Positions 1-64,000 of a stretch of 64,000 bases of DNA are shown piece after piece (the stretch's first letter is position 1; each line of letters starts with the position of its first letter). The position numbers and the translations under genes were made by a program. The stretch is taken from contig NW_023365698.1 in the NCBI RefSeq assembly GCF_000003815.2, forward strand, positions 1 through 64,000, in the 5' to 3' direction. The DNA is from Branchiostoma floridae. Taxonomy: Eukaryota > Chordata > Leptocardii > Amphioxiformes > Branchiostomatidae. The notes under the pieces are model-generated. The model was not told the origin of the DNA and searched no databases. It saw nothing but the letters and a program-made list of their open reading frames with translations.

Positions 1-779
1 TGTGCAATAATACTAATGCATAGTGTTTGTATTCCATGACATTTGAATAAAAATTTGGCCCCACTACACAGTGTGTGTTAGAGTTTTATTTTGTACTTTC
101 TTTACAGTGTCAGTAATGTTACATAAAAAAACCGACAAAGCATTACCTAAATACAGCCACTTAATTACCGAATCCTGCTACCTGGATCTAAAAACCTGCA
201 TCACATGACAGCAACAGAAGGTTTGGATGAAAGTAGCTGGTAATCACTTACGTTATTATCAAGTAACCAGTTCAAGAATTGAAATATTGAAGCAGTTCTG
301 TATGCTGCACAAGCACAAGTAGGTCATACTGTAGTATTGGTTTGTTGCTGGCTAGCAGGTTCTTGTTAGCGAGAAGTGAGAAACCATTGACTTGAGACCG
401 GTCATCATAAGGATCATAAAAATCATGCTCTCATGGGTCAAAAGCGTGGCCTAGCGATGGTTACTAGAACTGCAATCGCTTTGCGCCAGCTGGCATCATG
501 TTGCAAACCATTATCATATAGCACCTTCAACACCTGGGAAAAGCCTTTAAGCTGGACGGACTTCTCACAGAGAGCAATAGTGTGATGTTCTCTACATCTC
601 CGGGCGGTGTCACGGAATCGCGGGGTCCATATATGGCGAGGCCGTGGGTTATTTCCCTCTCTCTGCTCTATGGTCATAACTTTACATGTCAGAGATGAGA
701 ATATATCAGTCACAGAAACTATTTAAAATATCTAAACATATGAAATTCCGCAGCATAAGAATCATTGGATTTTGTATCA
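1..779. other. No gene recognised; repeat-derived DNA
   Basis: I see no coding region here. Positions about 424-480 carry one copy of a roughly 50-bp motif (a CAAAAGCGT core followed by TAGAACTGCAAT) that recurs in both orientations through this window, for example near 1590, 1860, 3420, 12850, 24010 and 60710. The rest has no structure I recognise. Confidence 0.4.
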
Positions 780-2031
780 TGTTTATTTTCAGTACCAAGG
801 ACAGGTATATTTATGTGAATAGTGTTCAGTAGTGAAAGTAAGGACAGGTGTGTTTGTGTAGATACTGTTCAGTACTAAGGACTCCATGTATGTTCGTGTT
901 GAACTTGTGTTTATTACCAAGGCCAGGTGTGTTTGTGTGGATAGTTTTCAGTACCAATGGTAGGTATGTTTGTGTGGATAGTGTTCAGTACCAAGGCCAG
1001 GTGTGTTTGTGTGGATAGTGTTCAGTACCAAGGATATGTGTGTTTGTGCGGGTGTTGTTCAGTACCAAGGATAGGTGTGTTTGTGTGGATAGTGTTCAGT
1101 ACCAAGGCCAGGTGTGTTTGTGCGGGTGTTGTTCAGTACCAAGGATATGTGTGTTTGTGCGGGTGTTGTTCAGTACCAAGGATAGGTGTGTTTGTATGGA
1201 CAGTGTTCAGTACCAAGGATAGGTGTGTTTGTATGAAGTGTTCAATACCAAGGGGAGGTGTGTTTGTGAGGATAGTGTTCAGTACCAAGGATAGGTGTGT
1301 TTGTGTGAACCGTGTTTTTAGTAAGGATAGGTGTGTTTTTTAGTTAGCGAGAGTTAGCGTATCTGTCTCTACCTTTCCGGTATAATCGCCCTTACTTTAG
1401 TGTAACACACCAGCTTGATGTGCGAGGAATTGGTGTCAGGAACTACAAACATGTCTTTTGCTTGTATGTGGACGGATATGAATAATTTGCTTGTATGTGG
1501 ACAGATATGAATAATATCAAAAGTAAGACACATACAAGCACAAAAACCTAGCTATTTGACAAGTCTGTTAGAGCATATTTGTGTTCATGGATAAAAAGCG
1601 TCACCTACCTCTACTTACTAGAACTGCAACTAGTAGTGGTAAGGTTTGAATGCACTTTAATGTGTACGTTTAGCGTTTTAGATGTATGCATATACCATAC
1701 CAATCACAGCAAACTCTTGTGGTGTGCCCACGCAACGTACACATAACGTTAAAAGACAACCTTATAGATTTATTTCAGCTGTAGTTTAGACTTTCAGTAC
1801 GATGATACCAACGCTAAATATTGACAGAACATAATTGCAGTTCCAGTAAGAATTTCCAGGGGACGCTTTTGACCCATGGACATAAAGGAGCTAGCTGAAA
1901 TTGTTTGTAAGCTCCTTACACTCTTTGCAAAAAAAATTGGAGATGAAACAACAATACCATTTCGGTCAGTTTTCCTCAAAGAAACAAGCAATATTTTCAT
2001 GGCAATGAGAATTATTCACAATTCAATCACG

Positions 2032-2063
<32 letters not shown>

Positions 2064-2172
2064 AACACACACACACAAACACACACACACCTTGATTGAT
2101 CATCAAACATGATGAGTATATTGTTTCTATCGTCTGTGTATGATATAGGTTTCTAGGGTGCTGCTTATGAAC
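780..2172 (+). repeat. Composite dispersed repeat with 37-bp minisatellite, copy 1
   Basis: Positions 780-1345 are a minisatellite of about 13 units of 36-38 bp, each containing GTTCAGTACCAAGGAYAGG and TGTGTTTGTGTGGA. A unique-looking body follows, then a CA microsatellite (2031-2092), then a tail with GATGAGTATATTGTTTCTAT. The same order (minisatellite, body, CA tract, tail) occurs at 11920-13210, so this is a dispersed element. The body holds the 50-bp GACGCTTTTGA motif in inverted orientations near 1590 and 1860. Open frames through the minisatellite are repeat artefacts. No transposase is visible, and the class is unknown to me. Confidence 0.75.
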
Positions 2173-2396
2173 AGCATAAGACACAGCAAGTAAATTTTAT
2201 GTATGACATCCGCCCGCTCATCAAATTTTGCCTGATTAAAAAGGAAAATGTCACTTTTACTACACCAGTTCATGTATTGAATACAGGGATGAAAGTCTTG
2301 TTGGCTGTGATACTATACTTTGTTCCTTTACGTAATATCCTTTTATTCAATAATGTTAATGGTGTCTATTTCGAAAATGTAGCCATCTTTTTTTTG

Positions 2397-3296
2397 TAAC
2401 ATCTATTGGCATAACACCACCAGTAATACTTATACCGCCAAATGACATAAACGATATATTTTCGGTGATCCACGGCGCAGCAACAGTAATTTCCGAGGTA
2501 TGCACACTTTAGACATCCACGTGTTTCACTCATTTTCAAAAAGGCTTCGATAACGATGCATTCGAAGACAACGAGGCCAAAAGTTTTCAGTTCATTTTCG
2601 GGGCAGGCGAGCTCGTCGTGGGACGAACACACTGTCACGTTCACCGCAGGATTTGTAGATGATAATCACACTTGCTCACGGCACAAGACGAGCATTATGT
2701 AACAGCAATCTTAAATTTCTGTTGTTGACCTACTCGTGTAAAAGTGTGAAGAACCGTTGCATTATCGCCCGGATCTACGGCTGAATGGGTCAAATTGAAC
2801 GTACGCCGCCATTTATTAATTTTCCGGCCATTTTAATACTACGCTAGCAGTAAAGTTTTACGTCATAAGGGTTGTGACGGACCAAAATCAAATGAAAGTT
2901 CTTGATAATATAAGTCCGCTTTCTCATGACTTTCTGTATGCTCATACAGGTTTATGTTTTATGCAATTTCTAACAGGAAATTTATTAAGGAAGGAACAAC
3001 TGAGGATGAATAAAGGTACATAGCGGCAGTTAATTGTGCCGTGTTTTTCCTGGCGGTATTATTTAACCCCCTCCCAACCACGCGCTCGTTCTCCGTGTAA
3101 TTCCGCGGTGTGTAACGATTATGATATTACGTTTTTAGCACGACAAGAGAGTCAAAAAAAGATGCCGAAAACAAGTGGCAACGGTAAGCTTTACCAGCAA
3201 CATGTAACTGGAGAAAATGAGGCGTTGATCATTTGTCAAATTAGTATGGCTTGCGAACTCGCAGTAAACTTGGCGGTATTATGATAATAGATGTTA
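2397..3296 (-). mobile_element. 0.9-kb TA-flanked TIR element, copy 1
   Basis: The ends are inverted repeats beginning ACATCTATTGGCATAA on the left and ending TTATGATAATAGATGT on the right, each flanked by TA. Copies at 6494-7377 and 58274-59160 share these ends and the body. A TA duplication suggests a Tc1/mariner-like origin, but no transposase is seen. An open stretch on the minus strand (about 2500-2640) encodes CSSHDEL...LKTFGLVVFECIVI, and the same peptide can be read in the other copies. Confidence 0.75.
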
Positions 3297-5240
3297 CCCA
3301 TCTTGTTTCTATCGCGCTCACTATTTATGTATTCTGAAGGGATGTCATCTATACAATTTGTTATGGACCAGTACTTTTCAACAGGACGACATTTGCAGTT
3401 GTTGCTAACTTTGCTAGGTGACGCTTTTGACACATTAAGATGCAGGAGAAGGGGCCAGGTCGATGACATGCAGCGTCTTTAAAGCATAAAAGTTGTATTT
3501 CTAGTTAGAATTTCCAGGTAATGACTTTGATTCATCAACATCGCTATAGCAGAAGACCTTTTATTACTGATTGAACATGTTGTTTACACACAATCAAACG
3601 ATCTGTCCTTGGTGCTGAATGCTATTTAAGTATATAAGCAAACTACTACATGAATACAACATAAATACACAAAAACACACAAACGCACACGTATGTATTC
3701 ATATCTATCCTTGATCCATCCATGATTGAAGGAAACATTAATAGATGTTAAAATCATCACCTAATGAGAAGACTGTGTAATGAGAAAACCGTGTGATACC
3801 TTAGGTACAATATGACATATTCATTCTATGCTATTTCAAGGTGACATCATTTACTCGTTAAGAAATGCTACAATAGCTACCCAATGATTCATACAGTAGC
3901 TATCCAACCGTGAAACCGCCTGTCTGGATATCGATGTACCCTGCTTTCTCAACCGTCACCCTTAGTTCCTGGCCGCCCTGCTTATAAATATTAATGAGCT
4001 TACCCTTATATGCCCGAGATCACTTTTGAAAACTGAAAGGCCTATTCTCTGATTGGCTGACAGCTGGTTAGTGGCGACGCCCACAGGGACTAAGTTTGAC
4101 CGTTGAGAAAGCAGGCCTAGGGTTCATACAGACAGGCGGTTTCGCCGTTGGATGTCCAACGGCGTTTGATGTAAGAGTGATGTTTGATGTAAGAGGATGC
4201 GTGTATGATTTGGAAAAGGTCCAGTTCAACCATTAGGTGACGTCATGAAGTTCCTCCATATACGGCTCTGTCGCGCACAACGGATAAGAGGTCTCTGTAT
4301 TGGAGACCAACATCCTCCTTGGCAAAATTTGTCGGCTACAGCATGCATGTACATAATGCTGCACTTTCATAGTTCTAAAGAAGTTCCGACAAGGTCAAGG
4401 CAAGACCTGCGCACACTAAACATTCACCAGGATTAGGATATCTTACTCTCCAAGAAGAGGTTAGGCTTCGGCTGTTCTTTTTAATGTTTTTTAGACGTTT
4501 TTATAGGACTGTCTATTTTGTATTGGCTGGCGGACTTCAAGAAACAATACAAAAGAAAGCCCGATAAAAACCACTAAAAACGTTAAAAAAAGCCGGAGCC
4601 TAACCTCTGCTTGGAGGGTAAGCATATCTGGAATGGCTTCAGAAACGTTTTTTTCTTTGACTTTAAAGTGTGACTGCACATGCCCATCTGATCCTGGTCT
4701 TCTCATCTTGCTGAGAGTATAACATGATGTGCAATGTTAACGTTATGGTGTCGCCTTGGAGTTTATTCTTTAGGCGAGGGAGTTAGATGCATAGTTTGTG
4801 CTTTCAACTGTTTCCGAGTGACTCGTTGATTAGGGGAATCGTTTTAAAACTTAAATGTTGTCGAGGTTTTTTTTTAAGTAGTGTGCAATTGCAACTGAAA
4901 CTACCAAAAATCTGTTCATGTTAACGTTACGAGTTCTTTTCCTGTTTTGCAGAAACAAAATTAATGAACATGTTTGGATTTATAATATCCTGAAAAAGTT
5001 TTTTCGGCACCCCACAGATAACGTTATACATGTCAGTATCAGAAGCGCGTGTCGACAACTACTTTCACCGCTGCATCATGATCAAAGAAGTTACCAGGGA
5101 CCACAAACCTAGATTTATTGGATTAGTGTATAGATCATACACACATAATCATACATCTGCATACTCTTATGGTATGGACACTGTTAGATACTGCTACAGT
5201 ACTGACTGAAATATTGATGGGGTGCTTTCGATACACACAG
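3297..5240 (+). repeat. 2-kb dispersed repeat, copy 1
   Basis: This is collinear with 23885-25860 in blocks. Examples are 3340-3480 with 23930-24075, 3540-3700 with 24120-24270, 4190-4290 with 24670-24780, 4600-4860 with 25120-25370, and 5030-5230 with 25670-25830. Both copies contain GCTAGGTGACGCTTTTGA near their start. Copy 1 carries its own MITE (4443-4622). No protein is recognisable. Confidence 0.65.
4443..4622. mobile_element. 0.2-kb foldback MITE, copy 1
   Basis: The inverted arms of about 70 bp start CTCCAAG and contain GAGGTTAGGCTTCGGCTG on the left; the right arm contains CCGGAGCCTAACCTC. Related copies lie at 24786-24957 and 35073-35276. ATATCT on both sides may be a target duplication. 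This copy interrupts the 2-kb repeat at a point where copy 2 (near 25117) is uninterrupted. Confidence 0.8.
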
Positions 5241-5404
5241 TTTTAGCTGAAACTATTAAATGCATTCTCTTGGCTCTCTCTCTCCATATGAAACGGGTCT
5301 GCGATAGGTACGGTGTACCGGTACAAAACTTTTTTTTTTTATTGTACCGGTCCGGAAAAACCGGACCTGAAAAAAATCGGTCGACCGGATGTTGAACCTA
5401 TTGG

Positions 5405-6493
5405 AAACTAGAGTTCGGCGACCTCATACCTCCATGAAAATTAAGAGCTTTCGTAAATTTCATGCAATTGACTAACACATTAACATAATTTATGCATGGT
5501 GTTGTTAATCATTGACTGCATACAAATGTCACAATTATAAAATTCCAATTATTAATCAAAAGGTGGTTTAGCAATTTTCACATAAATTATGCAAATAAGT
5601 TCCTCATTACCATATTTGGTGTCTGCTTATATTCCACCTATCATAATTAACATGCGTTACATGTATTGAGGTCCAGTTATTGAAAACAATGGAACTATAC
5701 AATTTCCTCATTAATTATGCAAATTTAGTCCTCATTTGCATAACATGCATATCATTATGAACATCTTTGCCCAAGCTACCTGCATGCCTAAAATGATGCC
5801 AATCCGTCGTTCCTTTCTGCAGTTATCCTCTTTGGAGTGTCTTGACAAAAATGCCCCTGCAGTTCCACAATTAAATGTTAGGGGGCTGAAACTTGCCCCA
5901 ACTTGTCATGGCACTAAAAGCTATCTACCACCTAAATGTCAAGACCATAGCATGTCTGAAACAAGAGATACATTGAAAAAACTGCTATTATAGAATATTC
6001 TCATTAATTATGCAAATGTACTCCTAATTTACATAATTAGTATCTTATCGTGTACAACATTGTCTAAGGTACCTACATACCAAAAATCATGAAAATCCGT
6101 CGTTCCCTTCTTGAGTTATCCTCTTCAGAAGTTTTTGACAAAAATGCCCCTGCTATCCCAAAACTAGACGCTAGGGGGGCCAAACTTATGTCATTTTTTT
6201 CTGAGCACAAGAGCTATCTAACACTCAAAAATCGTGACCATAGCATGTTCAGAACACCGAGATAGCAAAACCGGAAGTTGCGCTGCAGTACCAATGGGAG
6301 CCGCTAGGGGGCCCAAAATCTAATCATTTCCAGCTTTCATCACACACTACCAACACACCAAGTATGAAATCAATCCACCCAGCCGTTCTTGAGTTATCTT
6401 GTTTACACACACACACACAAACACACAGACAGACACACAAACGCAGGGTAAAATATAACCTCCATGACATTTCATGGAGGTAATTAAACAGAT
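5405..6493 (+). repeat. Inserted repeat with CCTCCATGAAA ends and GGGGGCCCAAA modules
   Basis: The segment begins near CCTCCATGAAA and ends CCTCCATGACATTTCATGG before 6482. It contains repeated modules of the form CTAGGGGGCCCAAA...CCGTCGTTCC...GAGTTATC. Related modules occur at 13240-13565, 36100-36385 and, tandemly, at 19640-20340. A short CA tract lies at 6403-6440. No coding capacity is convincing; class unknown. Confidence 0.55.
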
Positions 6494-7377
6494 TAACATG
6501 CATTGGCATAATACTGGCAGTAAAACTTATACCGGCCGATCAAAAATAATGGAATTTAAAGAGATCTACACATGCAACAATAGTTATTTCTGAGGTGTGC
6601 ACACTTCAGACATCTAGGTGTCCAATACATTGTACATCATCTACAAAGCATCGATAACAATGCATTCGAAGACAACAAGGCCAAAAGTTTTCAGTATCTT
6701 TTTCGGGACAGGCAGCTCGTCGTGGGACGAACATTCATTGCCAGATTTGTAGATCATAATTACACATGCTCACGGCACAAGAAGAACATGATTCAACAGC
6801 AATCTTGAATTTCTGTTGGTGACCTACAACTCATGTAAAAGTGTGAAGAACTGTTGCATTATCGCCCGAATCTACGGCTGAATGGGCAAAATTGAACGTA
6901 CGCAGCCATTTTCCCGCCATTTTTATATCTACGCTAACAGTAAAGTGTTACGTCACAGCGGTTGTGAGAGACAAAAGTTAAATGAACATTCTTGACAGTA
7001 TACGTCCGTTTTCTCATGACATTTTGTATGCTCATGCAGGTTTATGTTTTATGCATTTACTAACAGAAAAGGAAGGAACATGGAGGATGTATAAAGGTAC
7101 CTAGCGACAGTTAATTGTGCCGTGTTTTTTCCGGCAGGTATCTTGTACCCCCTCCCAACCACGCGCCCGTTCGCCGTGTAATTCCGCGGCGTGTTACAAT
7201 TACGATATTATGTTTTTAGCAGGATAAGAGAGACAAAATAATATACACAGAAGAAGTGGCAAAGGTAAGCTGTAACAGCAACATGTAACTGGAGAAAATG
7301 ATGCGTTGATCATTTGTCAAATTAGCATTGCTTGAGAAATTGCAGTAAACCGGCCGGTATTATGCCAATGGATGTTA
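6494..7377 (-). mobile_element. 0.9-kb TA-flanked TIR element, copy 2
   Basis: The left end is TA then ACATGCATTGGCATAATACT. The right end is CGGTATTATGCCAATGGATG then TTA. The body matches copies 1 and 3 throughout, including the CCGCGGYGTGTTACAATTAC block. It sits inside the split hAT-like element, next to the 5405-6493 repeat. Confidence 0.8.
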
Positions 7378-8012
7378 TATGAACAGGAATTCACGCGTTT
7401 TGGTGGCTTACCGGTCGACGAAAATAATGAGCGAAGCAGAGTAGAGATTATAGTCATTTCTACAAAGGTTTCCAGTCAATCGTACAGAGGCATTTAGTCT
7501 TGCAGGATGTTAGAACGCCAGTGGGAGTCAAATACTCCACAAAACATACTCTTTGTAACGAAATGTTCATTGTTTTAAGTATCGTCCATTCACATGCTTT
7601 CATATACTGAATCATGTCCAGGTTCAGGTCCGGACCTGGACCTGATCCTTTGGACCTGAACTGGACCTGGACCTGAATTTTCTGTACCGGAACCCACCCC
7701 TATCTGTGGGTGCCCCACTGCAAAAAACTGTGCAATGCGTTTTGAAGCAGCCTGTGTTACTCTTGAAGTCCGTTTCCCTCGGCTTTGTTGGAACAGTGGC
7801 GTCCATGATGTTTGACACTGAACTTTGAACAGTTCTATAGCTCATGGCTATTGAACTCATACGGCAGATCGCATATCACTGTTGGACGCCACTCTTCCAG
7901 TCGGGATCACGAGACGCGGTCTTGTTGAACCTGTTCTTCAACACGGCAGGTAGATCTTAGAGCTCAGTGTGTTTTCTGTGAATGATTCCCTTGTTTTTCT
8001 CCTCCTGGATTT

Positions 8013-8110
8013 GATTTGATTTATTCGGCTGTAAAGAGAGAAATACGGCCAGGGCTACCCAACTAGCCGGAGGCTATTATCACAACTGATGCCGGGTCTC
8101 GTGTGAACCA
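8013..8110 (-). mobile_element. Retroelement 3' end fragment, minus strand
   Basis: Read on the minus strand this gives GTAGCCCTGGCCGTATTTCT and ends with GAATAAATCAAATCAAATCC. A short polyadenylation-like signal with a repeated tail is typical of non-LTR retrotransposon 3' termini. The inserted length beyond the terminus is unclear. Confidence 0.4.
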
Positions 8111-8599
8111 TGATCAGCAAACAGAAGAACCAGTCTAGGTTGATTTTGTCTGTGTTTTGCGGCCTTTTCTGTGTCGCGCGTTTTCTTAAGGCCATCATCC
8201 CACAGTAAAGTATGCATCACCAGCAGTCTGAAAAACACAGAAAGGGCCGCAAAATACCGACAAACACTTGAACCCCAACTTTATCGTCTGCTTGCAGATT
8301 AGGGGATCCTTTGGACCGCTGGGTGCACTAAACACTTGCAAGCTGACGTTTCGGGTCTATCGTACTCCTTTCAAGTGTTACTTTTCGATATACACCCCAA
8401 ATCTCATCTTGTATGTTTGGCGACTGACGCAAAGATGTTGTACGTGACTTTTTCCTAGCATATCTTAGTGGAGAAAGTCGTGTTAGCAGACCAAAGTTCA
8501 AAACGTGCACGTGACCATCGTGTGACCCGTACGTACCAGCCAGACAATAACAACGAGATATAACAAAGCTGTAGAAAAACGTTCTGTTGGGGAGAAGTC

Positions 8600-9075
8600 A
8601 TTGGCAGGAAGATCAGACTACCCTAAGTGCGTTTCTCAATCTAATCCTTCCAAAAACACGGTTACAATACAAGAAGAAGTCTCTCTCATTCTCTGGCGTA
8701 GCCTTGTGGAACTCGCTACCTGCACACTTAGAGCAGTATCATCAATCTCAACTTTCAAAACCATCTACACAACACACATGGTCTGAACTGTAATCCGTTA
8801 TGTTTGTTTTCTGTTCACATTGGTATGCAAATTTCCATTTCTTATCTAATATCATTTATTATTATAAGATTAACGTTGTACAATTGATTTGGCCTTTTTT
8901 GTCTTAGTTCACTTGCGTTATTATTTGCCCATTCTTGTTGTGTTACCATTTATTTGATTTTATATTTATATCATAGATTATTGTTATGTATGTACGGGGA
9001 TTCCCCCCAGGGATCTTTGAAAAACGCCGGCCAGGCGACCCCTGGATAGATAAAAATAAAGAAACAAACAAAAGT
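8600..9075 (+). mobile_element. Non-LTR retrotransposon 3' end, copy A
   Basis: Frame fragments (8640-8790) encode TRLQYKKKSLSFSGVALWNSL and a tail with STFKTIYTT, a pattern typical of the end of CR1/L2-type reverse transcriptase proteins. The 3' terminus reads CCCCTGGATAGATAAAAATA then AAGAAACAAACAAA, a microsatellite-like tail. The copy at 15425-16016 is the same family. It is truncated at the 5' side and dead. Confidence 0.75.
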
Positions 9076-9331
9076 CTGCAAATATGGGTTGTCATTTTGA
9101 CTGTCCCATTTATTTACACACCGCGGTAGCCTTTCCCTGCCTTTGTATGATAGCTAATGGGTGAATAAAGTATTCAGTATCCGTTTCGATATGGCGTCGC
9201 CGGAACCGATTCAACAATGGTTATACGCATGTGTATTATATATCTTCAGTCAAGTCCACACAGGAAAGTTAAAAAATGATTTAGGCAAGTAATAAAACTA
9301 TTGTGATGTTTTCTTGTTTATTTCAGAAACC

Positions 9332-10153
9332 ATGGCAACCAGCACAAACACACGAAAGCCCGTTGCCCTGGTAACGGGAGGCGGGAGCGGTATCGGTCGT
9401 GCCACGGCGGTCAGGTTTGCTGAGCTCGGGTACAGCTGTGTGGTGGCTGATATCGACGAGCAGAGCGCCAAGGAGACACTGGGCATGCTCCAAACTCCGG
9501 GCATCGCCGTGCAGGTGGACGTTACCATGGCGACAAGCGTGGAAGCCATGGTAACCGCGGCGGTTCAGCGCTTCGGGCGGATCGACTGCGCCTTTAACGG
9601 TGCCGGGACTGAGGGATCGTACGCCAAAATTGTGGATTACCCAGAAGAGGAGTATGACCGCGTTATGGGCGTGAACGCCAAGGGCGTGTGGTTGTGTCTG
9701 AAATACGAGATCGCCCAGATGCTGCAGCAGGAGCCCGTCGTGAGCGACCCGGCTAGATGGGCCGACAAGCCGGACGTGTGCCGCTTCCGCGGGGTGCGGG
9801 GCAGCATCGTCAGCGCCAGCAGCGTGAACGGTCTGAGGGGTGTTCAGTGCCTCAGCCCCTACTGCGCGTCAAAGTGGGCCATTCTGGGGATCACCGAGAC
9901 AGCCGCAGTGGAGTACGCCAAGGACGGGATACGTGTGAACGCCGTCTGTCCAGCGGGGACCGCTACTCCCATGCTGGATCGATTCTGCGAAATGTTGCCA
10001 CTACACCTTCGCGGGCGAGAAGGTCCAAAGGGGTATCCACTCGGTCGCGTAGCGGCGCCCGAGGAGATTGCAGAGGCCGTGTGCTGGCTGTGCAGCGACG
10101 CCTGTCCGTTCACTACAGGAGAGCACCTGAAAATTCTTGGGGGTCGGATGTGA
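9332..10153 (+). CDS. Short-chain dehydrogenase/reductase (SDR), intronless CDS
   Basis: A 273-residue classical SDR, the usual length for the family, that should oxidise or reduce an alcohol/ketone with NAD(P)(H). Visible motifs are the Rossmann glycine motif TGGGSGIG (residues 15-22), acidic D40/D42 after beta-2 (favouring NAD(H)), NGAG (89-92, usually NNAG), N115, S163/S164, and the catalytic pair Y177 and K181 in YCASK. Residues about 135-155 form an extra loop before the catalytic Ser strand. The start is the ATG in ACCATGG, a strong Kozak context. It follows a TTTATTTCAG that could be a splice acceptor, so an upstream non-coding exon is likely. The CDS has no intron and is far more GC-rich than the surrounding repeats. 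Substrate unknown; cytosolic, since no signal peptide is seen. Confidence 0.92.
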   Translation: MATSTNTRKPVALVTGGGSGIGRATAVRFAELGYSCVVADIDEQSAKETLGMLQTPGIAVQVDVTMATSVEAMVTAAVQRFGRIDCAFNGAGTEGSYAKIVDYPEEEYDRVMGVNAKGVWLCLKYEIAQMLQQEPVVSDPARWADKPDVCRFRGVRGSIVSASSVNGLRGVQCLSPYCASKWAILGITETAAVEYAKDGIRVNAVCPAGTATPMLDRFCEMLPLHLRGREGPKGYPLGRVAAPEEIAEAVCWLCSDACPFTTGEHLKILGGRM

Positions 10154-10227
10154 AGGCTGCTATAAAGCTGAGTAACACAGGAAAATCGCCTTTACATCAC
10201 GCCTTTATATGACACTGTATGTGAATC

Positions 10228-10233
10228 AATAAA
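10228..10233 (+). terminator. Polyadenylation signal AATAAA of the SDR gene
   Basis: AATAAA lies 75 bp after the SDR stop codon on the same strand, which fits a short 3' UTR. Confidence 0.6.
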
Positions 10234-10298
10234 AGTTTACGTAACATACGTTAGATTTCATTATACTTCGTGAAATTACTATCATAATACTGAAATGC

Positions 10299-10390
10299 GT
10301 CTCTGTGTGTGTCTGTTTCTGTCTGTGTGTATGTGTGTGTGTATGTGTGTGTGTGTGCGTGTGCGTGTGTGTGTGTGTGTGCGTGTGTAT
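10299..10390. repeat. TG/CG microsatellite
   Basis: Nearly pure TG dinucleotide repeats with CG interruptions. Confidence 0.9.
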
Positions 10391-10734
10391 GATAAGCGCA
10401 ACCTCACAGCTTGGCCATCTGGATCAAAGGTGCTTGGCAGTCGGTATCGGTATCGGTTGAGTGACGGGGGGTTGAATCTAATGTAAATGGCCTCTAGGTA
10501 CGCGCTTTATTTTGTGCACGGATATATGGTCTTAGTCATCATCATCATCCAGGCGTGCTGGTTGCACGGATGGACATGACTCTCTTCCTCCATCCTTCCC
10601 TATCCTCCATAGCCTTGGGCAGTTATTCAGCCGAGCAGCCAGAATCATCACAAATTTGATGTACATATGTTTTGTGTGGTCTACCTCTACTTGCACACCC
10701 CGACCAATCGAATGGGGACATCCCTCGCGAATGT

Positions 10735-10875
10735 GCACACTCCTCTAGAAAAGGGGACACTTCTCGACTTTCGAGGGGACGCTCCTCTTGGAAAGGGGAT
10801 GTGCCTCCCTTTATTAGGGGACGCTCCTCCGGAAATGGTATGTTTACCGGGCATAGGGGGCGTCCCTCCAACACC
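10735..10875. repeat. Short tandem repeat of GGGGACGCTCCTC units
   Basis: About four degenerate units of roughly 30 bp, each with GGGGAC, CTCCTC and GGAAAGGGG. Open frames on both strands here come from the repeat. Confidence 0.6.
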
Positions 10876-11049
10876 CCCGCCGGCCCGCGGAATCGGTCGC
10901 TAACCCGACAAATCCCTTTCTAGTTCATCTAAATCACAACATCCAAAACTTTAACCCCGCCAGTGCTCTCCCGTCACACCTCGCAAGGTAGTGATAGTTT
11001 TTGATTCAAAATTGAGACATGTTGGAAATAAAGCCGCCCGCGCGGCAGA

Positions 11050-11445
11050 ACATCACTTTTCTTCATTGTTTTAATTCTGTAACCTGAACAAGATCGAAGA
11101 TGAATCTCACTTTCTATTAGATTGTAGTTCATATAGTAACGATAGAAGTATTCTTTTTAGCCATATTATAGGAAGGTTCCCTCGCTTTGAATATATGTCT
11201 AGTGTTGAAAAATTCATTTTTCTTATGAGCTTTGATCAAACGACATTATACAATCACATCTCAAGCTACATATTTAACATAACTAAGAAACGAGAAGAAG
11301 CCGAACAAATGTATTAGAATAGTTTTAGAACTTATGTTTTAGATTAGTCTTAGAAACCATGTTTACTGCATTACTACCCTTTGTATCTATATGCCTGTAC
11401 TTAGCCCGATAGGGCATGAATGTGCAATAAAGGCTATTACTTTAA
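11050..11445 (+). mobile_element. Non-LTR retrotransposon 3' end (RT C-terminus)
   Basis: The plus strand encodes NKIEDESHFLLDCSSYSND followed by residues ending REEAEQMY and a stop (about 11090-11318). This resembles the C-terminal zinc-binding tail of reverse transcriptases, which usually carries an E-D-E-x-H-F-L-x-x-C pattern. The terminus reads TTAGCCCGATAGGGCATGAA then GTGCAATAAAGG. The minus-strand fragment at 33366-33725 has the same terminus. Confidence 0.7.
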
Positions 11446-11479
11446 TGGCGGCGTATCGCACGTCCGGCAAGCACAACAT

Positions 11480-11853
11480 CGAGTTTTAGCCTAAATATCC
11501 GCGTGCTTGTTGAGTTTTAAGGCCTCCCTCTCTAACACACGTACATTGGAGAAGTTTCTAACACGATGTTAGTCGCCGTTATCTATTATGGCCTGTAAAA
11601 AAGGCTGCGGTGTACTGGAAACGCTCCGTAACTACGGCTAACCGTGACAGAGACCCGGCGCCCGTACGTGTGCTGGGGAGGGAAGCCTGTCTCGACAAGC
11701 ACACGGATACAGCATCGGGCCATGTAGCCGCGTTGTACAAAAAATCCCGAATAACTACGTCTTACATCGTGTTAGAAACTTCTCCCATGTACGTGTGTTA
11801 GAGAGGGAGGCCTTAAAACTCAACAAGCACGCGGATATTTAGGCTAAAACTCG
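11480..11853. mobile_element. 374-bp foldback MITE with ~95-bp near-identical arms
   Basis: The left arm starts CGAGTTTTAGCCTAAATATC and the right arm ends GATATTTAGGCTAAAACTCG. The arms differ at only a few positions over about 95 bp, which suggests a recent insertion. The interior at 11662-11709 is a diverged direct copy of right-arm sequence (11791-11838). Confidence 0.85.
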
Positions 11854-11919
11854 TTATATTACATCGTTGAAAGTGGAAGTATTCTACTGCGCTGTATTTC
11901 TACATTTACGTCATTGCCA

Positions 11920-13210
11920 ACGATAGGTGTGTTTGTGTGGAGTATTAAGTACCAAGGATATGTGTGTGTGAACAGTGTTCAGTACCAATAATAGGTGTGA
12001 GTGTGTGGGTAGTGTTCGGTACCAAAGATATGTGTGTTTGTGTGGACAGCGTTCAGTAGCAAGGATATGTGTGTTTGTGTTGAGCTTGTGTTCAGTACCA
12101 AGGATAGATGTGTGTGGAGTATTCAGTGCCAACCGGTGTGTCTGTATGGACAGTGTTCAGTACCAACGATAGGTGTGTTTGTGTGGAGTGTTCAGTACCA
12201 GGGACGTGTGTGAATTGTGTTTGATATCAGGGACAGGTGTGTTTGTGTGCCTGGCAGGTGTGGTGTGCGACATTATAAGACAGGTATATCTTTGTGTGTG
12301 GACAGTGTTAAGCATTCAGATATATTTTGATACACTTTTGTTTGTCTCTATTTTTCTTGTAGTGTTAGCGTATCTGTCTCTACAATCAAGTATAATCGCT
12401 CTTACTTTGGCGTAACAACTAACACAGCAGCTTGATCGGTGACAGGAACTACAAAGTTTAACATGTCTTTTCTTGTATGTGGACGGATATGATTAAATAT
12501 CGAAAGTACAAGCACAAAAATATTTTTGACACAAGTCTGTTTTCTGCTACAGCATCTTTGTCTTCATGGATAAAAAAACGCCTCCTACCTCTATTTACTA
12601 GAATTGCGACTAGTAGTGGTAAGGTTTCGTCCTGTTTGAACGCAGTTGAATGTGCACGTTTTGGCGTTTTAGAAGTATACATATACTATACCAATCACAG
12701 GCAAACTCCCGTGGTGTGCCCAGGCAACGTACATATAGAAGGCAATAGACTCCGTTTCAGCTGTAGTTCAGACTTTCAGAACGATGAGACTAACGCTTTA
12801 TTGACAGAACATAATTGCAGTTTCAGTAAAAATTTCCATTGGACGCTTTTGAGCCACGGACATAAAGGTGCTGAAATTCATGGTGGCGAAATTTATCCCT
12901 TGTTTGTAAGCTCCTTACATTCTTTGAAAAAACATCGCACACACACACACACACGTACGCACACACATTAACACACACGCACACACACACACACGTACAC
13001 ACACACACGCACACACGTACACACGCACACACGTACGCACACAAACACGTACACACACATACACACACACGTACACACACACACACACACACAAACACGT
13101 ACACACACACACACAGATTGAACATCAAACATGATGAGTATATTGTTTCTATCGTCTGTATATGATATAGGTTTCCAGAGTGTTGCTTATGAACAGCATA
13201 AGGCCACAGC
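11920..13210 (+). repeat. Composite dispersed repeat with minisatellite, copy 2
   Basis: Collinear with 780-2172. It has a minisatellite of GTTCAGTACCAAGGATA units (11925-12300), then a body with GTTAGCGTATCTGTCTCTAC and CGTGGTGTGCCCAGGCAACG, a long CA tract with regular GTACACAC interruptions (12938-13113), and the tail GATGAGTATATTGTTTCTAT. The 50-bp motif occurs inverted near 12580 and 12845. Long frames across the CA tract are artefacts. Confidence 0.75.
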
Positions 13211-13239
13211 AAGTATATTGTATGGATGACATCATTAAT

Positions 13240-13565
13240 TTTGCCTGGGTCAAGTTTTTGACAAAAAATTCCCTTGCTATCCCAATCCTAGTAGGTAGGG
13301 GGCCCAAACTTATGTCACTTATTCCTGAACACAAAATTCAACACCTTAAAATCGTGACCATATCTTGTTTAGAACACGAGATAGAAAAACCGAAAGTTGG
13401 ACTGCAGTACCAAGGGAAGCCGCTAGGGGGCCCAACATCTAATCAATTCCAGGTTTCCTCACACTCTACCAACACAACACCCAGCCGTTCTTGAGTTATC
13501 TTGAACACATACAGACAAAAGCTGCTGAAAATATAACCTCCATGACATTTCATGGAGGCAATAAG
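13240..13565 (+). repeat. Repeat fragment, GGGGGCCCAAA family
   Basis: This matches the right part of 5405-6493, including CCGCTAGGGGGCCCAACATC, CAGCCGTTCTTGAGTTATCT and the end CCTCCATGACATTTCATGG. It directly follows the tail of composite repeat copy 2. Confidence 0.65.
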
Positions 13566-13841
13566 CTGTCATGCTCAACATTTGTATGATTTCTATATAA
13601 TGGCTCTTTTCAAACTCATTGTAAATCATTGTTCAAAGATTCAAGCTTTTAGTATAAAGCACAGTGGCAAAAGAATACTTAGGTATACGATCGTACTGCA
13701 TTGAATCAATAACATTTATGCGAAACCCATGTAGTCAGACTGTATCTTATGGACATGATACTTGGTCAGTCATTGCAAATTTCTTAAGATACTCCAAATT
13801 CCCCCAAACGCTATAGTTTTCACCCGCAACATTTAATGGAT

Positions 13842-16800
13842 TTAATGTACTGGACCTGCTGTTTTGTCTTTTTTGACGTGTAAGAAAGAACTTATATGTT
13901 CAAAGCTATATTTTGCAGGAGCTGCTGCGACTTCGTTCTCGTATTCATTGTAGAAGGACTCCAGAATTGCCGTTTTTTCTTCCTCACTGCGTCCGTCTGA
14001 AAGTCCTGTGAGAGAAGTGAAATATGGCTAGGCGTTACATGGTATTTATAATAGGCTAGCGGGGTGTCATATTTACTCCGTAGTAACCAGTGACTCGTTA
14101 TCATTTTTCTTTGTACCTCTTCTGAAAACCAAACGATTAATAAGAAAAAATAGATTTCATTTGGCAGACAAGAATAACAATATATCAAAATCTGCTGTGT
14201 CCTTTTGGTCATAGAATTGCCACATCTCATAAACAATAATGGGATAATACAATAATGCTTAACGTTATTGAATCCCTTACCGGCGTAGAATGCATGGGTA
14301 CTCCAGCTGCGTAACATGTTAACGAACTGTTCAGCGTGCTTGCGCGCGTTCCCTCCCTCTCTCTGCCATCGAGCGTGGATAGCGCATGGAGTATGCTACA
14401 AGGAGCACAGAAAAGAGCAAAATTACCTGTGATGATGTGGGGTATATCATTAACTACCTTTGGGACAATTTCGTTCCCATTGTAACGTATTGCCATTAGC
14501 GAGAAGGATAACTGAAATGTTGTTAAGTGAATACCTCTCAAACGTCACTTAATTGCTAAGGAGGTGGATTTGAAAAAAATACTGAATTAAAGACTTTTTG
14601 TGTATTTACGCTCAAACAACCTAAGAACAGCATGAAATCCCATCTGAACAGGTCATAGCGATAAGGTACAATTTGTTATAAGAAAGGCACGATTTGATAT
14701 AAGAAAAGTGTTATCATAATCTATCTACATCTACAGAGACTAGCATATACTAGTATGTACAGGTTCAACTGCTTCTCGCTTAATATTCCCCATCAACATA
14801 ACCGCCATTAAACGGTCTACCTTTGTCTCCATTCTAACCAATGCCAGTCCAGCCTTCCGCACTGGTGAATCCTCGTTGACGAAGGGGGATTGCATTTCTT
14901 CTGGAGTTCGCGTATATGCAAATACGTTGGTGTTGACAAATTCTTCCTGTAACATAATGAGTAGTAAAATTTGACGTAGGATGATGTCATGATTTTCCAA
15001 TTTCAACGGTGATTGGCTGGGCTGTCAATACAAAGTAATTGGGTCGGCTGGAAGAACCTATGACGTCATCAATTATTATGGTGGCGCCCATAGACAAAGT
15101 GTAAAACAAATTAGGTTTTTACTTCGCAAAAGAAAGTGTACAGCATTTACGAAAGCGCAAAATCAGCATCAATATTGATCTTCCAACTCAACACCACGCA
15201 TGACCGCTTGAGACACCATCATAGTAATTATGTTATTTTTCATCTGTAACATATATATAGTAGAAAATCAAACCTTAGTTATTTTCCCACGCATTGCAAA
15301 AGTGTGCCACATTGACGACAGTTTTTGGAACACGTTGACCTTCCCACTGTCCCATCTTCCGCCTCCAAAGTATCCATCTTTGTCAGCAGGGCAGATTATT
15401 ACCATACGGCCGCCTACAGCATAAACTCGCACACACCATTACATTTTGCATGTTCAAAGCACTCAATGGAATGTCTCCTCCACACATTTCCCAACTCTTC
15501 ACCACATCTGCTGAAACACACTCACACCACACCCGGCACAGTACACAGGGGGGGCTTCAACTACCTAAAACACGTCTACAATACAAGAAAAAGTCTCTCT
15601 TGTTCTCTGGCGCATCCCTGTGGAACTCGCTATCTCCACACTTAAGAGCAGCAGCATCCATCTCCACCTTCAAAACCATATACAAAACAGAATACCACAT
15701 GGTCTTAAACGTAACTATCATGTCTTTTCTTGTTTTGTTCACATTGGTATGCAAATCTCTATTCATTTCCATTTATTTCATTTTGATAATGATTTCGAGT
15801 TATATTATGCTTACGTTGTATAATTGATTTGTTTTACTTTATCATTTGTATGCTAGTTGTGTTAATTTTCGTTAGTACTCGCTATGTTACCATTCATGTT
15901 ACTTGATATCGCTTTTATGGTGCATGTATGTTTCGGGGTTGCCCTCCATGGAACTTTGAAAACGCCTAAATTGGCGATATGTATCCCTGGTTAAATAAAA
16001 ATAAACAAACAAACAAACTGTTTCTATCCACACCATAACAATTAAAACTGTTTGTTGATGTACATGTACATAAATTACATTATATAATTATGTACTATGC
16101 TTCCGGATTAATGTATTCAATACACTGCAGTGAGTATACAAGGTGTGTATAGATTCTGCATTGACATAAAACAACACGATTTTACCAGGAGAAATATTAT
16201 TTGCCCATCTGTACAGTTAAAGCTGTACCTGGTGCCAGTTCTCTTGCTCTCAGAAGGAGGATCAGTTCCCAGTCCTGAGCGGCCTGTTTAGCGAACTGTT
16301 CCTTCACCTCCTCACAGCTGCTCACCATGTGGAACACAGCGTCAGGAAGAGAACATGGCCCCCGGCTTAACCAGTGCATCGCGGTGGAGGAAAACCCAAA
16401 GTTGACAAATTCATTGGGTAAACACTGCAATAGGGTGAAATATGGCAATTGTGTCAGTCACTCAGTAGTATACATGCATGTCCTATGTGAGAATTCGAGT
16501 ATCTGCCTGTAGGTACATATATTGCAGATATTGCATTACCAATACACAGCCATCGACAATTTATTGATGACTTTATAACTTGTTTCGCTTTTTTTTTAAT
16601 TCAGAAGTCCTGGGTATTTTTTCAATTGATGGTACAGTACGTACTTGCTCATAAAATGATGTGCCACATGCAGCGACATAAACGTTTTTAAAGTCCTTCA
16701 GGTAGTTATGCTTGTCAGACGTTGGCAGCAACCCATGGAGCCTCATAAACAGCGATTTGAAGTCGGCCACTGCTTGGTCCTCATATGTCACATGGATGAG

Positions 16801-17559
16801 AGGAGCGTCACCATACGTCGGACGTAACTTGCCAATGATCTGTAGATAGCGCAGAAAAAGGAGACCTTAGCGAGACTAAAAACTGCAAATGCATTTAAGT
16901 TCGCGGGATTCAATTTCACGGTAGCGGGAAAAAGGACTTTTTGTGGTGGTTTTAAGTTCGTGGTAGCGCCATGCACTGCCATGGAAAATATTCGCAATGG
17001 CTTTAAATTCGCAGTAAAACGGTCACCGCGAAAACCGCGAACATTAAACCACCGCGAAAGTTTCTGCATTTACAGTATAGTGAGGCGTGTGTGTATATAC
17101 TCACGTGACTACGACTGAAGTATTGTTCACTGTTCTTTATGGTTAAAGATAGAAGCTGTCAAGTAAAGTGAACTTTGCTACATATGTTCATTACATCCAC
17201 GTCATTACGATACATTTCCAAATGCAAATCCCATGACATTAATGTACAAATGCGATGGAGACCAGATGCAGCACACAATTACTTGCATCATAACTGCCAT
17301 AAATCATACACTTAAACCATACTATATTTTATTCATATCTAACCTGATAGAAGAGCGACATCGAAGGGCCCCCATCGGCTGACCCATAGTCAACGATGTT
17401 GAAGACTTGTGTCGGGTTGATCTTCATGGAGTTGATGGCATCCATGACCATTGGTTTGGCGTTTGAAATGACATCATAATGCCCCAGGGCGTTGTCAGAG
17501 TAGAACCTAGAACCATCCTCTCCGTAAGGAACGTAATGTGGCGTCGAATATTCTACCAT
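13842..17559 (-). CDS. SABATH-family SAM-dependent carboxyl methyltransferase
   Basis: Seven coding exons join in phase: 17344-17559, 16645-16839, 16229-16424, 15274-15413, 14761-14946, 14281-14395 and 13842-14005. They total 1212 nt and 403 residues, near the usual SABATH length. These enzymes move a methyl from SAM to small carboxylic acids (or N atoms). Visible motifs are NALGHYDVISNAKPMV near the N-terminus, the SAM-loop variant NIVDYGSADGGPSM (54-67), ACGTSFYEQCLP before FSSTAMHWLS, ELAPGGRMV (199-207, the classic GGRMV strand), and FAYTRTPEEM. The start is uncertain. An in-frame ATG at 17559 sits across a possible acceptor (TAG then AATATTCG), and an upstream exon-like piece (17702-17850) is not in frame. 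The intron at 15414-16228 holds a retrotransposon 3' end. Substrate unknown. The family is best known from plants. Confidence 0.88.
15425..16016 (+). mobile_element. Non-LTR retrotransposon 3' end, copy B, inside a methyltransferase intron
   Basis: Frame-shifted plus-strand pieces encode FKALNGMSPPHISQLF and TRLQYKKKSLLFSGASLWNS, then STFKTIYKT. The terminus reads TATCCCTGGTTAAATAAAAA then TAAACAAACAAACAAA. It is the same family as 8600-9075, 5'-truncated, and lies antisense to the host gene, starting just beyond the exon that begins at 15413. Confidence 0.8.
16850..17079. mobile_element. MITE-like repeat with TTCGCGG modules
   Basis: The right end reads TTTCTGCATTTACAGTA. Inside are repeated TTAAGTTCGCGG, TTAAATTCGCAG and ACCGCGAA blocks. 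A related piece with TACTGTAAATGCAGAAA lies at 31268-31362. It abuts the acceptor of the methyltransferase exon that starts at 16839. Confidence 0.55.
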
Positions 17560-17701
17560 AAAGAAAATAAGTATTATAGGTACCGATCAAAAGAAATAAA
17601 TTACAGACATTAAACCATCCATCACCAACAATAATGAAATAATAAGAATAATACCTCGAATAAGTTAAGAAATTATAATTGACATAACATAACGTACACC
17701 T

Positions 17702-17850
17702 TTTGCCCCGGTGTTTCAGCAGCTTTCCACTCCTTGTGGCAATAGAATAATCCATCTTAAAGTTAAAGCCTTCTTAATGTTCCTCAGGCAAAGATGCAGT
17801 AGGTTATCAGTGTTGAAGTACTGGTTCACTTTATTGTGGTCATCAGACCT
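17702..17850 (-). other. Possible 5' UTR exon of the methyltransferase gene
   Basis: On the minus strand it is bounded by TTTATTCCAG and by CAAAAG then GTGTACG, good acceptor and donor sites. Its ATG frame (starting MDYSIATRSG at 17755) ends in a stop when spliced to the next exon, so I read it as untranslated or unused. Confidence 0.35.
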
Positions 17851-17989
17851 GGAATAAAGCCACAATAGTTTGTGTAAGGAAGGAGTAGAAAAAGATAGAA
17901 CCCCCACTGTTACATTTGTGCAAACCACTATAGCGCCAGGCAGCTAGCCTCTACCAGGCAGTTGCGTCATGGTACGTGCACTCCACATC

Positions 17990-19630
17990 TTTTGGCATCC
18001 ATACAACCCCACCTAACTCCTTCAGCTTGCCCCTCTTCCCGTTCACCTTTTCCCCCGAACTTCCCCTTGCCCCCCCCCCCCCGCCGTAATTCATCTGGCC
18101 CCCGACGTTCCTCTTGCCCCCCCACCCTTCCGCTTGTCCCCCAATGGCCGCCGTTAACCCGAATTGCACGTAGTCGACACGAAAATCGCTCAGAAAGTAA
18201 CAATAACGTAACGGCTTTGCCACCGAACATGAAATAGCCTATTCTCTAGGACACTTTCTGGGCCACCTTTCTGTCAAGTGGCGTTTCACAACTTAATCCC
18301 AGTCTTCACTAAAAAAACAAGAGTTCGTAGACCTCAGGCCTGCATGAAATGTATTGGGTTTCTGTAGACCTATTGTGTATTTTTGCCTTTTTGTCTGTGG
18401 TACGTGGTTGGAAAAATGAGCTTTTTACTGTGTTGGTTGTGCACCATGCAAAAGTCTGACTCTGAAATTCCATTTTCTGAATTTGTAAGTTTGGACAGGG
18501 ATGAACATTACTTATTTTGGATTTCTTAAGTATGTAACCAACCACAGTACTTTGAAGTTGTTGAGACGCTACCTTTTTTTGTCTCAGATGGCCCATGCAC
18601 ATGTAGTTACTCTGTCACATGATATACTAATATCTTCCTATTTCAATGTACTGACCTAATGCAGCTGCTAAGTCTCCTTGGTTTGTGTTCTTCCAATGAT
18701 ATTCATTAAAGATTTATTTCTGGGGTGTTATTCACTTGACATCGGAATGTTACTCGCATAATTTGACCAATGATACTTTTATCTGTAGTTCCATAGACAT
18801 TAGACAACATGAATAGTGGTAGCCCCCATGCAGCAGCAACAGTTAGTCCCCAGGGTGGTATGATATTTTCATTCAATCCATCCAACCCAAACCTAAAGAT
18901 CCTGTAGTATCTAAGCCAAATTTAACAGCATAATTTACTATGAAAAATGTCCTTGTCAATCCCATTTATAGATGGCAAGCTGCTGGCAATGGAAGCTTTG
19001 AAAAGTTCAGAAGCTGTTGTAGTCAAAGCAAACACCCATCAAACATCCCCACAAACCAATGAGCAGTTGCTTAGAAGGGGAATTTCATCATATATTTGCC
19101 GCGACAAAATGCAACAAACGATACTGAATTTAAAACAGAACAAAGCTAAGCCTCCACCACTTAACCCTGCCTGTACCATAGATTAAGCAGGCCCAAAAAC
19201 CAAGCGAATATGACTAGCCCAATTAAAACAACAAATTACCTGTATACAGTATGGAAATGGCATTACCAAAGAAACAAAAAGAAACACAGGACAAATCATA
19301 CACATACCTTTCTCTTATGCCCACACTCTATACAGTTCTCCTCCACATTAGAAAATTGCATCTTCTTCTGTTTAAGTTCAAGTTCAACCATGATTACCAA
19401 CAGGGTAAAGGAACTTGTACCGGAACTTAAAACTCAGTACTATACAGCTCTAGAAACACCACAAAGAGTAATAAGCAAACTCCAATTATACCTGACCAAC
19501 AGATATATAATCTGGCACACTCCCGTCATCTGGCAAACTGTCAGTGCCACTAAGTAACCTGATACATTGAAGGTGGCCCAGGCCAGATGATGGTTCTACA
19601 CCCAACCATAATCTGTTTTTAAAACCAAGC
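17990..19630. other. No gene recognised
   Basis: There is a C-rich low-complexity tract at about 18030-18130. Otherwise this is AT-rich sequence with no coding or repeat structure I can support. Confidence 0.35.
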
Positions 19631-19639
19631 AGATATTGG

Positions 19640-20340
19640 GAGGATGCCCCAACCACACTAAAACAGGGTCAACCTATACAGTATCAAGTTCAAGCACTAG
19701 GAGGCCCAAAATCAAACCTGACCACCAGGACACCACAAACAACTCACGTACCAAATGGCAACACAATGGCACCTTGCGTTCCGGAGATACAGCGCACGCC
19801 CCGTGCCCGCACAAAAGGTAACCTAAAATGTCAAGTTCAAGCACCAAGGGCGCCAAAATCAAAATTGAGCATTATTCAGCCACCGCCGACACATGTGCCA
19901 AATATCATCGCGCCAGCACCAGCCGTTCAGAAGATATAACTCCGGAAACACCCCTCCCGGACACAAAATTCGACCTGCCGGGTCAAGTTCAAACGCGACA
20001 AGGCCCAAAGTCAATCCTAGGCAACAGGCAACAACCCCCCACCCATGCACCAAAAATCGTCGCAATCGCGCGTATCGTTCCGGACACACAGCGCCAAAAG
20101 TGCCCCAAAAACACCAAAAATGCCACCTTCAATGTCAAGGTCAAGCGCCAGGAGGCCCAAAATCACACCTGAGTGTCAGGCTACCACCCCCAACCCACGT
20201 ACCAAAAATCGTCGTGCTCGCACCATCCGTTCACGAGATACAGAGCCCTACATCCCCGGCTACCGAAAAGTTTCCACCAGCATGAAAACCATACCTGCAT
20301 ACATGCAGGTAAAAAGAGGGTGTCCCATCAGCGGTGGTCT
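19640..20340 (+). repeat. Tandem array of ~150-bp modules
   Basis: Four diverged units start near 19685, 19828, 19980 and 20132. Each begins TCAAGTTCAAGC (or close) then AGGAGGCCCAAAATC, and later has ACCAAAAATCGTC and CCGTTC then GAGATA. The module resembles single modules at 5740-6460 and 13260-13500. Open frames here follow repeat periodicity and are not genes. Confidence 0.65.
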
Positions 20341-20484
20341 AAAGATCGGGCGAAGTCACCTCTCGTAACCCGGAAGTGACAAGCCATACTAGCGGGAAGT
20401 TTGGTTCAGCTAAGGGACCCGAGGTTATTTACTGGGGGGAGGGCTGGTGCAAAGTGGGTCTGCTAAACATTTTTTCCCATGCCC

Positions 20485-20584
20485 NNNNNNNNNNNNNNNN
20501 NNNNNNNNNNNNNNNNNNNNNNNNNNNNNNNNNNNNNNNNNNNNNNNNNNNNNNNNNNNNNNNNNNNNNNNNNNNNNNNNNNNN
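20485..20584. other. Assembly gap, 100 N
   Basis: Exactly 100 N, flanked on the right by two runs of 13-15 C separated by AATTTTTTTCAATT. The homopolymers likely broke the assembly, so the true gap length is unknown. Confidence 0.98.
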
Positions 20585-20744
20585 TTTTTTCTATGGCCCC
20601 CCCCCCCCCGCCCGCAAATTTTTTTCAATTGCCCCCCCCCCCCCCGAATTTTTCCTCACCTTGAAGTCCATATTACACAGGTACACTCCCTCCAATCAAA
20701 TCATATAGCAATAAAAATAGCCTCTGAACAATAGCAGTGGTGAC

Positions 20745-21566
20745 TAGGGCTGGGTATCGGTACAGTGTACCGGTACAAAACCGGTTTTTCTTCTTGGACC
20801 GGTCCGAAAAAACCGGACCTGAAAAAAGTCCGTGGACCGGATGCTGGACCGTTTCGAAAATTCACGTCAGTAACAGACTATCGCTACTGGCGATCTTCGG
20901 TCCAAGACCAAGACTAATAATATATTACGACCAAACAGAGCTGCTACATGCAGCTGTAAATAATATCTCGAAGTTAAAACGGTTAAAGGATGTATCAATA
21001 GACGGAGATGTCAGTTAAGGTACTTTGTTTTGAGTAAGTGTCAACAGTGGCTAGCCTACAACTTTAATAAGTGGCTAGTGATGCGACACATGTATATACT
21101 TGCACTGGCGTAAATTTACACTTGCCTAACTTGGGAACAAAAATGACAACCAAGTAAACCGCAAATCAAGTTACCTATATATTTGTCGCTCCGTTGTGCC
21201 CATACTCAGCTTATTTCCTTGAGCTTGAATAGCCGAAATCCACCATATAACGACAACACACCTGGCGATTGCCGCGCAGCAAAACAAACGAGATCATTTT
21301 AATTCAGGCAAAAGAACCAGTATTTAAAACATATCCGTTTCCTTCCTGCATATTAGTTGTTTGAGTATAGATAGCTATCATTCCCATCTACAGTTACACA
21401 CTCATAGAGACCTGTGTTTGAATCTATCTCTCCAAAATTTCATATGCATGACATAGTACTGCTGTTCTACTGTAATCAGGTCCAGGTTCAGGTCCGGACC
21501 TGGACCTAATCCTTTGGACCTGAACCGGACCTGGACCTGAATGTTCTGTACCGGTACCCAGCCCTA
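20745..21566. mobile_element. hAT-like element with perfect 8-bp target duplication
   Basis: The ends are TAGGGCTGGGTATCGGTAC and GTACCGGTACCCAGCCCTA. It is flanked by GTGGTGAC at 20737-20744 and 21567-21574, a perfect 8-bp duplication typical of hAT elements. The subterminal body has ACCGGTCC, GGTCCGGACCTGGACCT and related palindromes. No transposase is visible. Confidence 0.9.
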
Positions 21567-21574
21567 GTGGTGAC

Positions 21575-22640
21575 AAAGGTGATCGAGATACCAGGCCGAG
21601 CGTCAACAAATTACGCACGCTGAAGTTCTGTTGGGGCAACGTTACACGCCAGACCAACGGCTGCCCGACCGGTCTAGCGGGTCCGGGGGCATACTCCCCC
21701 AGGATATTTTGACGTTTCTGACGCTCTAAACGCAATTTTCCGCATTCTGTGAGACATTCTGTGAGGAAAATAATTGAGCAAAAAGATATGCGTCCACATC
21801 AACGCCGAGAAAGGCAGGCACATCAAACCGCATCAAAAAATCCCCATTTGTGGAAGTTGTGGGACATGAATATTGAAAATAACATGCCAATCATAGTTGT
21901 CACCATTGGACACTGTCCGTGATTGGTTGAAAACTTTAAAGGCGGGTCGTAGTAATGTTTATGTTACGATAACTCCCCTGTGTTTTTTTCCGCCAACGTC
22001 GCCTATTCATATGCGTTGTCTGCCGCTGATTTTAATTGTCCTTAATTAGCACGTTTTAACAATACAAATGCGTTGTCTGACTCAAAACCAACTGCATTTT
22101 AGTAAATTTTCGTCCATCTTATGGTAAAAATACTTTAAGATATTCCATCATCAAAGAAATGTCAGTCGGCTGGCCGCTGGTGTAGTTGGACGATTAATAG
22201 TTCTGGGCTTCGACGGCAAATAAATTCAATATGGCGCTGGTAGTAGTGAAATATTCCAAGCCGAACTTATTTGTAAGGTAAACAGCTTTACCAAGCCACT
22301 TTTCGGCGACAAATTATTGACAGAAAACGGTTTGAAAAAGACAAAAGTCCCTTATGATAAAATGATCAAGGTGGCGCAACAGTTGTGGAACGGATTGATT
22401 GCACCAAGAGCGCCACTTAGTTCAAATAGTTGCGTTATTCCGCTTCTAAAAGCTTATAGAATATTTTATGCACGGGACTGGTAATCTAAACGACTGTGAA
22501 AACCATTTAAAAGTCACTTTTGCATTTTATCTGGGCATTTGTCAGGCATTTTAGCTACGTCATATATAACAGAGTCAGCCCGCAACCAACCAATCATGAC
22601 ACGAAAGTAACATCCCTTTGCCCTCCGTGAACCATTCCGT
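21575..22640. other. No gene recognised
   Basis: AT-rich sequence with no supported coding exon or repeat boundary. Confidence 0.35.
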
Positions 22641-23335
22641 TTACAAAAGTGGAAGTACCGATGCATGCAGGATTGAAATCGATAGCAATTTTATTTTCTA
22701 TAGTCCGTAAACTTCGTGCGAACAATCCATGGAATCACACAACAAAGCCGGCGGCGCAAGCAAATTTCTTATGGGGGAGGGCGAACTATGAGTACATTGA
22801 CGTATTCCAAGGGAAAATTTTGAAATCTTGACTCTCTGAAGAACTATTTCCTGCAGGTTAAGGGGAATTTTGTTGATACACTCAGCTAAGTTTAATAGCC
22901 CTTCTATTAGATATTCAGATGGTTTTAGTTTAACTTTAAGCAAGGAGGTTGAAAAGAGGATAGTTATTGAGGGCGACGGAGCCCCCAATGTATTTTCACA
23001 ATCTCGAGTGCCGATGCACTGGCCGTCGCAAGTTAAGTTCTGGGAAATTTGTTAAAATCTGGACCCTCTGAAACACAATTGCGAGTTTTTGTATGTGTTT
23101 CTAGATCTTTTTCTTTGAAAATCACTAAAGATGTTTTTAAAAAACAACACAATTTCCCGCATTTTGGGGGACAAACTTTGCTGGTAGCGTCGTGGGCATG
23201 GAGGCGCAAGGGACGGCCAGAGAAAAATGTGAAGTCTTGACCATCTGAAACTTCATATCCTGCTTTTCAGGGGCATACTTTGCTTGTCAAATTTACAAAG
23301 GCCCCTAAGGCTACTTTTTTTCAATGGCCCTCCCC
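22640..23335 (+). repeat. Degenerate tandem repeat around CCCTCTGAAAC / TTTGCTGG
   Basis: Blocks near 22825, 23052 and 23230 share AAATCTTGACYCTCTGAA, then TTCCTGC, then GGGG, then TTTTGTTG or TTTGCT, at irregular spacing of about 180-230 bp. This may be part of the retroelement whose RT fragment follows. Confidence 0.4.
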
Positions 23336-23341
23336 CCAGGC

Positions 23342-23668
23342 CAAAAACAAAATTCAGCTTTCGATACTGTCAGTAGGGAGGCACTCTGGCAAATATTTGA
23401 AAAGTTTGGGTGCCCCAGAAAGCTTGTCAATATTATTTGCCTATTTCATGACCGGATGACAGGCATGGTGCTGTGTGGGGGAGAATCATCTGAAACAATT
23501 GAACTCTCCGATGGTGTTAAACAGAGGTCCGTATTAGCACCAATTGTCTTTAACCTGTTTTTCACTTGTGTTCTTAACGAGGCAAGAGGTCGTGGGCACC
23601 TGAAGTACAGAACAGATGGATCCCTTTTTGACCTGCGCCGACTGAAGGCAAAGGCTACTAGAACACAA
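23342..23668 (+). pseudogene. Reverse transcriptase fragment (non-LTR retrotransposon)
   Basis: About 109 residues of RT. It has FDTVSREALWQIFEKFGC (RT motif 2/A-like, F-D-x-V), then GVKQRSVLAPIVFNLFF (normally GVKQGCVLAP; the G-C is replaced by R-S), then KYRTDGSLFDLRRLKAK. It lacks the N-terminal RT part and the YADD box, so it is an inactive internal fragment. No second-strand endonuclease is nearby. Confidence 0.8.
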
Positions 23669-24270
23669 TGACTTATAACCTGAACTGTCTGGAAACTGTC
23701 TTTACTGTAGGATACCGTAACGTTACATTATCTGCCCCATGAATCAGTATGGACTTAACGTGCCCATTCCGATGAATCTAACATATATTCTACCTATATT
23801 TTGCCAATTATAACAGCATCAAATTGTCAAATTTTTGTCAAATTTGCCAATTTTCGGCATGTTGACCACGGTTAGAGGGCAACAAAATGTCTTTTTTTTT
23901 TAATCAGGCGAAAATCAATGCGCTCGCTTATGTCATCCATACAATTTACTTGCTATGGTCTAAATGCCTTTCAACAGGACGCCATTTGCAGTTGTGGATA
24001 ACTTTGCTAGGTGACGCTTTTGATACATCAAGATGCCGTAGTTGGGGCCAGAGCGATGACATGCAGCGTTTTTAAAGCATAAAATGTTTCTAGTTAGAAT
24101 TTCCAAGCAAAGATTTTGATCCATCAATACTAAAATGCTTTCATTGCTGATTGAACAAGTTGTTAACACACAAACAAACGATCTGAAATTGGTGCTGAGC
24201 GTTATTTCAGTATATAAGCAAACTACTACATGAATACAACATAAATACACAAAAACACACAAACGTAATA

Positions 24271-24444
24271 CAGTGGAAGCCAGTTAATTGCACATCGGAT
24301 TAACGCACACTTCTGTTAACTGCACGGAATCCATGAATCCCAAACCGGTGCAGTCCAGCTAGATAACTTCGCATTATTGCACCAGCCGGATAATTGCACC
24401 AAATTCACTGGCAAATAGGCCGTGCAATTAAGCGGCTTCTACTG
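24271..24444. mobile_element. pogo/Tigger-like MITE, 174 bp
   Basis: Inverted ends CAGTGGAAGCC...TTAATTGCAC and GTGCAATTAAGCGGCTTCTACTG, flanked by TA on both sides. CAGT termini plus a TA duplication are typical of pogo-group elements. Confidence 0.8.
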
Positions 24445-24785
24445 TACATATCTATCCTTGATATTCATCCACGGTTGAAGGGAACATAAATAGATGTTAA
24501 AATCATCACCTAATGAGAAGACTATAATGAAAAAAACTGTGTGATACCTTAGGTACATTATGACATACTCCGTATACTAGAGACAAATTGTAGGCTGTGT
24601 AAAGGTGGCATCATTTACTCATTTAAAACATGTTACAATAGCTAGTACTAGCTACCTTATAGAGGACGTTTTCGGCGTGTATGGTTTGGAAAAGGTTTAG
24701 TTCAGTTCATCCATCAGGTCATGAAGTTCCTCCATATACGGCTCAGTCGCGCATGCCGAATAAGAGGTTTCTGTATACTGTCCAA

Positions 24786-24957
24786 GCAGATGTTAGGCCC
24801 CAACTGTTTTTCAACGTTTTTTTAGTCGTTTTTATAGGGCTTTTTATTTTGTATTGTATCTTGCGGTGTCAAATTTTAAACCTAACATACAAAATACAAA
24901 GCCCGATAAAAACGACTAGAAAAACGTTGAAAAACAGCCGGATCCTAACCTCTGCTT
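24786..24957. mobile_element. 0.2-kb foldback MITE, copy 2
   Basis: The left arm has CAAGCAGATGTTAGGCCCCA and the right arm has GCCGGATCCTAACCTCTGCTT. It sits at a different point of the 2-kb repeat than the MITE of copy 1, so the two insertions are independent. Confidence 0.75.
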
Positions 24958-25379
24958 TGTCTTTGAGAGTAGTCTCTTTTTCGGAGACTAACATCCTCCT
25001 TGTCAAAATTTGTCAGCTAGAGCGAGCATGCATATAATGCTGCACTTTCATAGTTATAGTGGAGTTCCCAACAACGTGAAGGCTAAACCTACACACTCAA
25101 CCATTCACCAGGATTAGGATCTGGAATGGCTTCAGAAACGGTTTTAAGCATGTTAAAGTATGACTGCGCATGCCCATCTGATCCTGGTCTTCTCATCATG
25201 CTGAGATTATGACATGATACTATACTACACCATGTTATGGTGTCGCCTTGGAGGTTATACTTTTGGCGAGGGGGTTAGATGCAAAATTTGTGCTTAGTTG
25301 CTTTCAAATCTTTTCAAGAAATCCGTTGATTAGAGGAATTGTTTTAATGTTGTAGAGTTCTTTTTATTATAAGCTTACT

Positions 25380-25588
25380 CCAAATTTTAAAGCTACATAC
25401 AGTATACACAGAACTTGAACAACAAAGATAGCTAGAAATAGTGTGCAACGGAAACTAATTTTGTTTCTAGAACACGGGGAAAAGTATTGAATTCGTAACA
25501 TGAACAGATTATCGTAGTTTCCGTTGCACACTACTTCTGTTTTTGTTGTTCAAGTTTTGTGTATTTTGTATGTAGCTTTAAAATTCAG
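25380..25588. repeat. Foldback sequence, ~80-bp arms
   Basis: The left arm has AATTTTAAAGCTACATAC and GTGTGCAACGGAAACTA. The right arm has their complement, TAGTTTCCGTTGCACAC and GTATGTAGCTTTAAAATT. A right-arm-like remnant is present in copy 1 of the 2-kb repeat (4870-4935). Confidence 0.7.
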
Positions 25589-26519
25589 AATACTTAGAGA
25601 ACTCGACATGTTAAGATTGATAATCTCCTAAAAATAATTTTCTTTCCCCCCAATTAAGATATACACATCAGTATCAAAAGTGCATGTTGACAACTAGTTT
25701 CACCGCCGCATCAAAGAAGTCACCAGGGATTTAGATTATATGCATAGATCATCTACATACTTTTATGGTGTGGTCAATGTTGAACACTGTTGCAGTACTG
25801 GCAGAAATTAATAGGGGCCGCTTTTGATACATGCAATTAAAGCTAGAACTATTTGTATTGTCTTGGCCAGTCTATATAAATGTACGAGGCATGAAACAGG
25901 TTTTCCAGTGGAAAAACTTTAATAGAACAATAAAACATTAAGCTGTAACCTGTCAGATAGTGTCATCACCAACATAAATGTTTTACGGTCTACATTGTCG
26001 CTAACCAGGTATGGTTGATAGAATCAGTCAGTAACTGCCCGTGTACATTGTATACATTCAAACGAACATTGATAAAGGCACGGAATTTTTGTTGAATTTG
26101 CGTACTAAATTGAAGCACGTTGCGACGAACTATCCTTTGTCACGCCAAACAAATACGTTGAATCAAAAAAACAAAACAAAAAAACAATTGAAAATGTTTC
26201 GAAAGACATCACACTCAAAGCAATACACAAACCGAGATGCTATAACGGAGTTACATAGAGGACACATAAATACACAGATTGTTACATTCCTTATACTAAA
26301 ACGGGTTTTATACTAAAACAGCATTTTCTTCATCGACACGTCAAATTCATCGTGTACATGTTGTCACTTAAAGCGTTGTTACTACATTCATGGCTTAAAA
26401 TACTGGATGTATGTCAATGGTCCTTAAAAGCAGAAAATTTGCTTGCATCAATTTTACAAAGGTAAAAGGAAGCCGAAGTCAATGTGTGCAGAGTCTGGGA
26501 CCATACAGAAAATCTCGGA

Positions 26520-29500
26520 CTAGACTGCCAGGCCGTTAGGTTGTTCTCCAGGAGCGTCTTCCTTGGTCTCGTCCAGAAGTAAGGTCGTCTCGGTGCTTTC
26601 CGCAGCGTCAGTCCCTCCGACAACGTCGGGCGCGGCTGGCGAAGCTTCCTCTTCTGACGTCACGGCGTCAGTTTTCTCTTCCTCAGCGTTTCCTTCTTCG
26701 CTGTTAGCAGTCTTTTCAGATTCGCTCTTAGGGGGGACCGAATTCTGTTGGTTGCTATCTTCCGCCACCTCGCCATTTTCAGCCTTTCGCTCTTCGCAGG
26801 ATTTCTCCTTTTCGGCACCGTCAGTCGGCCCTGCACCGTCCTGGTTACGAGCGCGCTTAAATTTGCTCCACCAGAGCGCTAGGGGAAGTTTCACTGCTTT
26901 CGCTTTCTTGACGTCTTGTGGTGTGCCGTTCTCGGTGGTGGGTCCCGAACTGGGGTCGGCGGGGGCAGACTGGGGTTCTGCCGCCATGGTTGTCTCCAAC
27001 TCTTCAGCGGGAGCCTCCTCGTTTTTGATGGGGATGCTCTTGGCGTTGCCTCGGACCTTGTTCCAGAGGAAGAGCGTGGCGCCGCCTTTTCCCAGCGCGC
27101 AGCACGTGACGTCAGCCGCTACCATGACGACCAGGAGCACGACAATGACAATAGCCGCTGTTCCGCCTGCTGATACCCCTCCCACCTGCTGCGCGGTAAC
27201 CTCAGCAGCAGTCATGAAGACGAAGTCCGCGACTCCAACAGTTCCTGAAGCTCTCATGGCGTAGACTCTCCCCTCGTACTCGGTGTCAGACTGCAGACCC
27301 GTGATGAGGACGGTACTGATGCTGGTGTTTCTGTTGCAGGGTAAGGTGACGTTCATCCACTGATGCCGAAGCTGGTTGGTGCTGGTTTGCCGGTAAGACA
27401 CAGCGCAGTCCACGGCAGGGTCTGTAGGATCAGAGGGGACTGAAGCTCTGAGTTGGTACGCGATAGCTTCTGCGCTAATTTTGTCACTCAAGATGACCGG
27501 AGCATTCGGATTCTGGGATTCCCCGGGGGTTGTGAAGTTCAGAGCCTCGGACGCGTCGCTGGCTCCTGCGATGTTGACGCCTCGCAGACGGATGCTGTAG
27601 GAAGTGTTCTTCGCCAGCCCGTCCAGGGTCATGGTCGTCTCCGAGGCAGGTCCCACCTGTGAAGACATGTCTCCGTTGGAGCCGCTGATCTCTGTGACAT
27701 AGTGTGTCACGGGGACTCCATTCTCACTGTACGACTTCTTGAACAGGATGGTGACTTGATGTGCAGCCAGGTGCGTGACTCGTAGACCGGTCGGCGGGGT
27801 GGGGACTGCCGCCTCCCGGAGAATGATGTTCCTGGACACGCTACCCAGCCCGTTGTATGCAGTGCAGTTGTACTCTCCGTACGTTGTGGAGTTGTTGACT
27901 TTTAGTCCCAGGATGCTGACACCCTCCGCTGTGTAGATTCTAACGTTGCCGTCAGACGAGGGCAGCAGCTCTCTCCCGTCCCGGTACCAGGCCATCTGCG
28001 GGGTGGGGTTACCGCGGGCGCTGCAGCTCATGTTGACGGTGAAGCCGACCACAGCTCCCACTGTGTCCGGTGTGTCCATGAACACCGCTGGGGGGTACAG
28101 CACAGACACCTGGATGTCCCGCTCGGCAAACCGCCCGTCACTCGCCACAGACGCCTCACATCTACAGAGCGAAATTAAAAGATTAAGTTAGTGACAAGCC
28201 AGACACAGACATTCTAACTTTTGTAATGATCACAATGATAAAAGCCTTCACTGTTAACATCTATACTTTAAACCTTAAACATTAAGTTACTAATAAAGTG
28301 ATTAACAAGATTAACTGGTTCACAGATGCGGTCCCAGATGCAAAATATCCACACAAGTGGCGTTTGTATGTTGTAGCGCAATGTGAACCGAGGAAGGTTG
28401 ATTGTATAAAAAGAATCTGTCTCATTCAAAAGAATCTTATTCAGTGACTTGCCAGCCCGTTTGAACCATTTGTGGACAGACAAACGTGTACGTTAAGTTG
28501 GGTAACCTCACATCAAAATTGGTAGTTCAAATTGCCAAGTCTAATCATTGTGCAAAACTTGTGCAAAAACAAAGGAAAAGGCAAAAACAAAACTGCAGGA
28601 AGCCGTTACGAGATGAATAAAGCTAACGAACAAATGACAACGGTATCTAATATAAATTTCATCAATGAACAATTTAAGTTGGCAAGACATTAAAGATAAA
28701 CGATGCTTACTTGTACAGGCCGGCATCTTGCAGCTGGATGTTGCCGATGACTAGGTTGTTGTTGGCCATTTTGCGGTACTTTGCGCTGTTGCCGACCTCG
28801 TTGTTGTCTCTGTACCACACTACTGTCGGCTGGGGGTCCCCGGACACCTGGCATTCCAGAACTGCGTCACTGTGGAGAAACATGGGAGAAGTGTGTTAGT
28901 GACATCTTGTACACCGATAATGACTGTCAATCATGATCAGCAGTTTAACCAATGAGAGAATAGCAATTTGCGTTTTGACTAATGAGTGTTACATGTCACT
29001 GGAGAAACACGGGAGAAGGGTGTTATGAACAACTTGTAGACCGATGATGACTCAATTATAATCAGCAGTTCAACCATCAAGGCTATAGCAATCTTTGTTT
29101 CAAATGTGTAACGTGTCCGTCAAAATATTGTTAAATACGACATTTTGTTTTAATGGAATGGGTGGGGCTGAATGTCAATCACAATTAGCAGTATGACCAA
29201 TGGGAGATTGGTTGCAGGTACGTCATCAAATATTTGCATGTTTACGTTTTGAAAGGTGCGCTTTCCTCATGAAATGTATAAATAAATCAACACTGTAAGC
29301 ATCTCAACCAATGAGAGCACGGCAATTATCGGTTTAACCAATGCGAGAGTAACTTCATGCCGTCCAAACATTTGCATATCTACTCTTTGGCGTGGGTTAG
29401 CGGATCTATTGGACCGGTCTATCGTTACCACATTATGATCTGGTTACAGCCATGAAGGCCACGCGCATGTAGATGCCTGGCCAATAATGACTGTCAATCA

Positions 29501-31710
29501 TAATCAGCAGTTTAACCAATGGGAGGATGCCTGACCTGTTGACTTGGAAGTTCTGCTCAGCCGGTGCGCTGTCGAACGTGATGGGCTTGAACACAACCAG
29601 CACTGACGTGATCTCGTCCCCAGACTCCCCTCGGCACGTGTAGCTTCCTGCAATAAACAACGCACAGTTATTTCTTTAATTAGATTTATCACATAGTGAA
29701 GGGGAGGGCAAAACAGGTGCAAAATGCATACTTGAAGGCTGCCCTCCCACACATAAAAACACATACATGGCACAACATAGACTAAACAATAATATATACG
29801 ATAGAAGCATCATAACGACATTGTCAAAAAATACATTGGTAACTAACAACAGGCATTAGTTATCTAGATATTTAGTCAACTTCGACAATGGAATTGTAAA
29901 AATCCTCTGGCTTCCTTTTGATTATATAAACATATAAACATATAAGCATGTTTTAAAAACATCGTTAATACTGTACATATATAACTATAAGGCAACAGCA
30001 AGTAAATTTCATTGATTAATTACGTCACCTGCAGACTACAAATGAGGATGAAAAAAGCAAGATGGGAAAAAAGGTGCCTGAATTGACAAAACGTTGTAAC
30101 AATTGTACTGACAAAATATGGCATTGCTATGCACCATCTACTAGTAGTCTTATTTCAAGTAGACAGTTGCCACTTAGAAAGTTGGATACTACACTCAAGG
30201 CTACCACACCTATGTTACTTCTACAACTACCGAACTACTACTGCACTGCCGTTATAACTACCGAACTACTGTCACTTCTACAACTGGTCATGGCAACCTT
30301 ACTAATATCACTTCTACAAATCAGTCAACACGGGTGAAGAACAGCAACGACAAATCAAGGCTACCACACGACATTTGCCGATCTTGTTATTTTCTCGTTG
30401 CATGGAGCATCTCGTTTTGCAGGTGAAAATTATTATGCGTGTTGAAAAAGGTGTCATTAAATTCACTTGCTGTGGTTTAAATACGAAATGACTAAACTAA
30501 CAAAAGTATAAACAAGTGTACATTGTTTTTGATGAAGCAGCGTGGAGAAGCAGCACTCCAGAAAGCAACCTTGTTTAAGAAGATCTCAGGAAAGCAGACA
30601 GACAAGGCTTACTGGATATGTTACTTTCTAGACAGATTCAAAGGTGGCTAAGGAGTATAGCTGGCAAAGGGGTTCATGAGCCGGTAGCCAAACCCTCCTA
30701 GGACTGTACTCGTCGGGCAGCTTTTGATACTATGTTAAACAAGAAATTTTTTTAAGAAAAGCTGTGCATTGCCGCGTATTTTATGACTGAACTGCTGAGA
30801 GCGACACCTACAACTTCAGTAGGAAATGCAGCAAAAGGGGATATTGAAAATTTACCTCATTATCATAATTTATGTCACATGAATTATTGGCACATTAAAC
30901 AGGTTTTGTAAAACTTTTTGACCCACAATGAATATGCATTATTTTTCATTACAAAATAAGTTCCTTCTGATGCAATTTGTGATATATCTTTATATAAACA
31001 TGGTGAGTTAAAGCGTAGATTTATTACGCTGGACCACATACAGTAACATGCGTCTAGAAGAGAGTTTAAATACTCGCCTGGAATGTACCATTGTCTAACT
31101 AAGCAATGAAACTCGGCAAGGAAAGAAGGGCCTTTGGAAGGGGCTTTGGAAGGGCTGGGTTAAAAGGTCCGTCCATGGAACCATGGAAGAAAGCTGGCAT
31201 AAGGCATTGCCGATGGCACGGCAATGCAAAAAATTGTTATGCTACCTTTGTATCTGTTTGGAGATTGTGGTTACTGTAAATGCAGAAATGTTCGTGGTTT
31301 CCGCGGTGGCCACTTTACCACGAATTTTAAACCACCGTGAACATTTTCCATGGCAGTACGTACGAGACAATAGTAAATTACGTGTACAGTACATTACAAA
31401 TAATGAACGGTGAGCTATTGTAAACCGTACCTCCGTCTTGCCGCTGGATCTGGAGCACCCTCAGCCTGGACAGGCCCTGGGAGTTCTCCGTGAACACGCG
31501 TACTCCGGTCCCGCTGATCTCGACTCCGGTTGGTCCATACCATCTCAGCTCCTGATTGGCCAGAGACGCGCTGTCGTCACTGCAGGTGAAGATGATGTCC
31601 TCGCCCTCCTTCCGAACAACCGACGGACTGTCCGGCAAAACCCGAACCTGGCCGATCACGCACCGAACACACGTCACTAGCACGAGCAGCACTCGGGCAT
31701 CCACAGGCAT
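26520..31710 (-). CDS. NCAM/fasciclin-II-like transmembrane adhesion protein (3 Ig, 2 FN3)
   Basis: Coding exons 31431-31710, 29536-29647, 28711-28869 and 26520-28161 join in phase to 730 residues. A signal peptide (1-20) is followed by Ig1 (C43-C98), Ig2 (C137-C185), Ig3 (C230-C283), FN3 domains (about 301-398 and 403-503), a membrane helix (about 518-540, ending ADVTCC) and a 190-residue acidic Glu/Ala/Pro-rich tail. Ig1-Ig2 sequence order, DVTC at the membrane boundary and the acidic tail all resemble vertebrate NCAM, where Ig1-2 mediate cell-cell adhesion. NCAM has five Ig domains, so two are missing here. The start is the ATG at 31710, just after the acceptor TTCTAG; a non-coding first exon lies at about 32964-33070. 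It probably acts at the cell surface in cell-cell contact. Orthology versus a paralogous Ig-CAM is not settled. Confidence 0.9.
28867..29530. repeat. Intronic tandem duplication carrying a splice-acceptor copy
   Basis: The block 28867-28980 (TCACTGTGGAGAAACATGGG then GATAATGACTGTCAATCAT) is repeated in diverged form at 28997-29110. Its AATCAGCAGTTTAACCAATG portion recurs near 29180, 29330 and 29490. The first copy contains the real acceptor of the exon at 28869. Confidence 0.6.
31268..31362. mobile_element. MITE fragment, TACTGTAAATGCAGAAA family
   Basis: It starts TACTGTAAATGCAGAAATGT and contains CCGCGGTGG and AATTTTAAACCACCGTGAAC, like 16850-17079 in the opposite orientation. Confidence 0.5.
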
Positions 31711-32963
31711 GGTCACTAGAAGATAATAACAATAGAATCATTATTCACCTATTCACATTTCATCCAGCTACAGGTCACTCAATTCTCTGGAAAACTACAT
31801 ATCAGTTATCAGTGAAAGATATCTTAATTTACTATAATGACTTTTCAAACACATTATTTTTGGTTATGATTTCACAATAAGCCATTCCGTACATTCAACT
31901 ACGCATTTGCGGGTGACAGGAATTGTAGGTAAACATGTCGCCATTTTTGTTTGCAGGCACCATTACGTTCTGGACACTGTTATGCTAATTCACAAGGTGT
32001 AACCATTTGACATACTGTATTACATGTACCCACAAATTCATACAAGCTTACTTGAGGAAGAGCGCTCACTATGCTAGTAAAAGTCACGCGACAAATAATA
32101 TTATATAGTGTTCAGCTTTTACAACTGTTTTTATTACTAACAGTGGATTCTTAATTATAACTTCAACCGCAAAATAAGCATTGGATTTCAGTCTGATTGA
32201 CCAAGGCACCATTTTAACCTCATTTGATTGGCTGAGTTAGTAATCCAATTACACACAAAAATCACGGGGTGCAGTTTGAAATTTGTTAGTAGCGATTATA
32301 CAGAAGGCACCTGGTTTTCATTTAAATTAAACAGTTATCATGGGTCAAGTTTACACAACTGTCAGGCTTGCTTAACACATGCATTTTGTCTAGTAAAAAG
32401 AACTCCAGAAAAAGAACAGGCAATATTTAACACATGCCGAATAAAATCACGTGTTTTGCAGCTGATACAGCTATCGGGTACATTTGCATTTGTTACAGCT
32501 ACAAGGCCACAACTATTTGGAAAACCACGTAAAACTATCAAACCGAAATTGGCTATCAAAAAACCTATTCTTGGTTTACAGAAAGTTAAGTGAATCAAAA
32601 CGTGGTTTGAGACGATACAACTGCGCATAGCTGACAAAAAAAATAGCTTGGCCGCGTATAAAGAACTAAATGCAGACAGTTTTGTTTCGTCGTTAAACCC
32701 TAAAACCATGTTTCTGCTCGTTTTCACTGCTACTCCACGTACAGACTTATAACAAATGAAACGTTTTGATGAGAAATGCAAGTCTCGGGTAGTCACTTTC
32801 TGGGACCACGAATCTTGCATTCAGTGTGGCCACATGTTCACAGCAAAAATGGACGCGTGACCAAGCTGCTAAACAAAAGAAACCCATTCTTCACTGCAGT
32901 ATTCTACGTCTAAACTATGCTAAAATTCCTCTAAAACGCAAGCATAAATAGAAATGAACTTAC

Positions 32964-33070
32964 CTGGTGTAGGAACTTGAGAGTAACCGGCAAATTTGGT
33001 GGTCAGAAGAAATGTTGTACGTAGAGAAAAGAAACGCAGAGCTGTCTCGTTTGACCCACGCTGAAAAGTA
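32964..33070 (-). other. 5' UTR exon of the NCAM-like gene
   Basis: On the minus strand it ends CACCAG then GTAAGTTC, a near-consensus donor, about 1.25 kb before the first coding exon. It has no ATG opening the adhesion frame. The 5' limit is inferred from the TATA box at 33098-33105. Confidence 0.6.
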
Positions 33071-33097
33071 AGACAAACTTCCCGCGGATTCCAGCTC

Positions 33098-33105
33098 TAT
33101 TTATA
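33098..33105 (-). promoter_or_regulatory. TATA box of the NCAM-like gene
   Basis: The minus strand reads TATAAATA, roughly 30 bp before the proposed transcript start and followed by the exon with a strong donor. Position and match are both good. Confidence 0.6.
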
Positions 33106-33365
33106 CTGTTTGTTCATCCGGGTCTTTTCCATTGTCTTCAGGTGCTGCAGTATGCAAATCACTGCCCGACCCAAGCTGTGTCTAATCTCATTTGCATAGA
33201 ACCATTGTCTGCGTGCGGTACACCCGTTAATTGGCTCAAATATATGTCCGGGGTGCCAAAAAAAGTTACAATAGTAGACAGTGGGGTTACCTTTTACGTG
33301 TATTAATGATATATAGCAGACACTTTTAAGCAGTGAGGTTTTGGCAAGATATATAATGAAAAGAG

Positions 33366-33725
33366 AATGAAGACCTTTATTGCACATTTTTGCCACACCG
33401 GGCTAAGTACAGTCACACAAGACACGTTGACAAGATACAGTTAACATATACGAAATGAGACTTGCTGTAATGCTGGATAAATTCAACTTCTCCTCGCCTT
33501 TCTGTTATAGAATATAGTGGAGATAAAGAGCAGATATGTTTTATGTTTTATGATTGTCTATTTGCGTTAGGAATATGAATTTTATACAGAACTTAGGTGT
33601 ATAACTATAACATAAGGAAATTGGTTTTGTATAAACTTATACAGTTAATTTGTCTCTACGGTATACAATCTACACTCTACTGTACAAAATGACATTCGTC
33701 CTCTATTCTATAACCTCCTTTCTTT
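33366..33725 (-). mobile_element. Non-LTR retrotransposon 3' end, minus strand
   Basis: On the minus strand it begins with IEDECHFVQ-like codons followed by stops, and ends TTAGCCCGGTGTGGCAAAAA then TGTGCAATAAAGGTC. The terminus is the same as at 11400-11440, but this copy is more decayed. Confidence 0.65.
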
Positions 33726-33755
33726 CATAAAACACACACAAGTACTTAACGTCTG

Positions 33756-33800
33756 GTTTCGTGGCCTAATTGGTTAGGGTAATCCGATCTGGTGCACTGA
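33756..33800 (+). repeat. tRNA-like A-box fragment
   Basis: GTGGCCTAATTGGTTAGGGT resembles the 5' half (A box) of a tRNA-derived SINE head. There is no matching B box or 3' half, so this is not a tRNA gene. Confidence 0.3.
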
Positions 33801-34534
33801 TCTTTTTTTGCTTTTCTATATTTTCACCACTCAGAACGATACTGCTGTACATTGATCTGTTACTTTAGTAACGTTTTTTTGCTTATTTTCAGCAAGTAAA
33901 AAAATATGAAACGCCTGGATATAGTATCGAGTTTTCAACGATATGGCGACGGTTTCTTTTTTCAAATCGCGACGACTGCGATTGAGAAAGGAAGAAAATG
34001 CCTTGGTTTGTGGAATGAAGTTCAATTTCGAACATTTCAATCTCCAAATTGGGTCCCTCGAGTTCTAATATCTTGTATATACAATGTACATGTAATGCGT
34101 TGTGCGGTTCTTTTACTGTAGTATGATTTGGTCGACTTTGCATGCTTTCCCTTAGTTCTAGAGAATACGTTATGATTTTATACTTTGTATGTACAATTAT
34201 CAGGTCTTCTAAAAATAAAAGAAAACAACAATAAATACAATTCTCTTTTTGATACAAGATATAAATTCTCCTTCTATGAAAGAAAATTTCATTACAAATA
34301 AAAAGCCGGAGACATAGTTGTAACCCACTGGGTAGACAACAATTTACAAACGAAACAATCCCTGATTACGTTGATGAAGGTAAGACAACTTGGCGTGCCC
34401 AGTTCCTCATTGTCTACAAGTATTTAGTTACAAATGCAGTAAAAACACCAGGGTAATAATGCCCACTTCGGGCGACTTTTTTGTGAATAGTAAATGATTT
34501 TATCAAATTTTCTGATACGCACTCAGACTCAAAA

Positions 34535-34850
34535 GACCGAGGCTGTATCTGGATCTGGATAACCGGTAATAACCGCTCTTTGGCGTAACAAACCAGCAGC
34601 TGGGTATATTACACTAAACAACCCGTCACACCTAACTTTTGCACCTCTATCTACAAGCGTCCTTTTTTTCAAACTATCCAGAGAAGATGCCCCTACTGTA
34701 CTTGGTGATAACAAATTCCACTCTACGATAGTTCTGGGAAAAACAATTTTTGAACACATCAATCCTAGATTGGTAACTGTGGTATTTCACTAGCTGTTGT
34801 AGTTGTTTGTACAGAATCTGGCAGCTTGTATACGGGCCCCATACTGTAGA
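34535..34850 (-). pseudogene. Reverse transcriptase C-terminal remnant
   Basis: Minus-strand frames encode YHSYQSRIDVFKNCFSQNY and, after a frameshift, FPRTIVEWNLLSPSTVGASS then LDSLKKR. The pattern F-P-R-T-I-x-E-W-N-x-L...L-D-S-x-K is characteristic of the tail of CR1-like RT proteins. It is frameshifted and isolated. Confidence 0.75.
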
Positions 34851-35072
34851 AACAAAATGCAAATCGTTGTGAGTGCCTAACTACTGAATGGCTTATACAA
34901 GATTGTGTGAGAAAGAATTCCCCCTTTTCAGCCCGAAAGTTCATGAATAAATTTATTTAATAAAAAAAATCGGGAGCCTGAAATCACTTCAATTTGGGGT
35001 TGTGTTAGAATTTGGCGGCCTTTCCTGCGTTTATGTTACATATAATTAGAGGGTGAACACTTTACTGGGACT

Positions 35073-35276
35073 ACTCTCCAAGCAGAGGTTAGGCTCCGGC
35101 TGTTTTTTAAACGTTGTTTTAGTCGTTTTTATCGGGCTTTCTATTTTGTACTGTATCTTGTATTGCCAAAACCTAACGTTCGGCTGGCGTACTTCAAGAA
35201 ATGTGACAAAATAGAAAGCCCGATAAAAACGACTAAAAACGTTAAAACAGCCGGAGCCTAACCTCTGCTTGGAGAT
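35073..35276. mobile_element. 0.2-kb foldback MITE, copy 3
   Basis: The left arm is CTCCAAGCAGAGGTTAGGCT then CCGGCTGTTTTTTAAACG. The right arm is the complement, ending GAGCCTAACCTCTGCTTGGAG. It is the best-preserved copy, with arms of about 70 bp. Confidence 0.85.
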
Positions 35277-35604
35277 TACATTGGGACACGCCGCAAGGGG
35301 ATTCTGACCTCCTTGATTGGGACTAACGTTACCTCCTGTTCTATAGAGGATTAGGTCAGGGATATGTTGAGTGGATTGTATAGATAACACCCACGCGCGC
35401 ATCAAGTTTCGTAGCCATAACCTTTTTATTAGCCAGTGTACTCACTACAAGACTGAGAGAACAGTTATTTTAAGTAATTGCAGCCATTTCACCAAGCTTC
35501 TTCTATTTAAGAGACTACTACAATGTGGTATGCACCAAAAGACTGTGTTTCTACTAAAATCACAAAATCGACTCATCATATGCAGAACGTGGGAGTAATA
35601 TATA

Positions 35605-35837
35605 ATACCCCTGTCACATTATCCACGATCTTGGGGCGTATCGATGGAAGGTCGGCCATATTTAAGATCGACAGAGGGTTGCGCGTATTTTTCACCTGAA
35701 GACCGTCCCTGTCACATATAAGCCATACTTTGTACCTTATACAATTTTTGTGCAATAAAGCTATTATTATAAGCGAGGCTCGGACGATTGCCACAGAATC
35801 GTCGTCCGATCGTTTTCGCCAAATGTGACAGGGGTAT
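35605..35837. mobile_element. 233-bp MITE with ATACCCCTGTCACATT ends
   Basis: Inverted ends ATACCCCTGTCACATT and AATGTGACAGGGGTAT, flanked by TATA-rich sequence (TATA before, AATC after). The middle holds a short retroelement-like tail, GTGCAATAAAGCTATTATTA. Confidence 0.8.
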
Positions 35838-36099
35838 AATCAACCACTGCCTTCAAAGAAAAAGAAGTCAAACCCATGCAAACAATGGTAAGCATAACAC
35901 TTTAAAGTTGATTAGACATTATGATAAGTAAGTCTAAAGGCACTCCATTATCTTATTTTTACTTTTAGACTGAACAGCCTATAGGTGTGATTTTGTATAC
36001 AAAACATTTAATCAATTAATACATGTTTCAGCCTCAATCAGATAAGTCATAAGCAACCAATACAATGTCATGTAATACAATATCATGGAAATCATATAA

Positions 36100-36385
36100 A
36101 ACACATCATCCCTATGCAAAAGCTATCTACCACTCTCAGTTTGTGACCATAGCACCTTCAAATTATAGGACACAAAAAAACAGAAGTTTGACTGTAGTAC
36201 CCTAACAGGTCTCTAGGGGCCCACAATTTGAAGTCTCATGAAGACCTTTCCACATAACGAAAATTATATGTATCATGATTAAGACAATGCATTCAGACAT
36301 TCTGAACTTATTGCGTTGACACACAGGCATGCAGACACAGAAACGCTGCCGAAAATATAACCTTCTTGGCGAAGGTGACTAATAC
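36100..36385 (+). repeat. Repeat fragment, GGGGCCCA family
   Basis: It contains CAAAAGCTATCTACCACTCT, GTAGTACCCTAACAGG, TCTAGGGGCCCACAATTTGA and an ending with AATATAACCTTCTTGGCG. This is a diverged relative of 5405-6493. Confidence 0.5.
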
Positions 36386-37371
36386 CTAGTAGAAAAAACA
36401 ACAAGGAAGTTCTATTGACAACAAATAATGGTTGACTAACTCACTTAACAAGACACTTAGATGTCAGGAAGAGAGATTGGAGATCTGAATAAAAGAGGGA
36501 ACCTTGAAATAACTTGCTACATTCATTCAAAATATACATTAATTGTACCAGAATCTTTACGCATGTGACATCACATCCATAGAGCTAGCTAGCTATGATC
36601 ATCATCAGCTATGATACAAGTTCAAATTGCATACAGTTCATACAAACATTTTTTACAAAATATTTACAACCTTAACTCTAGTAAATGTCTGTACAATAGG
36701 TAGGAGCACAACTGCAATTGGCAACAATATCTACCCATTTTATCCCAAATGTCAATAAAAAATTCATTCATTGAAAAATTCACAATGTTTGTTAACATAT
36801 CAATAAAGGTAGAATACCTTATTGTACACTATACAAGTACAGGTTGCAACAAACACTACTTTACAGATGCATAATATACATAAATGTCAATCTCACATTA
36901 GAATCATACTTAGTAAATTCTACTATTTCTCACTTCTTTGTGATAGTGAAAATATAAAATAAGACAAATCTAAATATAAAACACAACTAATAAATTTTCC
37001 TATATTCATGATATGCAACTGTATAACTTGAATGCTATGTTTCACACAATACAAAGAACATCATTAACTTAGTTTACAGGCAAAATTTGCCCCTCAAAAT
37101 ACAGGAAGTACCATGATTTCATACTGTCAACATTTCACAAGTTTCACAGGGGAAGAGGACCTTCCATATGATTGTCGGCACATGCGTCTGCACTCCACAT
37201 GCTAAAAATGTGTTCAGCAATATTGTGCCCCCCCATACCAAATTAGCTGCCTTTGTACAATGTAACTCCTCCCACCATTGATTGTAATTGTTTAAGTATT
37301 CTAATACAATAAAGTTATATATATGAGAGATTCAAAAGCGACAGGTCACCTAACACTCTTTCTCCTAATGA
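36386..37371. other. AT-rich 3' flank of the 11-exon gene; nothing recognised
   Basis: On the minus strand this is downstream of the stop at 37372-37374. It probably includes the 3' UTR, but I cannot place the polyadenylation site. Confidence 0.3.
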
Positions 37372-40300
37372 CTATCCTGTCTTCATTCCCTCCTGATACA
37401 AAACAACATCTTTGCCAAACTTGTCAATGCAAGTGTCCATCAAGTCTAAGAGTGTGTTCATGTCTCTGTCCATAGTAGATATCAAGCTCTCCATGGAGTA
37501 CTGGCCAATGTGCAGGTCCTGGTTGTGGGAGGGGGGCAGGGCATTCTTGACTTGCTGGAAGACCTGGGCAGAAAGAAGATGACAAAATGTTGATAAACTT
37601 TCAAAATCAAAAAGACTGAACATTTGATGGACTAACTTGTGATATGAATTGACTTTATCAAGTGTTAGCATTTTCTCCTAACAACTGAAACGAATTTGAT
37701 TATACAAAATGTACTGAAAGGAGATTTGTAATAGGGGAGGGTGGGCAAATTAGGCTGTGCAATTTGTGGTGGATTTCAGTTTGCAGTGAAATGGTCAATG
37801 AGCTAAAAAGAAAAAGCTATCAGGTCGGCCTGGTATAAAGCCGAAACACAGTTTTCATGGACTTGTGCAGTTTCTGCAAGATGGAGTCAGCTCTATCCTG
37901 CTGAGCTAATAATGTACAGCCCCTGTCCGAATTACCTGTTGTGCTAAGTTACAGCTCCTCTTGTCCCTGGCTATGTCCTTACCTGCTGCGCTAATGAACA
38001 GCTCCTGTCCCTGGCTGTGTCCTTACCTTCAGAATCTATGCTATATAAATGGACAGCTCCTGTCCCTGACTGTGTCCATACCTGCTGTGCTAATGAACAG
38101 CTCCCGTCCCCAGCTGTGCCCTTACCTGCTGTACTAATGAACAGCTCCTGTCCCCAGCTGTGCCCTTACCTGCTGTACTAATGAACAGCTCCTGTCCCAA
38201 GCTGTGCCCTTACCTGCTGTGCTAATGAACAGCTCCTGTCCCCAGCTGTGCCCTTACCTGCTGTGCTAATGAACAGCTCCTGTCCCCAGCTGTGCCCTTA
38301 CCTGCTGTACTAATGAACAGCTCCTGTCCCCAGCTGTGCCCTTACCTGCTGTACTAATGAACAGCTCCTGTCCCAAGCTGTGCCCTTACCTGCTGTGCTA
38401 ATGAACAGCTCCTGTTCCCAGCTGTGCCCTTACCTGCCCATTACTGGTTGTCTCCTTACCTGCTGTGCTAATGAACAGCTCCTGTTACTGGCTATGTCCT
38501 TACCTGCTGTGCTAATAAACAGCTCCTGTCCCCTGAGCCATATCCTTACCTGCTGTGCTAATGAACAGCTCCTGTCCCTGGCTGTGTCCTTACCTGCTAT
38601 GCTAATGAACAGCTCCTGTCCCAAGCTCTGTCCTTACCTGCTGTGCTAATGAACAGCTCCTGTCCCCAGCTGTGTCCTTACCTGCTGTGCTAATGAACAG
38701 CTCCTGTCCCTGGCTGTGTGCAGCACCATGTAGAGGTGCTGTGGGAAGTGACAGTTGTGCAGGTAACGCAGCAGCTTGTCCTGGTTCTCTGGACTGCCAT
38801 GGAAGGCAGCGTCAGCTTTGGTCAGGAGCAGCCGCCGACCTGAACAGAGACAGGATCAATGTTGTACTCGTTTAGTTTGATTGTGCATTGCTTGTTGTTG
38901 ATTTGCTCCCATCAGTAGACTGCCCCATTGACCCCAAATAGTGATTTGGTCCTATGCGATCCCAATTTTTGGTGGTCATGGTCGCGTTGGCCAGGTGGTC
39001 ACTTAATGCTTACGTCAACAGGGGAAAATTTGTGGGACTGAGAAAAAGTGGTCGTAATGACCAAGTGGTAGGCTTGAAAGGGTTGGTCACTTGGACAGGT
39101 TTGAATGTATATATAGCCAAGGTTACTCAATCTAGCCGTTAGTATTGAGGGCTGGTTGCATGATAAAAGCAGCTACTGTCACATTCAATTTGAATTAAAA
39201 CGTAAACTATACCTTGAAATCAACAAATCTTTCCAAGTTGTTCACACATTAACGACAAACAAAATAAAATCTTCTGGCTTAAATTGTCCAACCCGTTTAT
39301 TTACATGTGTATGAATACATTGGACTATTCTGCCACTGCATACAGAAAGGAACTTATTCACCCTTCAAATAGATTACATTAAGTAGAAATAGATGTCATT
39401 TCCCTTTTCATCTAGCTATCTGTCTATATAATTATATACATATTTCATTTTCCTTCTTTGTGAAGAATGTAACTCTCTATACCACTATTTTGCATTGTCT
39501 GCTACTGGCCTTTTGGCAAGGTCTAATTTATCAAGTCACCATCAACAACTACAAGTACCTCTGATCCCATAGAGAGATGAAGGTAAGGGCAGCCTGGCCA
39601 GCAAGGTCAGCAGGATGTACTCAAGGTCGTTGTGCTGCTCCGCCCCCAGGGGGGTGACAGCCTGGGTCAGCTCGGCCAGGGCTGGGATGGTCAGGTGGGT
39701 TTTCACAGACACTGGAGCTGAGATCTGTGCTGACATGGTACCTGATGGACATAGAGAAAAGGTTCTTAGTGACAGATGTGCAGATGTTGGCACACTGGTG
39801 CACAGATGGTCAACAGAAGAGCGGCACGGTTTGTGATGAGTAACCACTGCAGGTCTGATGTCAGTGTCACTGGCGGGAACTCACTGCCCTCCTACAGGAC
39901 CCGAAATGGTTGTCACTCCTGTCGCGACGTCAGAATAAATGGCTTAGTAATGATGTACAAGGTAACCAACGATCTGGTGGCCATTCTGGCTACTTGCCTC
40001 TTACCAGCACACATGAGTATCCATGCTAACCACTCACATAAGTACAGAACTCTACGATGCAGGTGTTACACTGCAAAGTATGCCTCATACGCTAGGACGA
40101 TTCCCGAGTCAAACAGCCTCTACCCCCACATTGTCAACAGCCCATCACTGGACAAATTCATAGTCCAGACGTTGGGTCTCCTCCATCTGCGTGATATTCC
40201 TACCAGGAAGTTTGCAGATTATGGACTTGAACTAGAACTGGAACTAACACCCTCCGGTTTAATTTGGAAATTCCATTATTATTTGGGAGTGACCTCCCAG

Positions 40301-43300
40301 ATCTCAGCAACCGTGCACCCAGATGGGCTAATATCGTAAGATGTAAGTATAAATGATGTAAGAAATATGTAGCAGCCAATAACGATCCCCTGGGGATTAA
40401 TCTAAATTGGCATAACTGTACATAATTATGCATAATTATGCATAATTATGCATAACTTTTGAGGGTTATGCATAATTATGCATAAGTTTCCAATGGTTAT
40501 GCATAATTATGCATAAGGTTCCAAGAGTTATGCATAATTATCCATAAGGTTCCTAGTTTTATGCATAATCATGCTTGTTCAAGGGTTATGCATAAGGGTT
40601 CTGATGATTATGCATAATTCTTGGAACCTTATGCATAATTATGCATAACCATTGGAAACTTATGCATAATTATGCATAACCCTCAAAAGTTATGCATAAT
40701 TATGCATAATTATGTACAGTTATGCCAATTTAGATTAATCCCCAGGGGGTCGTTATTGGCTGCTACGTATTTCTTACATCATTTATACTTACATCTTACG
40801 ATATTAGCCCATCTGGGTGCACGGTTGCTGAGATCTGGGAGGTCACTCCCAAATAATAATGGAATTCCCAAATTAAATCGGAGGGTGTTAACTGCATCTG
40901 GCACACCAAATCTGTGTGTGTGTTTTGGACAGACAATCCCTGGGACTTGGTGGGCGTCACTCCACCGTCAGGGAAAAAGTGGTGTAAAGTGCCTTTCCCA
41001 AGCCTAGGGTAGAATATTGGGCCATGGTAAGTATCAAGCCCAGGACCTGAAGTGGTTCTGACTCTAATGCTCAGACTGTTACTAGTGTTAGGCCACACCG
41101 ACACACCATTGGGCAGACAGCTGCTTTTAGAATTATCACGGTAATGGCAAATTACGTACACTTCAAAAACATGTTAAAAATGTATGTCAAACATATTGGA
41201 AAATGAAGCACTTCTACAATCACAAAGTCAAGAGATCCTTAAAAGGGCCACCAAATTTTATCCTACTTTTTGTAAGATGTGACCACCTATTTGCTGCTGT
41301 GCAATGTGAGCTTATCACAATTGCTCTCTGATCTTGATGGAGAAGGTGACTGATGGTTACTCAAATGTTGGTTGAATAAAACACTTTGTTTTGCACAAAA
41401 AATTTTGTTATTCAGTGATTGCCACAATGATGAAATATTTCACAGGTCCTCAGTCATATGACCAGACTGGAATTTAGTTGACCTTCATCTGAAAATTCCA
41501 CCAAGTACGTAATATCCGATTTTCTTTGCAATCTGATAGCTTGACCAAGTATGTCCAAAAGCAAGATTTTTTTCTGAGCTGCTCTATGGACGCAACACAA
41601 ATAAAGTTCATGTAAGGACGTCATGATTTGCAGCGACTTACAAGACATCTCGAAAAAAAGCTCAATGACAGGTACTCAAAGTTGTTATGTGCTGCTCTGT
41701 ACGTCTTGGAAAGAACTCCCCACAAAGAAACTGCTATATGATATTGGGATCTATCCCCACCCCCCCATATCATGTTCCACCAGACTGAGTGTTGCTTCAG
41801 AAAGCCAATATCTAAAGCATGAGAAAAGGCTGTCACAAAAATCCTCGATATGGCTGAAATGGACAATACACGAAGAGTACCCCATCATATATGGTCCACC
41901 CCCTGAACACGAGAGACAGTCTTTCTTCCTTAAAAGCTTTCCATAATAAACCATTCATATAGTTATTACATGTACCTAGCATACAGCTAGGAGGAGTTAA
42001 AAAAAGTTAAACCCTTCCCGCGCCTCATGGCACATAGGGCGGCGCCCATCTCTATTTCCTTAGCCCTGGGCCACACAAAGCAATCACTACAGCAGGGGGC
42101 TATGTAGTCCACTGGTAGTGGTGTGTGTTCAACTTCCATACTCTTTCCCGAATGCTGAGTGCTAAGCAGAGAAAGCAGCATGTACCATTTTTAAAGTCTT
42201 TGGTATGACTCGGCTGGGGATCAAACTCACGACCTACCGAATGCAGGGCGAACACTCTACCCACTAGACCATTGCACTGGTTCTGGATGTGGAGGAGGAG
42301 ACAAGATAACGATGTCCTGACCTGTAACCCCCCCGCTTCTGTCCTTGAGCTGAGCGAAGTTGTCCCGTAGTGTCCCCACCGTCTGCACCAGCCCCATCTT
42401 CTGCAGCTCCACATGCTCCAGGTGCCGGCTGCAGGTGGGAACCATCTGGTACAGCTGGGGGAAGGAATCAATCAAGAGCTCATTGTTTAGCAACAAATTA
42501 GGATACTTTTTTTAATAAATGTTTTTGTTTTTTACATTTTATACTAATGTTAGGTTTTGATATTTGTCAATCTGAGGTACACATACCTTGTCGTCAAAGT
42601 CTTTACATTTTCAGGTAAAATTCAGGGAGTGAAAGTCTGCAAACTCAGATTTTTGTGGTCATTAAGCTGAATCTGTTTCACACAAACTCACTTTGATGAA
42701 AGCCCTACTCTCATTTGTGAACAGTTAAGATGTGTGAACTAGCACAGGCACAGGAACTGGTTACTGAAGTTTAGGTAACAGATCTGGACCGGGAACAGTC
42801 ATGAACTATTTGACTAGTAACTAAAATAACATTGTACAATTCAATAATGACACAAACAGTTGTAATAAACTAGCCTGTGCCATGTGTCCTCAGTTTTGCA
42901 AGGGTATCTCATATTAAAGATGGCATTTTGATTTCAATGCCATATTCAAGGAGGTTCCTTGCTATACTACTGTACTTTCATATTCATCTTTGCTAAATGT
43001 TGAGCTTTGTGGTTAAGTTTTTATGCATATAATCAAACAACGGATAGTGAGTGAGCAGGGCTCGAAATACACTTTTCAGTCAACTTGCACCAGTGCAAGT
43101 TAAGCCAAAGGTAACTTGCACCAAAAGAAACTTACTTGCACAACCCAAAATAGTGAACTGTTAACCCTTTATTCTTCTTCTGAAAATTTGCAAATATATG
43201 GGGATACATAAAGACCACATGTTTGGATATTTGTTTTCCAAAGCGTATTTTATTTTGGATTTCAAATTGTACAACAAATGTGAATTTAGGCTTAATTTAA

Positions 43301-46300
43301 GACAATTCAATGTCTACAACTTGATATGATCAATAGATTTCTTCTGGACTCTTCGAGTGACTTCCATCACTATTCTTAACCATCGCTAGAACAACTCAAT
43401 ACAAACACATATAACTGGAAAATCCAGTTGATCATATCAAAGTCACTAAATTGTATGCAAAATGTATTTACTCATATGCAAATCAAGGTAAGACAACACC
43501 ATAGGAATTATTAGCATTATAGAGATGGAATTGTCTTCAAATTTTGTTTACCTGGATGTCTAACCAAGTTTAGAAATAACAAATTTAGGCTATTTTTTTA
43601 TTCAGTGTTGTTTTCTTTTACCTTTCAATGGCAGACAATATTCTTGGTGTGTGTAAGCTTTTTCTAAAGTCAGGTATTAGTGGATAAAAGTAACTTGCAC
43701 TGGTGCAAGTTTGGTCCAAACTTACTTGCACCACACCAATTTTACATGCACAAACTTGCATATGCATGTGGTATTTCGAGCCCTGGTGAGTGAGTGCATC
43801 TTCAAAAGTCACAAATAAGAATATACTAAGTCTTAGATTTTGTACAGTACATGGTATATTAAGATCTGCTGTTTTGAACACATACTGAAACAATTCTAGT
43901 GGTACTGTACATTAGACATTGTAGTAAGAACTGCTAGTGCTATGGTCTTACCCCCATGAGTCTGTCCAGTTGATACACCAGTAACTGGGACAGGTGGAAC
44001 TCCTCTGGTCCTGCCTTAGACATGAACATTGCCTTGAACACCTGGCCTGCTGTATCCTGTAAGGTCACAGTGAGCTGTCCCCCGGGGATGGCCTTACCCC
44101 CCGCGGGGTGCTGGAAGTTATCTGCCGAGGTGACGCTGCTGTTAGCTAGGATGGATGCCCACTTCTCATCAGTCAAACCTGCAAAGTTAACATGTAAACA
44201 ACAAACATCCTGTTCAGTGTCCAAGAACTGTCACTGGACAAAGTACGCATCTTGGATTGGTTTGTGAGGGGTGTAAAGGAGGCCATTTATATTAGGGCGC
44301 ATCAACCCTCTCTGAACCATGATGGTGGTAGGTTCCACCTGCCGCCATTTATGATTTGCTGCTGATTACTGACGTCATCCAATGACTTTCGGAACATCAG
44401 AACAGCGAATTATCTATCTAAAGAAGGTCGGAGTCCTAGACCGAAAATTTATGGTGAGTCTTTATGTTGTTACTTTGAAACAAAGTTTAAACTTTTTTCA
44501 TTAACTATATTTGTACATATAACTATAGATTATATAAGTGCAAATTTTATCATCCACAGGGTATTCTACTGTTATTCCTGATTTTTTAATGTACTGTTAC
44601 TGTATGTTCACTGTTTTCACGGTGAAGACTGTAACGTGAACTTATCATTACTGATAACAAATAATTCACAGAAGACAATTTGAAAGTGAATTAAAGTATA
44701 TCCATTGTTTTTAAATCCAGGTTATAAAAGGATATCAAGTCAACAGTTTCAGATTGTAAAATTTTAGGAATAGCACAGTTTTAAACCACCATCTGTCAAC
44801 TTGATATCCCTAAATACATGTGTAATCATGCAATTTTGATTCAATTGTAACAGTCCTATGCACATAAATTTTTGACAGTTTAAAAAAAAGCTTTTGACCA
44901 TAGGGTAATTAGTACAAGCAGCTGCAAAATTAGCAAATATATACTGGAGCCTTAACGGCAAAGGTCCTACAAATGGGCAGAAAAATTTTCTGCGGACGCA
45001 AAGTATTGTGTTTGCAATTGTAGCAGTCATGGTTAACATAATACCACTACCAATTAAAAATTCAATCTTGAAATAGTTTAACTGTAATATCCAACACAAA
45101 AATTGGACTCACCCAAATTTTTGACAGCACAGCATCAGTCTTTGTCAAGGAATGAACAGCAGGTTTCCACTTAGTTACTCAGTGAGCAGTGGATCATAGG
45201 CTGCAGGAAGTCTATGGCGCCCACCGTCTCTACTCAGGGAAGGTTGTAAAGCTCTGATTTCACAGGAGAAGTGGATTGTTCATTCCTTGACATTAGACTG
45301 ATGCTGTGCAGTCAAAAATTTGGGTGTTGGAAATTACAGTTTAACTATTTCAAGAATGACTTCTACCAACACAGATGAACTTTCAAGTTAAAGATTCAAT
45401 CATTATGCATTTCCTATAGTTATTGGCCCACACCTTTCCATCCACAGTCCCTCATCAGTCTCTCCTCTCTCCTCCCCCTCAGGTCTCTCTGTTTCTGTAG
45501 CTCCTCCTCCACACAGGGCTGCTGCTGAAATACACTCTTCTGATTGGCTGAGTGCTTTTGTCCAGTAGTTTGATTGACGGCTGGCTGAACCCTACTCCCA
45601 CCCTTACTCTGTGGCTTTATGTAAATTGTTGTTCCCTGGTTGGCTGCTGGATCAGATGCACCATTCTTCAAGAAGATAGTCAACCATCCTGTAGTATCAT
45701 ATATATATAAAAAGTCATATAGTATATCATAAGAATAAGATATGATAAGAATATCAATCATTGAGACACACTGAATGTAGTACCTACATGTGTATTCAAT
45801 AATCATACTATAGTTTTGTCTTCCATATATCACAAAAAGACCAAACAGTAGGGGTGGGTACCGGTAAAGTGTAATGGTACAAAACCGCTTTTTCTTTATT
45901 GGACCAGTCCAGAAAAAATGGACCTGAAAAAATTTGGTGACCGGATATTGGACCTATTGGAAAATGAACAGATTATATGATCAGGCATTCACACATTTTG
46001 AGGCTTACTGGTCGAAGAATATAACTAGAGCAAAGTAGAGTAGAGTCTACAGTCATTTTCTACCAAGTTTTACAATCAATCGTACAGAGGCAGTTATCCT
46101 TGTAGGTTTTTATAATGTCAGCGGGAGTCCAATAGTATACTCCACAAAACAGATTTCTTTGTTGCGAAATGGACTGTCTTATTGTTTTGAGTATAGTCTA
46201 TTCACAAGTTTTGACATACTGAATCAGGTTCAGGTTTCAGACCTGGACCTGATCCTCTGGACCTGAACCAGACCTGGACATGAATTTTCCGTACTGGTAC

Positions 46301-49300
46301 CCACCCCTACTAGTACCCAACAGTGTACCTGAGTATCCTATCCAACCCTAGTCCAGGGTACCATACCCACCCCTGGTCCAGTGTACTATACAGACCCCTG
46401 GTGAGTACTGTCAGTTTCATGTCTAGTGAGCAATTGTGATTCACCTTCTACACTGTGATGAGGAATGGAGACAAAAGCTCTACATCTCAGATCTTTGTCA
46501 CACTTTAAGATGGCATCCTGCAGACCCTGTGCCGTCAGCACACATCCCCAGTCAGCACGGGAGTTGGGACAGGGGTAGTCAAACTTGGCCTGGTAGTCGG
46601 AATTCTCCAGCTTGATGTAACCATGGGCATTTGGTACCTATGTGGGACAGTACAAGTCATGGTCTTTTCTTTGGCAGTCCAGTTAAAGTCTTAGATTTAC
46701 AATGAGCAAAAAAGACAACCCACAATTTCAAACCTATTGAGTACATTTCATTACAAGTCAGACTTATGTAAAACTGTAATATCTTAACACCGCAAAATTT
46801 GCATACTGACACATTGTTTGATCACCTGTTGGAGTCTTTCACATATCATGATATTTTTGCCACTACTTTATCAGAAATTACTTTTATCAGAAAACATGTA
46901 TACATAAAATTTATCTGAGTGATACTATATATAGTTATACAAGTATGCTTGGGTGTAATAAGTTAGTAGGTTTGCATTAATACTAAAATTAATACTAAAT
47001 AAAATCATGGCTCATCAAAAAAAGTATTCCTGTTTCCTATATCTTAGCATCATTTGACTTTGAATTGGTCCTAGGACAGATCCCGATCGCAATCTGTACT
47101 TAGTCTAGTAGAATCGAAGATTGACCTAGGACAGATCCTGATTGCAGTCTGCCCTAGGACCAAGTACGATCGTGATCTCTCCTAGGACGATCGGCCATTC
47201 TACTGGATCGTGATCTCTACTGTGACATAATATAACAAACTTTGATGGTACAGTCCCCTTCTGAGAATGGAAGAACAGAAGTCAAAGAAGAACCTATTAA
47301 GTATGTGAATGACCCTGTAAGAGATAGACTGACAACATTATAAGGGAAGATCTCCCCAACCTATACAGTGCCCACCCTAATTATAGGGTGCAATCAAGCC
47401 TCCACATCTAAGTGTGAGTATGTTTAATCCTCGCCTGACGGGAACAACAGACACTTAACTGGATGGTGAGTGTGCATGTGAGTGTGGGGTAATGTCTAGA
47501 ACACTGCTGAATCAGTGGTCAGTACTGAGAATTAGTTAGCTGGCAGTCTGACCTTCTCCTGACCTTGTCCCTGGTCCTGTTGACTGGGAACTGCAGGGAT
47601 GATGGGGTGGGGGGCATCGGTTATTGGATCATCATCTGCAACAAAAAAACATTCATATAGGGTCTGCAGTTTGAACTGTCTTTGAGTGACTGTGTCATTG
47701 ATGAAATAAAATGCAACAGCTTTTAATAACATTCAACGATATCATTCAATGAGGGACATTTGTACAAAATATACACCCTTCTGATGTTACCAGGCAAGTT
47801 TCATCCCAGACCTCACAGTGAACAAAGCAGCCTGTTTGGAACCTGGCATCAAAATTTGTGTTAAATATTCTTTTAAATTGCTCAGAGCAAACATTGTGAT
47901 GACTCCAAAAAGTGAATTTTTTTCTATTGTGCTGTTAGTCTATGGAACACCCGACCACCAAACGTCAAATCTCTGACCACTCTTTTGACCACTTTTTAAA
48001 AGGCAGTTTGTTTGTAAGTTAATTCATACATGTATGTCTCTTTTGATCTAATAATAGTATAAGCTGAATGTCTGTATACATGTGTATATTTATTTTAAAT
48101 TGTTTGAAACCCTGGTAAACTAGCACTAAAGTAACGGGCTATCACAATAAAGGAATAAAGGAAGGAACTTATTACAAATCTGACCTTTGTAAATGAGGAG
48201 GAGCTTTTCCAGCAGCTCTTGTGCATCAAGTGACAAACTGTCCAGCTCCCACAGGAGGTCCTGCACTTTGTGAGCAACCTGCTCGGGGGCGCTGCTGACC
48301 AACAGGGGGCGCAGGAAGTACTGATACACATTGTGTAGATTAGTCTTGGAATTGTAATTCTTGCAGCGGAAGTTGGAACATGGAGACCCTGTGGTAAGAA
48401 ATCAATGGGTAAAGATTTGGTACTAGTACGAGTTAAAGAATGGACAAACAGTGATGATGATGGCTGTTTCTTCGTATCCGAAGATCAATGGTAGGCAGAC
48501 AGGTTGATTAGACGACCAGTCTGCCTGGCCTGCACGTGACTTTTTAAGGTGAAGGAGGGGTGTGCACTTTCTTCTCCGACCTCTCGTCTACTGGCGCACT
48601 AAGTCCTACAGTGACAGAACTGTTTTGCCACGTAAGATGGCCCCAGCAAATGCAGGTTTATTATTTGGAGTTTCCATCTCCTAGGAGGACTTCCGACCAA
48701 GGACGCAAGGGGTTCCTCCTACCCCCGACTCGTGTGTCATGGCGGGTGCGTCATGCCCGAACATGCCCCTATGGCCTGTCACCACAACAAAGGCCTATCA
48801 CTGCCACTAGCCGCAGCTATGTACTCATTTACACCTGAGTTAGGTGAGGAAAGTCGTGTAAAGTGCCTTTCCCAAGGGCACAAGATCGGTGACACGGCAA
48901 GCGGATTTGAACCCGGGACCTCTCGGGCCTGAGACCAACGCGCTCCCGATCGTGCCACGCGGTCCCACATTGGACAAACAGTAAACACTGGGTAATTACT
49001 GAGACTGTGCATTTGCATAAATCTACTTGATTGTAGAAAACATTTTATATTGTGACTCACTAGCATCCAGTCCCTCCAGCTGGCAGTCTGCGTGTGAGTT
49101 ACAGACAGGCTCCGTCCCCACCAGACTTCCCACCCCCACCAGCCGGATGGACCCTTCCGACATCATGAACATGCTGTCTGTGAAGTTGGCCATGAGCAGA
49201 TCTCCCATGGACGAGCGCTGCAGAACTCGCAGTAAACTGGCTAAGTCCAGGCAAATCTGAAAACGGTAGGAATGCATGGGGACATTATTAAACAGCTTAA

Positions 49301-50687
49301 CTATAGTACCGACAATAGTTTCATCAGGTTGGTAGAATATAGGATATAAGAGAATTCTTTTTTACCAGCAGGTACATGTACTTACATTGCTTAATTACAT
49401 TTCGATGTCTTTCAGACACCTTCGTCAGAGTTTCTAACTGGAGTTCTGCTTCTCACCGCTATATGTAGCCGATGTAGGTGGAGCTTTTGCGGCGAGAAAA
49501 GAATCCCAAACAGTGGTAGCGGTACATATAGTGGTGAAAAGCAGAACTCCAGTTAGAAGCTCTGACAAAGGCGTCTGAGAGACATCAAAACATAAGCAAT
49601 GTAACTTATGTAAGTATCTGCTGGTTGTGAAAAAGAATTCTCCTAGTCCTATATCCAGTAACTAAAGACAACATAGTACATGATTGCAGACAAATAACAA
49701 TAATAACATTTTTGAGAAAAATAGGCCTTCATTTGCACAAATCATATCTAGAAATATTTCTCTAATCATGATCATCAATGGACCCCTTCTTAAGCTATTC
49801 TCTTTCAAACTCTGGAATAAAAAATTGTAGATTCTGCCTATAATGTTTACTAGTACACATACTCAGACACAGGTATTTGAGATAATACAGTTCTTATGAT
49901 TTTATATGTAGCATACCTTCAACCTCTGTCTCCATGGTAAAGTCTCCAACCCAGAGTCATGGATGGGAGTTCCCATCTCCGTGACTAGTGTGACTCCCTT
50001 GTCCTGACCGGTCCCCTCCCCACGCACACAGTACCCCAACATCCTCACCACATTTGGGTGAGTCAGTTCTTGGAGTAACAGAATCTCCTTAATCAACTTG
50101 TAGCTGGGGAGAAGAAAGCAGTCCTCCTTCTTGATATACTTCTTTGCTTCCAGGCATTTCTCGACTTCCGGCAGGTCGACATTCACACTCTTCACTGCAA
50201 CCAGCTGTGTTCCATACAGTCCCTTTGCCATAACTTTGCCCCCTATTTTTATAATCCCGGTAATTTGTATAGCATCGATGTCCCTACACCCCCACATGCT
50301 ACGCTGGTGTGTCTTGTATGCAGGTCTTGCCCCTGCTTCGTTCAACCCAAAGAGAACAGAATCCAGGTCTAGACCCAGGTCTTCAAGGTGTTTTCCCTGA
50401 CTTAAGTTACCAACTATATAGCTGAGTTTATCGTGCAGAAAGTCTCTCTCTGCGACAGCGTCTAGAAGCTGCTCGTTAAGCCGGCTAACGAGGCTCTGTA
50501 GACCGGAGATGTGGCGCCACCTATCCTCCGTCCGGGCACTGTTCTTAGTGTCCCATATAGTAACGAAGCTGCCGAGTTGTAGATGAAGTAACAAGTACAC
50601 GATTAGGAAGAGAAGTGGGAAGAGCAGGCACTTGCGACCGATGGCTTTTCTGTTGGATGTGGTCATACTGAGATAAGGGAGGAGCAT
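37372..50687 (-). CDS. VLK/PKDCC-like plus FAM20-like two-module secretory (pseudo)kinase
   Basis: Eleven coding exons join in phase: 49917-50687, 49061-49256, 48185-48388, 47553-47635, 46445-46637, 45434-45688, 43952-44178, 42322-42454, 39559-39741, 38682-38839 and 37372-37563. They total 2595 nt and 864 residues. Residues 19-40 are a type II anchor, suggesting Golgi/secretory location, and 55-90 are probably coiled coil. Residues about 130-390 match VLK/PKDCC: VAVK (K166), LIKE (E201), HPNVV, and NLHNVYQYFLRP. The PKDCC C-terminal Cys module and FLKNG...TIYIK follow (419-505). Exon 6 then splices into exons 7-11, which resemble FAM20: QLTVTLQDTAGQ, LVYQLDRLMG, NCHFPQHLYMVL and the C-terminal helix. 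The catalytic Asp positions look replaced in the VLK part (N281, G298). In the FAM20 part, M620 and Q632 replace Lys and Glu, and no MDRHH box is present. The fusion is supported by phase; function is inferred. The start may be Met1 or Met8. Confidence 0.85.
37925..38716. repeat. 44-bp minisatellite of splice-donor copies
   Basis: About 17 units of 44 bp. On the minus strand each reads CAGGAGCTGTTCATTAGCAC then AGCAG then GTAAGG. The right-most unit (38682-38716) is the real end and donor of exon 10 of the two-module kinase gene. The array therefore multiplied an exon-intron boundary into the intron. Confidence 0.9.
38950..39115. mobile_element. pogo-like MITE fragment
   Basis: Contains GGTGGTCATGGTCGCGTTGG, AAAAAGTGGTCGTAATGACC and the end TTGGACAGGTTTGAATGTA, like the right half of the element at 56720-57212. 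Confidence 0.5.
39870..40190 (+). pseudogene. Reverse transcriptase C-terminal remnant
   Basis: The plus strand encodes INGLVMMYKVTNDLVAI, then HSHKYRTLRC, then ARTIPESNSLYPHIVNSPSL then DKF. This is the usual end of CR1-like RT proteins (M-Y-K-I-T-x-G-L-V-A-I ... H-S-H-K-Y ... P-R-T-I-P-E-W-N-S-L). It lies in the intron between exons 8 and 9 of the two-module kinase, antisense to it. Confidence 0.75.
40245..40890. mobile_element. 646-bp palindromic foldback element with ATGCATAATT array
   Basis: The arms start TAACACCCTCCGGTTTAATT and end with the complement ATCGGAGGGTGTTA. Both arms continue inward over about 300 bp, with AGATGGGCTAATATCGTAAG matched by CTTACGATATTAGCCCATCT. The centre is an array of TTATGCATAATTATGCATAA. 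There is no coding capacity. It sits in an intron of the two-module kinase gene. Confidence 0.9.
40950..41130 (-). mobile_element. Decayed SINE related to 48550-48970
   Basis: Contains AAGTGGTGTAAAGTGCCTTT then CCCAAG, as in the 48.8-kb copy, but the tRNA-like head has decayed. Confidence 0.45.
41994..42290 (-). mobile_element. tRNA-derived SINE in an intron
   Basis: The minus-strand head (42290-42207) reads GCAATGGTCTAGTGGGTAGA, with an A-box-like TGGTCTAGTGGG and a B box GAGTTTGATCCCC. A non-tRNA body follows. It begins only about 30 bp from exon 8 (ends 42322) of the two-module kinase gene. Confidence 0.75.
43056..43785. mobile_element. hAT-like element, CAGGGCTCGAAATAC ends
   Basis: Ends CAGGGCTCGAAATAC and GTATTTCGAGCCCTG, flanked by GTGAGTGAG on both sides (an 8-9 bp target duplication). 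The subterminal sequence has AACTTGCACCAGTGCAAGTT palindromes. A shorter relative is at 59181-59500. No transposase seen. Confidence 0.85.
45067..45354. mobile_element. Foldback element with ~50-100 bp arms
   Basis: The left arm has CTTGAAATAGTTTAACTGTA and GACAGCACAGCATCAGTCT. The right arm has AGACTGATGCTGTGCAGTC and TTACAGTTTAACTATTTCAAG. It lies in the intron joining the VLK-like and FAM20-like parts. Confidence 0.8.
45849..46309. mobile_element. hAT-like element, GGTCC/GGTACC-palindrome family
   Basis: Ends TAGGGGTGGGTACCGGTA and GTACTGGTACCCACCCCTA. The body is collinear with the two halves of the split copy at 5305-7702 (CGTACAGAGGC, ACTCCACAAAACA). An exact target duplication is not clear; CCAAACAG before and CCCAACAG shortly after may be its remains. 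Confidence 0.8.
47930..48170 (+). mobile_element. Non-LTR retrotransposon 3' end in an intron
   Basis: Plus-strand codons read AVSLWNTRPPNVKSL after a frameshift. The end is ACGGGCTATCACAATAAAGG then AATAAAGGAAGG, an RT tail plus repeated 3' terminus. It ends about 15 bp from exon 3 of the two-module kinase gene. Confidence 0.6.
48550..48970 (-). mobile_element. tRNA-derived SINE
   Basis: The minus-strand head (48968-48890) reads GACCGCGTGGCACGATCGGG with B box GGGTTCAAATCCGC. The body includes AAAGGCACTTTACACGAC. The A/B-box spacing suits an internal pol III promoter. It is flanked by repeat-like DNA inside the intron between exons 2 and 3. Confidence 0.7.
49341..49656. mobile_element. Foldback element with ~120-bp arms
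   Basis: The left arm has GGATATAAGAGAATTC and CTAACTGGAGTTCTGCTTCT. The right arm has the complement AGCAGAACTCCAGTTAGAAG and ends GAATTCTCCTAGTCCTATATCC. It lies in the first intron of the two-module kinase gene. Confidence 0.8.
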
Positions 50688-51064
50688 CTCGGTGATTGTG
50701 GAGTCTGGAGGGGGTTGTGAGGCACACTGTTGTTTGTTTAACAGCAGGATTCTGGTCTAGTCCCCTTCTTTACTACATCATATCCTCGAGCAAACTTGCA
50801 TCTGAAATGACAAATTGCAATTTAGAATTGGGCAATGCAATATCTGCAACACCTATAGCTACCTACAGCATTTTACAGCACCTACTAAAGACCCCTATCT
50901 ACAACACCTAACGTTACCTAATAGTACTAGCACAGCACTCTACAGCTACAACACTTAACAGCTGTCTATAACACTAACATGTACCAGGATAAGTCTGTGT
51001 AACACAAACTCTGAGCACTGTCCAGGGTTGTTACTGGGAGGCCGGACGGCTATTGTGCGAGCCG

Positions 51065-51765
51065 CTACAAGCGAGATTTAATCAGGCTACTTACAGCAGT
51101 CTACATGTACAACACCTACCTACAGCAGTCTACAACACCTACTTACAGTGCTCAGTCTACAACACCTACCTACAACAGTCTACAACACCAACTTACAGTA
51201 GTCTACAACACCTACCTAGAGCAGTCTACAACACCTACCTAGAGCAATGTCTACAACACCTACCTACAACAGTCTACAACACCAACTTACAGCAGTCTAC
51301 AACACCTACCTAGAGCAGTCTACAACACCTAACCTACAGCAGTCTACAACACCTACCTACAGCAGTCTACACCACCTACCTACAGCAGTCTATACCACCT
51401 ACCTACAGCAGTCTACAGCACCTACCTACAGCAGTCTACAACACCTACCTACAGCAGTCTACAACACCTACCTACAGCAGTCTACAGCACCTACCTACAG
51501 CAGTCTACAACACCTTACCTAACGTTATATACAACACCTACCTACAGTAGTCTACAGCACCTACCTACAGCAGTCTACAACACCTACCTACAGCAGTCTA
51601 CAGCACCTACCTACAGCAGTCTACAGCACCTACCTACAGCAGTCTACAGCACCTACCTACAGCAGTCTACAACACCTACCTACTTGTACCGCAGTCTACA
51701 GCACCTACGACCTACTAGTACAGCAGTCTAAAACTACCTACCTACAGCAGTCTACACTTTGACTG
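51065..51765. repeat. 23-bp minisatellite between divergent genes
   Basis: About 30 units of CAGTCTACAACACCTACCTACAG, with a few truncated or mutated ones. It starts about 380 bp upstream of the two-module kinase start and ends about 540 bp upstream of the RPB11 start. Confidence 0.9.
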
Positions 51766-52271
51766 TGATGATCCACAAGAAACCAAGGAGGTCCCCTCTT
51801 TCAACCTCCTTGAGGAAACTAACCATGGGCAACAATCAACACTAACTTTACGTGACCGTTACGTTATGTACCGTTATGTTACCGCAATCGGCCACTGCTC
51901 TGTCAATTGTGTGTCTACAGGGGATGGTTCTTGTGCCTGTGGCCTCGGCAGCTGGTCTGCAGTACTCTAACCTCATCTCGCCGTCCCCTTCCCACCCTGA
52001 GATGCAGTTTAACTCTAAACTTGCTCAGCTCTTCTGCTGGAAAGCGGCAAGCTAAAAACCTCAGTACATCTGTTTGTACAGAAAGCACCACTACAATTTA
52101 TGGGGGTGACTTTAGATATTTTACAAGTACTGCATTAACGATTTATTTGATTTCAACATTAGACATATACGGTATTTTTACAAAACGTTTGATCAATTTT
52201 GTGATTTGATATAAGTTCATTAAGATTACAAAATACTTGTCACCTCTATAAACAAAGTGGACTGGTCTTGA

Positions 52272-52279
52272 TGACGTCA
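52272..52279. promoter_or_regulatory. CRE-like site upstream of RPB11
   Basis: A perfect TGACGTCA palindrome lies 28 bp before the RPB11 start codon. ATF/CREB-type factors bind this octamer in animals; its use here is inferred from position. No TATA box is evident. Confidence 0.45.
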
Positions 52280-52307
52280 GAGTGTTGAGCGTACACCAGC
52301 ACGCGAC

Positions 52308-55300
52308 ATGAACGCGCCGCCGACTTTTGAGTCGTTTCTGCTTTTTGAAGGTGAAAAGAAGTAAGTATTACTGATGTTGTCGTTTTTAACTGTGATATCT
52401 TAATGTTGGTTGAGGGTAAGGTCGTCACAAATGCGGGGCTTCCTTTGTTTTCGTTTCAGCAAACGTAAAAATGTCGTAGGTGGGGAGGGGGGCGAATCGC
52501 GTACTCACGTGAACTTCTTTTGTGATTCGGTAATTCGGCAAGGAAGCCAAATTATGTACCTAACCCTCTCCAGGTACATAGAGCGGACATACAGGTTCAG
52601 TAAATCATTCCCTTACTAGTATCATGCTCACGCAAACACCTGCGCCAAACACCCATTGTGTTTGAAAACTACATAGGCTACAAAAGTCTTCAGCAAATAA
52701 TTTGATGTTGATACTGATAGCCTCAAAACGAAAGGAAGGAGGAGGAAAGGAACTACATTCAAGTGTTCATGAATGCGCATGTGCCCAGAATTGCCTGAAA
52801 AACAGGTCTACGCTGTTAGGGATGCGTACCTAAACCCACATTTAGGTACAGGTCCGGATTCGAATCCAGAGGTTTAGGTACAGGTCCGGACCTAATGAGT
52901 CCGGACCTAAATGCATGGCATTGAATATTACATCATAATATTATATTATGATATGTTATAACAGCAAAACAATGTATCAAAAAGGGTAGAAGCATGTTTG
53001 AACCAATAAAAAACGTGTTTATTATGGTAGACACATGATGCAACAAAAATTTGACCCTTGTAGTTTTTCCCTCACTGGGGCTCAGAGACTGCTATGGTGA
53101 TTTCACAGTAATTTTATCTGTCAAAGTGGCCATCCCCTAACCTGTTATCCTGCCTGGCTTGCACTAATTAGATACAGGTCCAGTACCGGTACACAAGGGT
53201 TCCGGTATTTTTGTATCTGTACCTAATTGATTGTACCGGTACTGTATCGGTACACTGTACCGGTACGCATCCCTATACGCTGTCAAGCGGGGAGATACTA
53301 AAAGACGTAATACCATAAATTACCACGTAAGACCACGAACTACCAGGTTAAACATCACTGGACTCAAATATTATGTGTGCACATGTGTTCCCCACATATA
53401 TAAACATCTTGTGGTTTATGGGCTTAAATTTTGAAGATTATTTTTGCCTAAGAATTCGCAAACCGACACTGCCCCGCGCGGCATGATAGTGCTGACGCCA
53501 TGGCGGGCCGGGTCAATCAACAACACGGTTTATCTTGTAGTGTTTCAAACAATTATGTTTTATTCTTGAAAAAAAAAAAAACAACCTTATATAAGTTATA
53601 CACGTAGCTGGAACATTCTTCAACATAATTTTACCAGCGTTGTCGTCGTGTTGCATGTTGTAACTTGTAACGTTAAACCCTGGACGCTGAAGATTTTGCG
53701 GCACAAGCGTGTCACTACCCAGACCGACCTGATAGAAATTGGAATCAAAAACAACTAAACCCGGACAAATTTTTACGTGACAAACTGACTAAAATACAAC
53801 TGTTTAAAACGCTGCAAAGATAAACCAGGGTACGATGTTGCAAATATGACAAACTTTACGGTGTCTTGGCTCGCTGTGTTGACCCAGCCTGCCAGCACTA
53901 TCATGCCTCGCGGGGCAGCAGCGGTTTGCAAGCAGAATTCTTTGGCAAAAATACAATTCTAAGCCCATAAACTACAAAATATTTGGTTTGTTACTTTGTA
54001 TATGTAGGGAACACATGTGCACACATAATATTTGAGTTCCGTGATGTTTAACTTGGTAATTTGTGGTTTTACGTGGTATTTCGTGGTATTACGTCTTTTA
54101 GTACTACCATGCACTGACCTTAGATCAGGAGCTTTTGATGTATTGTTCCTGGTAAAATAAATGAAAAAGTGAAAAGTGAAGATCTGGAATCTCCATCAAT
54201 CATCATCATCTATCCCAGTGTACAAAATACTTTTCTGAGCCAGGTTGCACACTGTGCAACCTGGGGCAAAAACTAGGTTGCACAACTGAATTTCAAGTTG
54301 CACCACCTACAATAATATATTCACTAATCTCTGAAAAAAATACATACTTAACCCTTTACTATCATTTACTTATAAGCTTGTTTGTTTCAAACTAAAAATT
54401 AAGTAAATTGACAACAAAATAGAGTTCTGAGGCTCAAAATCTAAGTTGCACCCTGTGCAACCTGAGCTTAGAAGTTAAGTTGCACCAAGCAAAAAGTGGT
54501 TGCAATGTGCAAGTGTGCAAGTGGGTATTTTGCACGCTGATCTATCCTCCTCTTTTAAGAGGTGCAGCAAGTAAAGCTCGTCTTCCAGAACAGTCTGTCT
54601 TTCATCGCTGTGAGAAGCTCTGGGCCCTGCAGACCAGTTTCTGACTCTATTGAACTATGATCTCCATCAAAAGACTAAAAATTATGGTTGACATATAAGT
54701 ACAGCTCTAAAACATGTCAAACTTGCTCGTTGCAGCAGCCCTTATGGTCAGATCGTCTTTTTTGGCGACGATTGATGCCGATGCCCGACTTGTCAGTGTT
54801 CTGGTGGCAAGCCAAATCCTTGAAATTGCCAAATCCATACGCCAGTTCTAATTTTAAAAAAAAAACTTCTTTTTTTTTTAATTAGAACAAAATTGAGAAT
54901 AGGAACTTAACATGGTTTTTGAAAGCCCGGAACTGGTTCCCAACGTCTAGTTGTTTTCGTGTTTTTTGCCTGAACTTAAACATATAATAAGTGCAATACC
55001 AGTCAGGTGTACACAGCACTATGCTAACGACTTACCAAACTTTGTTTTCCAGAATTACCATCACTAAAGACACCAAGGTTCCCAATGCTGCCCTCTTCAC
55101 TGTAAACAAGGAGGACCATACCCTGGGCAACCTCCTCAGGGCGTAAGTATGCTGACTTATTTCTGAGTTCCACAGGGTAAAGTGCTAGACATACAACAAG
55201 ATCCACCTAGTGGTCGTAGGACACCTTTCATTTGTGATGCTTGTTGCATGGAAGTTGGCCCTTGGTAAGGGTGGGTACTGGTACAGAAAATTAAGGTCCA

Positions 55301-57657
55301 GGTTCAAAGGATCAGGTCCTGGTCCGGACCTGAACCTGAACCTGATTCAGTATGTGAAAACTTGTGAATGGACGATACTCAAGACAATGGTCCATTCCAC
55401 TACAAAGAAATCTGTTTGTTGCAGTATTTGAGTCCCACTGGCGTTTTAGAATCCTACTAGGGCTAACTGCACACTATACAAATTACAATTGACTGTAAAA
55501 CCTGGTCTGGTAGAGATTACAATAAACTGTAACTTCGCTCTTGTTATTTTCTTCAACCTGTAATCCCCAAATGTGTGAATTTTTGCCCATATAACCTCTT
55601 TATTTTCTAATAGGTCTAACATCCGGTCCACCATCTGGTGTACCGAATTTTTACAGGTCTGGTTTTTCTGGACTGGTCCAATAAGGAGAAAAAAAGTACA
55701 GTGTACTGGTACCCACCCCTAGCCCTTTGTGTACACCAGGCATTGTATGAAAGAAATCCTTTTTTCTATTTTTCAATTTAGAAAAAAATCAAGTTACAAT
55801 GTTTCAACAACAAGATTGTAAGGGCCAGTGAGAAGCAGATTTAGTTAGACTAATAATAAAAAAAAAAAAAAGTAATATACCAATATATATGCAAGTTGTA
55901 CTGGCCCAATCAGGTAAGTGCAGGACAACAAGAGCTTGCCCAATTCCAATCCAGCATTTTTGATTGGCAATTAGGTCAATGAACTTGTCCAACCCTGCAC
56001 ATAGTGGTGCGTACCTAAAGCCCGGACTTGGAATTGGACCTAAACGTTTAGGTCCAAGTCCAAAAAAAACCTAAATGTCCGGAGCCAAGTCCGGACTTGC
56101 AAAAAGCTATCTGTCACTTACATTCCTTATTTTGTTCTATTCCATCTAAAACCTTCCATAGACAGTGCAATTTGCACTGGAAAAAGACAAAACACATTTC
56201 GTGTTTACACTGGCTGTGTATCATTTTCATGTATTTTTCACATTGCATTTCAATTCATGCTAATATGCAATTTTATATGCACCACCCCCCTCCCCCTAAA
56301 AAAAAATGCACATAATATGCAATGATGGGTTCAGGTCCGGACTTATAAGTCCAGACCTGAACCTGAACTGCTGGACCTGAATCTGAACCTGAACCTGAAA
56401 TTGAGTTTAGGTACGCACCACTACCTGCACACATACCAGGTTTTTTCATACGTAGTAACGTAATATATATTTTTCCTTCTTCTCACCCCCCTGCAGGCAG
56501 CTGCTGAAGGACCCCCAGGTGATATTTGCGGGGTACAAGGTTCCCCACCCCCTGGAGCACAAGTTTGTGCTGAGACTACAGACCACACCTGACTACAGTC
56601 CACAGGAAGCCTTCACCAACGCTATCACAGACCTCATCAGTGAAGTCTCTCTTCTGGAGGAGAGATTCAAGGTACTGTATACAGGGTTCTACCTAGGGCT
56701 GTGTACCTAACTACCTGTACAGTCAAACCTGTCTATAGCGGCCACTCAAGGGACTGGAGAAATATGGCCACTATAGACAGGTGGCCACTATAGAGAAAAT
56801 GCTGATCAATTGACCATGTGCACAAGCAATAAATTACACATGATTTCAGTTCCCACTCATCTTTTTCACCAAGTAACATTGTCTCGATCATCTCAAAATT
56901 CAACTGACCCTGCCAAACTGAATCTACCGAAAATGATTGATATTTCAATACGCAATGTTGGTAAATTCGCCGACAAAGACTTGCACTCTAACGTTCAAGG
57001 TACGCGTACCTTCCCCTACCGCCATATATACAGCCACTATATGGTCGCAATAGGCAGTGTTTTTGTATCTACGAGACCGGAAACCGTGTGGCCATTGCCG
57101 ATATAGACTATTTCTTAATGCTTAGGCCAATGAAAAAAATTCATGGGACCGACAAAAAGTGACCGCAATGGCCAGGTTGTCGCAAAGGTGGTCGCTAATA
57201 CAGGTTGGACTGTACCTGTACGGTTACTTGTAAGATTGTTTAGGTACCTATACTTGTCAGGGCCTACATGTAAATATCTGTGTACCTAAATACCTGTACC
57301 GTACTTGTAAGATTGTTAAGGCACAGGTCTGGACCTAAATATCTGTGTACTAAATGTTGACACCACTTTTTAAGACAGTTAAGTAAATCCCAAATCAGCG
57401 ATAACAATTGTGATAATCTTGCAGTTAAAACTTAAAGAAAACTTGCTATCTACCCATATCTCACTGACTGCATTCACACCAACACACACATGAAATTCAG
57501 AATGCCTAGACTGAAGCACCCTTCTTGGTGAAGGTAACAAGGAATTATTCTCACTCTTTCCCTTACTTAGTAAGACTCCAAGTACTTGAGAAAATGTGCA
57601 GCATCTCTTATGTCTGTCTTACAGGTTGCAGTGAGAGAGAAGGAGGGAGTGGAGTGA
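52308..57657 (+). CDS. POLR2J: RNA polymerase II subunit RPB11
   Basis: Four exons, 52308-52360, 55053-55142, 56497-56671 and 57625-57657, join in phase to 116 residues (the human form has 117). The protein starts [18 protein letters not shown] and carries [45 protein letters not shown] and [18 protein letters not shown]; it ends [11 protein letters not shown]11 pairs with RPB3 as the alpha-like heterodimer that nucleates Pol II assembly in the nucleus. HTLGN and the long C-terminal helix are the dimer elements. Splice sites are standard. Intron 1 holds a hAT-like element and an 808-bp foldback, intron 2 two hAT-like elements, and intron 3 a pogo-like MITE. The identity is nearly certain. Confidence 0.98.
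52817..53275. mobile_element. hAT-like element in RPB11 intron 1, perfect 8-bp TSD
   Basis: Ends TAGGGATGCGTACC and GGTACGCATCCCTA, flanked by TACGCTGT at 52809-52816 and 53276-53283. The body has GGTCCGGACCTAA and GGTACCGG palindromes. It belongs to the same broad family as 20745-21566, with altered termini. Confidence 0.9.
53296..54103. mobile_element. 808-bp foldback element with ~230-bp arms
   Basis: The left end TACTAAAAGACGTAATACC is matched by GGTATTACGTCTTTTAGTA at the right. Arms continue through TATTATGTGTGCACATGTGT / ACACATGTGCACACATAATA and CATGATAGTGCTG / CAGCACTATCATG. The short internal region has no clear gene. Confidence 0.9.
54235..54545. repeat. GTTGCAC-rich repeat
   Basis: Many copies of AGGTTGCACA, GTGCAACCTG and AAGTTGCACC in both orientations. 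It resembles the interior of the 43056-43785 element but lacks its termini. Confidence 0.45.
55266..55721. mobile_element. hAT-like element in RPB11 intron 2
   Basis: Ends TAAGGGTGGGTACTGGTAC and GTACTGGTACCCACCCCTA, flanked by GCCCTTGG and GCCCTTTG (8 bp, one mismatch). The body is inverted relative to 45849-46309. Confidence 0.85.
56002..56423. mobile_element. hAT-like element in RPB11 intron 2, perfect 8-bp TSD
   Basis: Ends TAGTGGTGCGTACCTAAA and TTTAGGTACGCACCACTA, flanked by CCTGCACA at 55994-56001 and 56424-56431. The body has TCCGGACTT and GGTCCGGAC palindromes. Confidence 0.9.
56720..57212. mobile_element. pogo-like MITE in RPB11 intron 3
   Basis: Ends CAGTCAAACCTGTCTATAGC and CTAATACAGGTTGGACTG with TA on both sides. 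Internal GGCCACTATAGACAGGTGGC repeats are typical of Tigger/pogo-derived MITEs. Confidence 0.8.
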
Positions 57658-58273
57658 TGAAGAAAGAGTCTACAAGTCCACAACCATCTCTCATCTCAAC
57701 AAACTCCTGTGTCACTGAGCCAGTCTGGGAAACATTGCAGTTGAGAAGAATTGGGACCTGGACACATTTAACATGGCTTTCTATGTAAAATACATTTCCT
57801 GTCCTAATTTGCCTATTTGCAAACATTATTTACTTCAACGTTATAGCCACCAACACAATGGTAACATGGGGGAAAGGAGACTTCATTGTTAACATTAATG
57901 TTAAATTAAATCCAATATCTGAGACATATTGTATGTACGGTATACTACTAGTATCATGATACAATAGCTAGGATCGACTATGATGTTAAAACAGCAGGGT
58001 CTCATCAAAATGTGATCAGTGGTAGGTCCTGTAAATAGTTTTTTAGTGTTGGCCATTCACAATGTCAGATAGTGACTTATAGATATTGCCACCAAGAACT
58101 CAAGATTTAAAAGTTTTGCTTAATATGTATAAAAGTGCAGTTTTGTTAGTGTGAAGGGGGTATCTCTCTGAATCTTCAGTGTGTTGGTGGCGACACTGTG
58201 CTCAACAAATTTCATCATTAAAAACAAGTCTTTTTACACTTTGTGTGTTTTCATGTCTTTTTAGTCATACTTG

Positions 58274-59160
58274 TAACATCTATTATCATAATACCGGTAC
58301 GTTTACGACGATTTCTCTAGCCATACTGATTTGACAAATTGTCAACGCATCATTTTCTCCAGTTACATGTTGCTGTTATAGCTTACCCTTGCCACTTCTT
58401 CTGTGTAACTTTTCTGCCACTCTTGTCCTGCTAAAAGCGTAATATTGTAATTGTAACACGCCGCGGAACTACACGGCGAACGGGCGCGTGGTTGGGAGGG
58501 GGTAAAAAATACCGGTAGGAAGAAACACGGCACAATTAACTGCCGCTATGTACATTTATACATCCTCTGATGTTCCTTCCTTTTCTGTCAGTAAATGCAT
58601 AAAACATAAACCTGCATGAGCATACAAAATGTCATGAGAAAACGGACGTATACTGTCAAGAATTTTCATTTAACTCCTGTCCGTCACAACCGCTATGACG
58701 TAACACTTCACCGTTAGCGTAGATATAAAAATGGCGGGAAAATGGCTGCGTACGTTCAATTTTGCCCATTCAGTCGTAGATCCGGGCTATTATGCAACGG
58801 TTCTTCACACTTTTACATGAGTTGTAGGTCACCAACAGAAATTCAAGATTGTTGTTGAATCATGTTCGTCTTGTGCCGTGAGCATGTGTAATTATGATCT
58901 ATAAATTTGGCAATGAATGTGACAGTGTGTTCGTCCCACGACGAGCTGCCTACCCCGAAAAAGATACTGAAAACTTTTGGCCTTGTTGTCTTCGAATGCA
59001 TTGTTATCGATGCTTTGTAAATGATGTATTGGACACCTAGATGTCTGAAGTGTGCACAGCTCAGAAATAACTATTGTTGCATGTGTAGATCTCTTTAAGT
59101 TCCAGTATTTTTAATCTACCGGTATAAGTCTTACTACCGGTATTATGCCAATGCATGTTA
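58274..59160 (+). mobile_element. 0.9-kb TA-flanked TIR element, copy 3 (inverted)
   Basis: TA then ACATCTATTATCATAATACC at the left; GGTATTATGCCAATGCATGT then TA at the right. The body is the reverse complement of 6494-7377. On the plus strand it encodes VCSSHDELPTPKKILKTFG and continues to a stop after VIDAL. Confidence 0.8.
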
Positions 59161-59180
59161 CATATTGATTATTCCCATTG

Positions 59181-59500
59181 CAGGGCTAGAAATACTTTTT
59201 TTCTGCATACCTGCACTGGTGCGGGTAACATCAAAAATTACCTGCACCAGACAAGTTTTACCTGCACCACTCTGAATTTAGGAAGTATGGATCATACTAA
59301 ATTTTTCAGGAACCATTGCAATTTTTCTTTTATAAACTATAGGTGATAACAGTCAATGCAGCTAATAACAATCCATGCACACCTACATTGTAGGACATTT
59401 AAGTATAAAACCCAGTACAAGGACCAGTGCAGGTTAGGTACAAGAAATACCTGCACAACTCCAATTTTACCTGTATATGTAGGTGGTATTTCGAACCCTG
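59181..59500. mobile_element. hAT-like element, CAGGGCTAGAAATAC ends
   Basis: Ends CAGGGCTAGAAATAC and GTATTTCGAACCCTG. Inside are CCTGCACTGGTGCGGGTAA and CTGCACCA repeats. It is the short relative of 43056-43785 and lies 20 bp after the TA-flanked element. Confidence 0.7.
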
Positions 59501-59739
59501 CATTGTAAAGTCAAGGATAACACAAATTCAGTTCAGAATTCAGCAACGCTGGTACCAAAGTACCACAGTCCAATGAGATACCCGCTTTGACCACCCTCTC
59601 TCTGACATGGTAGGAAAGTTTATATCCTTTACAAACAAAAAGCATGTAGAAAGTGAATAAAAAACTGTGAGCAGTATTTGTCATTCTTGTACTCTATTGT
59701 ATTTCATAATGAATTATGCATTTGGTTAGTACACATGTA

Positions 59740-59945
59740 TGTGTTAGTGTGTATGTGTGTGTGTGTGTGTATGTCATGGTGTGCATGTGTGAGGTGTGTG
59801 TACTGAATGTGTGAGTGTACAGAATGTCATAGTGTGCATTTGTGTTATTGTGTGTGTGTGTATCTGTGAGTGTACAGGTGTGTGAACATTAAGTGGTGTA
59901 CATGTAGAGTGAGTGAGTGTGTGTGAGAGAGAGAGAGAGAGAGTA
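59740..59945. repeat. TG-rich and GA simple repeats
   Basis: Interrupted TGTG tracts with repeated GTGTACAGAATGTCATAGTG, then a GAGA run. Confidence 0.7.
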
Positions 59946-60199
59946 AGAACTTTCTCGCTACAAAAGACTAATTTAAATCAATTACTGAATAAAAAAAAGT
60001 ATAACATAAATTTCTCATCAAAAATACAAAATGATAATTATGAAAGTTTCATTTTTAAACGTTTGAGTTTTGTTACCAGCATGTTAGTTCTAATGGCATC
60101 AGCGAATCAAGGATGGATGGATGGATCAAGGACAGATATGTCTACGTGTGTGTGCGCGTGTGTATGTCTGTGTATGTGTGTGCATGCTTACCTGACAGT

Positions 60200-60457
60200 G
60201 TGTATCTGAATAGCGTTCAGCACCAAGGACAGATCGCTTGCTTGTGTCTTGACAACTTTATTGAATATTTTTAACCAACAATAAAATGTTTCCATCTGCT
60301 ATATTATCTTTATGCTTATGGAGCAAAAGCGTCTGACAATCTTCACCAGAAATACAAATTTCATGTATCAGGGGAGTCACCTAGCAAGGTTATCCACAAC
60401 TGCAAAGGTTATCAACGTCGCCCTGGCCTGTTGAAATTAACTGTGCTGTTTATAAGC

Positions 60458-60538
<81 letters not shown>

Positions 60539-61020
60539 CGTGTGTGCGTTCGTATGTGTTCTCGGTACCATGGGAATGTTGATTGCCTGGACAAATTGAA
60601 TTTTTGCTTGATTCCCTATCATTTAGTATTTTCCAAAGAATGTAAGGAAAGCAAAGAATAGCTTCTTAATTAGTCGATATTTTTTTCTGCTAAGGCGCCT
60701 TTATGTTCATGGATCAAAAGCGTCGCCTGGCAATACTTTCAGAAACTGCAATTTTGTCATGTCTTTAATAGACGTAGGTCTAGATCTGTTTGTACTGGTG
60801 CCGCCGCTAAAACGGAATCCTCGGTGCTGTTTTTCCTGTGCCTGGTCACATCATAGGAGTCCGCCTGTGTTTTGTATAGTATATGTGTATCCATAAAACA
60901 CAGCACAGCACAGTGCACAGCACATTTCTTTCAAACAGGACGAAGCCATATCAAGAAGTGTTGCAGTTTCATTAAACATAGCTAGATGACGCTTTTGCTA
61001 CATGAACACCAACATGATAC
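60200..61020. repeat. Repeat with inverted 50-bp motif and TG microsatellite
   Basis: It begins with one minisatellite-like unit (GTTCAGCACCAAGGACAGA). The GCAAAAGCGT / GACGCTTTTGC motif appears near 60320, 60710 and 60985, and its flank near 60370. A pure TG tract of about 68 bp lies at 60462-60530. It relates to the 780-2172 and 3297-5240 families. Confidence 0.5.
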
Positions 61021-61551
61021 ATGAACATGCTGTACCTGAAAACCAAGGTTTCCCTTCCGTTAAGCGTTCTTTGCATGTGTTTGTTTGTATGTGCCTTAAA
61101 TATTATTGTCAATATTTAACCAATCAAGCGTTCTTAGCTCTTTTCACTTATTTCTCAACAATAGTAATAATAATGAGTTTATTGCAAATTCTTGTCCGAG
61201 GGCTAATTGCTGGTGACAAGAGAAAAAGACCGACAAATAATGATAAGCACTAAAACAGTATATTAAGCGACTACTCTAGTCTAACTTAAAGATGTAACTT
61301 ATTGGGTTTTACTTCTTTTTCTGAGACAGTGGAAGACGAAACATCCCACATTTTTTGTAATGTCTGTGTGTTACAACGTTAAAAAGAGAGCAGTTTTCTT
61401 TTTGTCTGTAAACGTCGAGATATTAGGATAAAATTTGGTGGCTTCTTTAAGAGCTACTTTCTCTCTTGATCATAGAAGGGCAGTGTGGATTATACCTTGA
61501 TAACGTGTTTGTGTGTTTGTTACTATCACTTTCACTTTACTTTATTTATTC

Positions 61552-61640
61552 AACCAGTAACATACACTCAGGTCGCAATTCACCTATTTTTCAGGTAGTC
61601 CTGGGATCACCTTAATACATTAAAGGTGTGTCTAGTCCGT
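61552..61640 (-). mobile_element. Retroelement 3' end fragment, minus strand
   Basis: The minus strand reads CAGGACTACCTGAAAAATAG and ends TGAATAAATAAAGTAAAGTG, a repeated A-rich terminus like those of the other non-LTR ends here. Confidence 0.35.
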
Positions 61641-63180
61641 CAGATGCCCTTAAGGCCTTGTGAACCCTCCATGTCAGAACACCAGCAACTGTAAAGGAGA
61701 ATTCAAGAATGGGAAAGGAATCTGAAAATGTGTTATTTATTAAACCTTATTCGTTTGCCAAAACATATAAGACCAAAAATACAACGTTTCTTATTATCTG
61801 TGACGAGAATAGTATCATTCTATGAATATAGACTACAGTCTCGTTCTCATTGAAATGTAAAAATGCTGTCGCCTGCATTTACGATTTGATATGAAGCAAA
61901 TTATAGTCAACATGACTGGTCCTTCATTTTTCCATAAGAAACACATTCTGATAGTTATGCTGCAATCAATCATTTTAGAGGCGAAATAAAAATCTATAGG
62001 CAATGGTAGTTTTGTAAAGAAAATGCAAGACGTGTGTCGATGAGTTTCCAAAATTTCCAACTTGGACGCGGGCGTAAGTTGAGTTTCGAGAGCTGGTAGA
62101 CTATAAATGTTATTCATGATGTAATTTATTTCAACACCTACGGACTTTTCATCAACTACGTACGTACTAAAACGCATGGGCAGCCACTTGTTTCACATAC
62201 GGGAGCAAGTTCTCTCGCAGTTTTCAGTGGCACGACTTAAGTAGTCTGGGTACCATCCTCTGTAGTAGCTGCTGGCTCATTCTTTTCACTTCTTTGTTAT
62301 TGCGCGCATTCATAGATATCGTTACTCGATATTTACAATGTACTCAATGAAAGGCATTTGTTATCATTGCTATCATAGCAACAAGCTGTTGGTAAAACGA
62401 TATTCAAATACTACAAATACGCGGTTTATGTACATAACAAAAAATATAGATACAGCCATAGCCAATGGCTATCTGACCTGAACGTGATTTCTTTGTTGTC
62501 CTCGAGTGTTTTACCAACTGCTCACGGATATGAACATGCATTGTAAGGTGTTTCTAAACAAATATATACCGGAATGCTTAGATCGGCTTTACGCAACGTT
62601 TTTACTATGGAGAAAGGATAATCAAAACCACCCATTTATTCAGTAATGTCAACTACATATTTATCAACTTCACTTCCAAATAACGTTATATCCAGAAAAG
62701 CGTACATTGATCTCAATATGTTTTACACCAGCTTTTCTACAGTTGTAAAATAAAACATTTAAAACTACGTTTTCCTTTAACAGTATCAATTCGCATTAAG
62801 TTAAACCAATATAGATAAAATCAATGTCATTACAAAAATGGTTAACAGTGTAGATAGCCAGCCTTGTTGGCTTCGTCCCGCTCCCAACGGTCCCTACACC
62901 AGCGGACCAAAGCTGGGCTCCAGGATATAGTACAGACAGGGTCCAACTAAAGTCTTCAAAATGCACAGCAATCATTGGGTACAATCAATTTCACTTCATA
63001 AAATTAATCACTCGTTCTCATTAAAATGTCAAAAATGACATTTTTTTCTGGTCGAAAGATAAATCGGCTTGATTTTCAGTGAAAACTACTTGGCTGTTTA
63101 GGAAAATTTCCTCTTTTAACCATAGCCAAAAAATGGCAACTTATTATTTTCTGTCCCATTGGTAATGCATTATAAGTCAG
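61640..63180. other. No gene recognised
   Basis: AT-rich sequence. A perfect short palindrome, AACAAACGTTACCGGTAACG then TTTGTT, lies at about 63184-63209. Confidence 0.35.
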
Positions 63181-63206
63181 GTAACAAACGTTACCGGTAA
63201 CGTTTG

Positions 63207-64000
63207 TTACAAAAGTAAATTTAACCCTTTTCTTTCAAAAGGATTAACATTATTGGCTACATCATTTAGGCATAAGTGGGCAGCATTTTTTTGCAATCTC
63301 TTTAAAAAGCCTAGAGCTGAATTTGCTCTCGAAACGATGTTATGTACATGAGAATTGAAAGTCAGATTCCACGTAGCTAAGACCCCTAAGTCGGTGAATT
63401 CCGGAACAGACTCAAGGACAATGTCATCCATTTTGTACGTATAATTAATAGGATTTCTAGATCTGCTTATTGTGAGAATTTTACATTTGTCAGGATTAAA
63501 GTTCATTTGCCAAGTAGTGCTCCAATCGTACATGCAATCAATATCTCTCTGTAGTGATACACAATCTAAAACAGTAGAGATTTGTTTGTAGCATTTCGAG
63601 TCGTCAGCGTAAAGGCCCATTTTGTTGCTTACTACGGATGGAAGATCGTTGATATATAATAAGAAAAGGAGGGGACCTAGAATTGACCCCTGGGGCACTC
63701 CCGATACTACTGGGAGCCAATCCGAACACGTACCCTCGACCATTACACGTTGCCTCCTACATGAAAGATAACTATGGAACCAGGTAAGTAAATTAGAATG
63801 AATACCATACATTTTGAGCTTATGGACTAACGGCTGGTGAGAAACGCAGTCAAATGCCTTGGAAAAATCCAAATATATAATGTCTACTTGGCCACCTCGA
63901 TCTAATATCCCGCCAATTTCATGGTAAATCTCAAGGAGCTGTGTCGATGATGATCTGCCCTTGATGAAACCATGTTGTAACGGATAGATCAAGTGCTTTA
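63207..64000 (-). pseudogene. Non-LTR (jockey/CR1-like) reverse transcriptase, partial
   Basis: About 263 residues, open past the window edge at its N-terminal side. It has GFIKGRSSSTQLLEI, IIYLDFSKAFDCVSH (motif A with F-D), SGVPQGSILGPLLFLLYIND (motif B), LYADDSKCY (YADD, motif C, both catalytic Asp present) and MNFNPDKCKIL. RT would copy the element RNA at the target site. After RANSALGFLK the protein departs from the family and stops at NPFERKGLNLLL, so the C-terminal end is lost. The core catalytic residues are intact, but this copy is 3'-broken. Confidence 0.9.

Follow-up and report, generated by a model that had tools for sequence, protein, structure and literature searches.

A gene that probably joins two kinase-like halves

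The window (the whole stretch of 64,000 bases analysed here, which is the beginning of the 175,201-base Branchiostoma floridae contig C140) probably contains a single gene for a type II double pseudokinase of the secretory pathway, in which a PKDCC/VLK duplicate is spliced to a divergent domain of the FAM20/four-jointed type. Three things can be read from the sequence itself: the splice model, homology for each half and the absence of a stop codon between them.

The gene runs on the minus strand from 50687 to 37372 and has 11 exons (Table 1), whose borders were re-derived from the sequence and spliced by script. All 10 introns are bounded by GT and AG, the phase is consistent across every junction of the spliced model, and the coding sequence (2595 nt including the stop codon) encodes 864 residues with no internal stop. 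The first-pass annotation, which had described one gene fusing a VLK/PKDCC-like kinase with a FAM20-like kinase, gave the same span, number of exons, ten phase-consistent junctions and lengths, and re-splicing reproduced them exactly. Its junction between the halves was likewise recovered: AAAG/GTGTGG at the end of exon 6 joins TTTGCAG/GTTTGA at the start of exon 7, in phase 1. Among three ends tried for exon 7, only 43952 keeps the frame.

With a contig of just 175,201 bases and eroded catalytic residues (see below), the locus could be a decaying pseudogene, or its halves could have been brought together by mis-assembly. Either is very improbable: no N lies between the halves or elsewhere in the gene (the only N run of the window is at 20485–20584), and 864 intact codons accompany 20 canonical splice sites. 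GC3 is high in exons 7–11 (0.718; the total GC of the 10 introns is 0.341–0.497), exon 6 reads through the site of the former stop without a break in the sequence, and the intron repeats are also present on large contigs.

Table 1. Exons of the fusion gene and the intron between its halves (window positions).
Feature	Positions	Strand	Basis
Exon 1: putative signal anchor (residues 20–38), stem, VLK-like N-lobe (K166, E201)	49917..50687	-	Splicing, hydropathy, tblastn to 3 paralogues
Exon 2: VLK-like catalytic region; N281 for catalytic Asp, G298 for metal-binding Asp	49061..49256	-	Splicing, tblastn, alignment
Exon 3: VLK-like C-lobe	48185..48388	-	Splicing, tblastn
Exon 4: linker ahead of Cys module	47553..47635	-	Splicing
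Exon 5: PKDCC-type C-terminal Cys module	46445..46637	-	Splicing, tblastn to C1, ungapped tail alignment
Exon 6: homologue of final PKDCC-type coding exon, without the stop; 55 further linker codons; donor	45434..45688	-	Splicing, comparison with C1
Intron 6, separating both halves	44179..45433	-	Repeat matches, start-exon scan
Exon 7: start of FAM20-like domain; β3 Lys K616, helix with E627/Q632	43952..44178	-	Splicing, alignments
Exon 8: diverged middle of FAM20-like domain	42322..42454	-	Splicing
Exon 9: FAM20-like, diverged catalytic-loop region	39559..39741	-	Splicing, alignments
Exon 10: C-lobe with C778; 3' end and donor inside 44-bp tandem array	38682..38839	-	Splicing, HMM alignment, repeat analysis
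Exon 11: C-terminal helix with C846, then stop	37372..37563	-	Splicing, tblastn, HMM alignment

The first half derives from PKDCC/VLK

Genome searches covered the whole assembly (513,431,437 bases in 431 contigs). A search with exon 1 returned the window and three paralogues, on contigs C8, C1 and C18. With the entire first half, tblastn gave E values of 1.4e-13 (C1), 1.9e-13 (C8) and 1.7e-12 (C18), the latter two against limited stretches; in the kinase region, 35% (C1), 34% (C8) and 40% (C18) of the residues are identical. Within the stretches searched, the Cys module is matched by C1 alone (35% of 51 residues, E 3.4e-05) and aligns without gaps to that of the C1 gene. The C1 gene is probably PKDCC, judged by its architecture, which resembles that of the human protein.

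In the Pfam search, residues 204–368 match PIP49_C, the model of the FAM69 kinase domain, with 28.8 bits against a cut-off of 25.2. Among kinases, PKDCC and SGK196 are the nearest homologues of FAM69, and PKDCC occurs in Metazoa (PMC3696010, in excerpt). Against the PDB, the first half finds ordinary kinases, a plant receptor kinase being the best (4e-06; best 60 of 130 matches). An exon-by-exon search of the genome with PIP49_C gave 29 matches, which include neither the window gene nor that on C1; the one on C18 reached only 18.5 bits. Residues 20–38 form the most hydrophobic segment of the protein (mean Kyte-Doolittle value 2.38, with nothing above 1.28 past residue 50) and look like a type II signal anchor. 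Judged by these comparisons, the first half is a PKDCC/VLK derivative with a predicted signal anchor, a kinase domain and a Cys module; the PIP49_C match and the ungapped alignment to C1 bear out the first-pass annotation on this point, Cys module included.

The second half resembles the FAM20 superfamily

Standard libraries miss exons 7–11. Neither Pfam FAM20C (PF06702) nor FAM198 (PF15051) matches the second half at E up to 1, the sole Pfam listing being DUF3913 at 15.5 bits, below its cut-off of 25, and no PDB chain is found at E <= 10. In the genome, no second FAM20-like copy was found with this half, the 6 matches at E <= 10 being the window's own exons. Custom profiles were therefore built from stretches of human FAM20A, FAM20B and FAM20C and from lancelet FAM20B (C8) and FAM20C (C13). 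Further members were the GASK genes on C2, C3 and C5, a four-jointed (Fj) gene on C19 and a FAM20-like gene on C14. The C14 and C19 genes were picked from sub-cut-off FAM20C matches (17.2 and 21.9 bits), and C14 was included partly for its resemblance by eye to the window, which may favour its score.

Residues 572–864 score 13.0 bits against the FAM20 profile, 13.6 with Fj added, 23.8 with C14 added and 30.0 with Fj, C14 and GASK added. None of 2000 shuffled sequences reached these scores (maxima 5.9, 8.6, 4.8 and 6.1 bits, respectively; HMMER reported 1095–1324 of the 2000, the remainder falling under its threshold), and the reversed second half scores at most 1.2 bits against the four profiles. 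Residues 521–864, compared with 200 shuffles each, gave 15.5 bits against the two lancelet FAM20 genes (best shuffle 1.3), 12.3 against five FAM20 sequences (1.0) and 10.4 against two lancelet FAM20 genes plus GASK (4.8); the GASK-only profile barely separates them (9.2 against 6.0). Against FAM20 and GASK, the same residues gave 14.8 bits (best of 200 shuffles 1.5, reverse 2.6).

Two islands supply the profile signal: one in the N-lobe, with the β3 Lys and the next helix, and one in the C-lobe, which extends from the CC motif as far as the last helix. Alignment is uncertain for the central part of this half, and the N-lobe aligns poorly with C14 and Fj. Matches by tblastn reach E 0.009 (FAM20B) and 0.014 (C14), while hhalign with a single query sequence is weak (probability 21%, 3% and 6%). 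Taken together, the profile scores support placing the second half within the FAM20/four-jointed/GASK superfamily, and membership in FAM20 proper is not supported. The first-pass description of exons 7–11 as FAM20-like thus stands at the superfamily level by profile, but not for FAM20 proper, given the lack of a Pfam or PDB match and the weak hhalign result. In the profile searches it had suggested, PIP49_C exceeds its cut-off and the custom FAM20 profiles exceed their shuffles, whereas Pfam FAM20C and FAM198 find nothing.

The halves are probably joined where a stop codon used to be

The Cys-module exon of the C1 gene has a phase-1 end, and the final coding exon reaches its stop after 29 residues (borders set by eye). 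Window exon 6 follows the same intron, in phase 1 and at the corresponding alignment position, and the tails of the two proteins align without gaps from the Cys module to the C1 stop. This stop maps to window residue 513, and the frame of the window gene runs on as far as the donor at residue 567, which adds 55 codons and agrees with the earlier claim that exon 6 passes a PKDCC-type stop. An open run of 55 codons has a probability of about 0.07 by chance (equal codon use). Hence, the case rests on the lost stop together with the phase-matched donor and acceptor and the coding second half.

The same locus could instead hold two overlapping units, namely a VLK-like protein that ends after exon 6 and a FAM20-like one that starts in intron 5, exon 6 or intron 6. 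Read past its donor, exon 6 continues with VGQ and then a stop, so that a transcript left unspliced there would end the first protein; in the upstream direction, the frame of exon 6 extends into intron 5 and includes Met codons there (ORF 45420..45953). An in-frame Met561 in exon 6 precedes the entire FAM20-like domain and could start a leaderless protein. Intron 6 lacks AATAAA on the minus strand; it does contain a single ATTAAA (44590), which could end a transcript, and a single TATAAA (44291). The first-pass annotation, which saw no Met, promoter or polyadenylation signal between the halves, does not mention Met561.

Against two units, the hydropathy scan found no hydrophobic leader in the second half: residues 483–864 reach a maximum of 1.28 and contain no strongly hydrophobic stretch, so a FAM20-type protein starting here would be cytosolic. 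Scanning of intron 6 found no ATG-started ORF of at least 30 nt that ends in a phase-1 donor scoring above 3. The gene's own 10 donors score 1.0–7.4, with 8 above 3, and since the other 2 fall below, a start exon with a weak donor could be missed at this cut. Finally, the halves are linked by a canonical, phase-matched donor and acceptor. We consider two units unlikely. With no leader in the second half and no start exon found in intron 6, the best reading is that both halves are made from one transcript, as the sequence would predict.

Two dispersed repeats with copies on other contigs match 603 of the 1255 bases of intron 6. They lie at 45059-45392 and 44229-44497, each with copies on many contigs, and the former also matches itself on the opposite strand.

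Catalytic residues are lost

The VLK half keeps K166 and E201, and both catalytic Asps are replaced. Where C1 has HDF, the window reads ANF (N281), which also creates a glycosylation sequon, and the metal-binding Asp has become G298 (LVGVGS in the window versus LADLDD in C1, LSDMDD in C8 and LTDLDD in C18). The two Asps are kept in all three VLK-type paralogues. We thus have good confidence that the VLK half is a pseudokinase, as its residues would predict.

For the FAM20-like half, 25 alignments were tallied: one by MAFFT with FAM20 and GASK, 15 to profiles, seven of the C-lobe and two further MAFFT alignments. K616 aligns with the β3 Lys in 9 of the 10 alignments to FAM20-containing profiles and in all three MAFFT alignments; it is opposite a gap or absent in all five alignments to GASK alone. 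E627 lies opposite FAM20C Glu306 in one of two HMM alignments, the gap being placed differently in the other. A Gln in place of the catalytic Glu, as in FAM20A, was considered and dropped, for Q632 sits at NAEI, off the Glu306 position.

The position of the metal-binding (DFG-type) Asp holds an Asp in none of the 25 alignments; in MAFFT with two FAM20 and two GASK sequences, this region falls in a gap. At the catalytic position, an Asp is found in 10 of 25: D769 in eight (the MAFFT alignment with FAM20 and GASK, 5 of the 15 profile alignments, all FAM20-only, 1 of the 7 C-lobe alignments and 1 of the 2 further MAFFT alignments) and D758 in two of the 15 profile alignments. Six of the seven C-lobe alignments put T755 at the metal-binding position and L735 or a gap at the catalytic one.

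Cysteines bear on this choice of register. The profile HMM aligns C778 with the CC motif of FAM20 and C846 with the Cys of the last helix; Cys341 and Cys400 of hmFam20 form a disulphide (PMC5865150, in excerpt), whose counterpart pair would be C778 and C846. Their position on a known FAM20 disulphide favours the register with T755 and L735 or a gap. FAM20's four disulphides are not retained, C778 and C846 matching one pair only. The first Cys of the CC motif is N777 in the window and residues 652–777 hold no Cys that could be its partner, which fits the joint loss of one disulphide.

Alternatively, the gene could encode a single fusion protein whose FAM20-like half is an active kinase and whose first half is its regulatory pseudokinase. 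The retained K616, the placement of E627 opposite Glu306 in one HMM alignment and the Asp that 10 of the 25 alignments place at the catalytic position fit such an arrangement; the metal-binding position lacks an Asp in every alignment, and the C778-supported register leaves T755 and L735 or a gap at the two sites. We regard an active second half as improbable. The FAM20-like half is likewise predicted to be a pseudokinase, with less confidence than the VLK half. The word kinase, applied to both halves by the first-pass annotation, is hence not supported: the VLK half has N281 and G298, and in the FAM20-like half the metal-binding Asp is never recovered and the catalytic Asp is uncertain. Missing canonical residues do not equal inactivity, as POMK, once called a pseudokinase, is a kinase (PMC5142810, in excerpt).

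Relation to known proteins and a possible role

The gene shares with PKDCC/VLK (SgK493) a signal anchor, a PIP49_C-related kinase domain, the Cys module and, as seen in the C1 paralogue, the position and phase of the last-exon intron. It differs in having Asn and Gly for the catalytic and metal-binding Asps and in lacking a stop after the PKDCC-type tail, where a second kinase-like domain follows.

FAM20A has been described as the first secreted pseudokinase; it binds FAM20C and raises its activity, and is itself disabled by Gln258 (PMC7948968, in excerpt). The window gene resembles it in FAM20-superfamily profile similarity and, as proposed here, in being a secretory-pathway pseudokinase. Unlike FAM20A, it is far more divergent, lacks the Cys-rich FAM20 middle stretch and most disulphide Cys, and has its FAM20-like domain fused to a VLK-like one; in addition, FAM20A keeps both Asps (in the sequence stretch used), in contrast to the second half of the window gene. 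Four-jointed/FJX1 (C19) and the C14 gene have, like the window gene, a single Cys at the FAM20 CC site and a Cys in the last helix, but in the stretches fetched their FAM20-type domains come without a VLK half. GASK1A/B (FAM198) belongs to the same superfamily; its three lancelet genes (C2, C3 and C5) keep a DRLDR catalytic loop, unlike the window's second half, which has no FAM198 model match.

No VLK–FAM20 fusion was found in literature titles and the starts of abstracts, among the matches listed, and the first-pass annotation likewise knew of no described protein with both. To our knowledge, secretory-pathway kinases have one kinase-type domain each. Beside the other VLK-type genes of this lancelet, no FAM20-like exon was found in fetched stretches of about 20 kb (C1 and C8) or 10 kb (C18), the best FAM20-like score near the C1 gene being 4.2 bits; the fusion was seen once in this genome, as far as the stretches fetched around the three VLK-type genes go.

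We propose that the stop codon of a PKDCC/VLK duplicate was lost and that a splice donor arose 55 codons farther on, whereby exon 6 would have become spliced onto exons encoding a highly divergent domain of the FAM20/four-jointed type. The outcome would be one mRNA and a luminal protein that has given up catalysis, a loss that appears firm for the VLK half and weaker for the other, and that keeps VLK- and FAM20-type surfaces within one chain. Since residues needed for catalysis are missing in one half and probably in both, a regulator or scaffold is likelier than an enzyme. The two pseudokinase domains might then jointly scaffold an active luminal kinase or regulate it allosterically as its partner, by analogy with FAM20A and FAM20C.

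Active-looking kinases of both lineages occur in this lancelet, namely FAM20B and FAM20C (DRHHYE) and the PKDCC-like C1 gene. Tentatively, and with considerable doubt that it will hold in this form, we suggest that the protein is an anchored single-chain regulator of the lancelet lineage that binds and controls both types of luminal kinase, or acts as a gate that sends substrates to tyrosine phosphorylation or to that of Ser/Thr or sugars. If true, the fusion would suggest that the VLK and FAM20 lineages are physically or functionally linked, and its route would be traceable in a former last exon that has no stop and has a new donor.

Repeats and other loci

A 44-bp tandem array of about 17 units, split into two blocks (37932-38719), occupies part of intron 10 and takes in the 3' end of exon 10 together with the donor. 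The sequence GCACAGCAGGTAAGG has 15 matches with at most 2 mismatches in this array, against 0.08 expected. It seems that the exon 10–intron junction itself was amplified, which would provide many potential donors. Intron 8 contains an imperfect array of GCATAATTAT units at 40410-40725, and a 23-bp tandem array of about 25 units lies just upstream of the gene (51108-51683).

The FAM20-like gene on C14 (13749500-13753500, ORFs 1-1413 and 1465-1968 of that stretch) has an unusual layout. Two FAM20 HLDR-type helix motifs, THYLDRVLD and AYYVDRLTG, are seen by eye in one frame, and the gene may carry two FAM20-like domains. Its second part scores 26.2 bits against Pfam FAM20C (cut-off 26.8), and its first part gives only sub-cut-off chance listings.

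Of the 29 exon-level PIP49_C matches found genome-wide at E up to 1, 24 lie above the cut-off, which suggests that a FAM69/DIPK-type family has expanded in this lancelet. Elsewhere in the window, a 285-residue ORF on the plus strand (9296-10153) resembles short-chain dehydrogenases/reductases by its VTGGGSGIGRA motif, and minus-strand ORFs at 26520-28187 and 31378-31737 resemble an immunoglobulin/fibronectin-III cell-surface protein, both as judged by eye.
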